From assembly GCA_948467545.1 (NCBI GenBank), contig CAOKER010000010.1, forward strand, positions 1 through 64,000: a stretch of 64,000 bases of DNA, in the 5' to 3' direction. This document shows positions 1 to 64,000 of the stretch, one piece after another; the first letter of the stretch is position 1; the number at the start of each line of letters is the position of its first letter. Under the pieces are notes generated by a model, which was not told the origin of the DNA, did no database searches, and saw only the letters and a program-made list of their open reading frames with translations. The position numbers and the translations under genes are program-made. This stretch comes from an uncultured Eubacteriales bacterium (GTDB lineage Bacteria > Bacillota > Clostridia > Oscillospirales > CAG-272).

Positions 1-430
1 TTTTGCTGCTGGTGTCCCGGGCATAGAGGTCATTCATGACATTTTTCAGAATCACCAGCATCTCATTGTTTTTACGGATGGTGTCAACGCCATCGTTGAG
101 TGCGATGAAACGGCAGCCGAGGGACGGAAACACAAAATCCGTATATTTTCCAGCCTCAATGTAATCACGGCCCAGCCTGCTGAGATCCTTGCAGAGTACC
201 AGATTGATTTTTCTGTCCGTCGCATCCTGCACCAGCCGGTTCAGCCCCGGACGGTCGAAGGTTGTCCCGCTCACGCCATCATCACAGTAATAGTCGTACA
301 GTGTCCAGCCTTGCTCCCGCACATACCGGGAGAGCATTTCCTTTTGGTTTTCAATGGACACGGATTCCCCGGCCCGCTCATCGTCGCGGCTCAATCTTGC
401 GTAGATGCCGACCATATAATTTTCCTGCAT
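1..430 (-). CDS. Serine recombinase, N-terminal part (cut by window edge)
   Basis: The reverse strand opens with ATG at 430 and reads without stop to base 1, giving about 143 residues of a serine-family site-specific recombinase. The resolvase domain is recognisable from the start: YARLSRDDE (the catalytic serine follows YARLS), then a DDGVSGTTFDRPG stretch, CKDLSRLGRDYIEAG and FVFPSLGCRFIALND. This is the catalytic domain of the large serine recombinases (TnpX-like) that excise and integrate Clostridial transposons. The DNA-binding and C-terminal regions lie outside the window. A small TnpW-like gene is just upstream on the same strand, the usual arrangement for these elements. A second, truncated member of the family is at 3930-4403. 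Confidence 0.9.
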   Translation of the reverse strand, partial: MQENYMVGIYARLSRDDERAGESVSIENQKEMLSRYVREQGWTLYDYYCDDGVSGTTFDRPGLNRLVQDATDRKINLVLCKDLSRLGRDYIEAGKYTDFVFPSLGCRFIALNDGVDTIRKNNEMLVILKNVMNDLYARDTSSK

Positions 431-535
431 ATTCTTTCTTTAACCTCCCGAAATGCAGTGCGTATGGCAATCAGAAATCATGGTTCCATTATACCATCGC
501 ACCGCCGAAGATTCCACTGGGCAATCTGCCGGGAT

Positions 536-724
536 TCACACCTCCCGATTGAATTTTTCCATAGAGAGCGCGTCCAGCATCTCCCCCATCTGCATTTCCT
601 CCGCAAAAAAGCTGCGAATATGATAGACCGTCCCGTCCTCCATATATAAATCCAGTTGGTCAGGCAGACGCAGCTTCTTCCTGCTTGGACAGGCGTTATC
701 CAGCCTATTCCTTTCTTGTGCCAT
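536..724 (-). CDS. Small transposon-associated protein, TnpW-like
   Basis: A 62-residue ORF. The ATG at 724 is preceded by a run of six G about 8 bases upstream, a good ribosome binding site, and the gene points into the serine recombinase 105 bases downstream. The core (LYMEDGTVYHIRSFF followed by acidic and leucine residues) resembles the short TnpW-type proteins that accompany serine recombinases in Tn4451-like elements, and resembles the second small protein at 4505-4669 in layout: a G-[NT]-x-[YV] strand then an alpha-helical tail. The function of these proteins is not established. The assignment rests on context and a weak motif match, so it is tentative. Confidence 0.55.
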   Translation of the reverse strand: MAQERNRLDNACPSRKKLRLPDQLDLYMEDGTVYHIRSFFAEEMQMGEMLDALSMEKFNREV

Positions 725-747
725 CGAAACACCCCCCTTGAGGGCTG

Positions 748-979
748 CGCAACTCTGCGGAGTTGCGGAAACCGCCGATGGGAAGCAATTCCTACGGAAT
801 CACTTCCCATCAGCGGTTGAAATGGGGGAACGGTATTCGGAGGGAGGTGCAGCAAGGCCGGGAGTACGATACAAGAGAATAGCAAGCAAATCAAGTGTCC
901 GTACACTTGAAAAACCGGTGTGGATGTAACCGGATTAGCTTGCAGAAGAGCAAGCAAATCCGGTGGGTACCCACACCGG
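748..979. repeat. Array of four large hairpins in a gene-free stretch
   Basis: No convincing gene occupies 725-1100. Four inverted repeats follow one another. H1 is at 748-767 (CGCAACTC arms, 4-base loop). H2 is at 770-818, with nested arms AACCGC, GATGGGAAG and ATTCC separated by single mismatches. H3 is at 891-910 (TCAAGTGT arms, 4-base loop). H4 is at 915-979, with nested arms CCGGTGTGG, ACCGGATT and GCTTGC. A terminator-like hairpin follows at 982-1019. The density of long perfect arms suggests a folded RNA, a recombination or transfer site, or attenuators of the recombinase operon. I do not recognise a known family. Confidence 0.6.
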
Positions 980-981
980 AA

Positions 982-1019
982 AAATGAGGGCAAGACCGCT
1001 TTCCAGTCTGCCCTCATTT
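982..1019. terminator. Terminator-like hairpin
   Basis: Arms AAATGAGGGCA (982-992) and TGCCCTCATTT (1009-1019) form an 11-bp stem around a 16-base partly paired loop. The stem is flanked by A and T runs, so it could act on either strand. It lies between the end of the MATE gene (stop at 1101, minus strand) and the hairpin array, where a terminator for the MATE transcript would be expected. Confidence 0.6.
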
Positions 1020-1100
1020 CTTCTCGTGGGGAATCCCCACACCCTATTACTTTTCATCATTTGATTGATAGAGCCGCAAAATAAATTTTGTTGGTGCTCT

Positions 1101-3071
1101 TTAGTAATTGCTCATTCGGTTGATATAGTCACAAATCAAATTCGCAGAGGCTTCTTCTCCCATGGAGGCATCAATGCATAATTCGTAGCCGTGAGGGTCT
1201 CCCCATTTTCGGCCAGACACGCTTTTATAGTAGGCGGCTCTGGCCGCATCAGAGCGGGCAATACTTTTTTTGGCGGCATCCGGGCTGTCCCCATACATCT
1301 CCATTACTTTTTCCGCGCGGTAGTCCCTTGGCGCATAGACAAAGATGCGCACTACATTCGGATAGTTTCGCAACACATAATCCGCCGACCGGCCAATAAT
1401 CACGCATGCTCCCGCATCCGCGATTTGTCGGATCGCCTTGTCTTGCGCAACAATCGCGCGCTCGACGGGATCGGACGAAAGATAAAGCTCGCGCATCACG
1501 GCATTTTCATCCGAATTGATCCCGGAAATAAATTCCTTTGCCAAGCCGCTTTCCTGCGCAGCAATCGCCACAAGTTCTTTGTAGTAACACGGAATATTCA
1601 GTTTTTTAGCGACCAACTGACCAATCCGTTTACCGGCAGATCCATGTTCCCGAGCAATCGTGATAATTGCCCCGTTGCAGGAGGGCTGGATTGCCACCGG
1701 CGGCTCATCTTTCTTGTCCTCTTGGGATAGTTCTTTCCAGACATGGACCATGACAGCAGTTGTGACCAAAATAGCCAGTACATCAGCGATAGGCGCTGCC
1801 CAAAAGATGCCTGTAACACCCATGGCAACGGGAATCAGCAGAGACAATACAATCAGCAGCACATCACGCAGGATAGATAACGGAGCGGCAGCCTTGGCCT
1901 TGCCAATGGATTGCAGGAAAATAGCGCATACCTTTTGCAAACAGGTGAACAGAATCAAAGCCAGATAAATTCGCAGACATTGTACGGCAAATTCAAAATA
2001 GGCCGGGTCATTCGCGGAACCAAACATGCAGATGAATAAGCCGGGGAGAAGTTCAAACAGCGCGGTGCAAATCAAGCCGACAATTACAGTCCATTTTATC
2101 ATCAATTTCAGCAGTTGCCGCACACGGTCATAGTTCTTTGCGCCGTAGTTATAACCAACAATCGGCTGTGCGCCAGCCGCAATTCCAATCGCCACATTCA
2201 GTACGATTTGGAACAGCTTCATAATGACGACAAATGCCGCCAAGGGAATGTCTGCGCCATAGACCGATATGGCACCATACTTTACCAAAAGGATGTTATT
2301 CACTACGGTAATGATCACAATGGATAATTGTGTCAAGAGGCCGGATGTTCCCAGTGCCATGACTGGCTTCAAAAGGGATACTCTCGGCTTAAAGCTGGAA
2401 AGACTGATTTTGAAGGTTTTGGGATGCCGCAAATACGCTGCGCAGATCAGGAAACTGATGAACTGGCCGATAACAGTAGCCCAAGCTGCGCCTTTAATTC
2501 CCATATCCAACACAAAAATTGCCACGGGATCGCCAATGATATTAAAAATTGCACCGGTAAGCATTGCGGCCATGGCATATTTAGGGCTCCCGTCTGCCCG
2601 GATGATGGATGCAAGGGTGTTTTGCGTCATAGCGAGAGGCATCATGGCGAAAATAATCACGCCATAGTCGTGAGCCATTTGAATATTTGCGTCCGTCGCG
2701 CCAATCAACCGAAGCAGCCCGTCTCCCCACAGGTAGGCGATGGCGATTACAATCAGACCGGAAAGCAAGGAACTGATGATTGCTCCGCCAACACTCCTAT
2801 GGATTTCTTTCGTTTCACCGCGTCCGAGAGAAACGCTCAGAGAAGCGGCGGCTCCATCTCCAAAGAACAAACTTAGCCCCCATCCTATCACAGTGATCGG
2901 GAAAATCACGCCGGTGGCAGCATTACCAAGATACCCAACGCCATTTCCTACAAAAATCTGATCAACGATGTTGTAAAGGCAAGAGATGATGAGGGAACAG
3001 ATACACGGAATCGCAAACTTTCGCAATAGCGTCCCCACTTTTTCAGTACCAAGATAGTTGCTATTTTCCAT
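1101..3071 (-). CDS. MATE efflux transporter fused to a cytidylate-kinase-like domain
   Basis: A 656-residue protein; the ATG at 3071 has AGGAGGT five bases upstream. Residues 1 to about 450 are a 12-helix MATE family Na+/H+-coupled multidrug exporter (N-terminal NYLGTEKVGTLLRKFAIP, then IVDQIFVG typical of helix 1). After a charged linker (KELSQEDKKDEPP) residues about 465-656 form a cytidylate-kinase-like domain of the AAA_26/CMPK type: ITIAREHGSAGKRIGQLVAK is a P-loop variant, followed by CVIIGRSADYVL. MATE proteins are normally about 450 residues. Kinase-like domains of this type occur next to or fused to MATE proteins in gut Firmicutes; the substrate and any catalytic activity are unknown. 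The gene is monocistronic with its own promoter and attenuator. Confidence 0.88.
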   Translation of the reverse strand: MENSNYLGTEKVGTLLRKFAIPCICSLIISCLYNIVDQIFVGNGVGYLGNAATGVIFPITVIGWGLSLFFGDGAAASLSVSLGRGETKEIHRSVGGAIISSLLSGLIVIAIAYLWGDGLLRLIGATDANIQMAHDYGVIIFAMMPLAMTQNTLASIIRADGSPKYAMAAMLTGAIFNIIGDPVAIFVLDMGIKGAAWATVIGQFISFLICAAYLRHPKTFKISLSSFKPRVSLLKPVMALGTSGLLTQLSIVIITVVNNILLVKYGAISVYGADIPLAAFVVIMKLFQIVLNVAIGIAAGAQPIVGYNYGAKNYDRVRQLLKLMIKWTVIVGLICTALFELLPGLFICMFGSANDPAYFEFAVQCLRIYLALILFTCLQKVCAIFLQSIGKAKAAAPLSILRDVLLIVLSLLIPVAMGVTGIFWAAPIADVLAILVTTAVMVHVWKELSQEDKKDEPPVAIQPSCNGAIITIAREHGSAGKRIGQLVAKKLNIPCYYKELVAIAAQESGLAKEFISGINSDENAVMRELYLSSDPVERAIVAQDKAIRQIADAGACVIIGRSADYVLRNYPNVVRIFVYAPRDYRAEKVMEMYGDSPDAAKKSIARSDAARAAYYKSVSGRKWGDPHGYELCIDASMGEEASANLICDYINRMSNY

Positions 3072-3092
3072 AATGACCTCCTTGTTTTAGGC

Positions 3093-3120
3093 AAAAAAAT
3101 GCACATGCGATTGCATGTGC
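3093..3120 (-). terminator. Leader terminator (attenuator) of the MATE gene
   Basis: In the transcribed (minus) orientation GCACATGC, a 4-base loop and GCATGTGC (3120 to 3101) are followed by a run of T (3099-3093), then by the SD site of the MATE gene. This is an intrinsic terminator inside the 5' leader. The sequence ACACATGC near the start of the transcript (3192-3185) matches the 5' arm and could pair with the 3' arm instead, giving an antiterminator. A 17-bp spacer promoter lies upstream at 3219-3247. Confidence 0.75.
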
Positions 3121-3167
3121 CGTAATCAATCTACCAACACACCACGCATCTGTACCCGTAATCAGAC

Positions 3168-3188
3168 TTACGCGCAGATGCGCTGCAT
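3168..3188 (-). CDS. Putative leader peptide MQRICA
   Basis: A six-codon ORF (Met-Gln-Arg-Ile-Cys-Ala, TAA stop) lies between the MATE promoter and its leader terminator. It overlaps the 5' arm of a strong hairpin (CGCATCTG at 3175-3182 paired with CAGATGCG at 3145-3152). A ribosome on this ORF would open that hairpin, which is the layout of ribosome-mediated attenuation used by some drug-resistance genes. The SD site is weak, and so short an ORF can occur by chance. Confidence 0.4.
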   Translation of the reverse strand: MQRICA

Positions 3189-3218
3189 GTGTCGTTGTCG
3201 CCTATTTAATTCATAGGT

Positions 3219-3247
3219 ATTATATCATAGCCTTTCAGATTATTCAA
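3219..3247 (-). promoter_or_regulatory. Sigma-A promoter of the MATE gene
   Basis: Reading the minus strand, TTGAAT (3247-3242), a 17-base spacer and TATAAT (3224-3219). Transcription would start near 3212, giving a leader of about 140 bases that contains the leader ORF, a long hairpin and the terminator. Confidence 0.75.
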
Positions 3248-3319
3248 AGTGATTTTTGAACAAACTCGTATGCATAAGGGTATTGTGCAAATTTACTAAT
3301 TGAGCAGAATGCCGGGTAT

Positions 3320-3600
3320 AGGAGCAGACAGGGCTGCAAAGATAAAATAATATGGCTTATATCAATTCTTACTTATGACATTCTATCTATCCTATCTGTC
3401 CACGCCGCTATCTCGACAAAAACACTGGAAAGCACGATGAGACTATATCCTCTTGATTGATAGATGGATAATTTATAGAGTCAGTAATTGTTTCTTTAGT
3501 AATTACTTAATTAGTATTTATTAGCATGGGCTTTTCCGATAACGCTTTTCCCGTTGACGGATTCCCCGTTATCGGGTTTCCCGACAACGGATAAGACAAC
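3320..3600 (-). pseudogene. Decayed replication initiator (RepA) remnant
   Basis: No intact gene spans 3250-3900. On the minus strand a repetitive peptide with GK/DNG/VNG/VIGK units ending HANKY is followed, in shifted frames, by NYPSINQEDIVSS and TDRIDRMS. That order (repetitive GKP-type linker, ANKY, then PSINQ and DRID motifs) is what I expect from the linker of RepA proteins of Clostridial conjugative elements. The flanking frames carry several stops, so this is a remnant. The 9-bp-scale CGATAACG/CGTTGACGG repeats at 3537-3600 are the DNA behind the repetitive linker. Identification is by motif memory only. Confidence 0.45.
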
Positions 3601-3835
3601 AACGGCAAACGGTGTGCTACTAAGCGTCAGCATAAAAAGGGTGGAAAATCGGCCTTTATTTGCGCGCTGTTCTGTTTCCCTTGCGGGACGGGAAAACATA
3701 CGGCCAGCATTTCAAACGCCTCTTACAGGGCAAAAAATCTCTGTTTTTCAACCCTTATCACGACACTTAATCCATCTATCTGTCCATCTCCGGCCTTACA
3801 ATAGAAAACCGAAACCGATTCTGACGGCCTATGAG

Positions 3836-3887
3836 AAAGGCCACATCCTGATGTGCTGGATCACCCAGTCACCGGAATGTGGCCTTT
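3836..3887. repeat. Inverted repeat AAAGGCCACAT
   Basis: Perfect 11-bp arms, AAAGGCCACAT at 3836-3846 and ATGTGGCCTTT at 3877-3887, with a 30-base loop. It sits between the RepA remnant and the truncated recombinase, close to what may be an element end or the deletion scar that removed the rest of the recombinase. No T run follows, so a terminator role is weak. Confidence 0.5.
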
Positions 3888-3929
3888 ATGATTTCTGATT
3901 GTCTGCACCGCTGTTTTTCTTGTCATGCT

Positions 3930-4403
3930 TTATGCAAGGTTGTAATTGAACAGATTTTTGAAAGGCGCAAGGTCATTGTCTTTCTGTACATTGCTGTCCA
4001 CATCATCATTCACAGCGATAAAGTGAATATCTTTGTCGGGGAAGATAAATTCTGTATACAATCCCACTTTGATATAGTCACGCCCGAATCTTGACAAATC
4101 TTTACAGATAATACGTTTTACAATCCCTTTCTGTGCGTCCTCAATCATTTGTTTGAATTGTGGACGTTCAAAATTCGTACCGCTGAATCCATCGTCAATG
4201 TAGAATTGATAAGGCGTGTAACCGTTCTTTTCTGCATATTCTGCGAGAATTTTCTTTTGGTTGACGATACTGTCCGAATCCCCTACATTTCCATCGTCCT
4301 GTGACAGTCGGCAATAGAGCGCTGTGAGTTCTCCATATATCCCCTTTACCGGGGAAGTGGTAAAAGTATTTCCTGTGATAACTGACTGTGTATCATTTCG
4401 CAT
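3930..4403 (-). pseudogene. Serine recombinase truncated after the catalytic domain
   Basis: A good start (ATG at 4403 with AGGAGGG upstream) opens a 157-residue ORF carrying the resolvase domain: LYCRLSQDDGN (catalytic serine), DGFSGTNFERP, CKDLSRFGRDYIKVG and FPDKDIHFIAVND. It then runs into unrelated residues and a stop, whereas relatives continue for some 500 residues with recombinase and zinc-ribbon domains. The DNA-binding part is gone, so recombination activity is not expected. Its intact small TnpW-like partner lies upstream at 4505-4669. Confidence 0.85.
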
Positions 4404-4504
4404 AAATCCCTCCTGTTCTGACAGTCACACAGGCAATGCTTGTATATCTTAAAGATAACACAAGAACTGCCTTTTGTCTGCCTGTTTTGAAGATTTTGCC
4501 AGAA

Positions 4505-4669
4505 TCACCTTTCCGTCTGCCCGTTACGCCTTGTATTTCGCTGAATCAGACGCTTTACGGTGTCTTTTGGTTCTTCTTTCGTCTGACCGTTTGATGTGGA
4601 CTTCACACGGTAAATCGTGTTGCCGATACGATATTCCCGTATCATTGACGTTTCTGCGGTTTCTGTCAT
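4505..4669 (-). CDS. TnpW-family transposon-encoded small protein
   Basis: A 54-residue protein starting at ATG 4669, chosen because AAGGGGG lies about 7 bases upstream; a longer upstream frame lacks such a site. The core REYRIGNTIYRVKS followed by VKRLIQRN is typical of the TnpW family, short basic proteins encoded directly upstream of serine recombinases. The role is unknown. The adjacent recombinase is truncated, so this gene is probably an orphan survivor. Confidence 0.7.
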   Translation of the reverse strand: MTETAETSMIREYRIGNTIYRVKSTSNGQTKEEPKDTVKRLIQRNTRRNGQTER

Positions 4670-5003
4670 TCGATTCCCCCTTTCTTTGTTGGATTTTGAA
4701 ACAGTCAGACGGTATCTGCCAATACCCACAGGAATCCCACCTCCGCATGGTTCTCATGCAGCCGTACCTATTGCGTGCGACGCTTTTAACGCTCAAGCTG
4801 TAGCTGTACGGGAGTATCATTATCTGACAGGACAGGTCATGGCAGGGGAAATAGCAGGATTCCCGTTATGGACGCTGACAGGGGATCGCTCGCTTGCAAG
4901 GTCATGGCGTATCAGCCCATAGGCTCACTGTCTGTCAAAAGTATCTGACTGTTTTTATGAAATTTTCAAAGTGCAATGAAAAAGAAATCTTTTTCCTGTG
5001 CCT

Positions 5004-5215
5004 AACACTCGTCAGCCAGAGTGGATTTATTGCAGAAAATAAGTAATATTTTCTCTGCTGATATAACACTCAACAGCAGTCCGCTTTTTGTAACCCAATT
5101 CAGAAAACTCTCTTTTCCGCACAGTAGCTGCCCACAGGCAACGGATTTGTTGCAGAATGGAGACATTTTCTCTCCACGTCCAACACTCAACAATGGACAG
5201 CGTTTTATTGCATTT
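5004..5215. repeat. Diverged direct repeats downstream of the MobT relaxase
   Basis: The stretch 4670-5229 has no gene I would defend. Within it two related segments of about 60 bases (5022-5085 and 5142-5200) share GATTT-TTGCAGAA, ATTTTCTCT and AACACTCAACA blocks; AACACTC also occurs at about 5003. Short minus-strand ORFs across here are rich in Cys and aromatic residues and simply follow the repeats. The position next to a MobT/Rep_trans gene suggests a transfer or replication origin, but I cannot show it. Confidence 0.5.
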
Positions 5216-5229
5216 ACAGAAAAATTCCA

Positions 5230-6447
5230 TTAAAAAATACCGTCATTCCCATGATTGGGAAAGGCGGTATCAATCCTGTCCTTGATATTTGTCTGTTCTA
5301 ATTGCAGTAAATGTTTATGCTTTTCCTTTAGCTCCGTATGCTCTATCATATCTTTCAGTATGGTTGTGTGGTTCTGCCTATCCAGTTCATGCACCAGCTT
5401 TAAGGTCGGGGCAACCTGCCTGTGCAGCCAGTGTATGGCACGCTCTAAAGTAAAAGGCTCCGGCTGTGTTGTTAATTTCAACCGTTCCCTGTTCTCCCCG
5501 ATGAACCACGCCCACTCTGCATTGAGTTTCCATTTGCTTTTCGGCTTATCATCTTCCCTGTCCACAAAACGCACATAGTGGTTGATGATAGAAAATGCGG
5601 TATGCTCTGCGTCATGGTAAGTCAGCAAATCTATGACCGCATGATAGGCTCTGTCATTTTTCATCCGTATCTCAAAACGGTTCTTGACTTCCGTATCTTC
5701 CAAATCCGTACCATTTTTAACATACTGTTCATAATTTTTCTGATAGATACACATATGCAATTCGCTGTTAGTAGAGCCGAGATAAAGTGTATCGCCTGTC
5801 TTTTCCGGAAAATCTTCCCCTGTTTTTGTTGTCCCGTCATACCCTTTCTGACTGCGGAAGTAGGAGATACATTCGCCATTTCTATATTTTTCCTTTAATT
5901 TTGGAATATCCAGTATTCCCACCCTGTCATTCACAGCAAGGTCAAGGCGTTTCATTACGCCGCCGCCATTCAGACAATCAAACATAAAATCATACCATGA
6001 GCGTTCCTGTGCAGTCAGATAACTTTCCATCTGCCGGCACCCTTTCCCTTTTAATTCCAGCAAAACTCCAAGCGAAAGGTTCTGTGAGACCATAACGGAT
6101 ATATCCCCGATTACATACTGTTCCTCATATCCGTAACGCCCGTATTCTTCATGTAACATATATTGGGGATTGATTTTTAAAATGTCTTTGATAACGGTTA
6201 TAGCGTCTGTCGTAGGAAAACGGACACGAAAATAATCAATCAAAAGGAACAGCGGTTCTTCGGGATTGAACCGTTCTAACTGTTTGATGATTTTCTCTTT
6301 TAATTCCTCGGTAGGCTCTAATTTCCCGTTTTCTATGCGGTTCAGATGTTCCCTTGAAATACCGCAGGAAACCGCCAGTTTAGCCTGCGACACTCCGTAG
6401 TCTTTCCGTTTTTCTTTTAATTCTCTGATAAATTCTTTATTATCCAT
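5230..6447 (-). CDS. MobT-type relaxase / replication initiation factor (Rep_trans)
   Basis: A 405-residue protein. The start at 6447 is preferred over 6558 because TTGGAGGA lies 8 bases upstream and the protein then opens directly with an HTH_3 domain (FIRELKEKRKDYGVSQ ... ISREHLNRIENGK). The rest matches the Rep_trans/replication initiation factor family that includes Tn916 Orf20: LFLLIDYFRVRFP, YTLDL-like LDLAVND, LYLGSTNSELHMCIYQK and FEIRMKND. These proteins nick oriT of Tn916-like and mobilizable elements and start rolling-circle transfer. Together with the HTH and sigma-like genes upstream it marks a Tn916-related or MobT mobilizable element. Confidence 0.88.
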   Translation of the reverse strand: MDNKEFIRELKEKRKDYGVSQAKLAVSCGISREHLNRIENGKLEPTEELKEKIIKQLERFNPEEPLFLLIDYFRVRFPTTDAITVIKDILKINPQYMLHEEYGRYGYEEQYVIGDISVMVSQNLSLGVLLELKGKGCRQMESYLTAQERSWYDFMFDCLNGGGVMKRLDLAVNDRVGILDIPKLKEKYRNGECISYFRSQKGYDGTTKTGEDFPEKTGDTLYLGSTNSELHMCIYQKNYEQYVKNGTDLEDTEVKNRFEIRMKNDRAYHAVIDLLTYHDAEHTAFSIINHYVRFVDREDDKPKSKWKLNAEWAWFIGENRERLKLTTQPEPFTLERAIHWLHRQVAPTLKLVHELDRQNHTTILKDMIEHTELKEKHKHLLQLEQTNIKDRIDTAFPNHGNDGIF

Positions 6448-6476
6448 GTAATGATTCCTCCAATCAAAATTTTTGT

Positions 6477-6513
6477 AAAAAGAGGACAGCCAATCTTTAA
6501 AATCAACTGTCCT
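6477..6513 (-). terminator. Terminator-like hairpin just upstream of the relaxase
   Basis: On the minus strand AGGACAG (6513-6507), a 17-base loop and CTGTCCT (6489-6483) are followed by a T run (6481-6477). It lies 30 bases before the relaxase start, so it may attenuate read-through into the gene. Confidence 0.5.
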
Positions 6514-6808
6514 GCGTTTCAACTGTTCTGTTTTTAAGTCCCTGTTCCTATGTGACAAAGTAAGATTCCCGTATCACATACCTCGAAATGCCGACGCTCC
6601 TCATAAGTACAGGATATTTTATACCTTGTGGAATACAGATTCCAGTTTTTTATGCCCCCCTTGTTAGATAACGGGGGCTTTTCAAGGCTCGCTGACGCTC
6701 GCCCGACTCCGCTTTCCTGCCAGCAGGAATGCTCTGGAAAATCTGGGGATTTTCCAGCACCGCTCCGTCGGCTGCTGTGAGAGAAAGCCTTTTGATATTG
6801 ATAAAATA

Positions 6809-7048
6809 TCATTTTACTTTCAGTTCAAATCTCAGCATGGCGTTTATCAGCCTTGTCTGGATTCTCCCTTTTAACTCCATATCCACAGCCATGTGAGCAC
6901 TGCCTGTATCTCCATACATAGGGCGTAAGCAAGACTTCGATATGTAAGCGTCATAGTATTTTAATAATTTCATAATTGCAGACTTATCACCGCTGACCGC
7001 CTTGCCAATCAGTTCAAAAGAAGGACACTTATCTATCTGTTTCATCAT
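6809..7048 (-). CDS. HTH_16 conjugative-transposon-like protein (Tn916 Orf8 type)
   Basis: A 79-residue protein with the pattern of the helix-turn-helix conjugative transposon-like domain: SFELIGKAVSGDKSAIMKLLKYYDAYISKSC, then DMELKGRIQTRLINAMLRFE. In Tn916 the equivalent Orf8 lies beside the sigma-like Orf7 and is involved in regulating excision and transfer. Here it overlaps the 3' end of the sigma-like gene by 20 bases, so translation would have been coupled. The ORF is intact although its partner carries a frameshift. Confidence 0.8.
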   Translation of the reverse strand: MMKQIDKCPSFELIGKAVSGDKSAIMKLLKYYDAYISKSCLRPMYGDTGSAHMAVDMELKGRIQTRLINAMLRFELKVK

Positions 7049-7467
7049 TCATTTTTCCTTTCATCAGCATTTTCAGATTGTTTAAAGCCTTTTTCCTGTT
7101 ACGGTAAACAGCAGAGCGTGAGAGCTTGTATATCATGGCAATTTCAGTGTCCGGCATATCAAGATAATAAAACAGCAGGACGATATTTCTCTGTCGCTCG
7201 GATAACTTTTTTAACGCCTTTCCCAGTCTTTCATCAGATACAGGAATGATATAGCTGAATACGGAAAACTCTGTATATTCACTGGAATAACGGTCATATT
7301 TCCCGATTTCATCTAATGAAAAATCCGGCTATATCGCAAAACGGTCTTTCATGTTTGGAACGCCGGAAAATTTCCCTGTAATAAGAGATTATCGTTCTTT
7401 GAATCACCAATTTCATCAAAGAATCAAACTGCATACGGATAATGCTCTCGAAAGAAGATGTAGTCAT
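7029..7467 (-). pseudogene. Sigma-70-like regulator (Tn916 Orf7 type), frameshifted
   Basis: The ATG at 7467 has AGGAGGTG six bases upstream. The N-terminal half (MTTSSFESIIRMQFDSLMK ... HERPFCDIAGFFI) stops at 7309. One base away, near 7318, the other frame continues with SLDEIGKYDRYSSEYTEFSV, then RLGKALKKLSERQRNIVLLF and DMPDTEIAMIYKLSRSAVYR (a sigma region 4-like HTH) to a TAA at 7029. The two halves joined give a protein of normal size (about 145 residues). A single-base indel therefore broke it, or the assembly has an error at the A/T run there. Confidence 0.8.
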
Positions 7468-7612
7468 AGAATCACCTCCTTTCGCCACAGACTGCAAAAG
7501 GAGAGGAACATAAAAAAGCACAGGAACAAAAAATGCTTGTCCTTGTGCTGTAAAAATTGTTCCTGCTCTATGATGTGAAAAACCATATAAGAGAGTAAAA
7601 AAATTCTTACAA

Positions 7613-7672
7613 TCAGTAAAGTTTTTTTGACAAATTAAACAGAATATTCTGCCTATTATGATTCTTTTCCAT
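7613..7672 (-). CDS. 19-residue ORF with a strong ribosome binding site
   Basis: ATG at 7672 follows AGGAGGT at ideal spacing and opens MEKNHNRQNILFNLSKKLY, then TGA. It is too short to classify. It could be the 5' stub of a deleted gene or a true small peptide. The 7521-7784 interval otherwise shows nothing I can assign. Confidence 0.3.
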   Translation of the reverse strand: MEKNHNRQNILFNLSKKLY

Positions 7673-7784
7673 GTGTACCTCCTACATTGTCTTATTCCTC
7701 TCGTTTAGAGCGAATGGCAACAGAAATAATCATAATAAACAAATCCTGCCAAATTCCTTGCATAATACGTTTTTGGGGCAATAT

Positions 7785-7832
7785 AAAACCGTAGTCAGTA
7801 TCACAGGATTGTGAATCATAACTACGGTTTTT
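7785..7832 (-). terminator. Terminator of the flavodoxin operon
   Basis: AAAACCGTAGT (7785-7795) and ACTACGGTTTTT (7821-7832) form an 11-bp stem flanked by A and T runs, so it is bidirectional. It overlaps the stop codon of the winged-helix gene. Confidence 0.75.
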
Positions 7833-8241
7833 CTTCGTTGAATTTATAACCGACACCCCATACGGTAATAATGTATTGTGGATTGTCTGGGTCAGGCTCT
7901 ATTTTGGTTCGTAATTTTCGAATGAATGATGTGAGGTTTTTCCCATTTGTCACATCGTCATATCCCCACACCTGCTCATAAAGCTGTTCTTTCGTAAATA
8001 CCTGCCCTTTATGAGAGTAGAGAAAGTATAATAGGTCAAACTGTTTTGCGGTTAAGAATATGGAATAGCCTTTCCCGTCAATGACAGTACGGGTGTATGG
8101 ATTCATCACAAATCCTGTATCCGTTTTTCTGTAATGGACAGATTTATAAGATAACTTCGAGACAAGTAATTCCATAATCTGCTGATAAATTTGTTCTTCG
8201 CTATTTTCAAATTCTATAACTAATATTTTCCCATGTTTCAA
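7822..8241 (-). CDS. OmpR-type winged-helix protein without receiver domain
   Basis: A protein of up to 139 residues whose C-terminal two thirds is a Trans_reg_C winged helix: FLTAKQFDLLYFLYSHKGQV, LYEQVWGYDDVTNG and FIRKLRTKIEPDPDNPQYI, ending VWGVGYKF. Full OmpR/PhoB regulators have about 120 extra residues of receiver domain; here only about 45 residues precede the DNA-binding domain, and the phospho-acceptor aspartate is absent. It overlaps the flavodoxin stop by 4 bases, so translation is coupled. The start is uncertain: the in-frame TTG at 8241 sits almost on the AGGAGG. The DNA target is unknown, possibly this operon. Confidence 0.8.
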   Translation of the reverse strand: MKHGKILVIEFENSEEQIYQQIMELLVSKLSYKSVHYRKTDTGFVMNPYTRTVIDGKGYSIFLTAKQFDLLYFLYSHKGQVFTKEQLYEQVWGYDDVTNGKNLTSFIRKLRTKIEPDPDNPQYIITVWGVGYKFNEEKP

Positions 8242-8780
8242 ACCTCCTGCTGTTCTATTCTAATGTATTCAAGAACCGGCAATAAATTTTTCTTATCTAT
8301 CCAATCACAAACCTTTCCTTGTGAATACAGTAATTCTTTCATCCATGGTTCACAAGAAACGGTGTCTTGTTTAGCAATCATTTTTTGCAACAGTTTACAC
8401 ATAGTACGGTCTTTAAAAGTCATGCCGCTTTCATTCCATGCACCCCTTGCATAGAAAAAAGGAATACCTTTTAAATCTTCTTTTAAATTATGCGTTTTGA
8501 CTTCCTCGATTGCTTTTTCGTCAAAAGGTGACGCACCTACACATAATATAATAATTTTTTTATGCTTTATATTTTCATAAATTTTTCGTAGGATATTTAA
8601 ACCAGCTATTCCACCTGCATAGATTGCTCCAGCAAATATAACGCAATCATACCTTTCAAACAGAACCTTTTTGTAATCGGCAACATTATAAATATCGCAG
8701 GATAATTCGTCTCTTAACATAGTGGCATATTTTTTTGTTGCTCCATATTTAGATTTATAAAGAACTACAATCTTATTCAT
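8238..8780 (-). CDS. Flavodoxin-domain protein (Flavodoxin_5 / HemG-like)
   Basis: A 180-residue protein opening with KIVVLYKSKYGATKKYA, a flavodoxin phosphate-binding loop, followed by YDCVIFAGAIYAGGIAG and KIIILCVGASPFDE. This is the flavodoxin-like fold of the protoporphyrinogen oxidase HemG/Flavodoxin_5 group, small FMN-binding electron carriers. It lies between an FMN-binding protein gene (6 bases upstream) and the winged-helix gene (4-base overlap), so the three form one transcription unit under the TetR gene. Its redox partner is probably the neighbouring membrane-anchored FMN protein. That is inference. Confidence 0.85.
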   Translation of the reverse strand: MNKIVVLYKSKYGATKKYATMLRDELSCDIYNVADYKKVLFERYDCVIFAGAIYAGGIAGLNILRKIYENIKHKKIIILCVGASPFDEKAIEEVKTHNLKEDLKGIPFFYARGAWNESGMTFKDRTMCKLLQKMIAKQDTVSCEPWMKELLYSQGKVCDWIDKKNLLPVLEYIRIEQQEV

Positions 8781-8786
8781 ATTTAT

Positions 8787-9173
8787 TCACTCTCCTTTTT
8801 CTATCGCATTTTCAACCGCTTTCAGAATACATTTGCTACTTACTGTTGCACCAGACACAGCGTCCACGTCTAACGATTGATTTTTTACTATATCCTCAGT
8901 GATACTTTCTGCTGAACTGCCCAATCCATTATCATGTTCTAATATGCTTATATTTGTATATTCGTGATTTTTTACCGTAACTTCTACTTTGACATGGACA
9001 GGTGTCAAAGTATATTCACCAACATATGTACCATTTTCAATATTTGTCATATTGAGATTTGAAATAGTAATACTATTTGCGTTATCAACCATCCTGTTCA
9101 ACGTGATTTTTATACCTATGAAAACCGGTATCATTACGCAAAAAAGTATAATGAATATTTTCTTTTTCTTCAT
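8787..9173 (-). CDS. Membrane-anchored FMN-binding domain protein
   Basis: About 128 residues. ATG at 9173 is preferred over an in-frame GTG at 9179 because GAGGAG is then five bases upstream. An N-terminal helix (KIFIILFCVMIPVFIGI) is a signal anchor. The rest is an FMN_bind domain (YVGEYTLTPVHVKVEVTVKN) ending in VDAVSGATVSSKCILKAVENA. The SGATVSS motif is the flavinylation site of this family, where the threonine is covalently linked to FMN by ApbE-type transferases. No apbE is visible in the window. A likely role is extracytosolic electron transfer, working with the flavodoxin gene next to it. Confidence 0.85.
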   Translation of the reverse strand: MKKKKIFIILFCVMIPVFIGIKITLNRMVDNANSITISNLNMTNIENGTYVGEYTLTPVHVKVEVTVKNHEYTNISILEHDNGLGSSAESITEDIVKNQSLDVDAVSGATVSSKCILKAVENAIEKGE

Positions 9174-9226
9174 TATCACTCCTCATAATCTAGCGCCTGT
9201 TTTAAGAACGCTTCATATGCAATTTC

Positions 9227-9742
9227 TTATTGTGTGTATATTTCATCTGTCAAAATCCCGGGCGTTGTCACTGAAAAAATAGTACCGATACCGATTGTAT
9301 AAATAAGCATATTCAAATGTAATTGCTTTGCTTTTGATAAACTGATATGTAATTTATCAGCAATATATTTTGCGATATTCGGATTTGTTTCAGATTGATA
9401 CAGGTCATTCAATGAAGAAATTCCTTTTCGCTGGTGTAATATAAAAATCCTAAACAAATGAGGTTCTTCTTTAGCTAATTGAATATAGGATTGTCCCGAA
9501 CTACGGAACAAATCATTTTTATCCATATGACTTGCAACATATTCCTGTATAAAACAGTTTACTTTCTCTGTTACGTCTTGACGTAACCCGTCCATATTTT
9601 TACAGTAGCTATAGATAGGTTGGACGGAACAACCTAACTTATCAGCAATGTTCTTTACCATGACTTGTTCTATACCACTACTTCTAGCAATTTCAAAGGC
9701 AGCATTAACAACCATTTCTTTTGTAATTCTTTGCTTTGGCAT
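9227..9742 (-). CDS. TetR/AcrR family regulator with C-terminal nonsense codon
   Basis: A 171-residue repressor; ATG at 9742 has AAAGGGG upstream. The N-terminal TetR helix-turn-helix is clear (KEMVVNAAFEIARSSGIEQV, then IADKLGCSVQPIYSYC). The frame stops at TAA 9229, but the same frame goes on for 16 more codons (EIAYEAFLKQALDYEE) to a TGA at 9176 that overlaps the start region of the FMN protein gene. The natural end therefore looks like 9176, and the TAA is a probable CAA-to-TAA change. The ligand-binding domain is nearly complete, so it may still work. A 39-bp palindrome in its promoter is the likely operator. Confidence 0.85.
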   Translation of the reverse strand: MPKQRITKEMVVNAAFEIARSSGIEQVMVKNIADKLGCSVQPIYSYCKNMDGLRQDVTEKVNCFIQEYVASHMDKNDLFRSSGQSYIQLAKEEPHLFRIFILHQRKGISSLNDLYQSETNPNIAKYIADKLHISLSKAKQLHLNMLIYTIGIGTIFSVTTPGILTDEIYTQ

Positions 9743-9760
9743 TATTTATCCCCTTTCTCC

Positions 9761-9799
9761 ATAATCAAGTTATATAAATTATTTATATAACTTGATTAT
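9761..9799. promoter_or_regulatory. Perfect 39-bp palindrome, likely TetR operator
   Basis: Nineteen-base arms, beginning ATAATCAAGTTATATAAAT and ending in its exact reverse complement, flank one central base. It lies 19 bases upstream of the tetR start, and the arms contain promoter-like TATATAA/TTGATTA sequences on the minus strand. Binding there by the TetR protein would block its own operon. The symmetry is longer than needed for one dimer, so two dimers may bind. Confidence 0.8.
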
Positions 9800-10402
9800 A
9801 CTAAATTCTATAAGATGTGTCAATTTCTAAAAACAAAAACACACCTGTTTCTGAATCAGATGTGTTTTCTATCATTCAATATTAAATTTTCTGCAAGCCT
9901 TGCCTATGACTGTCTATAAACCTTTATTTTTAACAATCCTTATGACAGCCTGCATTTTTCAGGGTTCTTTCGGTTTTTATATCCAAAAACACAGTGAAAA
10001 TCAGGGGCTGAAAGTCTTCTCTGATTTTGCGGAGTTCTAACGGGTTTTTGAGAAAGTCTATTAGAATTTTTTATAGAACTACGCCTATTTTCACCCCAAA
10101 ATCACCCCTTTGGCAGTGCATAAAAAACACCGGTTGAGCCGGACAACACCCAAAATCGTGTAGTTTAATTCGTTTCAAAAAGCGAATTTTCACCGAATTT
10201 TCACTTTTTCCACTCTTGAAAGTGAAAATTATTTTACACACTGATAACACAAAGCCCCAGCTAAAATATAAGATTTACTCATTTCAGCTGAGGTTTTTAT
10301 CTTATCTCTTTGAAATGTCATAATATTAATCGCAAATAAATATTGAAATGTCATTGTTATTGTGCTATAATACATTTGAAAAGTTTTGACGGAGGAATTT
10401 TT
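9800..10402. other. Gene-free interval with terminator-like hairpins
   Basis: About 600 bases without a supported gene. A hairpin at about 9840-9872 (AACACACCTG ... CAGATGTGTT followed by T) looks like a terminator for transcription coming from the left. CAGCT/AGCTG arms near 10258-10295 form another. The last 60 bases are AT-rich and contain a plausible promoter and the GGAGGA site of the following ATPase gene. The interval may mark an element boundary, but no direct repeat was found. Confidence 0.4.
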
Positions 10403-11752
10403 ATGCTATATCGTAAGATAGAATCTCTCATTGAAGAGCATTTAAAATCTGATTCTAAAAAGATTCTTTTAATCGACGGTGCCCGTCAGATTGGCAAAAC
10501 ATACATCATTAATCATGTAGGTAAAAAACTTTTTGAAAACTATATAGAAATCAATATGATTGCCGATTCTTTGGGCGACCGCCTTTTTGAAAATACTAAA
10601 ACCGTAGAAGATTTTTATCTGCAAGTCAGTATGCTTGCAGGAAATAAAATGAAGAATAAAGAAAACACTCTGATTTTTATTGATGAAATTCAGGCTTATC
10701 CTCATTTACTCACTCTTCTCAAATTTTTGTCGCAGGATAATAAGTTCACTTATATTGCAAGCGGATCGCTTTTAGGTGTTACGCTATCGCAAACTACATC
10801 AATCCCAATGGGCAGCATTCGAAAGGTTAGAATGTTCCCGCTGGATTTTGAGGAATTTCTTTATGCTAACGGAATGAACGAACTTGCGATTTCCTCAATG
10901 CGCAAAAAGTTTGAACGATTTGAAGCATTAGATGAGTCCATGCACAATAAAATGCTGGATTTATTCCGCAAATTCTTGCTTGTAGGCGGATTGCCCGATG
11001 CGGTTAACGCCTATCTTGAAACAAAAAATATTCAAGCAGTCCGCGATATACAGGATGAAATTCACGATTACTATGCTACAGATGCTTCAAAATATGATGA
11101 TGAAATGAAATTGAAGATTCGTAGAATTTATGACCTTATCCCCTCTAATATGGAGAATAAGAAAAAAAGAATTGTCGTACAAAGCATTGAGAATAAAAGG
11201 GGCAAGACGTTCAATAATTATGCAGATGAATTCGATTATCTTATATGCGCAGGTATCGCACTGAATGTGCAGGCGATTTCTAATCCGACGTTCCCCCTGA
11301 TCGAATCTACCGGAAAGAATCTGCTGAAACTTTATCTGAATGATGTCGGTATTCTTACGGGTATTCTTTACGGAAATAACATCCGAGCTGTGCTGAATGA
11401 TGAGAGAAGTATCAATCTGGGATCTGTTTATGAAACAGTTGTTGCGAGCGAATTAATCGCTCACGGTCATAAACTCTTTTATTATGACAATCGAAGTAAG
11501 GGTGAGGTTGATTATCTTATTGATGATTATGACAGCCTTTCTGCCGTACCGATTGAAGTAAAGTCCGGTAAGGACTATACCGTGCATAGCGCATTGAACA
11601 CATTTGTTCAAAACGAAGATTATCATATCAAAAAAGCATTCGTTGTATCTAACGAAAGAAATGTCACACAAAACGGCAAAATAACTTATATACCAATCTA
11701 CTATATTATGTTTTTTAACGCTGATTGGGGCAATAAAAATTTGCAGTTCTAA
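10403..11752 (+). CDS. AAA ATPase with DUF4143 domain
   Basis: A 449-residue protein; the start at 10403 is set by GGAGGA 6-7 bases upstream rather than the longer frame at 10343. Residues 15-150 form the AAA_14 ATPase: LIDGARQIGKTYII is Walker A, IFIDEIQAYP is Walker B, and YIASGSLLGV is sensor 1. The C-terminal half is DUF4143, with LYLNDVGILTGILYG, VYETVVASELIAHG and a PD-(D/E)XK-like GEVDYLI ... PIEVKSGKDYT pattern. The family is widespread in gut bacteria and archaea, often solitary, and its function is unsettled. Here it precedes a Type III restriction-modification pair, so a defence role is possible but unproven. Confidence 0.88.
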   Translation: MLYRKIESLIEEHLKSDSKKILLIDGARQIGKTYIINHVGKKLFENYIEINMIADSLGDRLFENTKTVEDFYLQVSMLAGNKMKNKENTLIFIDEIQAYPHLLTLLKFLSQDNKFTYIASGSLLGVTLSQTTSIPMGSIRKVRMFPLDFEEFLYANGMNELAISSMRKKFERFEALDESMHNKMLDLFRKFLLVGGLPDAVNAYLETKNIQAVRDIQDEIHDYYATDASKYDDEMKLKIRRIYDLIPSNMENKKKRIVVQSIENKRGKTFNNYADEFDYLICAGIALNVQAISNPTFPLIESTGKNLLKLYLNDVGILTGILYGNNIRAVLNDERSINLGSVYETVVASELIAHGHKLFYYDNRSKGEVDYLIDDYDSLSAVPIEVKSGKDYTVHSALNTFVQNEDYHIKKAFVVSNERNVTQNGKITYIPIYYIMFFNADWGNKNLQF

Positions 11753-12085
11753 AATGAAAGTGTTATCGGTAAATCGCCTTTGGTGCTCGGCACATCCGCT
11801 GTGCTCTGCATGAGCGCCTGCCTCTCTGCCCTTGACAGAGAAAACATCATCGTCCCGATTTGGATGATATAAGGAAATATTCTAATGTAAATTTAGCATT
11901 TGAGAATGCAAATAACAAGGAAAATTAATTTTGTCTGGAATACAAAAGAAAATTGAAAAAACTCGTAAAGTCTTTTAAATCGGACACAGAAATTTGTATA
12001 ATTAGAGTAAATTTATGCTTAATTGCCAAAGAGAAGCACAGATTTTTACGGAAATACAGAGATATTAATTGGAGGAACAAAAAAT
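11753..12085. other. Intergenic region with promoter of the mod gene
   Basis: No gene is apparent. TATAAT at about 11996-12001, preceded 17 bases upstream by TTTAAA, is a plausible promoter for mod, and GGAGG lies 10 bases before its ATG. The GC content drops sharply from 11880 on, in line with a separately acquired restriction-modification block. Confidence 0.45.
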
Positions 12086-13960
12086 ATGAGTATTACAAAT
12101 CAAAACGCTAAAGCAGTGCAGTTGCAGGCACTTGAGATGGCAAGAGAATATATTGAAAATAATCAAGAAATACCGAATGAAATTTCTCATATTCTTTTTC
12201 CACCTGAAAAACGTGAGTATGAATTGACATATTGGGGAAAAGAAAGCAGAGAACAGATTTTGTCAGAAACTATTCCTGTGCCGTTGCAAGAAGATAGAAT
12301 TTTCCCTCCAAATGCAACAGTTAATTCTAACGAATGGATTAACAAATTGATTTTCGGAGAAAATCTGCAAATTTTAAAAACCCTAATTCAAATGAAAAAA
12401 GACGGGAAACTTAAGAATACAGATGGAACAGATGGCGTTAGATTAATATACATCGATCCTCCGTTTGCTACAAAACAGGAGTTTAAAGTGAATGGTGAAG
12501 AACAGGTGGCGTATGCTGATAAATTGTCTGGTTCGGAATTTATTGAATTTATTAGAAAGCGTTTGATTTTAGCAAAAGAACTATTGTCAAACGACGGTGT
12601 AATTTTTGTTCACTTAGATCAAAAAATGGTTCACTATATCAAAGTAATAATGGATGAAATATTTGGAAAGAATAATTTCAGAAATGAAATTATATGGAAA
12701 TATTTTGGCCCTACCTCAACCGAAAAAAATTTTCCTAGAAAGCATGATATTATTTTGTTTTATTCAAAGTCATCTGATTATTACTTTGATAGCAATGCTA
12801 CATTAATTAATTATGATGAAAAAGCAATTAAAAGATATGATAAGGTTGATGAGAACGGAAAAAGATATAAAATATACAAAAACAAAGACGGATCTGAACG
12901 TATTGCCTATATGAAACAAGGTAAACCGACTGAAGTATTTGAAATACCTTTTGTGCAGGGAACATCGAATGAAAGAATTGGATATCCAACACAAAAGCCT
13001 GAAAAACTATTGGAAATATTAATAAAAGCCGTGACTAAACATGGTGATTTAGTGATGGATTTTTTTGCCGGAAGCGGTACAACGTCTGCGGTAGCTGAAA
13101 AACTAGGACGTCGTTGGATAGCTGTAGATGTTGGTAAATATTCTATTTATACAATCCAAAAGCGCTTGTTACAAATAAATAATATTCGTCCGTTTATGTT
13201 GTATTCTGGCGGTTTATACGATGCTAAAAAATTAAACAAATTTGATAATGAAAATTGGAAATTGTTTGCACTTCAATTATGGAATTGTCAAGTGATAAAA
13301 AATACAATTCGGGGATTGGAGTTTGATGGAGAGAAAGATAATTGTTTAGTTAAAGTATATTCACCTCAAGAATTAAAAAAAGACAATATGAAGATTTCAT
13401 ATGAAACAATTAGTGAAATAGATGTAATTCTTGGCGGTAATGTTGGTAATGAGATTTTCATAATAGCACCACAAGGACAGTTTACATTTGCCGAAGATGA
13501 GGTAGAAATAAAAGATAGAATATATCATATTTTGCGTGTTCCATATTCTATGCTCGCCAAATTTACTGAAAATTTCACTCCACCTAAACAGCCTCGTGAT
13601 AGCGATTCTGTAAATGAAATTGTTGACTCTGTTGGTTTTGATTTTATTCAGCCACCACAAGTGGATTTTAAAATAGTTAAGAACACTTTACAAATTAAAA
13701 AATTTAGGAGCAACAGTAGAATAAAGGGTGAACAAAAAACAGAACTTGCAATGGTTTTGATCGACTATAATTATAATGGTGAAATATTTGATATTGACGA
13801 TATTCTTTATAACAAGGATTTATATGTAAAGAACACAAAAACAAAAGAAAGTCAGTTGAAAAAATCTATTAAGATTAAAACCATAAATAAAAAAGCCATG
13901 TTTATTTTTATTGATAACGCAGGTAATGAAAAGAGGGTTGTAATTGATGGAACAAAATAA
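12086..13960 (+). CDS. mod: Type III restriction-modification methyltransferase (Mod)
   Basis: A 624-residue DNA adenine-N6 methyltransferase. ATG at 12086 follows TTGGAGGAAC and is preferred to the frame opening at 12023. Motif IV comes first (LIYIDPPF), then motif I near residue 330 (VMDFFAGSGTTSAVAEKLG), the order of beta-class enzymes such as EcoP15I Mod. The target-recognition region lies between and after them. Mod methylates one strand of an asymmetric site, protecting host DNA and guiding Res. The gene is very AT-rich compared with the backbone and overlaps res by 14 bases, so the two are translated together. The recognition sequence cannot be read from the protein. Confidence 0.93.
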   Translation: MSITNQNAKAVQLQALEMAREYIENNQEIPNEISHILFPPEKREYELTYWGKESREQILSETIPVPLQEDRIFPPNATVNSNEWINKLIFGENLQILKTLIQMKKDGKLKNTDGTDGVRLIYIDPPFATKQEFKVNGEEQVAYADKLSGSEFIEFIRKRLILAKELLSNDGVIFVHLDQKMVHYIKVIMDEIFGKNNFRNEIIWKYFGPTSTEKNFPRKHDIILFYSKSSDYYFDSNATLINYDEKAIKRYDKVDENGKRYKIYKNKDGSERIAYMKQGKPTEVFEIPFVQGTSNERIGYPTQKPEKLLEILIKAVTKHGDLVMDFFAGSGTTSAVAEKLGRRWIAVDVGKYSIYTIQKRLLQINNIRPFMLYSGGLYDAKKLNKFDNENWKLFALQLWNCQVIKNTIRGLEFDGEKDNCLVKVYSPQELKKDNMKISYETISEIDVILGGNVGNEIFIIAPQGQFTFAEDEVEIKDRIYHILRVPYSMLAKFTENFTPPKQPRDSDSVNEIVDSVGFDFIQPPQVDFKIVKNTLQIKKFRSNSRIKGEQKTELAMVLIDYNYNGEIFDIDDILYNKDLYVKNTKTKESQLKKSIKIKTINKKAMFIFIDNAGNEKRVVIDGTK

Positions 13961-16457
13961 AATTAAAATCAAAGAACAAGATTTAGTATTAAATGTTGGT
14001 AATAATGTTGATTTAAGTAAGTGGGATGAAAGTAAATACGATAAATTTGTTTTAACTTTAACAGATGGTCGAAAATATCAAGAAGAAGCTATTTATGCAG
14101 CGTTACGATTTATGTGCGGTAATCAATATAGGAATATTGAAGATTTAGCAAAAGAAAATTATTCTAATAATTATCATCTTAAAGACAAATATTCAACAGA
14201 GAAAAATTTCATTAATAAGTTATTTTTTAAGAATACTTATACTGCAAACTTGGATTTAGCAACAGGCACAGGAAAAAGTTGGGTATTATATGGACTTGCC
14301 ACAATAATGTTAAGTGCAGGATTTGTTGATCAAGTTCTTGTTCTTGTACCAAGTATCACTGTAGAGCGTGAGTTAAAAAACAAATTTGAAACTTTCGCTG
14401 CTGATAGCAAATTAAATAGTTGCTTATCCACACCTCTTCCTAGAATTATTGCTGGCGATGAAAGTGTTGTCAAAGGATGTATCTGTGTAGAAAATAGAGA
14501 TGCTATTTATAAAAATTCTCGCAGTTCAATAACGGATAGTTTAATCGGAAAGGGTGAGAAAACACTCGTTTTGAGTGACGAATCGCATCATATTTATTAC
14601 ACAGAGCAAAATCAATGGAAGAACTTTATAGAAATTATTAAACCTAAATATAATATCGGAGTATCGGGTACTTGTTACTATAAAGATAATGATTATTTTG
14701 TGGATGTAATCTATCGATATTCTTTAAAGCAAGCAATAGATGATGGTTGGGTTAAAAATGTTTCATATATTATAAAAGAAAATATGCCAACTAAAAAAGA
14801 AGACCAATGGCAAGTTATTATCAATTCACATAATGAAATTAAGGAAAAATTAAGTTCTAAAAACATCTTGCCTATTTCTATTGTTGTAACCGAAAAAACC
14901 TCCTCGTGTGACGCACTTGCGAGAAGATTTAAAAACTACCTTAAGGATAACTTTAAATTATCTGATGATGAAGTTAACGAAAGAGTTTTAGTTGTTCATT
15001 CCAAACCGAATGTAGCTGGTGACAGGGCAAGATTGAAAGATGTAGATTCAAGCACATCTAAAGTTGAATGGATTTTTTCTGTTTCTATGCTTACAGAGGG
15101 TTGGGATGTTAAGCGCGTATTTCAAATAATTCCTGATGAAGAAAGAGCGTTTAATTCAAAGTTATTAATTGCTCAAGTTTTGGGTAGAGGACTTCGTATA
15201 CCATCAAACTGGAATATGATGTTTGGCAAGCCTGAGGTAATAGTTTTCAATCATGAAAAATGGTCACTTGCAGTTAAAAAACTTGTTGATGAAATATTGG
15301 AAATAGAACGCCGTATTTCAACGAAAATTGAACCTAATTCGGAATTTCATTTTGAAATTTGCAATTGTGAATATAAAAAAGATCCTATAGCTTCCCCTAA
15401 AAAGAAGGAAAAGGTTGGCCTTTATAATTTGTTTGATAAAGGTTATATAACATTACCAACCGTATCACCGGAAGAAACAGTTGAAATAGAGCTTTCTAAT
15501 CTAAAAAATGAAAGCAAAATATGGAACACAAAACTAAAACATAAGACTATTAGCATTGAAGATATGGCTTTAAAAATGTGGGATAGATTTAGAGATGTTC
15601 CGGACGACGAAGGTTTGGGGTTGGCAGAACAATATCAAGAGAAGTATTCGATTGAAAAATTAGAAGAAATAATTAAGCGCTCGTTAGAAGAAAGTGGCAA
15701 TACTGTAATAACAGATTCATTGTCTAACAAATTTATTTCTGCTATGTCTACTGCTTGGCGCCAAGGCTCAACCTATGTAACTTATAGTACAAATCCGGAC
15801 AAATACTTTGTTGTATCTACGAGAGATATGGGCAGTGAATCAACAAGTGCCAGTTTATTAAAAAACAGTAATACATTATTTTGGACTGATGATACAAAAG
15901 GATATTTGTCAGACGAAGAAACAGAGTTTTTTGATGAAATCATAGACACGAGTAATGGATATAAACAGAAAAAGGTGTCAAATAAAAATAAATTTAAAAC
16001 CATAACCTCGTTATGTTTTTCGAATCATGATCCGGAAAAGAAATTTATTGATGGATTAATAGATAATTCTGATATGATTACTGCTTGGATAAAGTCCCCA
16101 TCCAAAAATTTCTATTCCATAGATTACTCATGGAAGAAAAATCCTAGGCATGGAGAAGCAATAAGGTATGACAAATTTAATCCGGATTTTATTCTAAAAA
16201 TCAATGATAATATAATAATTGTTGAAATAAAAGGCGATGAAGAAATACAATCGCCACATGCGGAGAATATAGGTAAGCACAATGCAGCTATTGAGCATGT
16301 TAAGTTGATTAATAAGTATCTTGGCGAAAATGTTTATAAATTTACTATGTTGACGCCTAAAAATTATCATGCTTTTTTTGAAAGCATAAAAAATAAAACC
16401 TTCTTGAAATTTAATAGTGAATTGGATGTAGAAATTCAAAAAGGTCAGAGCGAATAA
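13947..16457 (+). CDS. res: Type III restriction enzyme helicase/nuclease subunit (Res)
   Basis: An 836-residue protein. ATG at 13947 is chosen over the TTG at 13944; GAGGG lies upstream inside mod. Motifs in order: Walker A DLATGTGKSWVLYGLA, DExH box SDESHHIYY, GVSGTCYY, a superfamily 2 motif VI (LIAQVLGRGLRIPS), and near the C-terminus a PD-(D/E)XK nuclease signature (NPDFILKIN then IIVEIKGDEE). This is the full set for ATP-driven sliding and DNA cleavage by a Type III complex with Mod. The length is typical for the family and no lesions are visible, so the system looks functional even though many neighbouring genes are broken. Confidence 0.92.
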   Translation: MEQNKIKIKEQDLVLNVGNNVDLSKWDESKYDKFVLTLTDGRKYQEEAIYAALRFMCGNQYRNIEDLAKENYSNNYHLKDKYSTEKNFINKLFFKNTYTANLDLATGTGKSWVLYGLATIMLSAGFVDQVLVLVPSITVERELKNKFETFAADSKLNSCLSTPLPRIIAGDESVVKGCICVENRDAIYKNSRSSITDSLIGKGEKTLVLSDESHHIYYTEQNQWKNFIEIIKPKYNIGVSGTCYYKDNDYFVDVIYRYSLKQAIDDGWVKNVSYIIKENMPTKKEDQWQVIINSHNEIKEKLSSKNILPISIVVTEKTSSCDALARRFKNYLKDNFKLSDDEVNERVLVVHSKPNVAGDRARLKDVDSSTSKVEWIFSVSMLTEGWDVKRVFQIIPDEERAFNSKLLIAQVLGRGLRIPSNWNMMFGKPEVIVFNHEKWSLAVKKLVDEILEIERRISTKIEPNSEFHFEICNCEYKKDPIASPKKKEKVGLYNLFDKGYITLPTVSPEETVEIELSNLKNESKIWNTKLKHKTISIEDMALKMWDRFRDVPDDEGLGLAEQYQEKYSIEKLEEIIKRSLEESGNTVITDSLSNKFISAMSTAWRQGSTYVTYSTNPDKYFVVSTRDMGSESTSASLLKNSNTLFWTDDTKGYLSDEETEFFDEIIDTSNGYKQKKVSNKNKFKTITSLCFSNHDPEKKFIDGLIDNSDMITAWIKSPSKNFYSIDYSWKKNPRHGEAIRYDKFNPDFILKINDNIIIVEIKGDEEIQSPHAENIGKHNAAIEHVKLINKYLGENVYKFTMLTPKNYHAFFESIKNKTFLKFNSELDVEIQKGQSE

Positions 16458-16470
16458 AAATCTGGATTTG

Positions 16471-16517
16471 TTGCCTCCTTTGCGGTATGTATTTGTACTG
16501 CAAAGGAGGCAATTTTT
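16471..16517 (+). terminator. Terminator hairpin that also contains the next gene's SD site
   Basis: TTGCCTCCTTTGC (16471-16483) and GCAAAGGAGGCAA (16500-16512) form a perfect 13-bp stem followed by TTTTT and then ATG at 16518. The 3' arm contains AAAGGAGG, the ideal ribosome binding site of the downstream gene. Read-through transcripts from res would have this site sequestered in the stem. Confidence 0.8.
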
Positions 16518-16802
16518 ATGACGACACTTGAAGATTTATACTACGGCAACATTGGTCCACACGAAAGGTATATCAAGAGAGGAACGAGAGTGGATAAGCT
16601 TGTTAAGCTGATATGCAAAAACGAGGCAGAACTTAACGCCGGTCTCACGGAAAAGCAGAAAGAAACTTTTGAAAAATTTAAGGACTGCACAAGCGAACTG
16701 TCCTGCATCACCGAGCGTGAAGCGTTCAGTTCGGGATTTATCCTCGCAACACGAATAATGATCGAAGTAATGGAAGGCTTGGAAACAGTGGAAGAAATAT
16801 AA
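16518..16802 (+). CDS. DUF6809-like small protein
   Basis: A 94-residue acidic protein starting MTTLEDLYYGNIGPHERYI, with FSSGFILATRIMIEVMEGLE at the C-terminal end. The pattern (short N-terminal LYxGNI motif, helical middle, then a SGFxLATR segment) fits the DUF6809 family of small proteins carried in large numbers by Clostridial mobile elements. The function is unknown. It has an excellent SD site, but this lies in the stem of the preceding terminator, so it is probably poorly translated from read-through RNA and needs its own start of transcription. Confidence 0.65.
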   Translation: MTTLEDLYYGNIGPHERYIKRGTRVDKLVKLICKNEAELNAGLTEKQKETFEKFKDCTSELSCITEREAFSSGFILATRIMIEVMEGLETVEEI

Positions 16803-16931
16803 AAAAGCATAAAAACACCCACTGGGTGCGGCGGTTTAGCACGAAACCTTGCCACAATATCCGGTGGATAATTTATTGTTTTGCCGTTGTAGGCGTTTGT
16901 TTCATCTGAAACGATCTACGGGTCGATAAAA

Positions 16932-18233
16932 CTATTTTTGTTCGATTATACGGGGCTTTTTATAAAACGGCAACTTGGGTTTAGCGTTATGCTTATGCAC
17001 TTTGGATAGTTCCTCCAAGGGAATTACATAAAACTTTTCTTTAATAAAATTACCGTTCATATAGCCGATAATTTTTGTAACTTGTTCAGCGTAAGCACCA
17101 GTCATATCAAACTCTGCAAGGCGAATGACCTGAAGGCGATGTCTACCAATGGCGGTATGAATGATTTCTCCGGCTTCGCCTTCTCCGTAGGGAGTATAGG
17201 CGTAGGTTACCGACTGCACCTTTTTCTCACCGTTTTCTTTAACAATAACCATATCAGTTTGCTTTAGGTAAACACCGTCGCAGAAGCTTAATTCACACAG
17301 TTCCTTGGCGAACTTCTCAATAGCGGTTTTGCGTTTTTTCTCGATGCTCTTTTCACCCGAAGCACCTTGCTTCATAGCAATCTCTGCATAGGTGCACGGT
17401 TTGAAAATACCGAAGCAATCGAAACAAACACCGAGCGACAGTGATAATATTTGCTTATCCTTAGGTGAAATTTTATCGACAGCGGCGCGGAAATAATCAC
17501 GGCAAATATTCCGCCAAGCCTCTTGAAACAGAGATATAGACAGATCTTCAATAAGCTCATCCGAGATAGCACCGTTGAGTTCTTCCTCGTCATCTTCTGT
17601 CGGTACAATGCCGATGGGATACTCGGTAGCCTTGCCGATTGCAATAAGCTCGGTGACCTTCTCCTCGGTAAACCCTGTTTCTTTTACGATGAGAGCAATA
17701 CGCTCATCGGTAAAAAGCTCAGGATTGTTATTATAAATGCCCATAACCTTTCGTAGCTCGTTATAACCGTTTTGCGTTGGCACACTACAGGCATTTTTGG
17801 TTGTGCGGGTATAATCAAGAAAAGCAAACCACAGTGTCTCTAAAAAGATTTGTTTGATATCCTCGGCATCGTTCTCATTCAAGCCGTAATGCAAAACAAA
17901 ACGGTTGGCACGATTTTAAAGCACAGACTCGTAAGTTTTGATAAATGCTTCAAAATATCCTTTATCACGGCTCTCAAGCGCCTTAATAAAATATTCGTTC
18001 AGGTCATCGAACTGCACACCGCTTTTATCGGTCTCGGTAAAGGTAGATGCGAGTTCGATTTTTTCTTTGCAGAAATATTTTATACGCATAATTTCATCGT
18101 TAATTTTCCAAAGCCGAAGTCTGCCAGACCGAACAGAAGAAAGAATATCGTTCCATATTTCAGGCTCACGCAACCGCTTGTCCGTAATACCGCAAAGCAG
18201 TTTGTTTGCAGCTTTGGTATATTCTGTGTTCAC
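16932..18233 (-). pseudogene. Sigma-70-like protein interrupted by an in-frame TAA
   Basis: The gene starts at GTG 18233 (AAAGGAGGT six bases upstream) and reads 105 residues to TAA 17918-17916, then continues in the same frame for 327 residues to 16932. The join reads TYESVL-stop-NRANRFVLHYGLNENDAEDI, and the part after the stop is the sigma region 2 pattern (helix, then AEDIKQIFLETLW). A CAA-to-TAA change would explain it. The C-terminal half has a region 4-like stretch (SPKDKQILSLSLGVCF) and a long basic tail. At about 433 residues it is longer than typical ECF sigma factors. It follows the DUF6076-like gene in one operon. A sigma-like regulator of a mobile element is the best guess. Confidence 0.65.
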
Positions 18234-18269
18234 ACTCGCACCTCCTTTCCAAGAAATAAAATAGTATTA

Positions 18270-19483
18270 TTATTTCTCCAGCGCCGCTTTTGCCTCGGCA
18301 ATCAGGTTGAGCAAAATCATATCCTGCTCGTACTGATTTTGCGCGTAATCAAAATCGATCTGCGCATCTTCATAATGCCGTTTGGCAAGCTCCATTGCCT
18401 TTTCGCACACATCAATATCGTATTTGGCAGATGGCAGACCGTTCTTTGTTTTGCTTTTTTCATTGCGCAGGGAGTTGTATCTCTTCTACCAAATATCGTG
18501 ACCGAAGCCATCCTTCTTCTTTTGCTTCGGCATATTCAGTTTGTTTTTTGAAACATAGGCGCAGGGAACACCATACTCCGGATTGACGGTACTGCAATAG
18601 AGTTGGTTGTGGGCATTTGTTATAAAGAAAAACTTATGACAGATGTCGCATTGCCAAGAGTAATGTCCGGCGGCAAGTCCCTCAAACATATCGGTCACAT
18701 AAAAGTTGAGCATGCGGTCGAAATGGATTCGGCGGCCGAGCATAGCCGAACCGTCTTTATTTTCAAGTGCAACGGGCGCCATCCAAACTCCCGGCTCAAG
18801 CGTAAAATTGTGTGTGATCTCGGTGGCATTTAGCTCCTCAATCCACTCTAAAACATCTTCACTTCCGAAAAACTCCTTGGTGTATCCTGCAATCCAAATC
18901 TTATCACGATAGCCGTTCTCGGTAAGGTTTACAAAATACATCATCGCAACCTTATAAAAATTAAAGGTGTCAGCGCAAAGATAAATATAGGATTTTATAA
19001 ACTCGGCAAGAACAATAACATGGTCATACATTGCCGTGCCTTCGGAAACGGAATTGATATTGGGATCGGCATAGATGAAAAACTGCTATTCCACTCCTTG
19101 ATTTTTTCATCACTGAGAAGCAAATCAATATGTTCGTATTCGCCCTTGATATTAAAATAAGAAAATGGCTTTATTTTCTTTATCTGTTTTATTATTTTTT
19201 CGATAATCTCTCTAATATTTATAAATAGTTCATCAGAATAATTTTCTGTGTTCAGGCGGTTATATAAATCATTGAGTTTGTCACCCGTCTCAAAAATAGA
19301 TATCAGCTTGTCTGCAGGGATATTTAATATATCATGAGCAATGATTCCAAGCGGTAAAGTTTTACCGCCTAAAATAAAATCATCGCCTACAAAGTCAACC
19401 GAGAATTTATAAAAATTAGCATCGCCGACCGGTTTTGTTTCTATCAGTCTTATGTGCCTTCCTCCGCACTCTAATTCTAACAT
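18270..19483 (-). pseudogene. DUF6076-like protein with frameshift and in-frame TAG
   Basis: The first 130 residues (MLELECGGRHIRLIETKP onward) run in one frame to about 19085. There a one-base shift is needed to continue as FFIYADPNINSVSEGTAMYD, then YSWQCDICHKFFFITNAHNQ and the basic LNMPKQKKKDGFGHDIW. A TAG at 18488-18486 interrupts, and the same frame resumes KRYNSLRNEKSKTKNG and ends at 18270. The CDICHKFF ... LYC cysteines look like a zinc-binding knuckle. Overall layout resembles DUF6076 proteins of Clostridial elements. The stop at 18270 is 36 bases before the sigma-like gene, so both belong to one operon, and both are broken. Confidence 0.65.
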
Positions 19484-19697
19484 CTTATCTGTACCATAAA
19501 CCGTACTCTGCGATAATTATATCATAAAAAGTTTTTTCTGTCATTAGAAATTACAAATAATTCAGAAACAAATTTTTGCGTTCACAGCATTTTATGTAAT
19601 TTTTGAATTTTCAGCCATTAGGTAATTAGGAGAGCGAAAGCACCGGTTCCGCCGCCGATGTTTTCGCTCTTACTTTTTTATGAAAGGGGAAATTCCT
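19484..19697 (+). terminator. Divergent intergenic region with terminator hairpin at 19631-19678
   Basis: AGAGCGAAA (19631-19639) pairs with TTTTCGCTCT (19661-19670), followed by TTACTTTTTT. It lies 20 bases before the ATPase start, so it may attenuate that gene. The left half is AT-rich and should hold the promoter of the leftward DUF6076-like gene. Confidence 0.55.
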
Positions 19698-20717
19698 ATG
19701 GCTGATAAAAAAGCAAAACTTGCTGTTATTGACGGCGAAACCTTGATGGATATGAAACTGCCTCCGACAAAGTTTTGTGTAGAAACTTTGTTGCCGCAAG
19801 GCATGTGCATCCTCGGCGGTGCTCCCAAGATAGGCAAATCGTGGTGGGTGCTGGATCTGTGCATTCACATCGCAAAGGGTGAACCGATATGGGATTTAAA
19901 AACCAACAGAGGAACGACCTTGTATCTTTGTTTTGAAGATACCCTGCGCTGTGTTCAGAATCGCCTTCTGTGCATCACGGATGAAGTTCCTCCCAATGCG
20001 TTCTTTGCTACCTCTGCCGGAACTTTATCAGACGGGCTGTGCGAACAGATTCGTGATTTTGTCAAAGAGAATCCCGATACGGTTTTTGTTGCCGTTGATA
20101 CTTTTCAAAACGTGCGCAACAACAATATCGATACCTCTTACGCAAATGACTACGATGAAATTCGGTTGCTGAAACAGTTGGCAGACGAACTGAATATCTG
20201 TCTTCTGCTTGTGCACCACCTTCGTAAGCAGGGCGACAGTGATCCGTTCAATAATCTGACCGGCACCACAGGTATTGTAGGCGCAGTCGATACTGCTTTT
20301 GTTCTTGACAAGAGCAAGCGCAATGCTGACAGCGCCACCCTCTACTGCACGGGGCGTGACGTGGAAGACCGTCAGCTCGAGCTGCAGTTTTCCAAAAAGG
20401 ATTTCGTTTGGAAAATGCTTCATGACAGTATGGAAAACCGTGAAATGCTGCTGCCGAAAGAGATGGAACTGCTGATTGATTTTATGAAAATAAAAAAATC
20501 ATACAGTGGCAGTAACACCGAGTTCTGTGAAATGTATAACACGCATACCGAGCAGTCAATATCTCCGAGAGGACTCAAGCGATTGATGAACCTTTGGGAG
20601 TACAGTCCCATTGATTTCGGTTTGAGTTTTCGCAGTCACCGCAGTAACGGAGTCAGGCTCTTGGAAGTAAATTATTCTTCCTCTGCCAGTGACGATAGTG
20701 TCGCTCATGACGAATAA
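19698..20717 (+). CDS. RepA-like AAA_25 ATPase of an integrative element
   Basis: A 339-residue protein; the start at 19698 has AAAGGGGAA upstream and removes six residues encoded by the SD region itself. It matches the AAA_25/RepA hexameric helicase-like family: CILGGAPKIGKSWWVLDLC is Walker A, TVFVAVDTFQNVR is Walker B, and LLLVHHLRKQGDSDP with LTGTTGIVGAVDTAFVLD are the RecA-core motifs. These proteins are common in Clostridial mobilizable elements, upstream of mobC and the relaxase, and are thought to help replication of the excised circle. The C-terminal 90 residues resemble a winged-helix tail. It appears intact. Confidence 0.82.
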   Translation: MADKKAKLAVIDGETLMDMKLPPTKFCVETLLPQGMCILGGAPKIGKSWWVLDLCIHIAKGEPIWDLKTNRGTTLYLCFEDTLRCVQNRLLCITDEVPPNAFFATSAGTLSDGLCEQIRDFVKENPDTVFVAVDTFQNVRNNNIDTSYANDYDEIRLLKQLADELNICLLLVHHLRKQGDSDPFNNLTGTTGIVGAVDTAFVLDKSKRNADSATLYCTGRDVEDRQLELQFSKKDFVWKMLHDSMENREMLLPKEMELLIDFMKIKKSYSGSNTEFCEMYNTHTEQSISPRGLKRLMNLWEYSPIDFGLSFRSHRSNGVRLLEVNYSSSASDDSVAHDE

Positions 20718-20979
20718 AAAGGGGTGTCCCAAAACATTCGTCCCAAGCGTTCCTTTCGTCCCTGTGCGCGATTTGTAGGCGATTTGTGGGGCATTTGGCA
20801 AGAGGAAGGTAAACACCTCACTGAAGATTAAAACGCAAATTTGGGGCGGTTTCGGAAACTGCAGGTTTTCATTTCCCAGACTTTAGTCTGGGGCAAGCAG
20901 AGCGTCCGGCAATCCACCGAAACGCTTAAATTACGGGCGGTAGTCCGAACCCACTATTATTACGAAAGGAATGATAAAA
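20718..20979 (+). other. Probable transfer origin region upstream of mobC
   Basis: A 260-base gene-free stretch lies directly before mobC, where oriT normally sits in MobA/VirD2-type elements. It holds an inverted repeat, CCCAGACT (20875-20882) and AGTCTGGG (20885-20892), with a 2-base gap followed by GCAAGCAGAGCG, which could be the nic region. No experimental oriT matches from memory, so this is inferred from position and symmetry. Confidence 0.5.
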
Positions 20980-21297
20980 ATGAGTGAAAAAAGGCGGCAT
21001 GATAAAACGCTAACTATTCGGCTTACTAAATCCGAAAAAGAACGTATCGAGCGAAACGCAAAACGCGCCAAGCGGAGTATTACCGACTATATCGTTTTAC
21101 TTTCGCTCGAAACACCCATCCATGTTGCAGAGGATGTAAAGCCGTTGCTGATCGAACTCAAGCGCATCGGCAACAACCTGAATCAGATTGCAACGAAGAT
21201 AAATTCGGGTGTGTTTCAGTCGTATGATTTTCAAGATGTGGTAGACGAACAGAAGAAAATCTACGAACAACTATTAGAGATTGCGAGGAAGGGATAA
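20980..21297 (+). CDS. mobC: MobC relaxosome accessory protein
   Basis: A 105-residue protein. ATG at 20980 is chosen because AAAGGA is then 9 bases upstream; the ATG at 20971 touches the SD. The N-terminal part is a ribbon-helix-helix DNA-binding region (LTIRLTKSEKERIERNAKRA then ITDYIVLLSLE) and the C-terminal part carries the MobC signature LLIELKRIGNNLNQIATKIN. MobC proteins bind oriT and help the relaxase open the DNA. The stop overlaps the relaxase start by one base (TAATG), so translation is coupled. The gene is intact although the relaxase is broken. Confidence 0.9.
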   Translation: MSEKRRHDKTLTIRLTKSEKERIERNAKRAKRSITDYIVLLSLETPIHVAEDVKPLLIELKRIGNNLNQIATKINSGVFQSYDFQDVVDEQKKIYEQLLEIARKG

Positions 21298-22753
21298 TGG
21301 CAACCGTAAATTTTATTCCTGAATCCAATCAAAGTATCAGCGCAATGAAGGCGGTGATAGATTACTGTTTGCAGCACAAAAAGGTTGAAGATGAGGACAG
21401 CGGTCGCAGACTTGTGGGCGGTGTGAATTGTAACGGTGAGCATTCTTTTACCGAGTTTATGGTGACAAAGAATGCTCATAAAAAGAAGGGCGGAATTACT
21501 TTTTATCATTACGTGCAATCCTTTTCACCAAAGGAAAATGTCACCGCCGAGCAGGTTTACAAAATCGGTTTGGAGTTCGCAGAAAAAGCGTGGCCCGGTC
21601 ATGAAGTTTTAGTGACAACCCACACCGATGCCGAGCACCTTCATAATCACTTTTTTATAAACTCTGTGCATTATGAAAACGGAAATAAGCTCAGGCCGAA
21701 TCCTGGAACGCTGACTCGGTTGCGAACTCTCAGCGACAGTATTTGTAACGAACACGGCCTTAGTGTTTTAAAACCGTATAGAAAAGACGGTGCAAATATC
21801 TCAAGCTGAGAGTACCGTGCCGCATCCAAGGGCGAGAGTTGGAAGTTCAAACTAATTTCCGACATTGACTTTGTTATGAACCGAAGCGGTAGCCGAGCTG
21901 ATTTTATAAGAGAAATGAATCGGCTCGGTTATCAAATCACATGTACAGATGAAAGAAAATATATTACTTTCACTTGCCCAAACGGAATGAAGTGCAGGGA
22001 CATACGACTGCACGATGACAAATATTTGAAAGGAGTATTAGAGTATGAGTTCACAATCAGGAAACGGCTCACAGCAGAACATGGCGGGATATGCTGAAGC
22101 AGAAAAAACACACGGATACTATCCGAACTGGAGCAGATTCCGTATCAGCCGCGGGTGTATGCGATCCCAATAGAACAGCGCAAGCGGGAGAGCAAACTGC
22201 TAGAGGACGCGGCGGAGTTTCAGCCGAAGCTGTATCAGCTGATAGAAGAACTGGCGACACGGGAAGAACTGACCGACCACTGCACAGAGATACAGAATAT
22301 CGAGACGGAGTATATGGAGAGGACGGTTCAGGATGTGGTGAATACCAACGCGGATACAGTGGCTCAGATGCAGACGATCGTAGAACAGGCTGGGAATAAT
22401 CAAGAGCGGTTTATTTTGGATTGCTCCGAAACCATTTCCAAGAGTACCAAGACTCTGGACAGTTCGATAGAGAAACTGCAACAGAAGATTATGAAAATAA
22501 TCATTGCCACAGCGGTGTCGGCGGTAGCACTGTCGGTGTTGGTCTGCGTGGTATTCTGGAAGCTGGTAGCATAATCGACAGCACATCCGAAGATCCGGAG
22601 GAACGCCGAAAACGAATCGAAGCACAGGAAAACGCTTCAAACCTCGGTGCGATGATCGGTCTCGCCGTCGGCGCTATCGCCGCCATAAGTGAGGCTGATA
22701 ATACTGAGGACAAAACTACAGAAGAAACTGAAACACCTACAATGAAGATGTAG
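21297..22753 (+). pseudogene. MobA/VirD2-type relaxase with nonsense and frameshift lesions
   Basis: The relaxase domain is clear: HTDAEHLHNHFFINSVHYEN is the HxH...N metal motif, and RRLVGGVNCNGEHSF precedes it. TGA at 21807-21809 interrupts SS-stop-EYRAASKGESWKF, where relatives read SSREYRA (CGA to TGA). The same frame runs to TGA 22095-22097. From about 22106 the downstream frame (-1) continues through a Gly/Arg/Asp-rich linker, TAA at 22397, then SRAVYFGLLRNHFQEYQ and the conserved tail DPEERRKRIEAQENASNLGA, ending MKM at 22753. One missing base near the A tract 22103-22108 plus three C-to-T changes would restore about 485 residues. Mobilization by this protein is not expected now. Confidence 0.75.
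22045..22574 (+). pseudogene. MobB-like coiled-coil membrane protein overlapping the relaxase
   Basis: A second reading frame inside the relaxase gene encodes a protein with a long helical region (QRKRESKLLEDAAEFQPKL, then IQNIETEYMERTVQDV and STKTLDSSIEKLQQKIMK) and a C-terminal membrane helix (IIIATAVSAVALSVLVCVV). ATG at 22045 has AAAGGAG nine bases upstream and reads MSSQSGNGSQQN, then must shift by one base near 22103-22108 to join the 22155-22574 frame. The same one-base loss repairs the relaxase frame. The layout recalls the mobA/mobB overlap of IncQ plasmids, where MobB anchors the relaxosome in the membrane. The homology is not established, only the arrangement. Confidence 0.55.
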
Positions 22754-22770
22754 GAGAAAGGAGTTAGCCT

Positions 22771-23127
22771 ATGACTAAAAAAGAGCGCGAAAAAGAATTG
22801 CGCTGTTATCCGGCGGCACTGACCGCCGCTGAAGTTGCGGAGATACTGAGAGTTAGTATCAAAACTGTCTACAAGCTTATCAAAGAAAAAACTCTGCCGG
22901 CGGTTAAGGTCGGCAGAGAAAATCGCATTGCCAAATCGCAGCTGATCGATTATTTACAGCAAAAGGACAGAACAAGTTCGAACCCTAAGGTCTATTATCT
23001 TGAGAAAACTTCCGATAATGTCTGGACTTGCAAACCGACTTGTGATATTGTTCGTGTTTGCAAAAACAAAAAAGGAGTGATAACAAATGGATGCCAAAAC
23101 CACACTTGCCGCCAGCGTACAGGCTAA
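22771..23127 (+). CDS. Excisionase-type HTH protein (Xis)
   Basis: A 118-residue protein with an excisionase-family (HTH_17) winged helix at residues about 15-65: ALTAAEVAEILRVSIKTVY, LIKEKTLPAVKVGRENRIAK and SQLIDYLQQ. AGAAAGGAG lies before the ATG. The C-terminal half contains six cysteines (WTCKPTCDIVRVC ... GCQNHTC), an addition to the usual 60-70 residue excisionase. The last four cover the overlap with the integrase start (23087), so part of that tail may be a by-product of the overlap. It should bind the attachment sites and steer the integrase next to it toward excision. Confidence 0.82.
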   Translation: MTKKEREKELRCYPAALTAAEVAEILRVSIKTVYKLIKEKTLPAVKVGRENRIAKSQLIDYLQQKDRTSSNPKVYYLEKTSDNVWTCKPTCDIVRVCKNKKGVITNGCQNHTCRQRTG

Positions 23128-24283
23128 AAAGGGTCGCCTCTATGCCGTGATACAAGTAAAGGAAAATGGTAAGACAAAACCCGTGTGGCGCGCCCTCGGT
23201 CTTCCAGAAGGCACAAACAAATCAAAGGTGAACAAAGCCTACCGAGAGGTAGTAAAAGCCTTTGAAAATGATTACGCCGAGCAGCTTGCCCGAAATGCAA
23301 AGCCTGCCTCGGATATTCCGATCTTCGATTATATGTGCGCTCACTATAAAAAGATCGAAAAGAATATCCAAAAGAGTACCGCCGAAAGCTACCATGGAAT
23401 GATCTACGGTAGAATTCGGCGGTATTTTACTGCCCACAGTAATCTGACGGTCGGCAACATCACCTCAAAGGATATCGAGGATTTTTATGATTGGATGTTC
23501 GAGTCGGGTGTCGTTGCTAACACCGTCATTCACTATCACACCGTCCTGCACAGTGCCTTCAAAAGAGCGTTCAAGGATGAGCTGATAGATGCTAACCCCT
23601 TCGACCGCATCGACCGACCGAAGAAAAACAAGTTCACCGGTGAAAATTATTCCGAGGACGAGCTGATAACAATGCTCGGACTCCTGCGCGGCGATGTTAT
23701 CTATCCTGCGGTAATGTTAGCGGGTGGCTTAGGGCTACGCCGAAGCGAAGCCTTGGGCGCCCGTTGGTCGAGAGTTGATTGGGATAAGCGTACCATTCTG
23801 CTCGACACTAAGGTTATCGAGTACAGAGAAAACGGCAAGGTTATCGTAGAGCCTGTAGAGGAAATGAAAAACAAATCAAGCCGCCGAACCCTTCCTCTGC
23901 CGGATCCCGTCTACGAAATGCTGTGCGAGGAACGGGAGAAGCAAGACCTGTATCACCGAATGTTCAAAGGCAGCTATAACCGCAAATTCGATGACTATAT
24001 CTGCGTAGATCAGCTCGGCGAACTGCTAAGACCGAACAGAGTCACCCAACGCTTCTCTGCTCTTATTGAACGATACGATCTGCGAAAGATTCGCTTCCAC
24101 GACCTACGGCACACCTTCGCAAGTATCCTTATCAATCAGGATGTACCCTTGCTGAATGTGTCGACCTTCCTTGGTCACTCCGACCTTGCAACAACGGCAA
24201 ATATTTATGCCCACCTTGATAAGTCCAAGAAACAGGAAAGCGCTGATGTTATCAGCAATATCTTTAATAAAGCAAAGGAATGA
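23087..24283 (+). CDS. int: Tyrosine site-specific integrase
   Basis: A 398-residue integrase of the Tn916/phage Int type; ATG at 23087 follows AAAGGAG. An N-terminal arm-binding domain (residues 15-60, LYAVIQVKENGKTKPVW) and a SAM-like core-binding domain (residues 80-180) precede the catalytic domain. Catalytic residues are visible: the first Arg in LGLRRSEALGARW, HDLRHTFAS for the His-x-x-Arg pair, and GHSDLATTANIYAHL with the final His and the nucleophilic Tyr. All are present, so it should be active. It overlaps the Xis gene by 41 bases. The tRNA-Ser gene 1 kb downstream is a candidate attachment site. Confidence 0.93.
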   Translation: MDAKTTLAASVQAKKGRLYAVIQVKENGKTKPVWRALGLPEGTNKSKVNKAYREVVKAFENDYAEQLARNAKPASDIPIFDYMCAHYKKIEKNIQKSTAESYHGMIYGRIRRYFTAHSNLTVGNITSKDIEDFYDWMFESGVVANTVIHYHTVLHSAFKRAFKDELIDANPFDRIDRPKKNKFTGENYSEDELITMLGLLRGDVIYPAVMLAGGLGLRRSEALGARWSRVDWDKRTILLDTKVIEYRENGKVIVEPVEEMKNKSSRRTLPLPDPVYEMLCEEREKQDLYHRMFKGSYNRKFDDYICVDQLGELLRPNRVTQRFSALIERYDLRKIRFHDLRHTFASILINQDVPLLNVSTFLGHSDLATTANIYAHLDKSKKQESADVISNIFNKAKE

Positions 24284-24334
24284 TGCACCTCGGACAGAGG
24301 TGCATTTTTGCTAACCGAAAGGATGATTTAATAT

Positions 24335-24910
24335 ATGGCTGAAAAGAAATATATGAGCGGATGTAAGCTTCGGCAGTACCTGCACATCTCCGCACGGAAG
24401 ATGAAATATCTGATGGATCATAACTATATCCCACACGAAAATACCGGACACGCAACCCATAAGTATCGGGTGCTGGTAGAGGATGCAGAAATGTTCAAAA
24501 TTCGTATGGATACCGAGGTGGGTTTTCTATCAGAGCTGAACGGTCTGTTCTCAAACCGAACCGAGTGGCATCCGCGCCCGTTACTCGAAGTCACCGAAGA
24601 AAACTGTGAAGCGTTCAGACTGTGGTTAGAGGTGCTGTGGGCAGAGCTACCCGAAGCTCTGCCCACGCAGACGGCGGCGGAACTTGTCGGACATAACCCA
24701 CAGCGCATACATGAACTGATAAAGGAACAAGCACTGCACGGTATAAAAATCGGCAGCACCCAATACTGCGTGAAGGAAGAATTTATATGCTATATGGCAT
24801 CACCGCAAAAGCTATCCAACCCACGTACCGAAAGATATAAAGAACTCATCCGAGAATTTAAATACAAACAACGCCGAGAGCGTGAAAATGAACAGCGTCG
24901 ATGCAAATGA
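24335..24910 (+). CDS. Element-borne HTH-like protein of unknown function
   Basis: A 191-residue protein following the integrase by 51 bases, with AACCGAAAGGATG upstream. Two segments look like helix-turn-helix units: MSGCKLRQYLHISARKMKYL with HKYRVLVEDAEMF near the start, and LPTQTAAELVGHNPQRIHEL with GIKIGSTQYCVKEE in the second half. The tail is very basic (YKELIREFKYKQRRERENEQ). It may be a second excisionase or a regulator of the element. I do not recognise a named family. Confidence 0.55.
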   Translation: MAEKKYMSGCKLRQYLHISARKMKYLMDHNYIPHENTGHATHKYRVLVEDAEMFKIRMDTEVGFLSELNGLFSNRTEWHPRPLLEVTEENCEAFRLWLEVLWAELPEALPTQTAAELVGHNPQRIHELIKEQALHGIKIGSTQYCVKEEFICYMASPQKLSNPRTERYKELIREFKYKQRRERENEQRRCK

Positions 24911-24939
24911 AGAATAAAGAATGCTGATACATAACCTAA

Positions 24940-24974
24940 GCCCCACCGAGAAAAATCGGTGGGGCAGCATTTTT
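24940..24974 (+). terminator. Terminator after the integrase operon
   Basis: GCCCCACCGA (24940-24949) and TCGGTGGGGC (24956-24965) form a perfect 10-bp stem with a 6-base loop, followed by a T run. It closes the rightward operon of the element. Confidence 0.9.
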
Positions 24975-25117
24975 AGTTTTCCAGCGTGTTTGAATCCCAA
25001 CCCTCGTTAACGCATAAAAGATTTTTAATCAAGTATGCTCCAACCGGTGCTTTTAAAAATACATAAAACCTATGCCGACAAAAATAATTCTAACGACCTG
25101 AAATACGTTACCTTGAA

Positions 25118-25154
25118 AAAAGCCCTATTTTATACGGTTTCAGGGCTGTTTTAT
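25118..25154 (+). terminator. Second hairpin in the 24,975-25,248 gap
   Basis: AAAGCCCT (from 25119) pairs with AGGGCTGTTTT (25142 on), with a 15-base loop and a T run. The rest of this 270-base gap between the element operon and the tRNA terminator shows nothing I can assign. Confidence 0.5.
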
Positions 25155-25248
25155 TCTAATTGCGAACGAGTTTTATAAGCGTAAAATGTGCGAAAAAATA
25201 CGGATAAAATCATAAAAAACACCGCAGAGGAAAATTCCGAAGATAGAG

Positions 25249-25283
25249 AAAACCCTTGAAAACACTGTGCTTTCAAGGGTTTT
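25249..25283 (-). terminator. Terminator of the tRNA-Ser transcript
   Basis: AAAACCCTTGAAA (25249-25261) and TTTCAAGGGTTTT (25271-25283) form a 13-bp stem. In the minus direction it directly follows the CCA end of the tRNA and ends in T residues. Confidence 0.85.
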
Positions 25284-25372
25284 TGGCGGAAGCGGTGGGA
25301 TTCGAACCCACGGTACCGTTAGGTACAACTGATTTCGAGTCAGTCCCGTTATGACCACTTCGATACGCTTCC
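25284..25372 (-). tRNA. tRNA-Ser (anticodon CGA)
   Basis: On the minus strand the acceptor arm GGAAGCG/CGCTTCC encloses a D arm, an anticodon arm with the loop CTCGAAA (anticodon CGA, reading UCG), a long variable arm with a GTACC/GGTAC stem, and a T arm containing GGGTTCGAATCCC. A long variable arm is diagnostic of tRNA-Ser among these anticodons. The discriminator is G and the CCA end is encoded (25286-25284). The gene marks the junction between the accessory island and the ATP synthase region. Its 3' end faces the island, as expected for tRNA-targeting integrases. Confidence 0.95.
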
Positions 25373-25713
25373 GTATTATTATATAAAATTAATTAATATC
25401 ATACTCTATTATTTTACCATAAATAAATCTAAATTGCAATACTTTTTCGGAAATTAAGAAAAATATAATATATAATGTTTCCGCCAATTAATTAAAGCAT
25501 TTCAGGGGACTCATTATAACTTAGTCTATAGGTGTCCTCTGCTGCTAAAGGCGGCGGGTGACAATCTTCATTCAGTGGGAGTACAATCTCCCGCTGAATG
25601 AGAAATGAGCGGCTGCGCTGAATTTGCAGAGCCTGGTGACGGGAAATATTTTTTATTGAACGAATTTTACGCTTTGCAAATATTCTTTTTTTATCGGCGA
25701 CTTTCGAATAGAA
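25373..25713. other. Gene-free interval with a 13-bp stem-loop
   Basis: Between the tRNA and atpC, 340 bases lack a gene. The first 120 are AT-rich and should carry the tRNA promoter. At 25569-25600 CATTCAG-GGGAG pairs with CTCCC-CTGAATG (13 bp with one G-T pair, 6-base loop), beside GC-rich smaller arms (GCGGCGGG, GCAGCGG-like). The combination looks like the end of a mobile element or a small structured RNA. I suspect a relic of an IS200/IS605-type end but cannot confirm it. Confidence 0.35.
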
Positions 25714-26123
25714 TTAATGAAACATATGATTTTTCACTTTCATTCTGTTTAACGCCCGTGCCATCCTTGCCTGAGCTTGGTAATAATCGCGTATACTTCT
25801 TTTTTGCAGCATTTCTTCTTTTGCTCTGTCTGCATTGCGTTTTGCACGGTTAATATCAATCTCTTCCGGTAGTTCTATTGTGTCGACAAGAACAAGTACA
25901 TTTCCGTCTTCTACTTTTACAATGCCCTCTGACACAGCTGCTATAACGGTTTCTCCGTTTTGCTTTCGCATTTCAAGCATACCCGGAATTATATCTGAAA
26001 TGAGATTTCTATGATTTGCCCATATACCGTAAAGACCATCGCTTGTCGGTATTACAATAGATTCGCATTTACCGCTGAAAAAAGGTTTGTCTGCGGCAAG
26101 AACTGATATATCAAAGCAATTCA

Positions 26124-26124
<1 letters not shown>
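25714..26124 (-). CDS. atpC: ATP synthase epsilon subunit
   Basis: A 136-residue F1 epsilon subunit. The N-terminal beta-sandwich carries the family pattern FDISVLAADKPFFSGKCESI, SDGLYGIWANHRNLIS and VSEGIVKVEDGNVLVLVDT. The C-terminal two-helix domain (INRAKRNADRAKEEML ... YYQAQARMARALNRMKV) is present, so epsilon-type inhibition of ATP hydrolysis is possible. It is the last gene of the atp operon and abuts atpD with a one-base overlap. It binds gamma and couples the c-ring to F1. Confidence 0.95.
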
Positions 26125-28440
<2,316 letters not shown>

Positions 28441-28443
28441 ATA

Positions 28444-30195
28444 TTATTGCTCCCGGCTTATAAAATTTGCTGCGGTCTGTTTTGCAAAATTTATTATTTC
28501 ACTCTTGTCGTCATCCGTCAAAAGTCCGAGTTTGTCAATGCGTTCACAAATTTCCGCATGAACTTCCTCGAAATTTTTTAATAAATCTGTCAGAAATACG
28601 GGTATAATTTCTTCCGGAATATCAATCATTGCATGGCTGAGCGCAGTTACAAGCGCAACAACCTGTTCGTGCAGGCTCATCGGATGATACTGCGCCTGAC
28701 GAAGCATTCTCATAAGCCCCTGTCCGTATATAAGCTGTCGCTTCGTCATGGTATCAAGATCGCTTGCAAATTGTGTAAATACTTCCATTTCACGGTACTG
28801 TGCCAAATCGAGACGGAGAGTACCGACAGCTTTTTTCATGGCCTTTGTTTGAGCGTCTCCGCCCACACGGGAAACCGAAAGGCCTACATTTACAGCAGGA
28901 CGCTGACCTGAAAAGAATAAATCACTTTCCAGGAATATCTGTCCGTCGGTAATTGAAATTATATTTGTTGGGATATATGCCGAGACGTCTCCGGCCTGCG
29001 TTTCTACAATAGGAAGTGCGGTAATACTGCCTCCGCCGTACTCGTCCGAGAGATGCGCGGAGCGTTCAAGCAGTCTCGAATGAAGATAGAATACATCTCC
29101 GGGATATGCTTCACGTCCGGGAGAACGGCCGAGAAGCAAACTGATTGAACGATATGCAATGGCATGTTTGGACAGATCATCGTATACAATTAGTACATCT
29201 TTTCCCTTTTCCATGAAATATTCCGCAAGTGCCGTTCCGGAATAAGGCGCGATATATTGAAGCGGAGCCGGATCGCTCGCAGAAGCGTTTACAATAATTG
29301 AATATTCAAGAGCTCCGTGTCTGCGCAGTGTCTGTGCGAGCTGTGCTGTCGCGCTTGCTTTCTGACCTATGGAAACATAAATGCATATTACATTTTTTCC
29401 CTTTTGATTCAGAATCGTATCAAGGGCAAGCGCCGTTTTTCCCGTCTGTCTGTCTCCTATTATTAATTCACGCTGTCCCCGTCCTATCGGAAACATGGAA
29501 TCAATTGCAATGAGCCCGGTTTCAAGCGGAACCTTTACAGGCTGTCGGTGAATTATATCTGGTGCAGGGTGTTCAATCTGACGGTATTCTTCAAACGGAA
29601 TGTTTCCAAGTCCGTCAATAGGAACACCCAGAGAATTTACAATCCTTCCGATGAAAGCGTCTCCGACCGGAATACCGGCAGTTTTTCCGGTTCTCAGAAC
29701 GCGGCTTCCTTCGCGTATTTCGTTGTCGTCGTCAAAAAGTATACATCCGAGTTCGCTGCGGTTTATGTTCTGAACGAGGCCACGTATACCGGAGCTGAAG
29801 ATAAGAATTTCGCCGTAAGCGGCGTGCGAAAGTCCCTTGACGGTAGCGATACCGTCTCCGACTGTGAGAACTGTTCCCGTCTCCTTTTCAAGAATCTTCG
29901 GTGTCCAGTTATTTACTGTCTCACGTAGAAGCGGAACTATATTATCGGATTTTCCGACTGTGTCGTATAACAGTTTTTTTAGCTGGCCGAATTTTTCTTG
30001 AAGTCCCCATTCATATGTTTTAGAGCCGATTTCGAGTCTGAAACTGTCATTTAAGTCTTTGTCTTTTATATAAATAAGTTCAAAGTCAGCTCCGAATCTG
30101 TCTTTTATAAATTTTTCCAACCGTTCCTTCTGTTTATCGTCCGGAGGAGCAGATGAATATAGGACAGCTTTCTTCGCGTCTTTTTGTTCTGCCAT
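28444..30195 (-). CDS. atpA: ATP synthase alpha subunit with N-terminal delta-like (OSCP) domain
   Basis: 583 residues, against about 500-510 for usual alpha subunits. From about residue 95 it is a normal alpha: GTVLTVGDGIATVKGL, Walker A GDRQTGKTALALDT, and VGLSVSRVGGDAQ with the arginine finger. Residues about 8-78 are extra: AVLYSSAPPDDKQKERLEKF, then IKDKDLNDSFRLEIGSKTYE and KFGQLKKLL. This matches the C-terminal domain of delta/OSCP subunits (SA-PL start, D-x-DL-GG, IG-x-x-x-YD, KL-x-x-L), the part that grips subunit b. There is no atpH between atpF and atpA, only 58 bases. The start at 30195 has GGGAAAGG upstream, so the extension is translated. The fusion call is inference from motif layout. 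Confidence 0.93.
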   Translation of the reverse strand: MAEQKDAKKAVLYSSAPPDDKQKERLEKFIKDRFGADFELIYIKDKDLNDSFRLEIGSKTYEWGLQEKFGQLKKLLYDTVGKSDNIVPLLRETVNNWTPKILEKETGTVLTVGDGIATVKGLSHAAYGEILIFSSGIRGLVQNINRSELGCILFDDDNEIREGSRVLRTGKTAGIPVGDAFIGRIVNSLGVPIDGLGNIPFEEYRQIEHPAPDIIHRQPVKVPLETGLIAIDSMFPIGRGQRELIIGDRQTGKTALALDTILNQKGKNVICIYVSIGQKASATAQLAQTLRRHGALEYSIIVNASASDPAPLQYIAPYSGTALAEYFMEKGKDVLIVYDDLSKHAIAYRSISLLLGRSPGREAYPGDVFYLHSRLLERSAHLSDEYGGGSITALPIVETQAGDVSAYIPTNIISITDGQIFLESDLFFSGQRPAVNVGLSVSRVGGDAQTKAMKKAVGTLRLDLAQYREMEVFTQFASDLDTMTKRQLIYGQGLMRMLRQAQYHPMSLHEQVVALVTALSHAMIDIPEEIIPVFLTDLLKNFEEVHAEICERIDKLGLLTDDDKSEIINFAKQTAANFISREQ

Positions 30196-30253
30196 ATTAA
30201 GCCTTTCCCTTTCTGAGGATTAAAACGCCTGTAATTGTAGTAAGTCGGCTGTA

Positions 30254-30739
30254 TTATTTATCCGAAATACGACTTTTTTCCGCATTTTCGAGGAAGTCGT
30301 TATAAACGTCCGGAGACGAGCAGACAACTTTTTCCGCAGCCGCCGTTATTATTTCGGCAATATCCTTTTGTGCGCTGTCGATAATTTTCTTTTTTTCATT
30401 TTCCGCAACACTTCGTGCGGTTTTAATTATCGTATCTGCTTCAGCTTCTGCCATTTTCAAGCGTTTATCCGCAAGACTTTCCGCATTTTTTTCAGCTTCG
30501 GCTTTCCTTTTTTCAATCTCAGCGTCGGCCGACTGAAGACGTTCGGTATATTCGGCCTTTATTTTTTCCGCTTCGTCCAGCTTTTGCTTTGCCGAATTAT
30601 CCATTTTTTTGTATTCTTCGGTACGTTTTGCCATAAACTTTTTAATCGGATTATATAGGAGAAAATACAGAATTGCAAACAGGATTACAAAATTTAACAG
30701 GTGCAGCAAAATTTGCTGTAAATTAATATTGAGCGGCAT
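30254..30739 (-). CDS. atpF: ATP synthase subunit b
   Basis: A 161-residue peripheral stalk subunit. ATG at 30739 (AAAGGA nine bases upstream) is preferred over 30796, which would abut the c-subunit stop. The protein opens MPLNINLQQILLHLLNFVIL with one membrane helix, NPIKKFMAKRTE after it, then a long charged coiled coil (EAEKIKAEYTERLQSADAEI) that dimerises. The C-terminal end, VVCSSPDVYNDFLENA, is where delta normally binds. Here its partner would be the delta-like domain on alpha. It lies between atpE and atpA in the operon. Confidence 0.94.
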   Translation of the reverse strand: MPLNINLQQILLHLLNFVILFAILYFLLYNPIKKFMAKRTEEYKKMDNSAKQKLDEAEKIKAEYTERLQSADAEIEKRKAEAEKNAESLADKRLKMAEAEADTIIKTARSVAENEKKKIIDSAQKDIAEIITAAAEKVVCSSPDVYNDFLENAEKSRISDK

Positions 30740-30796
30740 AGCTAATTGTCCTTTCATAAATATTCGGTGATTTAAACGGTGCTTACCGGCGTACAA

Positions 30797-31168
30797 TCAA
30801 AGAACAAATATAATTAATATAGCCACGATCAGCGCATATATAATGAGTGTTTCGATAAATACAAGACCGAGCATAAGGTTTGTACGTATATTACCTGTTG
30901 CTTCCGGCTGTCTTGAAATGCCGTCGGATGCTTTGCCGATTGCGATACCCATCGCGATTGCTCCGGCCGCTGCCGCAAAACCGACCGCGAACGCCGCAGG
31001 CCATGCTTTTGATTCATTTGCCTCTCCCGCGGCGGCTTCATCGGTTTCATTTGCCGCGGTAATTTCCGAATCGGCAGCTTCGTTTACGGCGATTACAGGG
31101 ACTGAAATAATAAATGCAGCGATTGCGGCAAAAAGAATTGCCATAATTTTTTTCGTTTGTTTTTTCAT
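30797..31168 (-). CDS. atpE: ATP synthase c subunit with N-terminal signal and acidic linker
   Basis: 123 residues instead of the usual 70-90. The first 28 (KKIMAILFAAIAAFIISVPV) look like a signal peptide, followed by a 25-residue Ala/Glu-rich linker (EITAANETDEAAAGEANESK). The mature part is a standard hairpin: AAAAGAIAMGIAIGKASDGI, the RQPEA loop, and helix 2 with the ion-binding glutamate in VFIETLIIYALIV. The residues after the glutamate (T and, five along, Y) fit sodium-type rings, but the helix 1 glutamine of Na+ rings is replaced by Met. Ion specificity therefore stays open. The start has GGAGG upstream. Confidence 0.94.
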   Translation of the reverse strand: MKKQTKKIMAILFAAIAAFIISVPVIAVNEAADSEITAANETDEAAAGEANESKAWPAAFAVGFAAAAGAIAMGIAIGKASDGISRQPEATGNIRTNLMLGLVFIETLIIYALIVAILIIFVL

Positions 31169-31236
31169 CTTGAATTCCTCCGAATCTGTTATTGGTATAT
31201 AATTTTATTTAAAAGATTTCTTGTTATTCTAAAAAT

Positions 31237-32064
31237 TTACTGATTATTAATCTCGTGTGCTTTTATACGCGGTTCCGATACTTCACCGTAAAAAAGTGCG
31301 GTCAGCATAGTGAGGACATATGCCTGAATAAGCGCGTGCAGAAGAGTGAAGAGTATTCCCACAATAACGGGAATTACGTAGCTTGTCAGGGAGTAATAGT
31401 ATACAAGATCTGAAACCAGCGCACCGCTCAGGAGTGCGCCGAAAAGACGGAAGCTCATTGAAATCGGGAGAGAAAAATCTTTAAGCGTACTTCCGACGCC
31501 CTTTAATCGGTTTCCGACTATGCCTCCGGATAAGATTATAAGGTATGACAGGCAGCCCAGAGCAATTGCTCCGTTTATATCCGAAAGCGGTGCCGGCAGA
31601 GTGACCGATATGCCGTCCGGAGTTACTGCCTGAACGCCGAAAAGCTCAAATAGAGTTCCTATGCATATGTAAGTTCCTGCGGTAAAGATATAGGCTCCCA
31701 AAAATTTGTTTCTGTGAGGACTGTTCGATTTTGCCAGATTGTCAAACATTCCTACGGCCTGTTCAAGAAGCAGCTGGAGTTTTCCCGGAATACGTTTGAA
31801 CTTCGGTATAAAGAATATTCTTATAATAAGAGAAAATATGAACAGTATCGCGGTTACGGTATATGCGGAGACAAGCCCCGGATTCACGTATAAGATGCCG
31901 AAAAGACTTACCTTTTCAGCGTCGTGAAGAACAGCGTCTTTCATAATTTCCTGAATAGTCTCGGACTCTTTATAGGAGCCTCTCGTCAGTATAATCCCGG
32001 CGGTCAGCAAGGCTATGATTGCAGCAAATATGGTCATGCTGATTATTTTATTTTTTTTACTCAT
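31237..32064 (-). CDS. atpB: ATP synthase subunit a
   Basis: 275 residues from ATG 32064, which has CGAGG seven bases upstream; the longer frame from 32097 overlaps the leader. It has five or six membrane helices. The essential arginine is in the conserved helix ISMSFRLFGALLSGALVSDL, and the last helix carries LLHALIQAYVLTMLTALFY. It forms the ion half-channels against the c-ring. It is the first atp gene and follows the antiporter stop by 40 bases with no terminator between. No atpI precedes it. Confidence 0.94.
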   Translation of the reverse strand: MSKKNKIISMTIFAAIIALLTAGIILTRGSYKESETIQEIMKDAVLHDAEKVSLFGILYVNPGLVSAYTVTAILFIFSLIIRIFFIPKFKRIPGKLQLLLEQAVGMFDNLAKSNSPHRNKFLGAYIFTAGTYICIGTLFELFGVQAVTPDGISVTLPAPLSDINGAIALGCLSYLIILSGGIVGNRLKGVGSTLKDFSLPISMSFRLFGALLSGALVSDLVYYYSLTSYVIPVIVGILFTLLHALIQAYVLTMLTALFYGEVSEPRIKAHEINNQ

Positions 32065-32104
32065 GATAATACCTCGAGTTATTGTATAAATAATCAATGT
32101 ATAT

Positions 32105-33478
32105 TTAGGTAACGTCGGGCCCGTATCGTATGGTTTTCACCGCATTACCGGCGGCGGATTCGTTTTCCGGACAAATATTTTGAACGCTTCCGAATGCTTC
32201 GGATGAGATGGGTATCCTGTCCTTACTGCCGTCAGAAGGCTTGTGAGTATGGTTTTTAAACGCGAGCTTTAGAAGAATGGGACAGAGTATGGATGAGAGA
32301 ACAATTAAAAGAATTGTAGGAACAAGCGGATCGATTCCCGCAAGACTGCCGTTTTCATAATAAATCAGGCTTTGCCCTGCCGAATATACTGCAAGAGCGA
32401 CTTCGCCGCGCGCAATCATTCCGCATCCGATTATAAGAGATTCGCGTTTGCTGTACTTAAAAACCCTTGCTATACCTGAACATCCGACTATTTTTCCGAT
32501 AACTCCGAGCAGAACGAATACCAGTGCAAAAATAAGTCCGGAGAACTGAAAGTGACTGAAATCCGCCGATATACCGATGTATGCGAAAAATATCGGCGTA
32601 AAAATCATGTAACCGCTTACTACAACCTTTCGGTCCACATATGACGTATCATCAAGTCCGCTCAGCATCAGTCCTGCCATATACGCGCCGGTAATCGACG
32701 CGATACCGAAGAATTTTTCTGAACAGAAAGCGTACATAAAACAGATGACCAATGCAAATATTCCCGTTCTTCGCTTGTGGGGATATTTATTTACAAGCCT
32801 GCGGAAACTGATTCTTATTATAAGACCGATTCCAATGGCAAATATAAAAAATCCGACAGCCTTGAGAAGCGTTATACCGATATTTCCGCCGCCGTTTATT
32901 CCTGTGATTATACTGAGCGCAATAATTCCGAGCACGTCGTCAATAATTGCTGCGCTCAGTACGGTTGTGCCTACATGAGAGTTCAGCTTTCCGAGTTCCC
33001 GAAGCGTTTCAACGGTAATTCCCACACTTGTAGCGGAAAGGATGCATCCGACAAACAAGGCGTTCATCATGATTTCATGTGTTGCGGCCCTGCCAGGCCA
33101 ACCCATGAACAGAAGCGCTCCGACCGTTCCGAGAGCAACAGGAACGATAACGCCCAGTGACGCGATTGCGGTTGCCGCGGCTCCGCTTTTTTTCAGCTCC
33201 TTAATATCTGTTTCAAGTCCGCTGGAAAAAAGAATGAAGATTACTCCTATCTGTGCAAAGCTGTTCAGCACGTCCATTTCTATATCTGTAGGACTGATAA
33301 TTCCGTTAAAATTGCCGAGATTCAGTCTTCCGAAAATTGCCGGTCCGATCAAAAGCCCGGCAATTATCATTCCCACGACCTGAGGAAGTCCGAGTTTTCT
33401 GGTCAGCATACCGAGCAGTTTAGTAGCAAGCAGAATGACGGCGCAGTAATATATTATGTTGCTTACATCGAAGTCCAT
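32105..33478 (-). CDS. Cation/proton antiporter (CPA2, KefB/NapA-like)
   Basis: A 457-residue integral membrane protein with about 12 helices and the Na+/H+ exchanger fold. Family features: LPQVVGMIIAGLLIGPAIFG, an inverted-repeat architecture, SAAIIDDVLGIIALSIITG with the Asp-Asp pair in the ion site, and ITGAYMAGLMLSG. No C-terminal RCK/TrkA-N domain is present, only a 60-residue hydrophilic tail. It uses a proton gradient to export Na+ or K+. The gene shares a strong promoter with the ATP synthase genes downstream, an arrangement that ties ion homeostasis to ATP synthase production. Confidence 0.9.
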   Translation of the reverse strand: MDFDVSNIIYYCAVILLATKLLGMLTRKLGLPQVVGMIIAGLLIGPAIFGRLNLGNFNGIISPTDIEMDVLNSFAQIGVIFILFSSGLETDIKELKKSGAAATAIASLGVIVPVALGTVGALLFMGWPGRAATHEIMMNALFVGCILSATSVGITVETLRELGKLNSHVGTTVLSAAIIDDVLGIIALSIITGINGGGNIGITLLKAVGFFIFAIGIGLIIRISFRRLVNKYPHKRRTGIFALVICFMYAFCSEKFFGIASITGAYMAGLMLSGLDDTSYVDRKVVVSGYMIFTPIFFAYIGISADFSHFQFSGLIFALVFVLLGVIGKIVGCSGIARVFKYSKRESLIIGCGMIARGEVALAVYSAGQSLIYYENGSLAGIDPLVPTILLIVLSSILCPILLKLAFKNHTHKPSDGSKDRIPISSEAFGSVQNICPENESAAGNAVKTIRYGPDVT

Positions 33479-33528
33479 TGAATAAAATCACCTTGATTGA
33501 AATAAATTATCATCTTTAATAAATTCAT

Positions 33529-33557
33529 ATTATATCACAAAGAAAATACTTTTTCAA
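33529..33557 (-). promoter_or_regulatory. Promoter of the antiporter-ATP synthase operon
   Basis: On the minus strand TTGAAA (33557-33552), a 17-base spacer and TATAAT (33534-33529). The antiporter start at 33478 follows about 45 bases from the expected transcription start and has AAGGTGA upstream. It is the only strong promoter seen ahead of the eight-gene block. Confidence 0.85.
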
Positions 33558-33821
33558 GCTATTTACCCCGACGTATTACATTATAATATAGTTGGAAAAT
33601 TATTTTTTTTTGTGAATTGTGCAAACAGAATTAAAAACAAATATAATGTAAGGTAAAATGTCCGTTGTGTAAAATACTCTTATAGGCAAGTGTTTTCTTT
33701 TTATGGCATGATAACCGTGTAGATGCGGTATAGGTGAATACTTCGTTTTGGGTGACAGAGCTTTCGCTCAGTAAAGATCCGTAACATCAAGGTTTGCTTT
33801 AATTTTATAGCGTAATACTTT

Positions 33822-33850
33822 TTGACAGGAATTAAGATACGTGGTAAAAT
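33822..33850 (+). promoter_or_regulatory. Promoter of ygiQ
   Basis: TTGACA (33822-33827), 17-base spacer, TAAAAT (33845-33850): a near-consensus sigma-A promoter. The rest of the 33,558-33,947 interval holds no gene; TGACAGAGCTTTCGCTCAGT near 33755 can form a small hairpin but nothing I recognise. Confidence 0.85.
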
Positions 33851-33947
33851 AGATATATATTTAAAGAACTATAGAAATATATTTAAAAATCTTCAGAAAA
33901 ATTGCGATTTACGGAATATAGTTTAGCCGAAAAGGAATATAAAAGAT

Positions 33948-35906
33948 ATGAAATATAAAAATGTCGAAGGGTTTTTGCCTCTATGCCGTGAAGAGGCGAA
34001 AATGCGCGGATGGGAAACACCCGATTTTGTTTATGTTTCCGGTGATGCGTATGTAGATCATCCAAGCTTTGGAACTGCTATTATTACAAGAGTCCTTGCC
34101 TCGGCGGGATATTCTGTTGCGATTTTGGCTCAGCCGGATTATCACAGTTCGGAACCGTTTAAGGAGTACGGACGTCCCAGACTCGGTTTTCTTGTTTCGG
34201 CGGGAAACCTTGACTCTATGGTAGCAAATTACACAGTCGCGAAAAAAAGACGAAAATACGACTATTATTCTCCGGGCGGAAAATCGGGGCTTCGTCCGGA
34301 CCGAGCTGTCATCGTTTACTGTAACCGTATCCGCGAAGCATATGGAAATGTGCCTGTAATTATCGGCGGTTTGGAGGCTTCGCTGAGGCGGTTTGCTCAT
34401 TATGACTATTGGGACGATGCTGTCCGCAACAGTATTCTTGTTGATTCGGGAGCAGATTTGCTTACTTATGGGATGGGAGAAAATATTATTATCAGGATTG
34501 CGTCTCTGCTTGACAAGGGTATTCCTGTCGGGAAGATTCATGACGTCAGGGGAACGGTATATCTTACAGATCCGGACGATAAGCTTCATTATGAATCGAT
34601 CGGGGGATGGTCGGCTGACGAACTAAAATCCGACAAAAAGCTGTATGCCGAAGCTTTTGCGGTTCAGTATGCGGAGAATGACAGTATACGCGGACATGCT
34701 GTTGTGGAAAGATACCGAAACAAGATTCTTGTTCAAAATCCGCCGATGCCCCCGCTTGATAGGGAGGAGCTTGACCGTGTGTACGAGCTTCCGTATATGC
34801 GTACATATCATCCTGTATATGAAAAGGAAGGCGGAGTTCCGGCAATTAAAGAGGTGCGTTTTTCGATAACGCACAACCGCGGATGCTTTGGAGGATGCTC
34901 ATTCTGTGCCATAGCATTTCACCAGGGACGGGCTGTACGTTCTCGGAGTGCCGAAAGCATAATTCGCGAAGCGGAGCTTCTTACGAAACTGCCGGATTTT
35001 AAGGGTTATATTCATGACGTGGGAGGTCCGACGGCGAATTTTCGGGGCCCCGCATGCGATAAACAGCTAAAAGACGGCGTGTGTGCCGGCCGTCGGTGTC
35101 TGACGCCTGTTCCGTGTAAAAATCTTATAGCTGATCACAGCGAGTATACGGCGATTCTTGACAGAGTGGCTTCTCTTCCCGGAGTCAAACGCGTGTTTAT
35201 TCGCTCCGGCATAAGATTTGATTATCTTCTTGCCGACAAACGAAACGACGTCTTTTTTCACAGACTGGTTGAAAATCATGTCAGCGGTCAGCTGAAGGTT
35301 GCACCGGAGCATTGTTCGGACAAGGTGCTTTCACTGATGGGAAAACCTAAGATTGCGGTATATGACGCATTCCGTAAACGCTTTGAAAAAATATGTGCAG
35401 AGATCGGCAGAAAACAATATCTTATACCTTATTTGATGTCGAGTCACCCCGGAAGTACGATTGAGGATGCCGTAGAGCTTGCCATATATCTTAAAAAAAA
35501 CGGTTGCGCTCCGGATCAGGTTCAGGATTTTTACCCTACTCCGAGTACAGCGTCGACAGTCATGTATTATACAGGGATAGATCCCATGACGGGAAAAAGT
35601 GTTTATACGGCGGATACAGCGGAGGAGAAAAGAATGCAGAGGGCGCTTCTTCATTATAATCGAAAGGAGAATTTCAGTCTTGTTCGTAAAGCTCTTATAT
35701 CGGTCGGCAGAGATGATTTAATCGGATACGGACGGGATTGCCTTGTTCCTCCGGAGAATAATTATCACGGAAAAAATAACCTCGGTACCGGACGGAATAA
35801 ATCGGTACAGACAAGCGGTAGATCGGATAAACCGAGGCGTCGTGACAAAAACGAAGCTTCACGCCGAATTGCGCGTAAGACGCGTAAGAGAAATATTAAG
35901 CATTAA
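33948..35906 (+). CDS. ygiQ: YgiQ family radical SAM protein
   Basis: A 652-residue protein of the UPF0313/YgiQ family. The N-terminal part is B12-binding-like (FVYVSGDAYVDHPSFGTAI, then VIVYCNRIREAYGNVPVIIG). The radical SAM cluster motif is RGCFGGCSFCAIAFHQGR (CxxxCxxC), and a C-terminal DUF3362-like basic tail follows (RSDKPRRRDKNEASRRI). These enzymes bind a 4Fe-4S cluster and cleave S-adenosylmethionine; the substrate of the family is not known to me. ATG at 33948 has AAAGGA nine bases upstream. The gene is monocistronic, with its own promoter and a terminator after it. Confidence 0.93.
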   Translation: MKYKNVEGFLPLCREEAKMRGWETPDFVYVSGDAYVDHPSFGTAIITRVLASAGYSVAILAQPDYHSSEPFKEYGRPRLGFLVSAGNLDSMVANYTVAKKRRKYDYYSPGGKSGLRPDRAVIVYCNRIREAYGNVPVIIGGLEASLRRFAHYDYWDDAVRNSILVDSGADLLTYGMGENIIIRIASLLDKGIPVGKIHDVRGTVYLTDPDDKLHYESIGGWSADELKSDKKLYAEAFAVQYAENDSIRGHAVVERYRNKILVQNPPMPPLDREELDRVYELPYMRTYHPVYEKEGGVPAIKEVRFSITHNRGCFGGCSFCAIAFHQGRAVRSRSAESIIREAELLTKLPDFKGYIHDVGGPTANFRGPACDKQLKDGVCAGRRCLTPVPCKNLIADHSEYTAILDRVASLPGVKRVFIRSGIRFDYLLADKRNDVFFHRLVENHVSGQLKVAPEHCSDKVLSLMGKPKIAVYDAFRKRFEKICAEIGRKQYLIPYLMSSHPGSTIEDAVELAIYLKKNGCAPDQVQDFYPTPSTASTVMYYTGIDPMTGKSVYTADTAEEKRMQRALLHYNRKENFSLVRKALISVGRDDLIGYGRDCLVPPENNYHGKNNLGTGRNKSVQTSGRSDKPRRRDKNEASRRIARKTRKRNIKH

Positions 35907-35910
35907 TATA

Positions 35911-35975
35911 GTAACCGCGGAACGGCATGATATTCCCAAATATACGGAAAACATACCGGACCGCGGTTATTTATT
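35911..35975 (+). terminator. Terminator after ygiQ
   Basis: AACCGCGG (35913-35920) pairs with CCGCGGTT (35961-35968), followed by ATTTATTATTT. The loop is long (40 bases) and partly self-complementary. A second GGAAC/GTTCC hairpin followed by seven T lies at about 36020-36045. Confidence 0.6.
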
Positions 35976-36095
35976 ATTTGTGTGTATTTAATCATAAAGC
36001 ATGACGACTATCGCCTCAGGAACGGCGGGCTGTTCCGTTTTTTTCGGACGTCGGATCGGTCCGATGCCGGACTCATGACGGAGCTTTGCGCCTTA

Positions 36096-36812
36096 TTAAA
36101 TTTCTGGGTCTTTATCTTCGGACCCGACCGATTTACTTTCTTCATTTTTATGTCCGAATGAGCCGAAAAACTCAAGGATTTTGAATTTAAGAACATATTT
36201 TGGCTTTTCTGTTTCTGTCAGGACTTTTATTTGTCCCGGAGTAAATCCTGCGTCTGTAAATTCTTCATTCGGTTCTGCCGCCGAGCTTGTACACAGGACC
36301 GGAAAAAGGACGCACCACCAGTTATGTCCGGCTCCTTTTCCGATAATCACGCGCAGAGAGCTGTAGGTTCCGGCGGGAAGACGAACGCCTTCGTATATCC
36401 GTGTAGGATAATATTCCTTTCCGATTTCGATTCGCACATTATCTTCGGAGCCTCCTTGACGCAGTGTTTTTTCTGCGGCGGCGCACAACTCTTCTTTTTT
36501 GTTTTCTGCTATTGTTTCTGCCTCTGACCTGTCTGCGCACCCGCCGAGCTTTTCTCCGAGTTTGTTTAATACCGTATCTCTGACGGCGAGTTTCAGCGAC
36601 TGATCGGCGTCGCTGTCCGAATTGGCAATTACATGAAGCCTCAGTATTTTGTCATAAATGTCGACGTCTTCATCTGTCGGCAATAGTCCGAATATAACCG
36701 ATGCAAGCAAGACAAGAGCCGAAAATATTGCGATTGCGCGAATAAATATTGATTCTCCGTACAGAATGTCGTCATTACCGTATAAATGTTTTAATTTATT
36801 TTTGAATTCCAT
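36096..36812 (-). CDS. spoIIR: Stage II sporulation protein R
   Basis: A 238-residue protein with an N-terminal membrane or signal helix (IRAIAIFSALVLLASVIFG) and the SpoIIR domain: LRLHVIANSDSDADQSLKLA, VRDTVLNKL and GKGAGHNWWCVLFPVLC. In Bacillus SpoIIR is made in the forespore, crosses the septal membrane and activates SpoIIGA to process pro-sigma-E in the mother cell. Its presence shows that the host belongs to a spore-forming lineage. The C-terminal 40 residues are charged and not conserved as far as I know. It is monocistronic. Confidence 0.93.
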   Translation of the reverse strand: MEFKNKLKHLYGNDDILYGESIFIRAIAIFSALVLLASVIFGLLPTDEDVDIYDKILRLHVIANSDSDADQSLKLAVRDTVLNKLGEKLGGCADRSEAETIAENKKEELCAAAEKTLRQGGSEDNVRIEIGKEYYPTRIYEGVRLPAGTYSSLRVIIGKGAGHNWWCVLFPVLCTSSAAEPNEEFTDAGFTPGQIKVLTETEKPKYVLKFKILEFFGSFGHKNEESKSVGSEDKDPEI

Positions 36813-36999
36813 ATTCTTAACCTGTCCTTTTTATGTATTTTGCTTTTCTGTAGCTATTGTGAACAGGAAAAATATGTTTTATTCTAATTTTATATTTTTA
36901 TAGCATAAAAAATATGGCAGTTTCGTTTCGGCATGCTTTACATAAAGAATTTATCTGCGATTTGTAAGTGTCAGTAAAACGTTATCTTAATTAAAATAA

Positions 37000-37737
37000 T
37001 CAGGCTCTGTCTATCTTCAGAAAGTTAGTATACGCCTTTTTTACCTCGCTTTTTTGTGCGCGCGAAATTTTGAGCCTAAAACCTCCGAACAGTTCTAAAT
37101 TATCGGCAGAAATTGAATTAATATATTTCATATTGACGACGATGCCGGAATTTATCTTTATAAAATAAGACTCCGGCACCGCTTCGAGAAATTCATGTAT
37201 TGTTTTTCGGTATTTATAATTATTATCTGTGCTGTGTATGTTAATATAATTTGTTGTTTTTTCCTTTTCCGCAAAAATAATTTTTTTGATTTTAACGGGA
37301 ATAAGCAGCCCGTCTGATTTTACCGTTATATAATTGATAATTTTCAGCTTTTTTTCGATAGCGGAATTCAGGGCTTCTTTCAAGTGTTCTGTATATGTTT
37401 TCTTGCAGAGAAATCTGAAAGGGCTGTAGTGCAGAGATTGATATACAAGCTCTTTGCAGTCCGAAATGAAAATAATAAGGGTTTCCGGGAACTGTTCATA
37501 GCATATTCGGGCTACATCAAAACCGTCAATCTCCGGCATTGAAATATCGAGAAATAATATATCAATATTACTGTAACTGGAGTCATGGAAGCACTGATAC
37601 ATTAAAGCCTTGGGGGAATTGTATTTATATATTTGAAAATCGATAATATCGTAATCATATTGCACAAGAATATCAAAGATATTTTTATATAAACTTTCAA
37701 CAAAGCATTTGTCGTCATCGCATATGGCAATGTTCAT
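37000..37737 (-). CDS. LytTR-family response regulator
   Basis: A 245-residue two-domain regulator. Residues 1-120 are a receiver domain: NIAICDDD forms the acidic pocket, IDILFLDISMPEIDG holds the phospho-acceptor Asp, and the switch region follows. Residues about 135-240 are a LytTR DNA-binding domain (IKKIIFAEKEKTTNYINI, FLEAVPESYFIKINSGIVVN and MKYINSISADNLELFGGFRL). AGGAGGC precedes the ATG. No histidine kinase is adjacent. It is transcribed away from two ABC exporter genes. The shared intergenic region has a direct repeat with 21-base spacing of the type LytTR dimers bind, so control of the exporters is likely. Confidence 0.92.
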   Translation of the reverse strand: MNIAICDDDKCFVESLYKNIFDILVQYDYDIIDFQIYKYNSPKALMYQCFHDSSYSNIDILFLDISMPEIDGFDVARICYEQFPETLIIFISDCKELVYQSLHYSPFRFLCKKTYTEHLKEALNSAIEKKLKIINYITVKSDGLLIPVKIKKIIFAEKEKTTNYINIHSTDNNYKYRKTIHEFLEAVPESYFIKINSGIVVNMKYINSISADNLELFGGFRLKISRAQKSEVKKAYTNFLKIDRA

Positions 37738-37911
37738 ATTTGCCTCCTTATATGTTGAAATTGATTTAATATTATTTTAACATATAAATAAGAAAAAATC
37801 AACTATGCGAAACAAAACTTATTATTTTATATACTAAAATGTCGAATAATAAATATAGGTTGTTTTGTTTTTTTGAATATGGATTTTATATTACAAAATA
37901 TCATTGCAATA

Positions 37912-37972
37912 TATACCTTAAAATGTACATTTTATACCTAAAATTTTATTTTGATATTTTTTATGGTAAAAT
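37912..37972 (+). promoter_or_regulatory. Putative LytTR operator and exporter promoter
   Basis: TATACCT-AAAAT occurs twice, at 37912 and 37933, exactly 21 bases apart; between them lies the palindrome TAAAATGTACATTTTA (37919-37934). An extended -10, TGGTAAAAT (TAAAAT at 37967-37972), follows 28 bases after the second copy, with only a poor -35 sequence. A weak -35 with an activator site just upstream is the usual setting for LytTR-activated promoters. The regulator gene is directly upstream, divergent. Confidence 0.65.
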
Positions 37973-38113
37973 ATTTTAATGCTAAATGCTTTAATATTCA
38001 GGTTCCGCTTTGCCGCCGACGGCAGTTTTGAAAAGCAAAATCGCGAAAAATTGCTGTTATTTCGGATTTCATGGTACATTGACCATAATCTTTTAGCCTT
38101 AGCGAAATTAAAA

Positions 38114-39967
38114 ATGAACAGGAAAGGAAAAAGCTTCAAATATGAGAAAAAAGATAAATGCTCTGAAAAAAGTAAAAGCAAAGTCGAGCGGAGAAAGATA
38201 AACTTTCTGAAAAACGATTTTATGGCTTTTCAGCTTGCTCTTAAGATATATCCTGAAAAGACGATAACTATGTTTGTCGCATATGTTGCATATTCGATTT
38301 TGACATTTTTCTCATATACATATATGCTGAACTATGTTGTAAACGGACTTCAGCTTGGAAAGCCGATTTCACAGCTTCTTACGTATGTTGCCGTTATGTC
38401 GGTGTTGGGAGTAACAGGCGAAATCCTTTTCAGCTTATATAACAGATACTTTCTGACTATAATCAATAAGCGCAGTGAGGTGCGTATAAATAAGATAATA
38501 TTCAAACGCTCCGTCGAGTCGGATATAGCTAATTATGAAGATCCCGCCATGTATGATCTCTACAAACGGGTTGTTACAGTCGGTATTGCTTCTATAGACA
38601 TGATAATTGACTCTATTACAGGAGTATTGATAAAAATTGTTAATATTGGAATGTCTGCGTGGCTTTTGATGAAGATAGATCCTGTCCTTATCTTTTTTGC
38701 AATTGTACCTATTGCAATTAATCTTTTGCAGAGCATTATTGTAAAACTACAGCGTAGTTTTAATGTAGAATCATATGCAGTGCAGCGCAGACGTGATTAT
38801 CCTCAGCGTATATTCTATGAAAGAGATTTTGCTAAGGAAATACGTCTCACTAAAATACATAAGGTTATGATGCGTAATTTTAATGAGGCGATAAAAGATT
38901 ACAGACATTTGTTGCAGACAAAAGGATTAGCGGTTGCTTTGTTGAATCTTCTTTTGAAAATCGGAGTAAATACCATTTCAATAGGCGGTGCTCAGATTTA
39001 TGCCGTTTATCATGCACTGGTTACGGGAAATGTTTTAATAGGAGATTGCCTTGTAATTTTTAGCGTTATCGAAAATTTTTCGGTAAACATATTGCATATA
39101 GCTGATAACCTTTCTACTTTCCGAACGATAGGATATAACTTTCAGGATTATCGCGATTATATGGAGCGAAGAGAAAAGATAAATCAAAACAGGGGAGGAC
39201 CAATCGCTAAAGACAATGGTGACATTGAGCTGCACGAAGTAAGCTTTCGCTACAGCGGCGCGCCCGAGGATACGCTTCATAATATAAGCATAACAATACG
39301 CAGCGGAGAAAAGATTGCTATTGTCGGAAATAACGGAGCAGGAAAGACTACTTTGGTGAAACTTCTGATGCGGCTGTACGATCCTACCCTTGGAGAAATA
39401 AAATATGACGGCAGGAATATAACAGAATATGATCTTGCGTGCTATCGGGGCAGATATGGAGTTGTATTTCAGGATTATAAGCAGATAGCAATGTCGGTTG
39501 CTGAAAATGTGCTTGGACGTCCATATTGTGAGGAGGACGAACAGACGGTCATTAATTCTCTTAAAAGCGCCGGTATATGGAATAAAATAGAGAATCTTCC
39601 ACAGGGGATACATACTTGTATGACTAAGGAATTTGATAAAAACGGTTTGTTTCTTTCAGGCGGCGAGTCGCAGAAGCTTGCTATTGCGGGAATATATGCG
39701 AAGAATTGTTCTGTGGTAATACTTGATGAACCGTCAAGCGCGCTTGATCCCCTGGCGGAGAGCGAAATGTACGAGCATATGTACAGCGCGTGCGAAGGAA
39801 AAACCATGATATTTATCTCGCATAGGCTGTCCTCTGCCGTAAGTGCGGATCGGATTATACACATGGAGGGCGGACGGATAATTGAAGAAGGAAGTCACGA
39901 GGAGCTTATGAGGCATGGCGGAAGTTATGCGCGGATGTTTACACTGCAGGCTGAAAATTACAATTAA
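38114..39967 (+). CDS. ABC exporter, fused membrane and ATPase domains (first of pair)
   Basis: About 617 residues from ATG 38114; the true start is uncertain (no good SD at 38114 or at the later ATG 38222) and the frame opening at 37979 begins before the likely transcription start. Six membrane helices span about residues 50-330, followed by an ATPase domain: Walker A IVGNNGAGKTTLVKLLMR, signature LSGGESQKLAIAG and Walker B SVVILDEPSSALDP. Together with the homologous gene at 40195 it probably forms a heterodimeric type IV exporter for a peptide or drug. No precursor peptide or maturation gene is seen nearby. Confidence 0.9.
   Translation: MNRKGKSFKYEKKDKCSEKSKSKVERRKINFLKNDFMAFQLALKIYPEKTITMFVAYVAYSILTFFSYTYMLNYVVNGLQLGKPISQLLTYVAVMSVLGVTGEILFSLYNRYFLTIINKRSEVRINKIIFKRSVESDIANYEDPAMYDLYKRVVTVGIASIDMIIDSITGVLIKIVNIGMSAWLLMKIDPVLIFFAIVPIAINLLQSIIVKLQRSFNVESYAVQRRRDYPQRIFYERDFAKEIRLTKIHKVMMRNFNEAIKDYRHLLQTKGLAVALLNLLLKIGVNTISIGGAQIYAVYHALVTGNVLIGDCLVIFSVIENFSVNILHIADNLSTFRTIGYNFQDYRDYMERREKINQNRGGPIAKDNGDIELHEVSFRYSGAPEDTLHNISITIRSGEKIAIVGNNGAGKTTLVKLLMRLYDPTLGEIKYDGRNITEYDLACYRGRYGVVFQDYKQIAMSVAENVLGRPYCEEDEQTVINSLKSAGIWNKIENLPQGIHTCMTKEFDKNGLFLSGGESQKLAIAGIYAKNCSVVILDEPSSALDPLAESEMYEHMYSACEGKTMIFISHRLSSAVSADRIIHMEGGRIIEEGSHEELMRHGGSYARMFTLQAENYN
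38142..38201 (+). CDS. Possible basic leader peptide (19 residues)
   Basis: In another frame of the exporter's 5' end, ATG at 38142 opens MRKKINALKKVKAKSSGER and then TAA. An AAAGGAAAA lies 10-13 bases upstream, a little far. It may be chance, a translation-control leader, or a sign that the exporter's N-terminus is mis-framed here. Confidence 0.2.
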   Translation: MRKKINALKKVKAKSSGER

Positions 39968-40194
39968 AAGCAAGGTTGCACAAACAATTTTTAAGGATTT
40001 ATTTAACTTGCGATTTTGATTTGCTCGGGTTGAATTAAAAGACCGAAAAGCGGCCGCAGTTTTTTAATAAAGCGCAAAGCGCCGTCATGGGACGATTCGG
40101 GGGCGGATTGTACGCCGCTGAAAAAGTCGCTGAAAGCCGCTGCGAAAGAAGCGGGGACATCTTGCTTACGGTTATAATTTATAAAGGCTAAGGT
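39968..40194. other. Intergenic region between the two exporters
   Basis: The 227 bases hold no gene. TTATAATTTATAAAGG just before the second exporter contains a possible -10 (TATAAT at about 40173) but no matching -35. No terminator with a clean T run is visible, so read-through from the first exporter is plausible. Confidence 0.35.
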
Positions 40195-42015
40195 ATGGTG
40201 ATTATTGTGTGGAATAAGAAAAAACGCGAAAAAAATATATCATTAAAAAATATAATTATAAACAGCTCCTTTTCCTTTAAATTTTTATGGTTAAATGCAA
40301 AGCTTTACCTGTTTTGTATTTTGCTTAATACAGTTATCGGTGCATCTGTTGCTCCTCTTACTCTGCTGCTTACCAATAAGCTGTACGGACTTCTTGAGAT
40401 TCATTCGTTATTTTCGGATGCTATAGTCGTTTTAATCAGTATTCTTGTTATTAATGCCATTTCAATGGGATGGTCTCAATTATACGGGGGATGTGTTCAA
40501 CCGTCGCTGTCGGAAAAACTTCGTCAGAAGGTTCAGACCGGACTTTTTAAAAAGGTTCTTGCCACCGACTTGTCGAGATATGACGATCCGGAATTTTATA
40601 ACGACTTTATACTTTCTATGCAATATACCGATGTATACGCGTCGGGAACATTCATAACCGCAACCAATTTTATAGGTAATGTACTTAAGTTTTTAACAAC
40701 TATTTCTCTGCTCGCGTATGTAGATATATCGGTCCTGATCATTCTTCTTGCAAGCGCCGTGATTTCAAGTTTTATCAGCACAAAGGACAATCTGATAGAG
40801 GTTGAATACAATGCTGCGATTACACCTGTAAACCGAAGGGTGCAGTATCTTGAAGGAATATTTAAACGGGTAGATTATTCAAAAGAGCTGCGGCTCACCG
40901 ATATATATGAAAATGTTGAGCGTGATTACGAGGCTGCGGCCAATGAACACGTAAACGTGACAAAAAGCTTCGGACTTCGCCGTATAGTTCTTACTACATT
41001 TGAAATGATCAATACAAACGGGGTATACATGGCAGTTATTGCGCTTATGCTTTATAAGCTTGCCGTTCTCGGAACGGTTACGATTGCGGGTTTTGCCGTT
41101 GTTGTAAATGCCAATTGGCAGATGCGCGGAAGTTTTGTTTCTCTTGCGTCGTCGTTTACAAACCTTCCGCAGCAGAGTATGCAGATAGATAAGGTACGGT
41201 CGTTTATGGAGTACAGACCGCAGAGTGAAATAAAGAGCTTGTCTCTGCCGGCTGCCCCGTTTGAATCCATTGAAATGCATAATGTATTTTTCGGTTATAC
41301 CGGCGGAGATGATGTCCTTCACGATGTTTCATTTAAGATAAAAAGAGGAGAAAAAATATCTATAGTCGGATATAACGGTGCGGGAAAATCAACATTGATA
41401 AAGCTGATTATGCGTCTTTACGAGCCGCGCAGCGGTATGATTATGTATAACGGACGTCCCGCGTCCGATTATGACGTCGAAAGCTACCGAAGCCGAATTG
41501 GGGCGGTATTTCAGGATTACCGAATTTTTGCGGCTACCATTTCGGAAAATGTACTCGGAGATGAATTTACCGAAGATGATCGTCCGCGCGTGCTTGAGGC
41601 GCTTCACAGAGCTACATTTGACGATAAACTTGCCGGACTTGAGAACGGTATTGATACGGTATTGACACGGGAGTTTGATGACAAAGGAACGAATCTTTCG
41701 GGCGGAGAGGCACAGAAGATTGCAATCGCGCGCGTATTTGCTGGAAATCACGATCTGATTATAATGGATGAGCCGTCCGCATCTCTCGACCCTATGGCGG
41801 AATATGAGCTGAATAAGCAGATTGCTGAATTTGCTTCGGATAAGACGGTTATCTTCATATCGCACCGTCTGTCAACCACACGCCATGCCGATCGGATATA
41901 TATGTTTGAGGACGGCAGAATAATTGAACAGGGAAGTCATGACGAGCTTATGAGAATGAACGGAAAATATGCGGAAATGTTTACGGTTCAGGCCGAAAAA
42001 TATATAATCAAGTGA
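40195..42015 (+). CDS. ABC exporter, fused membrane and ATPase domains (second of pair)
   Basis: A 606-residue protein (start ATG 40195 with TAAGG close upstream). Six helices in the first 320 residues, then an ATPase domain with Walker A IVGYNGAGKSTLIKLIMR, Q-loop VFQDYRIFAATISENV, signature LSGGEAQKIAIARVF, Walker B LIIMDEPSASLDPMAEYELN and H-loop IFISHRLST. It resembles the upstream protein throughout (VFQDY and LSGGE motifs, QAEKY/QAENY ends), which supports a heterodimer or a duplicated pair. Transport substrate is unknown. Control by the LytTR regulator is inferred from position. Confidence 0.92.
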   Translation: MVIIVWNKKKREKNISLKNIIINSSFSFKFLWLNAKLYLFCILLNTVIGASVAPLTLLLTNKLYGLLEIHSLFSDAIVVLISILVINAISMGWSQLYGGCVQPSLSEKLRQKVQTGLFKKVLATDLSRYDDPEFYNDFILSMQYTDVYASGTFITATNFIGNVLKFLTTISLLAYVDISVLIILLASAVISSFISTKDNLIEVEYNAAITPVNRRVQYLEGIFKRVDYSKELRLTDIYENVERDYEAAANEHVNVTKSFGLRRIVLTTFEMINTNGVYMAVIALMLYKLAVLGTVTIAGFAVVVNANWQMRGSFVSLASSFTNLPQQSMQIDKVRSFMEYRPQSEIKSLSLPAAPFESIEMHNVFFGYTGGDDVLHDVSFKIKRGEKISIVGYNGAGKSTLIKLIMRLYEPRSGMIMYNGRPASDYDVESYRSRIGAVFQDYRIFAATISENVLGDEFTEDDRPRVLEALHRATFDDKLAGLENGIDTVLTREFDDKGTNLSGGEAQKIAIARVFAGNHDLIIMDEPSASLDPMAEYELNKQIAEFASDKTVIFISHRLSTTRHADRIYMFEDGRIIEQGSHDELMRMNGKYAEMFTVQAEKYIIK

Positions 42016-42266
42016 AAATAACTCTGTCATTATTACGGTTTTAGTCGTGAAGGAGCTCGGCTGTTAAGATATTTGACTCCGCAGGAGTTAATCTTTCTTA
42101 TTTTTCATTTTTGTGCGTCAATGCAGTCAGCCGCCGAAACGCCATATGTCAGGTATTAGATCTTTAGCAAAGCAGCTTTTTATTTTTCTAATATTTTGTT
42201 TCTTCCGGTTTTATGCGGACTGTTCAGGCCAGCAGAAAATAAAATTGTTAAATTTTATTTTTTATA

Positions 42267-42295
42267 TTGAAAAAATCTATCCATCAATGTATAAT
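42267..42295 (+). promoter_or_regulatory. Promoter of the alpha-galactosidase gene
   Basis: TTGAAA (42267-42272), 17-base spacer, TATAAT (42290-42295), 64 bases before the ATG. No obvious operator symmetry surrounds it. Confidence 0.8.
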
Positions 42296-42358
42296 ATCCG
42301 TAAAATTACAGTCGCCTTTTTCCTGAACCGGGGAGGCACAGAAAACGGAGGATTTATA

Positions 42359-43492
42359 ATGTTTAAACAGACACCGCCAATGGGATGGAACTCATGGAAT
42401 ACATTCGGCGCCGATATAAATGAAAAGCTTATTTATGAGACGGCGGATAAGATGGCCGACAGCGGACTTCTTTCACATGGTTATGAGTATCTTGTGATTG
42501 ACGACTGCTGGTCCTTGAAAACGCGTGATTCCAATGACAGACTTGTGCCGGATCCCGAAAAATTCCCGCACGGTATGAAAGCCGTTGCCGATTATGTGCA
42601 TTCCAAGGGACTTAAATTCGGTATGTATTCGTGTTCCGGCAATCTTACATGTGCCGGATATCCCGGAAGCTATGAGCACGAATTTGTTGACGCGCAGACT
42701 TTTGCCGAATGGGGCGTTGACTTTCTGAAGTATGACTATTGTTTTCACAGCAATATAGTTCATGGAAAGTATTTGTACCGCCGTATGGGACTTGCTCTTG
42801 AGAACTGCGGCCGTGATATCCTTTTCAGTGCGTGCAGCTGGGGTATTGACGAGACGCACAAATGGATTAAAGAAACTTCGGCGTCTATGTGGCGTTCAAC
42901 GGGAGATATTGCTGACAGCTGGGAATCAATCAAGGATTTGACAAAGCAGCAGAATGATAAGTTTGCATACGGCGGCGTAGGATGCTTTAACGACATGGAT
43001 ATGCTTGTTGTCGGTATGTACGGAAAAGGTCATGTCGGATTGAGCGGGTGCAGCGATGTGCAGTACAGAACTCACTTTTCAATCTGGTCAATGTTCGGTT
43101 CTCCGCTTATGATCGGATGTGATGTCAGAAATATGACCGACGGGGCATACCGCATTTTGACCAATGACGAGGTTATTAAAATCAATCAGGATCCCGCATG
43201 CCGTCAGGTTGTGAAAATAGAAGGCATTTGGGGAAATGATGACTACCCGGTGTATTATAAGCAGCTGACCGGCGGAGATATTGCAATAGGAATATTTAAC
43301 TTTAAAGATGAAAAGGTATCGCCGACATTCAATTTGGATGAACTCGGTCTCCCGCACAGCACCGGAAAGACGCTTGAAATGCATGAGCTTTGGACGGGAG
43401 ATACGTTCACAGTTGAAAACTCCAATGTAAGACGTACGATTGAGCCTTACGGCTGTGAATTATTCCGCGCAAGGATTGTAGACCTTAAATGA
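42359..43492 (+). CDS. Alpha-galactosidase, glycoside hydrolase family 27
   Basis: A 377-residue protein. ATG 42359 (ACGGAGG eight bases upstream) is right because the GH27 fold begins at once: TPPMGWNSWNTFGADINEKL, YEYLVIDDCWS, GLKFGMYSCSGNLTCAGYPG, and VDFLKYDYCF with the catalytic nucleophile Asp. The acid/base Asp is in MWRSTGDIADSW. No signal peptide, so it works in the cytoplasm on imported alpha-galactosides such as melibiose or raffinose fragments. No sugar transporter is adjacent. The 3' end overlaps a small zinc-ribbon gene by 4 bases (ATGA). Confidence 0.93.
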   Translation: MFKQTPPMGWNSWNTFGADINEKLIYETADKMADSGLLSHGYEYLVIDDCWSLKTRDSNDRLVPDPEKFPHGMKAVADYVHSKGLKFGMYSCSGNLTCAGYPGSYEHEFVDAQTFAEWGVDFLKYDYCFHSNIVHGKYLYRRMGLALENCGRDILFSACSWGIDETHKWIKETSASMWRSTGDIADSWESIKDLTKQQNDKFAYGGVGCFNDMDMLVVGMYGKGHVGLSGCSDVQYRTHFSIWSMFGSPLMIGCDVRNMTDGAYRILTNDEVIKINQDPACRQVVKIEGIWGNDDYPVYYKQLTGGDIAIGIFNFKDEKVSPTFNLDELGLPHSTGKTLEMHELWTGDTFTVENSNVRRTIEPYGCELFRARIVDLK

Positions 43493-43683
43493 GCATTTGT
43501 ATAAAATGCGGCGGAGAGCTTACATGTGATGAAATTGCGGTTTATAAAAAGATGGTAAACCGCGGCAGCATGGAATTTATGTGTAAAGTTTGTTTAGCCG
43601 AGCATTTTGATGTATCCGTAGATTTTATTGACAGGAAAATTGAGCAATTCAAATCTTCGGGATGTTTATTGTTTGTTGATTAA
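43489..43683 (+). CDS. Small CxxC protein coupled to the galactosidase gene
   Basis: A 64-residue protein starting inside the galactosidase stop (ATGA overlap), so it is probably made from the same mRNA by coupled translation. It has two CxxC pairs, CIKCGGEL at the N-terminus and FMCKVCLAEHF in the middle, which would bind one zinc ion, and ends VDFIDRKIEQFKSSGCLLFV. Short proteins of this kind occur in gut Clostridia, but I know no function. A link to galactoside metabolism is suggested only by the overlap. Confidence 0.65.
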   Translation: MSICIKCGGELTCDEIAVYKKMVNRGSMEFMCKVCLAEHFDVSVDFIDRKIEQFKSSGCLLFVD

Positions 43684-43756
43684 AGAATTCGCATTTAAAC
43701 ATATCTGCGGAAAATGATAGTTTAAAAACAGCATGGCGTATAGGCGACAATCATAG

Positions 43757-43896
43757 GGTGGTGCTGGAATTTTATAGGACAGTGTTGCAAATTCGTATGA
43801 CAACGTTGAAAATTCATACGACAGTGCTGGAAATTCATAGGACAGTTCCGAAAATTCATAGGGGAGTGTCGAAATTCATAGAACAGTATCGGAAAT
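43757..43896. repeat. 21-bp tandem repeat, seven units
   Basis: Units such as GACAGTGCTGGAAATTCATAG repeat head to tail from 43757 to about 43896: four close copies (43778-43861) and three more diverged ones at the edges, one of them a base short. The rest of 43684-44089 holds no gene except the terminator after the repeats. A plus-strand frame through the array would code a heptad pattern (VLEIHRT-like), but it has no SD site and I do not call it a gene. Confidence 0.85.
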
Positions 43897-43903
43897 GTTT
43901 TCT

Positions 43904-43938
43904 GAAACGGCGTAGTTTGCAGACTATGCCGTTTCTTT
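43904..43938 (+). terminator. Terminator after the repeat array
   Basis: GAAACGGCGTAGT (43904-43916) and ACTATGCCGTTTC (43923-43935) form a 13-bp stem with one mismatch, followed by TTTAC. It probably ends the galactosidase transcript. Confidence 0.75.
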
Positions 43939-44089
43939 ACTTTTTAGAATTTCTTTAATCAAAATCAGGCTGTACGCCGTCGGTGAAGCTGTGGCTTTTA
44001 TCGGCCTTTTAGGTGGCGATAGTTACCGCGGCTACGCGTTTCGGTTTTTATGTTCTGTTGAATATAGGTATGAATATATGCTCAAATGC

Positions 44090-44614
44090 TCACGGATATT
44101 TCTGATATTCGCTTTCTAAAATTTCTACCATATCCTCAGGGCTTTCCTTGCAGCCGTTTTTCAGCCATAACTTAATAATTTTTGTAAGCCCGCTTTTAAA
44201 AAATTCTATGTGGTATTCTATAAAGCGGTTTTGAAATCGTTTTTGCGCAAGGTCAATATCGTAGTAAATAATTTTAAAATTATCATCGTAACCCAATTTA
44301 AAATAGGTTTTATAGAATATTTGGTTTTCTTTTATATGACGAAACAGCTTTAAATAATCGTGGCTGTTAAATCTTTGTGTGATTTCTTCTTCATACAAAT
44401 CGGATAGATTGTTTTCAAGCTTATCTCTTATTGAGTCCGCTAACGCATAAATGTCGGTGTAATTTGCATAAAAGGTTGTACGGTTCAATCCGGCCTTTTT
44501 ACAGATTTCAGATACGCTGATTTGGTTTAATTCTTTAAATTGAATTAGGTCGATAAAAACTTTTTCTATGAGTTCGATAGATTCTCTTCTTCGTTTATTG
44601 TTTGGTGTATTCAT
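44090..44614 (-). CDS. TetR/AcrR family regulator
   Basis: A 174-residue regulator with the N-terminal TetR helix-turn-helix (LIEKVFIDLIQFKELNQISV, then ICKKAGLNRTTFYANYTDIY) and a C-terminal all-helical region of the TetR_C_33-like type (FRHIKENQIFYKTYFKLG, FIEYHIEFFKSGLTKIIKLW). AAAGGATC lies before the ATG. It is divergent from a small membrane protein gene 127 bases away, so a shared control region is likely, with that membrane protein pair as targets. No clean palindrome was seen in the gap. Confidence 0.88.
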   Translation of the reverse strand: MNTPNNKRRRESIELIEKVFIDLIQFKELNQISVSEICKKAGLNRTTFYANYTDIYALADSIRDKLENNLSDLYEEEITQRFNSHDYLKLFRHIKENQIFYKTYFKLGYDDNFKIIYYDIDLAQKRFQNRFIEYHIEFFKSGLTKIIKLWLKNGCKESPEDMVEILESEYQKYP

Positions 44615-44741
44615 AGTTATTGATCCTTTATTCCAACATTTTTACCTAAATTGGTGATTGTTTTTTCACTGTATGGATATTATACTATATTTAGATTAAA
44701 ACAACAACAGTTGGTTTAAAAAATGTTTGGAGGTATTTTGC

Positions 44742-45113
44742 ATGAAAAAAAGCAGTTTTGTCGCAATGCTGTTGGGGACCGTAAGCGGAGTGCTGTTTGC
44801 GCTGGGAATGTGTATGGCTTTAATTCCGGAATGGAGTGCTTTTATGCCGGGAATCGTTTTTGGATGCGTAGGACTGTTTCTTGGTCTGATTACTTTGCTT
44901 GTATGGAGAAAAATGGAGCATAAGGCTCCTATTCGGGTTTCCGGAAAAGCAGTTTTGACAATCGTTGTCGGAATTATAGGCGCGTTGGCCTTAGGAGTAG
45001 GAATGTGTTTCTGTATGATATGGGAGAGAATGGTTGTCGGTATTGTTATCGGTATTGTCGGAATTGCCATTCTGCTTTGTTTAATTCCGCTGACGAGGGG
45101 AATTAAGGAGTGA
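44742..45113 (+). CDS. Small four-helix membrane protein
   Basis: A 123-residue protein. ATG at 44742 (GGAGG eight bases upstream) is preferred to the frame from 44727. Hydrophobic segments at about residues 8-28, 33-53, 68-90 and 96-114 with short charged loops (WRKMEHKAPIRVSGK) give four membrane helices. I do not recognise a family. It is the first gene of a two-gene unit divergent from the TetR gene, which suggests an export or stress role under TetR control. Confidence 0.7.
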   Translation: MKKSSFVAMLLGTVSGVLFALGMCMALIPEWSAFMPGIVFGCVGLFLGLITLLVWRKMEHKAPIRVSGKAVLTIVVGIIGALALGVGMCFCMIWERMVVGIVIGIVGIAILLCLIPLTRGIKE

Positions 45114-45826
45114 TGCCGAAACAGACAGCGGTATCCCTGTTTTTGGGAAGAAAAAATTTCGGCGGGATTTCAGACGGACAGCGTTACCGCATGATTATGT
45201 CGGCGGCCGTTGCCTTTGCGTTCAACCTTTTGTATGCAATATATCATGTTGCGGTTGGCATAATCAATATGTCTTTGTGGTTTATTGCAATGGGTGCGCT
45301 CTATTGTATTTTTGCTACTATGCGTTTTTCCTCTGTATTGTGCGCCCGCAGGAATAATATCTCGGCTTCTGATGATACAGAGTATTTTGTAATGAAACTG
45401 ACAGGCGCTTTATTAATTGTGCTAAGCTGTATTCTTGCTGTCGTCATATATATAAGCCTGTTACAAAACATAGCTGCGAGGCATGGCGAAATAATTATGA
45501 TAACCATAGCTGCCTATACTTTCCTCAAAATTACAAAGACGGTTGTCAGATCTGTTAAACAACGCAAAAATTTTTCTCCGCTGCTTTCGGTTATACGCAG
45601 TATCAGCGGAGCTGAAGCAGCTGTATCTGTTTTGACTTTGCAGCGTTCTATGCTTGTTTCTTTTGGCTCAATGAAAGCGGAAGAAATTCTGACAATGAAT
45701 ATACTGACGGGAACGGCAGTCTGGCTTTTCGTTCTGATACTCGGACTTTTTTTGACAGTAAAGGGAATTAATCGAGGTAATAATATTTTATGTCCCGAAG
45801 GCAGGGGGAAACGTCATCTCCAATGA
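45113..45826 (+). CDS. Membrane protein of unknown function
   Basis: A 237-residue protein whose start overlaps the previous stop (ATG at 45113, GTG in frame at 45110; AAGGAG lies within the preceding gene). It has six predicted membrane helices arranged in pairs, for example MSAAVAFAFNLLYAIYHVAV, LTGALLIVLSCILAVVIYIS and TGTAVWLFVLILGLFLTVKG. The N-terminal segment TAVSLFLGRKNFGGISDGQR is cytoplasmic and basic. I do not know the family. Coupling to the four-helix protein suggests that they act together. Confidence 0.7.
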   Translation: MPKQTAVSLFLGRKNFGGISDGQRYRMIMSAAVAFAFNLLYAIYHVAVGIINMSLWFIAMGALYCIFATMRFSSVLCARRNNISASDDTEYFVMKLTGALLIVLSCILAVVIYISLLQNIAARHGEIIMITIAAYTFLKITKTVVRSVKQRKNFSPLLSVIRSISGAEAAVSVLTLQRSMLVSFGSMKAEEILTMNILTGTAVWLFVLILGLFLTVKGINRGNNILCPEGRGKRHLQ

Positions 45827-45864
45827 AATAAATTCTGTAAAACTTGAGATATATATAAGAAAGG

Positions 45865-46068
45865 GTGATAATTACGGCAAAATCAAAGCTTGTGAAAGCA
45901 AACGAAAAAATTGCGGAAAAGGTCGTAGGTACCTTTGAAAAAATCGAAAATACTTTTGTAAGCGGCTACACGAAGATTGAAGATGCTTTTGTCGACCGGT
46001 ATCTTACAAAAGACGGCGAAAGTGTAGAAGAGGCAAAGAAAAGATTGAAGCGCGAAAGAGATTCTTAA
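45865..46068 (+). CDS. Small conserved helical protein
   Basis: Up to 67 residues: KSKLVKANEKIAEKVVGTFE, then IENTFVSGYTKIEDAFVDRY and a basic tail (EEAKKRLKRERD). This repeating amphipathic pattern is familiar from small proteins of many Clostridia, function unknown. The start is odd. GAAAGG touches the in-frame GTG at 45865, and the next codons with better spacing are ATA, ATT or ACG, so translation may begin at a non-standard codon. A very strong terminator follows. Confidence 0.7.
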   Translation: MIITAKSKLVKANEKIAEKVVGTFEKIENTFVSGYTKIEDAFVDRYLTKDGESVEEAKKRLKRERDS

Positions 46069-46080
46069 AATAATATATAT

Positions 46081-46124
46081 TGCCGACAAGCCCGTGCATT
46101 TTTTGTTGCACGGGCTTGTCGGCA
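46081..46124. terminator. Strong bidirectional terminator
   Basis: An 18-bp perfect stem, TGCCGACAAGCCCGTGCA (46081-46098) and its complement at 46107-46124, closes an 8-base loop. It separates the rightward small-protein gene from the leftward DUF3842 gene. Confidence 0.85.
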
Positions 46125-46162
46125 TATAATTATGTATCGGGAGAATAGAATCGGAATAACTT

Positions 46163-46567
46163 TTATTCTAAATTATTAATCTCTTCGATTACGCATTTAA
46201 TTAAGTAGTTTATATTTCCATTCTGTGCTCCGGCAATTATATTATCACATTGATTTACCGGAATCAAAATACGTTTTGCATTGCTTCTTCCAATTGCAAC
46301 GGCCATCTTTTCGGTGATTTCGCCGTAAAGAGAATCCGTTATAACTATCCCTATGGGACCGATTATTAAATCGGCTTTTCTGCATCCTACCACGACGGCA
46401 TTTTCTCCGGTTGCAACGTGATCGGCCCCTGCTTTCAGCATTGCGGCAGATGCTGTACTGTTGGTGCCTACGGCGGTTATTTCGGAGTTCGGAATGCTTC
46501 CCTTAATAGAAGAAACAAGCTGTTTTCCGATACCGCCTCCCTGAGCGTCAATTATAAGTATATTCAT
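46163..46567 (-). CDS. DUF3842 family protein
   Basis: A 134-residue protein opening MNILIIDAQGGGIGKQLVSS, a Rossmann-like nucleotide-binding start, with ITAVGTNSTASAAMLKAGAD, VGCRKADLIIGPIGIVITDS and GRSNAKRILIPVNQCDNIIA. This is the full DUF3842 pattern and length. The family is common in Clostridia and has no established role. GGAGGT lies eight bases before the ATG. It is monocistronic. Confidence 0.9.
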   Translation of the reverse strand: MNILIIDAQGGGIGKQLVSSIKGSIPNSEITAVGTNSTASAAMLKAGADHVATGENAVVVGCRKADLIIGPIGIVITDSLYGEITEKMAVAIGRSNAKRILIPVNQCDNIIAGAQNGNINYLIKCVIEEINNLE

Positions 46568-46714
46568 AATGGCTGACCTCCGTTTATGCTTTGGTTTATT
46601 GGTATGACCGCCTTTAACTTCTATTGAAAAATTATAGCATAAAGAGATTTATAAATCAACAGTATAACTGTATGAAAATATTTATAACTGTTATGTTATA
46701 GCTTAACCGTTATT

Positions 46715-46950
46715 TGTAAGCCTGCGGATATGTGTAAATCTATAGTTATGGTACAGGCAGCTGCCGTGTGTAGTTCAGGTATCATTTTTACAGACGGAAG
46801 GGGAATGTCAGAGTGTCTTCAAGACGCCCCATGTTTGGGTGGTAAATGCCGTAAGCGTCATCACTTACGGCTGCGATTGGGATTAAGCCGACGTTTGGTT
46901 CTTTTGACGGAGGATACTGTAATTTTACGGAGCCTCGGACAGTATCTTTA
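46715..46950 (+). ncRNA. Candidate structured RNA
   Basis: A GC-richer stretch within an AT-rich, gene-free 890-base interval. It contains clear stems: GGCAGCTGCC at about 46756, GTGTC/GACGC around 46813, GCCGTAAG (46848-46855) with CTTACGGC (46864-46871), and GATACTGT (46913-46920) with ACAGTATC (46939-46946), followed by AAAATTTTTTTT. TATAGC and TTATAAC upstream could form a promoter. The order of stems and unpaired purine-rich segments looks like a conserved RNA rather than spacer. I cannot assign a class; raiA-type RNA is one to test. Confidence 0.5.
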
Positions 46951-47086
46951 TGGGGTCAAAATTTTTTTTATATGTTTTCGTCACTTACTTAAAATATAAA
47001 AATATGTATAAAAACTGCGGCTGTATAAAAAAAGAATAAAAAAACGAAATTTTACAAAAAAGAATAAAATGGATAGTATTGAGGTA

Positions 47087-47115
47087 TTGACTTTTTTAAT
47101 AGAGAAAGTTATAAT
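47087..47115 (+). promoter_or_regulatory. Promoter of the capD-like gene
   Basis: TTGACT (47087-47092), 17-base spacer, TATAAT (47110-47115). The transcript would have a leader of about 335 bases before the ATG at 47457, unusually long, and this leader contains the 28-bp repeats. Confidence 0.8.
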
Positions 47116-47265
47116 ATTATTAATAATTATTAATAATAATTATTTTTTTTGTTCTATATACGAACGGTCAAAGCTTTTGTGAAAAATAATAAAAATTTTT
47201 TTGCTTTTATATGTCAGTGAAAACGTTATTTACTGCTTTATGAAACCGACTGATTAAAAATAATA

Positions 47266-47349
47266 AAATCGGACAAGACTGCGGAGATTTGAAAAGTCGA
47301 ACAGGGCTTCGGGAATATGAAAAATTGGACAAGGCTTCGGGAACGTGCA
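47266..47349 (+). repeat. Three 28-bp tandem repeats in the capD-like leader
   Basis: Units beginning AAAATCGGACAAGACTGCGG, AAAAGTCGAACAGGGCTTCG and AAAAATTGGACAAGGCTTCG run head to tail (27, 28 and 29 bases). Each ends in a GGGAA-x-x-TG-like segment. They lie in the untranslated leader of the following gene, so a binding or RNA-level role is possible. Confidence 0.7.
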
Positions 47350-47456
47350 AAAGCTGTGGTCATAAGTATGTAGGGTAAAGGATTATAAGTTTTGCGGTGA
47401 AAAGCCGGTATTATATAGGTATTATATATTTTTTAGAGATAGTATGAGGATTTACA

Positions 47457-49373
47457 ATGGATTTTCGAAAACTGTTGACCGGAAAAAGCAGAAAAATTGT
47501 GCTGTTTGTTTTTGACGTTATATGCTTTGCGTTAATCGATCTTTTTTATTATATTTTTGCAGCGCACAGTCATTATATAAACGTTTCCGACGGCGGTTTG
47601 TTTATCAGGAATTCTATTCTTTTAATTGTTTCCGTTTTCTCGGTTCGTGTGATTTTCAGGGTGTATGTCAATATCTGGAGATATACGAATACATATGCAA
47701 ATCTGAATCTTGTAATGTCGGATTTTTGCGGAACGGTTCTTGCTCTGCTTCTTTCGGCGATTATCGGAACTTGGGAAGGCATGTGGCATATAGCATTTGT
47801 CTCCTCGGTTAATTTAATTGCCGCTCTGACATCAAGGTTTTGTTATCGTCTGATTTACAAGCATATAAACAGAAACGAACCGGATCGCTTAATGGAAAAC
47901 GTTGCGATTGTCGGCGCGGGCCAGCTTGGAGCTTTTCTTGTAGACGATCTCAGACTTAACTCTCATTCGATTTATAGGCCTGTATTCTTTATAGATAACG
48001 ACAGAACAAAGGCGGGCAGCCGTATTTCCGGCATACCTGTTTTTCATGACGGGGATGATGTTGCCGCACTTATTAAAAAGTATTCGGTAAGTGAAGTTTT
48101 TATTGCAATTAATAATCTTGACAGCGATCTTGCATCATGGCTATATAATTTTTACAGCAAAACAGGCTGTCAGATTAAAATTTATGATACGCCAGTCCGT
48201 GAATTTACCGGGAAGCCGAAGAAACGTGTTATAAGGGACTTTCAGATTGAAGACATTCTTTTCCGCAAGCCTTTAAGCTTGGAGGATTGTGCCGTAAAGG
48301 ATTACTATGCGGGAAAAACCGTGCTCGTTACGGGCGGCGGAGGCTCTATCGGAAGCGAGCTTTGCCGTCAGATAGCGGCTTGCAGTCCGAAAAAGCTTAT
48401 AATTCTTGATATTTATGAGAACAACGCTTATGATATTCAGCAGGAGCTTTACCGTGACTGGGGTGAAAATATAAATCTTACGGTGGAAATTGCCTCGGTT
48501 CGTGACAGAAAGCGCCTTAATTGTATATTCAAAAGTTATCATCCCGATATTGTTTTTCACGCTGCTGCTCATAAGCATGTTCCTCTTATGGAATACAGCG
48601 GATGTGAGGCAATAAAGAATAATGTAATAGGAACGTATAATGTTGCCGATATGGCGGAAAAATACGGAACCGAAAAATTTATTCTTATATCAACCGATAA
48701 GGCTGTCAATCCCACTAATATAATGGGAGCTTCCAAACGTCTGTGTGAGATGATTGTTCAAAGCCGCATTGACAGCAAAACCTCGTTTGCGGCCGTTAGA
48801 TTTGGAAATGTACTCGGCTCCAACGGCTCTGTGATACCGCTGTTTAAACAGCAGATTGCGGATGGGGGACCTATTACAATTACCGATAAAAGAATCATAC
48901 GTTATTTTATGACGATTCCGGAGGCGAGCCAGCTTGTAATGCAGACGGGTGCTATGGCGAAAAAGGGCGAACTTTTTGTTCTCGATATGGGTAAGCCTGT
49001 CAGAATTTATGATTTGGCCGTAAATATGATTAAGCTTTCCGGTTTGGAACCCAATATCGATATTAAAATTGAAGAAATCGGCCTGCGTCCCGGTGAAAAG
49101 CTTTATGAAGAGCTTCTTATGAAAACCGAGCATCTTACCAAAACCGAAAATAATATGATATTTATCGAAAAGGATGTAGCGCTTTCACGTTCTGCGGTAG
49201 ACGAAAAAATCAAAATACTGAATGACGCAGTTGCCGCGGTCGAAGCCGGGGCGGAGAGATCTTATATAAGGTATGCGGTAGCAAATGTAGTCCCTACTTT
49301 CCATGAGCCTGATGAGATTAACTGTACGGCCGAGAGCTCCGCTGAAATGAAAACGATGCAGATGAGTATTTGA
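47457..49373 (+). CDS. CapD/PglF-type nucleoside-diphosphate-sugar dehydratase
   Basis: A 638-residue membrane enzyme. Four N-terminal helices (residues 15-130) precede a CoA-binding-like Rossmann domain (VAIVGAGQLGAFLVDDLRLN) and the catalytic short-chain dehydrogenase domain: VLVTGGGGSIGSELCRQIA for NAD, AAAHKHVPLMEYSGCEAIKN, and ISTDKAVNPTNIMGASKRLC with the active-site Lys. The length and layout are those of UDP-GlcNAc 4,6-dehydratases that start synthesis of bacillosamine or similar sugars for capsule or glycan. The ATG has GAGGAT upstream. No other glycan genes flank it, so it acts alone here. Confidence 0.9.
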   Translation: MDFRKLLTGKSRKIVLFVFDVICFALIDLFYYIFAAHSHYINVSDGGLFIRNSILLIVSVFSVRVIFRVYVNIWRYTNTYANLNLVMSDFCGTVLALLLSAIIGTWEGMWHIAFVSSVNLIAALTSRFCYRLIYKHINRNEPDRLMENVAIVGAGQLGAFLVDDLRLNSHSIYRPVFFIDNDRTKAGSRISGIPVFHDGDDVAALIKKYSVSEVFIAINNLDSDLASWLYNFYSKTGCQIKIYDTPVREFTGKPKKRVIRDFQIEDILFRKPLSLEDCAVKDYYAGKTVLVTGGGGSIGSELCRQIAACSPKKLIILDIYENNAYDIQQELYRDWGENINLTVEIASVRDRKRLNCIFKSYHPDIVFHAAAHKHVPLMEYSGCEAIKNNVIGTYNVADMAEKYGTEKFILISTDKAVNPTNIMGASKRLCEMIVQSRIDSKTSFAAVRFGNVLGSNGSVIPLFKQQIADGGPITITDKRIIRYFMTIPEASQLVMQTGAMAKKGELFVLDMGKPVRIYDLAVNMIKLSGLEPNIDIKIEEIGLRPGEKLYEELLMKTEHLTKTENNMIFIEKDVALSRSAVDEKIKILNDAVAAVEAGAERSYIRYAVANVVPTFHEPDEINCTAESSAEMKTMQMSI

Positions 49374-49405
49374 TGCGGAAAGCATAACATTATGTAAAAT
49401 TGTAT

Positions 49406-49441
49406 AAATTTCACCTCATTTTATATGCGGTGAAATTTTTT
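49406..49441 (+). terminator. Terminator after the capD-like gene
   Basis: AAATTTCACC (49406-49415) and GGTGAAATTT (49429-49438) form a 10-bp stem with a 13-base loop, followed by T. It lies just before the MFS transporter gene. Confidence 0.85.
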
Positions 49442-49509
49442 ACTTTTTGTGTAATGGGGTATTGATGGATATTTATAGTTTTCGTATAACAAGAAGGCTG
49501 GACTTAAAG

Positions 49510-50802
49510 ATGAATGTTACCATTTCAAAAAAACAGATTGACCGCGGAGCCCGCAAAGTATTTTTGCTCTGCGTGCTTGCTTACACTGCCATATATGTCG
49601 GAAGAAAGAACTTTTCCGTATGCCTTTCCGCGATGATTTCAGAGGGATTTATCGACAAGGTTGCGGGAGGCGCGGCAGGAACCGCGTTTCTCGTCGTATA
49701 TGCTGTCGGACAATTTATAAACGGAATGATTTCTGACCGTGTTTCATCATCATTTATGATTACTGTCGGATTGCTGGGAGCCGGTGCGGCAAACATAAGT
49801 ATGGCATTTAATCGTTTTTCTCAGATTGTTCCGGTTATATGGTGTATATGCGGAATTTTTTGTTCTATGCTGTGGTCTGCGGTAATAAAATGTATCGCTC
49901 AGTGGCTTCCCTCGGAACGTGTTGAGCGTGCAGGCGTGAATTTGTCGGTTACCGTGCCTCTCGGCTCGGTAATTACATATCTGATTGCAACGTTTTCTCT
50001 TCGCTGCGCCGGTTGGAGAACTGTTTTTTTGATATGCGGCTCTGTTTGTATTATTTCCGGATTTGTTTTTATATTTTCGGTAAAACACATGGCAGAATAT
50101 ATTGAATATATTTCAAGAGGCGGCGGAGAGTACCGCGGAAAGTCTGATATTTCGGCGTCAGGTACAAATAGTATGAGTTCGGGCTTGATTTCCTTAATAT
50201 TTTCATTTGAAATGCTTCTAATAATCGCTTCTGTAATGTGCAACGGTGTTTTGAAGGATGGACTTGACCTTTGGACGCCTACATTTATCAGTGAATACTT
50301 TGAAGTATCGGCGTCTTTTACGGCCTTGCTTATGTCTTTAATTCCCTTGCTGAATGTAGCCGGGGCATATCTTTCCGAATTTTTTTATTCTAAAATGCAT
50401 CTTGATGAGATGTCTGTGACTGCGGTTATGTACGGAATTGCCGTTCTGTGTTTTATACCTGTATGTATTTTTACGGCGGCAGGTGTAACAGGCGTTTTTG
50501 GCAGATGGGTATCTGTTATATTGCTTGCATTTATTATGATGACAACGACCGGCGCGAACACTATGCTTATGACGTTTATACCTCTCAGATATAAGCGTAG
50601 CGGAAGGGTATCCGGTATATCCGGAATGCTTAACGCCTTTTCATATGCCGGCGCGGCGTGCTCCGGCATTACCGTCGGCTTGATTTCCGAGTACGGCGGA
50701 TGGAGCGTTACAATTCTTTCTTTCGCTGCAATTTCTTTGCTTGGCGCTGCTATATCCGCAATTTGTATCAGATTGTGGCGAGGTAAAATATCAACGCTGT
50801 AG
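49510..50802 (+). CDS. MFS transporter, organophosphate:phosphate antiporter type
   Basis: About 430 residues from ATG 49510, where the usual N-terminal basic segment begins (KKQIDRGARKVF). Upstream in-frame starts at 49447 and 49465 are also possible. Twelve helices. The first contains YTAIYVGRKNFSVCLSAMI, the Y-x-x-R-x-x-F pattern of GlpT/UhpT-type antiporters; FINGMISDRVSSSFMITVG is the MFS loop 2-3 signature. It may import glycerol-3-phosphate or hexose-phosphate in exchange for phosphate, but the substrate cannot be read from sequence. A bidirectional terminator follows at 50869-50907. Confidence 0.85.
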   Translation: MNVTISKKQIDRGARKVFLLCVLAYTAIYVGRKNFSVCLSAMISEGFIDKVAGGAAGTAFLVVYAVGQFINGMISDRVSSSFMITVGLLGAGAANISMAFNRFSQIVPVIWCICGIFCSMLWSAVIKCIAQWLPSERVERAGVNLSVTVPLGSVITYLIATFSLRCAGWRTVFLICGSVCIISGFVFIFSVKHMAEYIEYISRGGGEYRGKSDISASGTNSMSSGLISLIFSFEMLLIIASVMCNGVLKDGLDLWTPTFISEYFEVSASFTALLMSLIPLLNVAGAYLSEFFYSKMHLDEMSVTAVMYGIAVLCFIPVCIFTAAGVTGVFGRWVSVILLAFIMMTTTGANTMLMTFIPLRYKRSGRVSGISGMLNAFSYAGAACSGITVGLISEYGGWSVTILSFAAISLLGAAISAICIRLWRGKISTL

Positions 50803-50868
50803 TTTTTTACTGAATGTTTTAGTTTTAAAATCAATCTCTTACCGCTTGTTGAAACAAATTTAAAATAA

Positions 50869-50907
50869 ATCGGCATTCCCTTAAAAAATAATTTCGGGAA
50901 TGCCGAT
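50869..50907. terminator. Bidirectional terminator between MFS and nucleoside ABC genes
   Basis: ATCGGCATTCCC (50869-50880) and GGGAATGCCGAT (50896-50907) form a perfect 12-bp stem with an A/T-rich loop. It serves the convergent transcription units on both sides. Confidence 0.85.
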
Positions 50908-50920
50908 CTGCTTTATAAAA

Positions 50921-51910
50921 TTATCTTTCCTCACGGAAATATGCTAAACCGAGACTTGCCGGCGGTTGATTTTCACGCTTTTTTCTGATGCTTGTGGCTA
51001 CCAATACCACAATTGTAACAACATACGGAAGCATTTTAAAAAGTTCCTGAGAGCTTCTGCTTAATCCCGGAATAAATAGATATACAATATAAAGTCCGCC
51101 GAAAAGGATTGAGCCGATTATGCCTATATCGGGCTTCCAAATTGCGAAAATTACGAGAGCTATCGCAAGCCATCCCCTGTCTCCAAAGCCGTTGTTGGAC
51201 CATACGCCCATTGTATAATCCATTACATAGTAGAGACCTCCGAGTCCGGCAATTACGCTTCCGACGCAGGTGGCAATGTATTTATAAAAGCTGACATTTA
51301 TTCCGGCTGCATCGGCAGTTGCGGGATTTTCACCTACGGCACGCAGCTGCAGTCCGATTCTCGTGTGCTTAAAAAAGAAAGCGGAAAACAAAGCTATGAT
51401 TACGGCAAGGTATGCAAGAAAACCGTACGAAAGGAAGATTTCTCCGAACCAGCCGAGCTTTTCTGCGAACGGCAGTTGTGCGCGGAAGAAGTTGCTTGTC
51501 TTTATAAGAGAAACCGAAGCGGTCTGGCTTCCCGTAAGACTTGCAAGCGAACCTCCGAAAAAGTTGCCGAAGCCGATTCCGAATGTGGTGAGCGCAAGTC
51601 CTGTGACGTTTTGATTTGCTCTTAAGGTAACGGTTAAAAAACAGTAGATGAGTCCCATCAAAACGGATCCGACTATAGATGAAAGAACAGGAATTGCAAT
51701 TGCAAGAAAAGCATTTAGAGGCTCTGCAGAGGGTACGGACTGCTCGTAGAGGAAAGCACCGATAACTCCGCATATACTGCCTACATACATGACTCCGGGA
51801 ATTCCAAGATTTAAATTTCCGGATTTTTCGGTGATAATCTCTCCGGTCGAACCGTAAAGAAGCGGTATTCCCTGAACAATTGCACGCTGAAGAACAGTTG
51901 AAATAATCAT
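50921..51910 (-). CDS. Nucleoside ABC transporter permease (NupQ/YufQ-like)
   Basis: A 329-residue membrane protein of the BPD_transp_2 family with about eight helices. Family marks: LLYGSTGEIITEKSGNLNLG near the N-terminus, LTVTLRANQNVTGLALTTFG and LRAVGENPATADAAGINVSF in the cytoplasmic loop that meets the ATPase. It starts one base after the stop of the upstream permease, so both are translated together. With its partner it forms the channel of a BmpA-type purine nucleoside importer. The terminator after it closes the operon. Confidence 0.9.
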   Translation of the reverse strand: MIISTVLQRAIVQGIPLLYGSTGEIITEKSGNLNLGIPGVMYVGSICGVIGAFLYEQSVPSAEPLNAFLAIAIPVLSSIVGSVLMGLIYCFLTVTLRANQNVTGLALTTFGIGFGNFFGGSLASLTGSQTASVSLIKTSNFFRAQLPFAEKLGWFGEIFLSYGFLAYLAVIIALFSAFFFKHTRIGLQLRAVGENPATADAAGINVSFYKYIATCVGSVIAGLGGLYYVMDYTMGVWSNNGFGDRGWLAIALVIFAIWKPDIGIIGSILFGGLYIVYLFIPGLSRSSQELFKMLPYVVTIVVLVATSIRKKRENQPPASLGLAYFREER

Positions 51911-53026
51911 TTATTTTTCCTCCTTATGAGCGCGCCTTACAAGCTTATAATTTATAAAGAATTCACTTCCGATTATGAAAAACAGAATAATCCCGGAGAT
52001 TATATCCGCAAAAGCTTCGTTTAGACGAAAAACGGTTGCAATTTCACTTGCTCCGCGGTCTAAAAATACAAGAAGAAATGATGTCAATATCATATAAATG
52101 GGATTGAATTTTGCAAGCCATGATACCATAATCGCGGTAAAACCGCGTCCGTCAGCCGTTGTGGTTGCAATTGTGTGATTAGTACCCGCCACAAGGATGA
52201 GGCCGGCAATTCCGCATATCGCACCCGAAAGCGCCATTGTTCGTATAATTGTTTTTTTCACGTTGATACCGACATAGCGTGCGGTATTTTCACTTTCTCC
52301 GACGACCGAAAGTTCGTAGCCGTGTTTGCTGAAATTTAAGTATACATACATTATAATCAGGATTGCAATAACAATGAGAATATTTATGGTATAGTCCTGT
52401 CCTAAAAGTGAGGGAAACCAGCCTTCATGACCGGACTGATTTATAATTCCGATTTTGCCGGAACCCTTGGGGACCTCCCATTTTACAATAAAATATTGGA
52501 TAAGCTGCATTGCTACGTAATTCATCATTAATGTAAAAAGCGTTTCGTTTGTGCTCCAGTTCGCTTTGCATACGGCGGGAATAATTCCCCATATTGCGCC
52601 TGCCGCAATCGAACAGATAACCATAACCGTCATCAGCAGCCAAGCGGGCAGCTTGCTTCCGAGTGTAATCATACATGCTGCCGCCGCAAGGCCTCCTATA
52701 AGTACCTGACCTTCCGCGCCGATATTCCAGAAACGCATTTTAAATGCGGGAGTAACGGCCAGCGCAATGCATAGCAGAAGCGCAACGTTTTGCATGAGCT
52801 GCCAGATTCTGCGAGCGGTACCGAATGCGCCCTTGAACATTGTGGCATAAACTTCGAGCGGATTTTGTCCGGTCAGCATTATTGTGACGACGGCCGAGAC
52901 GATAAGCGCAAGCAAGACAGCCGTTATTCGGACAAGCCATGACTGCCACCACGGCATTTCGTCGCGTTTTGTGATATGGATAAACGGCTCACGTATTTCT
53001 TTTTCGGCATTTTTAGTTGCTGCCAT
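51911..53026 (-). CDS. Nucleoside ABC transporter permease (NupP/YufP-like)
   Basis: 371 residues from ATG 53026; GCAGGTGA is upstream, and the in-frame GTG at 53035 is a less likely start. BPD_transp_2 permease with marks LTGQNPLEVYATMFKGAFGT, MRFWNIGAEGQVLIGGLAAA, ANWSTNETLFTLMMNYVAMQ and VVGESENTARYVGINVKKTI (the EAA-like loop). The N-terminal 40 residues are cytoplasmic and charged. It overlaps the ATPase gene by 14 bases. It pairs with the permease downstream to form the translocation path. Confidence 0.9.
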   Translation of the reverse strand: MAATKNAEKEIREPFIHITKRDEMPWWQSWLVRITAVLLALIVSAVVTIMLTGQNPLEVYATMFKGAFGTARRIWQLMQNVALLLCIALAVTPAFKMRFWNIGAEGQVLIGGLAAAACMITLGSKLPAWLLMTVMVICSIAAGAIWGIIPAVCKANWSTNETLFTLMMNYVAMQLIQYFIVKWEVPKGSGKIGIINQSGHEGWFPSLLGQDYTINILIVIAILIIMYVYLNFSKHGYELSVVGESENTARYVGINVKKTIIRTMALSGAICGIAGLILVAGTNHTIATTTADGRGFTAIMVSWLAKFNPIYMILTSFLLVFLDRGASEIATVFRLNEAFADIISGIILFFIIGSEFFINYKLVRRAHKEEK

Positions 53027-54641
53027 CGGATTCACCTGCCTTTATCGTCTTTTCCGGGTGTGGGCTTTCCGCTCCGGAATTATTTTCGGGGCAGTCTCTT
53101 TTATTTTCGCTCAGACCGCTTTTCTTGTTTTTTGTCATAAGGAAACCTATTTCTTCCTTTTTTGCATTTCTGCCGTCTACGATTCCGGTAATTCTGCCGG
53201 AATTGATTACCATAATTCGATCGCACAGCTCAATCAAAACGTCGAGATCTTCTCCGACGAATATTACGGCAACACCGGATTCTTTTTGTTTTGTGAGCAA
53301 ATTGTATATTGTATATGATGAGTTAATATCAAGCCCGCGGACGGGGTACGCGGTCATAAGAACCGAAGGCGCAGAAGAAATTTCGCGTCCGACAAGCACT
53401 TTTTGCACATTTCCGCCGGATAATTTACGTACGGGAGTATAAGCGCTCGGAGTGACGACCTGTAAACTGTCGATTATCTGATCCGCAAGACTGTGGGGAT
53501 TTTTTCGGTTAAGAAACAGCGATTTGCCTTTTCGGTAGCTGCGGAGCATCATATTGTCAATTATATTCATATTTCCGACAAGTCCCATACCGAGGCGGTC
53601 CTCAGGGACAAATGACAGTCGTACTCCGAGCTCGCGTATCTGAATCGGTGTACGGTCACGCAGATTTACCGAATTTCCGCTTTTTGGATCTGAATATAAT
53701 ATTTCACCGTCGTCAAGACGCTGAAGCCCCGCAATAGCTTCGAGCAGCTCTCTTTGACCGCTTCCTGCTATTCCCGCTATACCGAGAATTTCGCCGGAAC
53801 GTGCCTCAAAGGATATATCGTCAAGAATTTTTAGGCCGTCTGTTCCTGTGAAGCTGACATGCTTTACTATAAGGCGGTCGCAGACGTTTTTCGGTTCGGT
53901 GCGCTCGATGTTTAGCGTTATTTTTTTGCCCACCATCATTTCCGTAAGCTTCGCTTCATCCGTTTCGCGGGTTTCGACCGTCGCCACGTGCTGCCCTTTG
54001 CAGAGAACGGCTACGCGATCTGAGATTTCAAGTACCTCATGAAGCTTATGTGTAATAATTATTACAGATTTTCTTTCGGAGCGCATTCGCCTAAGAACTG
54101 AAAACAGACGGTCGGTTTCCTGCGGAGTGAGAACCGCCGTGGGTTCATCGAGAATAAGTATATCGGCGCCTCGGTACAGTACCTTGATAATTTCTACCGT
54201 TTGTTTTTCAGATACCGACATTTCATATATCTTTTTGTCCGGTTCGAGGCTGAAGCCGTAACGTTCGGTAATTTCCGCAATTCTCTTTTTTGCCTCTGAG
54301 ATCGAAAATTTTTTTCCGTCGTCTATTCCGAGGATGATATTTTCGGCGGCCGTAAATACGTCGACAAGTTTAAAATGCTGGTGAATCATTCCTATTTTAT
54401 AACGGAATGCATCCTTTGGAGAGCGAATTACGACTTCATCTCCGCCTACTAAAATCTGACCGTCGTCCGGAAAATAAATTCCGGAAATCATATTCATAAG
54501 TGTGGTTTTTCCGCTTCCGTTTTCTCCCAAAATGGCAAGAATTTCACCATTTCGGACGTCAAGGTCTACATTATAATTAGCGATAACATGTCCGAATTTT
54601 TTCGTTACATGCTTTAGCTCAATAGCAACAGCATTGTTCAC
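53013..54641 (-). CDS. Nucleoside ABC transporter ATP-binding protein (NupO/YufO-like)
   Basis: A 542-residue tandem ATPase. GTG at 54641 has GGAGG seven bases upstream. The first domain has Walker A ILGENGSGKTTLMNMISG, signature MSVSEKQTVEIIKVL and Walker B ILILDEPTAVLTP. The second has a degenerate Walker A (GIAGSGQRELLEAIAG), signature KLSGGNVQKVLVGREI and VRGLDINSSYT in place of a canonical Walker B. This asymmetry is normal for sugar and nucleoside importers of this class. The C-terminal 40 residues are hydrophilic and not conserved to my knowledge. It drives import with the two permeases downstream. Confidence 0.92.
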   Translation of the reverse strand: MNNAVAIELKHVTKKFGHVIANYNVDLDVRNGEILAILGENGSGKTTLMNMISGIYFPDDGQILVGGDEVVIRSPKDAFRYKIGMIHQHFKLVDVFTAAENIILGIDDGKKFSISEAKKRIAEITERYGFSLEPDKKIYEMSVSEKQTVEIIKVLYRGADILILDEPTAVLTPQETDRLFSVLRRMRSERKSVIIITHKLHEVLEISDRVAVLCKGQHVATVETRETDEAKLTEMMVGKKITLNIERTEPKNVCDRLIVKHVSFTGTDGLKILDDISFEARSGEILGIAGIAGSGQRELLEAIAGLQRLDDGEILYSDPKSGNSVNLRDRTPIQIRELGVRLSFVPEDRLGMGLVGNMNIIDNMMLRSYRKGKSLFLNRKNPHSLADQIIDSLQVVTPSAYTPVRKLSGGNVQKVLVGREISSAPSVLMTAYPVRGLDINSSYTIYNLLTKQKESGVAVIFVGEDLDVLIELCDRIMVINSGRITGIVDGRNAKKEEIGFLMTKNKKSGLSENKRDCPENNSGAESPHPEKTIKAGESDGSN

Positions 54642-54763
54642 ACCGTTACCTCCAATTTGAAATTCTTAATGAATCGGACTGTAAAATTAATTTAAAAGTA
54701 AAACACACCGTGACGATGTTTTGTCTATTATAAATTAATTTGTCGGTTATAAAATCAAAAAAA

Positions 54764-54783
54764 GGCGGGGCAGTCGCCCCGCC
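54764..54783 (-). terminator. Terminator between the binding protein and ATPase genes
   Basis: GGCGGGGC, a 4-base loop and GCCCCGCC, followed in the minus direction by seven T. It should stop most transcripts after the lipoprotein gene, so the binding protein is made in excess over the membrane parts. Confidence 0.88.
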
Positions 54784-54840
54784 CTTGAAAAAACAGTAAT
54801 AAACCGCATTCGACGCGATTTATCTGCTCAGGCATTATAA

Positions 54841-56091
54841 TCAAAACGCTTCGTTAAGGCACTCGATACCGTCTATTCTTATATCGAAGTAAGGAGCGGA
54901 ACGGAATTCGGATTCATGGAAATATCCGTTGATTACAACCTTTGTGTCGGGCGTGTAATCTGCGTCGGTATCAACGTCAGCCATATGGTCATCGGAAAGC
55001 TGATTGCCGTCAACCGTGAATTTTGTAACGTCAAATACATGAAGCGTTCCGTTTTCAAGACTTTCTTTAACTTCTGCGAGCTTTTCGGCTGTACCATCAG
55101 CTGCAACGGCGGTATTGATGTCAGAAAGAACTACGGAATCTGTAGAAATATCTCCTACCCAATCAGTGTCGATTTTGTCTCCGTTCATAGCGCAGTTTAT
55201 GATGTACTGCATGTAGGGAGCCCAGTTAATTGCAGAAGAAATGATAAACGTATTGGGGCATGCATCTACTGTGCTGCCGTTGTACGAAACATTGGGAACG
55301 CCTGCCGCTTGGCATGCTGTCGGAGCGCCCATCGAATCGGCATGCTGCGAGATAAGCTTGCACCCGCTTGAAATAAGAGCGTTTGCCGCTTCTTTCTCAG
55401 CGGCTTCGTTGTACCAGCTTCCGGTAAACTGAACCTTCATGGTTGCCGTCGGGCAGACTGACTGAGCGCCGAGGAAGAAAGAAGTATAACCGGATATAAC
55501 TTCCGCATATGTGTAAGCTCCGACATATCCTATAACAGCATCTGCAGCGGAAAACTTACCGTCTTCAATCATTTCATTGAGCTTGAGTCCTGCCGCGACG
55601 CCTGCAAGATAACGTCCTTCATAAATAGATGCGAATGCGTTATGGTAATTGTCGAGACCTTCTGTGTGAGCTCTTGTACCGGTAGCGTGGCAAAATTCCA
55701 CATTCGGGTATTTCTGAGCTGCCTCTATCATATAGGACTCATGTCCGAAGCTGTCTGCAAATATAAGCGAACAGCCCTGATCTACCAGGTCTTCGCATGC
55801 TTCAAGGCATTCCTGTCCCTCAGGTACATTTGTTTTCAGAATAACCTGAGAATCTGTAAGAGAAAGAGCTTTCTGAGCTTCTTCAACGGCGTTTATAAAG
55901 TTAAGATCGTATGTAGAGTTCTTGTCATGAAGAAAAATGAACCCTACCTTGAATGATTTGTCGCCGTCATCCGCCTTGTCGCCTGTCTCCGCTTCGCCGC
56001 CGGGCGTTTTGGAAGAACAGGATGCTGCCATAACCGCAACAGACGCGATCATGACAAGCGCAAGGGCAATTGAAAATATTTTTTTCAGCAT
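54841..56091 (-). CDS. BMP family nucleoside-binding lipoprotein (BmpA/NupN-like)
   Basis: A 416-residue lipoprotein; ATG has GGAGG nine bases upstream. The signal peptide KKIFSIALALVMIASVAVMA ends in AASC, where the Cys would be lipidated, followed by an Asp/Lys/Glu-rich linker. The binding domain has the BMP family marks: VGFIFLHDKNSTYDLNFINA, LIFADSFGHESYMIEAAQKY, YEGRYLAGVAAGLKLNEMIE and IGYVGAYTYAEVISGYTSFF. Relatives (PnrA, NupN) capture purine nucleosides for the ABC importer encoded downstream. It has its own promoter, and a terminator after it limits read-through. Confidence 0.92.
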   Translation of the reverse strand: MLKKIFSIALALVMIASVAVMAASCSSKTPGGEAETGDKADDGDKSFKVGFIFLHDKNSTYDLNFINAVEEAQKALSLTDSQVILKTNVPEGQECLEACEDLVDQGCSLIFADSFGHESYMIEAAQKYPNVEFCHATGTRAHTEGLDNYHNAFASIYEGRYLAGVAAGLKLNEMIEDGKFSAADAVIGYVGAYTYAEVISGYTSFFLGAQSVCPTATMKVQFTGSWYNEAAEKEAANALISSGCKLISQHADSMGAPTACQAAGVPNVSYNGSTVDACPNTFIISSAINWAPYMQYIINCAMNGDKIDTDWVGDISTDSVVLSDINTAVAADGTAEKLAEVKESLENGTLHVFDVTKFTVDGNQLSDDHMADVDTDADYTPDTKVVINGYFHESEFRSAPYFDIRIDGIECLNEAF

Positions 56092-56282
56092 TTGTTTTAT
56101 CCTCCGTTTTTTACAAATTGTGATGATAATACTGCAGTAACAGCATTAAAATAAATTAACACCGAACAAATACAACATAGATTATGTCGGTATTGCGCAT
56201 GAAGTATTGCGAGTCACACTGACAGAAGATGCATTATCCGATGTAAATATGTACAGCGGCGTAAAAACCGCTTACTGCTTTA

Positions 56283-56311
56283 ATAATACAACTTTTTCAA
56301 GCTTTTGTCAA
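56283..56311 (-). promoter_or_regulatory. Promoter of the BMP lipoprotein gene
   Basis: On the minus strand TTGACA (56311-56306), a 17-base spacer and TATTAT (56288-56283). The leader of about 185 bases includes a GC-rich part (GCAGTAAGCGG ... CCGCTGTAC, about 56249-56274) that could fold. I looked for the conserved loops of a purine riboswitch and did not find them. Confidence 0.85.
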
Positions 56312-56415
56312 CAAAAAGTAAACACTGAAACAATATTTTAAATAGTATATTGTAATTTGTTTTCAAAACAAATAGCGTGCTTGTGTAAAATGACAAGACG
56401 AATGTATAAAAGTAA

Positions 56416-58116
56416 TTAAATTAACTTGAATTGATTTACGTCAAATACACCGAGTGTGGTAAGACGGAGAGAAGGTATTACCGGAAGACTTACAAAGGAC
56501 AATGTCATAAACGGATCTATATTATTGCTTACTCCGAGAGAATGTGCGGCGGAACGGAGATTGTTTATTCGCTCCGCTGTCTCATACGCCGGTAAAAATG
56601 TCATAAGTCCTCCGACGGGAAGATCCAGTTCGGATATTATTTTACCGTCATCGATTACAACCATACCTCCGCGCAGTTCTTTAAGTCTGTTTACGGCGGC
56701 GACCATGTCCGAATCTGATACCCCGGCGACGATTATATTGTGAGAATCGTGCGCGACGGTTGTCGCGACCGCGCCCCGTTTCAGTCCATATCCGGAAAGC
56801 AGAGCCGTTCCTATGTGACCGGTCGCTTTAAACCGTTCGATAACGCTCAGCTTTATTATATCACGGCTTATGTCGACGCCGGGGGCTTTGCCTCCGTTTT
56901 TTGTGATTATCTGCCACGGGGTAAGCTGTATAATATATTCCGGCGTTCGTTTGAGCGCAAAGCTTTCCTCATTAAGCGGGGCGGGATTGACTGTGTTGGT
57001 GATTCTTTCGGAGAGAGCGGAGTCGATTACAGGCGTTTTCCATTCGCTTATGCTCTCAGAAGTTATTAATTCTCCCCCTTTATATACTTTTTCTATTTTT
57101 ACTTTTTGGAGGTTGCTTATTAGTACAATGTCAGCCTTATATCCCGGAGCGATGGCGCCCGTATCTTTTAATCCGAATCGCTGTGCTGCGCCGAATGATG
57201 CTACAGCATATGCCGTTTCGGGCTTTATTCCGAACTGAATTGCGCGCCGAATGATGTGGTCTATATGGCCTTCTTCAATTATGTCGGAGGGGTGCTTGTC
57301 ATCGCATGAAAAGACGCATCTTCCGGGATATTTGTTCAGTACGGGAATCAGAGCTTCGAGATTTTTGCAGGCGGTACCTTCACGTATCATAATCCATTGA
57401 CCGCGCCTAAGCTTCTCGAAAGCTTCCTCCGAGGTGGTACACTCGTGATCTGAGCTTATTCCCGCGGCGCAGTATGCTGACAGCTGAGGACCTGCAAGAC
57501 CGGGAGCATGTCCGTCAATTTTCTTGTCAAATTCGGCTGCGGCGGAAATTTTTGCAAGGACTTCTTCGTCGGCGGAAAGCACGCCCGGATAATTCATCAT
57601 TTCGGCAAGTCCGAGTACGCGCTCATTTTTCATATACTTTTTTATTTCCGTATGTTTAAGTACGGCGCCTGTTTCATCTACATAGCTTGCAGGAACGCAG
57701 GAGGGAATCATAAAGAATATATCTATCGGAAGGTTTTCAGTTGCCGCAAGCATGTAATCGATTCCGTCCGTGCCTGCGACATTTGCAAGCTCGTGAGGAT
57801 CTGTGATGATTGCCGAGGTACCGTGCAGAGCCGTGATTTTAGAAAATTCTGACGGTGATATAAAAGTGCTTTCAAGATGAATATGTCCGTCTATAAATCC
57901 CGGCACGGCATAATTTCCGCCGGCGTCCTCAACCGCTTCCGCTTCCGCATTGTCCGGCGCATGGGAATCCGCAATATATCCGTTTACTACCGATATATTG
58001 GATTTTTCAAATTCGCCTGTAAACACATTGAGCGCCATGCAGTTCTTAATGAGAAGATCGGCTTTTTTTCGTCCGACGGCGGTTTCTATGCAGTCTTTGA
58101 TATTTTTTCTTTTCAT
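56416..58116 (-). CDS. ade: Adenine deaminase
   Basis: A 566-residue amidohydrolase that converts adenine to hypoxanthine and ammonia in purine salvage. N-terminal marks are NCMALNVFTGEFEKSNISV and VPGFIDGHIHLESTFISPSE (metal-binding His-x-His). Further on come DPHELANVAGTDGI, KIDGHAPGLAGPQLSAYCAA with SSDHECTTSEEA, and FSCDDKHPSDI. The C-terminal adenine-deaminase domain has VAHDSHNIIVAGVSDSDMV. The length is typical. It is followed by the nucleoside importer genes, so imported purines are probably fed to it after phosphorolysis. Confidence 0.94.
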   Translation of the reverse strand: MKRKNIKDCIETAVGRKKADLLIKNCMALNVFTGEFEKSNISVVNGYIADSHAPDNAEAEAVEDAGGNYAVPGFIDGHIHLESTFISPSEFSKITALHGTSAIITDPHELANVAGTDGIDYMLAATENLPIDIFFMIPSCVPASYVDETGAVLKHTEIKKYMKNERVLGLAEMMNYPGVLSADEEVLAKISAAAEFDKKIDGHAPGLAGPQLSAYCAAGISSDHECTTSEEAFEKLRRGQWIMIREGTACKNLEALIPVLNKYPGRCVFSCDDKHPSDIIEEGHIDHIIRRAIQFGIKPETAYAVASFGAAQRFGLKDTGAIAPGYKADIVLISNLQKVKIEKVYKGGELITSESISEWKTPVIDSALSERITNTVNPAPLNEESFALKRTPEYIIQLTPWQIITKNGGKAPGVDISRDIIKLSVIERFKATGHIGTALLSGYGLKRGAVATTVAHDSHNIIVAGVSDSDMVAAVNRLKELRGGMVVIDDGKIISELDLPVGGLMTFLPAYETAERINNLRSAAHSLGVSNNIDPFMTLSFVSLPVIPSLRLTTLGVFDVNQFKLI

Positions 58117-58171
58117 GTGTATATCAATCCTTTACCGAAAATTTGAAGTCTGTATTTATGGTCCGACCGAT

Positions 58172-58313
58172 ATTATACCATAATTTGCGGTCAAACCGCA
58201 ATGCTTTGTGGCTTTGCTTGGTACAATCGCTGTCTGTGACAGCGAAACAAAACTTGCTGATCGAAAGGCTTTGGCTTTGAAGTTATTGTATCACAAATTT
58301 ACGGTTTATTCAA
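58172..58313 (-). promoter_or_regulatory. Two candidate promoters of ade
   Basis: Distal: TTGAAT (58313-58308), 17-base spacer, TACAAT (58290-58285). Proximal: TTGCGG (58201-58196), 18-base spacer, extended -10 TGGTATAAT (TATAAT at 58177-58172). Between them CGCTGTCACAGACAGCG and TTGCGG-TTTGA-CCGCAA can form hairpins; the second overlaps the proximal -35 and may be an operator. The remaining sequence up to 58,457 is AT-rich and should contain the promoter of the LRR protein gene. Confidence 0.65.
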
Positions 58314-58457
58314 TGCCGTTTAAGGTAAAAATTTATTTCAGTTTGAAATTATATAAATTTTATTGACACAATAACACATAATATTTTATAATTAATTAAT
58401 AATTAAAAACAATTTTATAAAAATAAAATATCAACTGATTTGAAAGGAAGTTATTGG

Positions 58458-61400
58458 ATGAAAGGGAGCAAAAAGATTTTATCACTGTTTGTTGCCTCTG
58501 TGATTATGTTTACGTCGCTGCGACTGACGGAGATAACGGCGGCGGACAGTTTTTTTAGCGGTTCTTATACTTATACAGTAGGTGAAAAAAACGAAGCGAC
58601 GATAACAGCGTATAACGGAAATTCCTATTATGTTGACGTTCCGGAGGAAATCGACGGATATAAGGTTACGGCAATAGGCTTGTATGCGTTTGAGGAAAAA
58701 TCTGTGCGGAGTGTGACATTGCCCGATACGGTTGTTTCCATAGGATATGGCGCGTTTCGGGACTGTAAATTTCTTTCACAAATAGAAATGTCGGGCGGTA
58801 TTACAGCAATTGATGGATCCGCGTTCAGCGGTTGTACTTCTTTGACAGACATAACGATTCCAGACAGTGTTACGACAATAGGAGACGGAGCTTTTGAACG
58901 TTGTACTTATTTGAAAAATGTAAAGCTGTCAAAAAATCTTGCATATTTGGGCGGCGGAGCGTTCGGAGAGACGGCGATAGAGAGCATCGAGATACCGAAG
59001 TCGCTTGACGAGTGCGGAGCTTGGTTTAAATATGATTGTGAAATTAACGGAACAACGTATAGCTCGATAAGCTGCGGACCGTTCTGTTTCTGTGATAGCT
59101 TGAAAAATGTTGCTTTTGAGACGGGAGTTACTAAGATACCGCGGTATTTATTTGCCGGATGTACAGGGCTTGAGGAGATAACCGTGCCTGACACGGTGAC
59201 GGTGATTGAATGTGAAGCTTTTAATGACTGCCTGAGTCTGAAAAGCGCTGCAATCGGGAATGCCGTTACGGAGATTCAAGACAGTGTTTTCGGGTGGTGC
59301 ATATCTTTGACAGACATAACGATTCCCGACAGCGTTACGACAATAGGTGAGAATGCGTTTGATAATTGTATCTCTTTGAAAAGCGTAAAGCTGTCAAAAA
59401 ATCTTGCACATTTGGGCGGCGGAGCGTTCGGAGCGACGGCGATAGAGAGCATCGAGATACCGAAGTCGCTTGACGAGTGCGGAGCTTGGTTTAAATATGA
59501 TTGTGAAATTAACGGAACAACGTATAGCTCGATAAGCTGCGGACCGTTCTGTTTCTGTGATAGCTTGAAAAATGTTGCTTTTGAGACGGGAGTTACTAAG
59601 ATACCGCGGTATTTATTTGCCGGATGTACAGGGCTTGAGGAGATAACCGTGCCTGACACGGTGACGGTGATTGAATATGAAGCTTTTAATGACTGCCTGG
59701 GTCTGAAAAGCGCTGCAATCGGGAATGCCGTTACGGAGATTCAAGACAGTGCTTTCGGGTGGTGCATATCTTTGACGGACATAACAATACCCGACAGTGT
59801 TACGTCAATAGGACACTCTGTATTCAATCAGTGTACGTCCCTGCCGAAAGTAACATTGCCCGACAGTGTTGCGTCGGTCGGAGAAAGTGTATTTGAAAAC
59901 TGCACGTCGCTTGAGAGTATAAATTTACCGAATGCGATTTCGCTTATAACTATGTCGATGTTTCAAGGCTGTTCAGCTCTTAAAACAGTCGAGCTGCCGT
60001 CATCCGTTTCGGAGATAGACGTTTCCGCATTTGAGAGCTGTACGGCGCTTGAAAGCGTCACCTTCAAAGACGGCAAAGCTTCGCTTGCGACGATAGGTTA
60101 CAGCGCGTTCCGCGGCTGTACGGCGCTTAAAGAAGCTCCGCTTCCTGAAACGGTTGTCGAAATAGACGGGAATGCGTTTGAAAACTGTACTTCGCTTATA
60201 AGAGCATATATTCCGCGGTCGAAAATGACAATAGGTTCCGGAGCGTTCAAAGGTTGTTCATCCTTGAGCGACCTGAAATTCTCCGATTACAGCATTGCGG
60301 CGGTAAAAAGCGATACTTTTATGGACTGTCGGGGACTTGAGGAGGTTATACTGCCCAAAGGACTTGCGGCAATCGACAGTCAGGCGTTCAGAAACGATAC
60401 TTCACTTACGTCCGTCACAATTCCGGAATCCGTTATAAGCATTGACGGTACGGCATTTTCCTATCCTGAAAGGACAACTGTTTACGGCGTAGCGGGCAGC
60501 TACGCGGAAGTCTTTGCAGGCGAGGGCGGATTTAAATTTAACGGCGTCGGAATTGAGGCCGAGGGAATAGCTCCGTCGAACGGTGTTGAAAGTATAATCT
60601 TAGACGTCGGCGAGATGTATCGCGCGGAATTTGAGTGTTATCCCGAAAACACGACCGATATTATTACTTTAACGTCATCCTCAAACAGCGTGACTGTAAA
60701 CATGCACAATATATATGCGGAATATTCCGGAAACGCAGTTGTGACGGCGTGTGCAAGCAGCGGCGTGACATGCGAGTTGTACGTTCATGTACGCGGCGTT
60801 GAAAAAATTTCCGTTACGACTACCGCCGACAAGCCGACATATATGCTCGGTGAAGAAATTGACAGAACGGGGTTTTCGGTCTGGGTTATCTATGACGACG
60901 GTTCGTTCAGGGAAATTACCGATTATGTAATAAGCGGCTTTGACAGCTCTGCGGAGGGAGTTTGTCCCGTTACGGTTTCGTGGACGACGGCGAACGGTTA
61001 TACATATGAAACTATTCTGGAGGTTTTGATAGTTGATCCCTCTCCAAAGCTTACCGGAATTTATATAAAGACGCTGCCCGAAAAACGCGAATACGGTCTC
61101 AGAGAAACGCTTGATCTGACGGGAATGACGGTTGAAGGAACCTATACCGACGGTTCTGTCAAAGTAATTCCGCTGTCGGAATACACTGTAAACGGATATA
61201 ATGCTCTGAAAAACGGAATTCAGACGATAACAGTTTCCTGCGGCGGTTTTTCGGATACGTTTACCGTTGCGGTAGGACAAGGCTTTGACGAATGCATACA
61301 TACGAATACGACGCATTATGACGCCGTTGCGTCTACCTGCAGGATACACGGTCATGCTGCGTATACGGTTTGCGACGAATGCGGAGAGGTGATTGAAGGT

Positions 61401-62399
61401 TCGGACGCAGAGCTTCCTTTGTCCGATCATACCGGAGGCGAGGCAACCTGTAATAAGCGGGCGGTGTGCGCAGCCTGCGGCGAGGAGTACGGACAATCAG
61501 ACAGCCTGAATCACGCGGGAGGCATAGAAGTGAGAAATTCCGTTTCCGCGTCCTGTGGCGCGGACGGGTATACCGGTGATACATATTGTAAGGGCTGCGG
61601 TCAAAAGATTATGACAGGCGCCGTCATTTCGGCGACCGGTGAACACAACTATATAGAAAAAGCAAGCATAGAGTATCTGAAATCTCCGGCTTCCTCCGAT
61701 AGAAAAGCGGTATATTACAAGAGCTGTTCCGTTTGCGGAAAAAAATCTTCGGAAACCTTTGAATACGGTGAAAAGCTTCCGGAGGACGGTTCGGCACGCA
61801 TTGCGGTTGAGAGCAAAACCGTTTTGAAGGGTACGGAATTTACCGTCTCTGTTGTTATAGAAAACAATCCGGGCTTTGCATATTTGGAATTAACTCCGAC
61901 ATATTCGGACAGTCTTACACTTGTGGGTGTGAAGAACGGCGGGCTTATCGGTGATCTTACGCAGGGAAAGCAATACGTTTGGGTTGCGGATAACGATGTT
62001 TACGGCGCCGGGACGCTGATGACGTTTACGTTTACAACGGCGGACAGTATCGGCGCAGGCAGTTATGAAGTGGGCTTTGTATTGAGAAGCTGTGTAAATT
62101 ATGACGAGCAGAATGTGAATATTTCGATTGTGAACGGTACGGTGGAAGTTGTTGATTTCACATACGGAGACGCGAACGGAGACCGGGCGGTAAACGGGCA
62201 GGATGTTGTGCGGATTAAAAAATATCTTGCAAATTATGATTACGAAACACAGACGTCTGCCGTAGGCATCAATGCGGGAGCAGACGCAAACGGCGACGGC
62301 AGCATTAACGGACAGGATGTTGTACGGCTTAAAAAATACTTGGCTAATTACGATTATGAGACAAATACCTCTACGATCGTACTTGGGCCGCAAAACTAA
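58458..62399 (+). CDS. Secreted leucine-rich repeat protein with cohesin-like and dockerin modules
   Basis: 1313 residues from ATG 58458 (AAAGGAAG eight bases upstream). A signal peptide (KKILSLFVASVIMFTSL) precedes about 20 BspA-type repeats of the form SLTDITIPDSVTTIGDGAF (residues about 70-680). Then follow Ig-like segments (GVESIILDVGEMYRAEFECY, GIYIKTLPEKREYGLRETLD), a Cys-rich region with paired CxxC motifs (YTVCDECGEVIEGSDAELPL), a cohesin-like domain (ESKTVLKGTEFTVSVVIENN) and a C-terminal type I dockerin with two calcium loops (DANGDRAVNGQD, DANGDGSINGQD). It is secreted; no LPxTG or S-layer anchor was found. It likely mediates adhesion or joins a surface complex through the dockerin. 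Confidence 0.9.
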   Translation: MKGSKKILSLFVASVIMFTSLRLTEITAADSFFSGSYTYTVGEKNEATITAYNGNSYYVDVPEEIDGYKVTAIGLYAFEEKSVRSVTLPDTVVSIGYGAFRDCKFLSQIEMSGGITAIDGSAFSGCTSLTDITIPDSVTTIGDGAFERCTYLKNVKLSKNLAYLGGGAFGETAIESIEIPKSLDECGAWFKYDCEINGTTYSSISCGPFCFCDSLKNVAFETGVTKIPRYLFAGCTGLEEITVPDTVTVIECEAFNDCLSLKSAAIGNAVTEIQDSVFGWCISLTDITIPDSVTTIGENAFDNCISLKSVKLSKNLAHLGGGAFGATAIESIEIPKSLDECGAWFKYDCEINGTTYSSISCGPFCFCDSLKNVAFETGVTKIPRYLFAGCTGLEEITVPDTVTVIEYEAFNDCLGLKSAAIGNAVTEIQDSAFGWCISLTDITIPDSVTSIGHSVFNQCTSLPKVTLPDSVASVGESVFENCTSLESINLPNAISLITMSMFQGCSALKTVELPSSVSEIDVSAFESCTALESVTFKDGKASLATIGYSAFRGCTALKEAPLPETVVEIDGNAFENCTSLIRAYIPRSKMTIGSGAFKGCSSLSDLKFSDYSIAAVKSDTFMDCRGLEEVILPKGLAAIDSQAFRNDTSLTSVTIPESVISIDGTAFSYPERTTVYGVAGSYAEVFAGEGGFKFNGVGIEAEGIAPSNGVESIILDVGEMYRAEFECYPENTTDIITLTSSSNSVTVNMHNIYAEYSGNAVVTACASSGVTCELYVHVRGVEKISVTTTADKPTYMLGEEIDRTGFSVWVIYDDGSFREITDYVISGFDSSAEGVCPVTVSWTTANGYTYETILEVLIVDPSPKLTGIYIKTLPEKREYGLRETLDLTGMTVEGTYTDGSVKVIPLSEYTVNGYNALKNGIQTITVSCGGFSDTFTVAVGQGFDECIHTNTTHYDAVASTCRIHGHAAYTVCDECGEVIEGSDAELPLSDHTGGEATCNKRAVCAACGEEYGQSDSLNHAGGIEVRNSVSASCGADGYTGDTYCKGCGQKIMTGAVISATGEHNYIEKASIEYLKSPASSDRKAVYYKSCSVCGKKSSETFEYGEKLPEDGSARIAVESKTVLKGTEFTVSVVIENNPGFAYLELTPTYSDSLTLVGVKNGGLIGDLTQGKQYVWVADNDVYGAGTLMTFTFTTADSIGAGSYEVGFVLRSCVNYDEQNVNISIVNGTVEVVDFTYGDANGDRAVNGQDVVRIKKYLANYDYETQTSAVGINAGADANGDGSINGQDVVRLKKYLANYDYETNTSTIVLGPQN
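58848..59777 (+). repeat. Two tandem 465-bp copies inside the LRR gene
   Basis: 58848-59312 and 59313-59777 align at a constant offset of 465 bases (155 codons). About 400 bases from 58920 on are nearly identical, while the first 70 are diverged. The length is an exact number of codons, so the frame is kept and six or so LRR units are added. Near-identity indicates a recent duplication or ongoing gene conversion. Confidence 0.93.
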
Positions 62400-62411
62400 G
62401 GGGGTATAGAC

Positions 62412-63944
62412 TTGAAACGAGCCTTGTCAGTTATGCTTTGTTTGATACTCATGGTAATGTCGGTAAATTGGACGACAGTTTTTTCGTCAGCGTCGGAAGT
62501 GCCGTCCGTTATTTGCGAAAGCAGGGAATGCGTTCCCGGCGATACTGTTACGGTGGACGTGAACTTGATAAATAATCCGGGAATTATGTATTTGGAGATA
62601 ACGCCCGTATATTCTTCCGAGCTTGGTGCTCCGACTGTTCGGAACGGCTCCGTTATTTCGGATTTGACAATGGGCAAACAGTATATCTGGACGGCGGACA
62701 ACGATATAAATGCAAACGGTACGCTCGTAACTTTGACTTTTACCGTTGACGAATCGGTTGCGCCGGGGGACTATTCCGTAGGTTTTATCTTCCGTTCGGC
62801 CTATAATTACAATGAAGCTTCGGTTTCTTTCACCGTGATACCGGCGATTGTCAGCGTAAAAGAAAAACCTGTTCCCGTTACCGGTTTGGAGCTTGATAAA
62901 AAGGCGGCACGGGTTGAAACGGGTGACGAAACTCTGACCTTGATTCCGATATTTTATCCGGATGCGGCGACCGATAAAAATCTGAGGTGGAGCAGTTCCG
63001 ATGACAGCGTTGCGGCTGTTTCCGGCGGCGTGGTAAGGCTGCTCAAAAAGGGAGTGGTGACAATTACCGCGGAGACGGAAGACGGCGGTTATACGGCTTC
63101 CTGTATTGTTACAATCAGCTGCTCTCATCGCATGGGTACGGATTATCCGTCCGAAGCTTCTACCTGTACTAAGCACGGTCATGCGGCGTACACGGTCTGC
63201 GGCGAATGCGGAGAGGTGATTGACGGCTCGGACGCTGAGCTTCCTCTGGCCGAACATACCGGAGGCGAGGCGGCTTGTAATAAGCGGGCGGTTTGCGCAG
63301 CCTGCGGTGCTGAATACGGAGATATCGATTCAAAGAATCATAAGAATATAGAATTTCGCGGCGAAAAGCCTGCTACCGCTGCCGAGGCGGGCAATATTAA
63401 TTATTATTTCTGTAAAGACTGCGGAAAATGTTTTTCGGAAGAAAATTGTACGGAAGAAATCAGCAAAGAAAGCACCTTGATTGATAAGCTTGCTCCGGAA
63501 ATAATTGAAGGCGTGGGTTTAAAGGTCGGCGAAGGCTCTGCGGCGGAGCTGTCGTTTAAATCTAACGCAGCCTTTGACGATTTCATCCGGGTTGAGCTTA
63601 ACGGTAAAACTCTTGATGAAAACAGCTATACGGTGCATGAAGGCAGCATCGTTGTTAAGCTCAATTCCGAATACGTTGCCTCATTGCTTGCGGGAGAGTA
63701 TACTTTAGGGATTATATCGGTGAGCGGTACGGCTTCTGCCGTTTTTACCGTAACGCCAAATAAACTTTCGATTATCGGCGATGTTAACGGCGACGGAAGA
63801 ATGGATACCAAGGATATTGTCCGACTTATGAAGAAAATATCCGGACAGGATGTAACTGTTACGGACGCTGATATCAACGGCGACGGCAGAGTTGATGCAA
63901 AGGATATTGTAAGGCTTATGAAAATGATTGCCGCGGCAGATTAA
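62412..63944 (+). CDS. Secreted cohesin-like, Big2 and dockerin protein
   Basis: 510 residues from a TTG start at 62412 (GGGGG eight bases upstream, 12 bases after the LRR gene stop). Signal peptide KRALSVMLCLILMVMSVN. Then a cohesin-like domain (CVPGDTVTVDVNLINNPGIM, ITPVYSSELGAPTVRNGSVI), a Big2-type Ig domain (VTGLELDKKAARVETGDETL, LRWSSSDDSVAAVSGG), Cys-rich repeats almost identical to those of the LRR protein, an undefined beta-rich domain, and a C-terminal dockerin (DVNGDGRMDTKDIVRLMKKI, DINGDGRVDAKDIVRLMKMI). It shares modules with its neighbour in a different order and is probably co-transcribed with it. The partner for either docking module is unknown. Confidence 0.9.
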   Translation: MKRALSVMLCLILMVMSVNWTTVFSSASEVPSVICESRECVPGDTVTVDVNLINNPGIMYLEITPVYSSELGAPTVRNGSVISDLTMGKQYIWTADNDINANGTLVTLTFTVDESVAPGDYSVGFIFRSAYNYNEASVSFTVIPAIVSVKEKPVPVTGLELDKKAARVETGDETLTLIPIFYPDAATDKNLRWSSSDDSVAAVSGGVVRLLKKGVVTITAETEDGGYTASCIVTISCSHRMGTDYPSEASTCTKHGHAAYTVCGECGEVIDGSDAELPLAEHTGGEAACNKRAVCAACGAEYGDIDSKNHKNIEFRGEKPATAAEAGNINYYFCKDCGKCFSEENCTEEISKESTLIDKLAPEIIEGVGLKVGEGSAAELSFKSNAAFDDFIRVELNGKTLDENSYTVHEGSIVVKLNSEYVASLLAGEYTLGIISVSGTASAVFTVTPNKLSIIGDVNGDGRMDTKDIVRLMKKISGQDVTVTDADINGDGRVDAKDIVRLMKMIAAAD

Positions 63945-64000
63945 TCCGTTGGAAGTTTTGATAAATATATCGTTAGAAACAATCGAGGACAAATTGGAAC

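Follow-up and report, generated by a model that had tools for sequence, protein, structure and literature searches.

In intact mobile elements of Clostridia, one DNA stretch very probably encodes both a MOBP relaxase and, nested inside it, a membrane protein that would act like MobB/MbeB; in the window, i.e. the whole stretch of 64,000 nucleotides analysed here, the copy of this pair is broken. Comparison of relatives strongly supports the proposal of the first-pass annotation that a genuine overlapping relaxase/MobB-like pair with the IncQ mobA/mobB layout is present in a Firmicute element, and alignment of the sequences establishes the existence of the nested gene, its conservation, its dual-frame constraint and the location of its start signal. 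The MOBP-type relaxase is composed of a catalytic domain, a linker and a conserved tail; the nested protein, of roughly 140-190 residues, would be read in +1 with a ribosome-binding site and a start codon of its own, signals that are buried in relaxase codons just past the catalytic domain. The nested genes represent an undescribed membrane-protein family. They are fully embedded in relaxase genes of chromosomal elements from common gut Clostridia, and enlarge the short list of known relaxase-embedded genes.

The window element and its damaged gene pair

The genes in this part of the window form the mobilisation module of a Clostridia integrative mobilisable element (Table 1). This assignment is based on the presence of an integrase and a relaxase and on the absence of a PF02534 coupling protein from the genome; profile searches of the host genome found one PF03432 relaxase and no PF02534 protein. 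Firmicute integrative mobilisable elements, as reviewed in PMC5704250, likewise carry their own relaxase, accessory protein and tyrosine integrase, lack a secretion system and depend on a helper; a word search of the review for overlapping genes gave no result. A tRNA-Ser gene (25284-25372, minus strand) lies near the integrase side of the element and is a possible attachment site; direct repeats of at least 16 bases, sought around the element as attachment sites, were not found. A DUF6076 protein (18486-19031, minus strand), located beside two ORFs without Pfam match, is possibly element cargo.

Table 1. Coordinates, in the window, of the features of the mobilisable element
Feature	Position	Strand	Evidence
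AAA ATPase (AAA_25, RepA-like), same element	19680..20717	+	Pfam AAA_25, E 7e-22
NikA/MobC-like relaxosome accessory protein, abutting the relaxase on its 5' side	20980..21297	+	PF21983, E 6e-19; PF05713, E 4e-10
Relaxase (MobA/VirD2-like), disrupted	21297..22753	+	PF03432, E 1.4e-36; four intact relatives compared
Relaxase catalytic domain, as far as the first nonsense codon	21297..21806	+	PF03432
Embedded start signal of the nested gene: Shine-Dalgarno AAAGGAG and ATG	22025..22047	+	Sequence; homologous site in 67/67 relatives scored
Nested MobB-like gene, +1 relative to the relaxase, disrupted	22045..22574	+	Nested-family profile, E 6e-46 on 22098-22571
Relaxase tail, conserved, 3' of the nested gene	22575..22753	+	Family profile match; relaxase-wobble pattern
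HTH_17 excisionase-like protein	22771..23127	+	TIGR01764, E 2e-13
Tyrosine integrase	23087..24283	+	PF00589, E 1e-25

The nuclease domain of the relaxase scores 126 bits against PF03432 (cut-off 24.6), and the window translation contains the N-terminal Tyr (VIDYC) and the H...HxH metal motif (THTDAEHLHNHF), both conserved across the relaxase family. The profile of this family matches four separate frame pieces of the window, in order, and the relaxase tail is recognised at 22421-22753. The two frames that had been distinguished in the first-pass annotation, one for the relaxase linker and tail and the other for a coiled-coil protein that ends in a hydrophobic helix, are indeed present in a +1 relation across 22045-22574.

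The window copy was read against four intact relatives, L003, L006, L007 (93% identical) and L008; homologues at 79-93% DNA identity have both frames open. Four lesions were found: nonsense codons at 21807-21809 and 22397-22399, a loss of 2 bases after 22086 and 1 extra A in the run at 22103-22108. The four relatives agree with each other at all these sites. The first nonsense codon, which comes shortly after the end of the PF03432 match, had not been mentioned in the first-pass annotation. Both frames do shift register together between 22086 and 22108, as had been claimed; however, the proposed cause, a one-base deletion in the A tract, is ruled out by the alignment, where the net -1 shift is the sum of the two indels. 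Similarly, the stop at 22095 had been taken for a substitution, but the same letters occur out of frame in L007 and L008 and the T is common to all four relatives: this TGA is unaltered sequence unmasked by the frameshift. At 22397 the nonsense change is genuine, although the C suggested as the original base is present in no relative.

Thus, the relaxase frame of the window is interrupted by two nonsense codons and two indels, while the nested frame, read from the ATG at 22045, reaches a stop at 22171-22173 after 42 codons and is open from 22098 in the shifted frame. Judged from its sequence, the window copy is a decayed pair with both genes broken (pseudogenes), and since the same lesions break both, the element is not expected to be mobilisable via its own relaxase. 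It is very unlikely that the element is actually intact and only appears broken through a mistake in sequencing or assembly: one indel falls in an A run and a single assembly exists, but there are four lesions, two of them nonsense substitutions outside homopolymers, and the four relatives are concordant there. Assembly error is possible for the indel in the A run, and hardly for all four lesions.

Evidence for coding in both frames

A first search yielded three genomes with the second protein intact; in these, a relaxase of about 480-580 codons wholly encloses the second ORF in the +1 frame. In order to avoid bias, the query was then limited to relaxase residues 1-252, ending where the overlap begins. 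Two peptide patterns gave 123 confirmed matches, of which the best 80 form the sample; it is biased to this relaxase subfamily but not to the nested gene. Among these best 80 clostridial loci, 69 contain an ORF in +1 that starts from relaxase codon ~250 and is 142-187 codons long; they form 10 clusters at 40% nested identity, and all 69 ORFs encode a C-terminal hydrophobic stretch or transmembrane helix, as determined by hydropathy. Of the 68 overlaps used, all have a fully open +1 frame and none a fully open +2 frame; in a matched upstream relaxase segment of the same genes, the corresponding values are 0/68 and 1/68.

The start signals are also conserved. In the window, the Shine-Dalgarno AAAGGAG lies inside relaxase Lys-Gly codons, and the ATG at 22045 inside Tyr-Glu codons. 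A nested start codon is found in all 67 loci scored (ATG in 56, GTG in 8, TTG in 3), with a Shine-Dalgarno a few bases 5' of it, within Lys-Gly/Glu codons, in 67/67; the relaxase residue at the nested start is variable (Y, H, N, R, L, D, C). Under synonymous recoding with each gene's own codons, ATG or GTG starts are expected in ~31 of the 67 loci and were seen in 64; for the Shine-Dalgarno the average expectation is 37, and 67 were seen. At loci without an intact nested ORF the start is present in 3/10, two being the broken copies L050 and L073.

Substitutions per site were compared by relaxase codon position in 86 close pairs. For positions 1/2/3 the catalytic domain gives 0.085/0.060/0.278, the overlap gives 0.215/0.108/0.089 and the tail gives 0.150/0.112/0.330; the pairs are not independent, and the values are counts rather than a fitted model. 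Relaxase codon position 1 is the wobble position of the nested frame. The flip of the wobble to the nested frame in the overlap, and its return to the relaxase frame in the tail, argue that both frames are coding; the nested frame dominates the overlap, since the highest substitution rate falls on its wobble position. Conversely, when the overlap is recoded keeping the nested protein, a mean of 7.7 relaxase stops appears and the relaxase frame is open with a probability of 0.004, a value indicating that selection holds this frame open. Within the overlap, conservation is lower for the relaxase residues than for the nested ones, and is poor in the relaxase outside a TGWE motif, which is also conserved in relaxases without the nested gene.

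A chance open frame is ruled out by the codon-position rates, by the start-signal null and by the 68/68 open overlaps. More specifically, the relaxase alone might be real, the +1 frame being kept open by the composition of a low-complexity linker with no protein made. The linker is indeed rich in G/R/D/S and poorly conserved, and 15% of the synonymous recodings that keep the relaxase residues leave the nested frame without a stop, so a single open case could be due to chance; yet the +1 frame is open in 69/80 loci belonging to 10 clusters at 40% nested identity, start codon and Shine-Dalgarno are conserved beyond the recoding null, substitutions gather at the nested wobble position and each member has a hydrophobic helix at its end. 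This explanation is thus extremely improbable, and on the sequence data already largely refuted by the codon-position pattern. The opposite possibility is that only the nested gene matters in the overlap, with the relaxase frame acting there as a stop-free read-through spacer. The better conservation of nested residues and the existence of relaxases missing most of the overlap segment speak for it; against it are the relaxase frame being open in spite of the 0.004 expectation and the conservation of the TGWE motif in the overlap, also where no nested gene is present, and of the downstream tail. As a full account of the overlap it is unlikely; the evidence would agree with most of the segment serving as a spacer, and the proposal is thus a nuance of the two-gene reading more than a rival.

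Distribution, probable loss and exchange of the nested gene

The nested-family search identified 14 places in 13 of 391 Clostridia genomes; together with L005, 15/15 lie inside a relaxase in the +1 frame. Intact copies of the overlapping pair are widespread in mobile elements of gut Clostridia; Merdimmobilis hominis An559 (L018) is one carrier. No match was obtained when the nested protein was searched against plasmids by tblastn, and a scan of viral contigs with the relaxase profile gave no relative. Two members of the clostridial family, L010 and L055, are in contigs binned as Prevotella and Bacteroides, by binning error or possibly by cross-phylum transfer. In one subfamily (L005, L063 and L074) the relaxase has a long tail 3' of the nested gene, with SEL1-like repeats recognised by eye.

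The relaxase tree comprises 79 sequences, the truncated L067 being excluded, and 10 of these have no intact nested ORF. Two of them, L050 and L073, are broken copies in which fragments still match the nested profile, and L080, cut short at 329 codons, is possibly a third. The remaining ones mostly have shorter linkers, and several retain the TGWE motif and the tail. Relaxases without an intact nested ORF are dispersed over the tree, where well-supported branches force at least five changes; repeated loss of the nested gene would be the simplest reading of this unrooted tree. Intact homologues with a single open frame, named in the first-pass annotation as the finding that would speak against the overlap, do exist, but as a minority of 10 relaxases, 2-3 of which are broken copies; their existence indicates that the nested gene is not universally required.

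Exchange of the nested gene is seen when L009 and L010 are compared with the window and with L011. Along most of either flank, L009 and L010 are about 83-97% identical to the window; over relaxase bases ~520-1340, which span the whole nested gene, the match of L009 to the window is 45-80%. Within the same bases L009 matches L011 mostly at 77-100%, against 45-83% outside. By these identities, an ~800-base block with the whole nested gene has been swapped by recombination inside the relaxase gene, the block and its flanks following different lineages. The exchange is seen in one lineage, and a bearing of it on the choice of the helper is a hypothesis.

A broader and more tentative proposal is that the end of the catalytic domain may be a conserved coding slot, from which exchangeable membrane adaptors are launched across MOBP/MOBQ relaxases of Proteobacteria, Staphylococcus and Clostridia. 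The slot would be marked by a motif of the type K-[GE]-x-x-[EDF]-[YHN]-E, with codons that double as a Shine-Dalgarno and a +1 ATG; the adaptors would be unrelated, or diverged beyond recognition, and recombination inside the relaxase gene could replace one by another, perhaps to suit different helper coupling proteins.

Possible role of the nested protein and its plasmid counterparts

AlphaFold2 predicts the nested protein to be all helical, with a last helix of ~100 residues including the membrane segment; the coiled coil is judged from this predicted long helix. A search of solved structures returned generic helical proteins only, and the family is absent from Pfam and NCBIfam as searched: in 53 members, for which 25 Pfam families were listed, no significant match was to PF17511, PF03904 or PF04837. 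Membership in IncQ MobB (PF17511), pC221 MobB (PF03904, DUF334) or ColE1 MbeB (PF04837) was rejected for lack of a sequence match. Profile comparison by hhalign gave a 46% probability with IncQ MobB and no similarity to MbeB or to pC221 MobB, in a staphylococcal set where the pC221 sequence ends at the record end (82 residues) and the other three are complete. The best reading is that the nested proteins form an undescribed family, MobB-like by layout, whereas membership in the known MobB families is unsupported.

A MobB-type function would entail a requirement for mobilisation, relaxosome stabilisation and membrane localisation; the function of R1162 MobB is reportedly the subject of work by Parker and Meyer in 2007, cited in PMC3297438. 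The nested protein is probably a membrane tether for the relaxosome. As its architecture and the characterised plasmid counterparts suggest, the C-terminal helix would anchor it in the inner membrane, the coiled-coil stalk would reach the relaxosome, and the protein would help the relaxase-DNA complex to dock on the coupling protein of a helper conjugative element. A tail-anchored stalk near the coupling protein fits both the all-helical prediction with its membrane segment and the location of the gene inside that of the relaxase. A different job, e.g. entry exclusion or regulation, seems improbable. It is favoured by the missing sequence match to characterised MobB proteins, by the many roles of membrane coiled-coil proteins and by ColE1 MbeD, also nested and annotated as mobilization/exclusion; but start slot, frame, size and topology are those of RSF1010 MobB and ColE1 MbeB, both mobilisation proteins.

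Relaxase/mobB overlaps are already known in Firmicutes, from the pC221-type staphylococcal plasmids. The +1 frame and the start slot are common to pC221, pS194, a S. hominis plasmid, a Waltera plasmid, RSF1010 and ColE1; in ColE1 mbeB, RSF1010 mobB and pC221-type mobB, the +1 start is at a similar site with a purine-rich Shine-Dalgarno in the preceding codons. The profile alignment extends to the slot in the pC221-type and Waltera relaxases, where the start falls on the equivalent residue; in RSF1010 and ColE1 the weakness of the relaxase alignment means that the slot is matched by motif and position.

ColE1 has a MOBP relaxase, and its mbeB is fully nested in +1, with a Tyr-Glu start and AAAGGAG in the upstream Lys-Gly codons; however, the hydrophobic segment of MbeB is mid-protein, its family is PF04837 and a second nested gene, mbeD, is present. 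In RSF1010/R1162 (IncQ1), mobB lies within mobA in a different frame (PMC2200642). This frame is +1, with the start at a His-Glu codon pair 3' of the catalytic domain, and RSF1010 MobB resembles the nested family in its coiled coil, its C-terminal hydrophobic segment and the weak profile similarity given above; conversely, the RSF1010 relaxase is typed MOBQ and fused to a primase, and PF17511 does not match the nested family. The Firmicute plasmids pC221 and pS194 start mobB at the equivalent relaxase codon, in +1, with the Shine-Dalgarno in Lys-Gly codons, and their MobB has a coiled coil followed by a membrane segment; differently from the clostridial genes, the overlap is partial, as mobB extends ~140 codons beyond the relaxase end in the complete records, and the C-terminal part of MobB is DUF334, to which the nested family shows no similarity. 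A literature search found the RSF1010 overlap described and did not find the clostridial family, which is weak evidence given that few subscription papers were covered. Since proteins that otherwise do not match begin at one start slot in ColE1, RSF1010, pC221 and the clostridial elements, a single ancient overlap can now be tested against a recurrent solution, and so can the idea that the nested protein determines which helper an element can use.

Nested genes of this kind will be missed by gene callers that reject full overlaps. In the staphylococcal records the frame is open from the slot within the relaxase (L090:1301-1999, L091:1265-1954); public annotation starts the DUF334 gene late (L090 1538, L091 1499), omitting the overlapping N-terminal part. 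In L088 and L089 the IncQ plasmid annotation has MobB and the primase part but lacks a full-length MobA, an omission that the full overlap probably explains.
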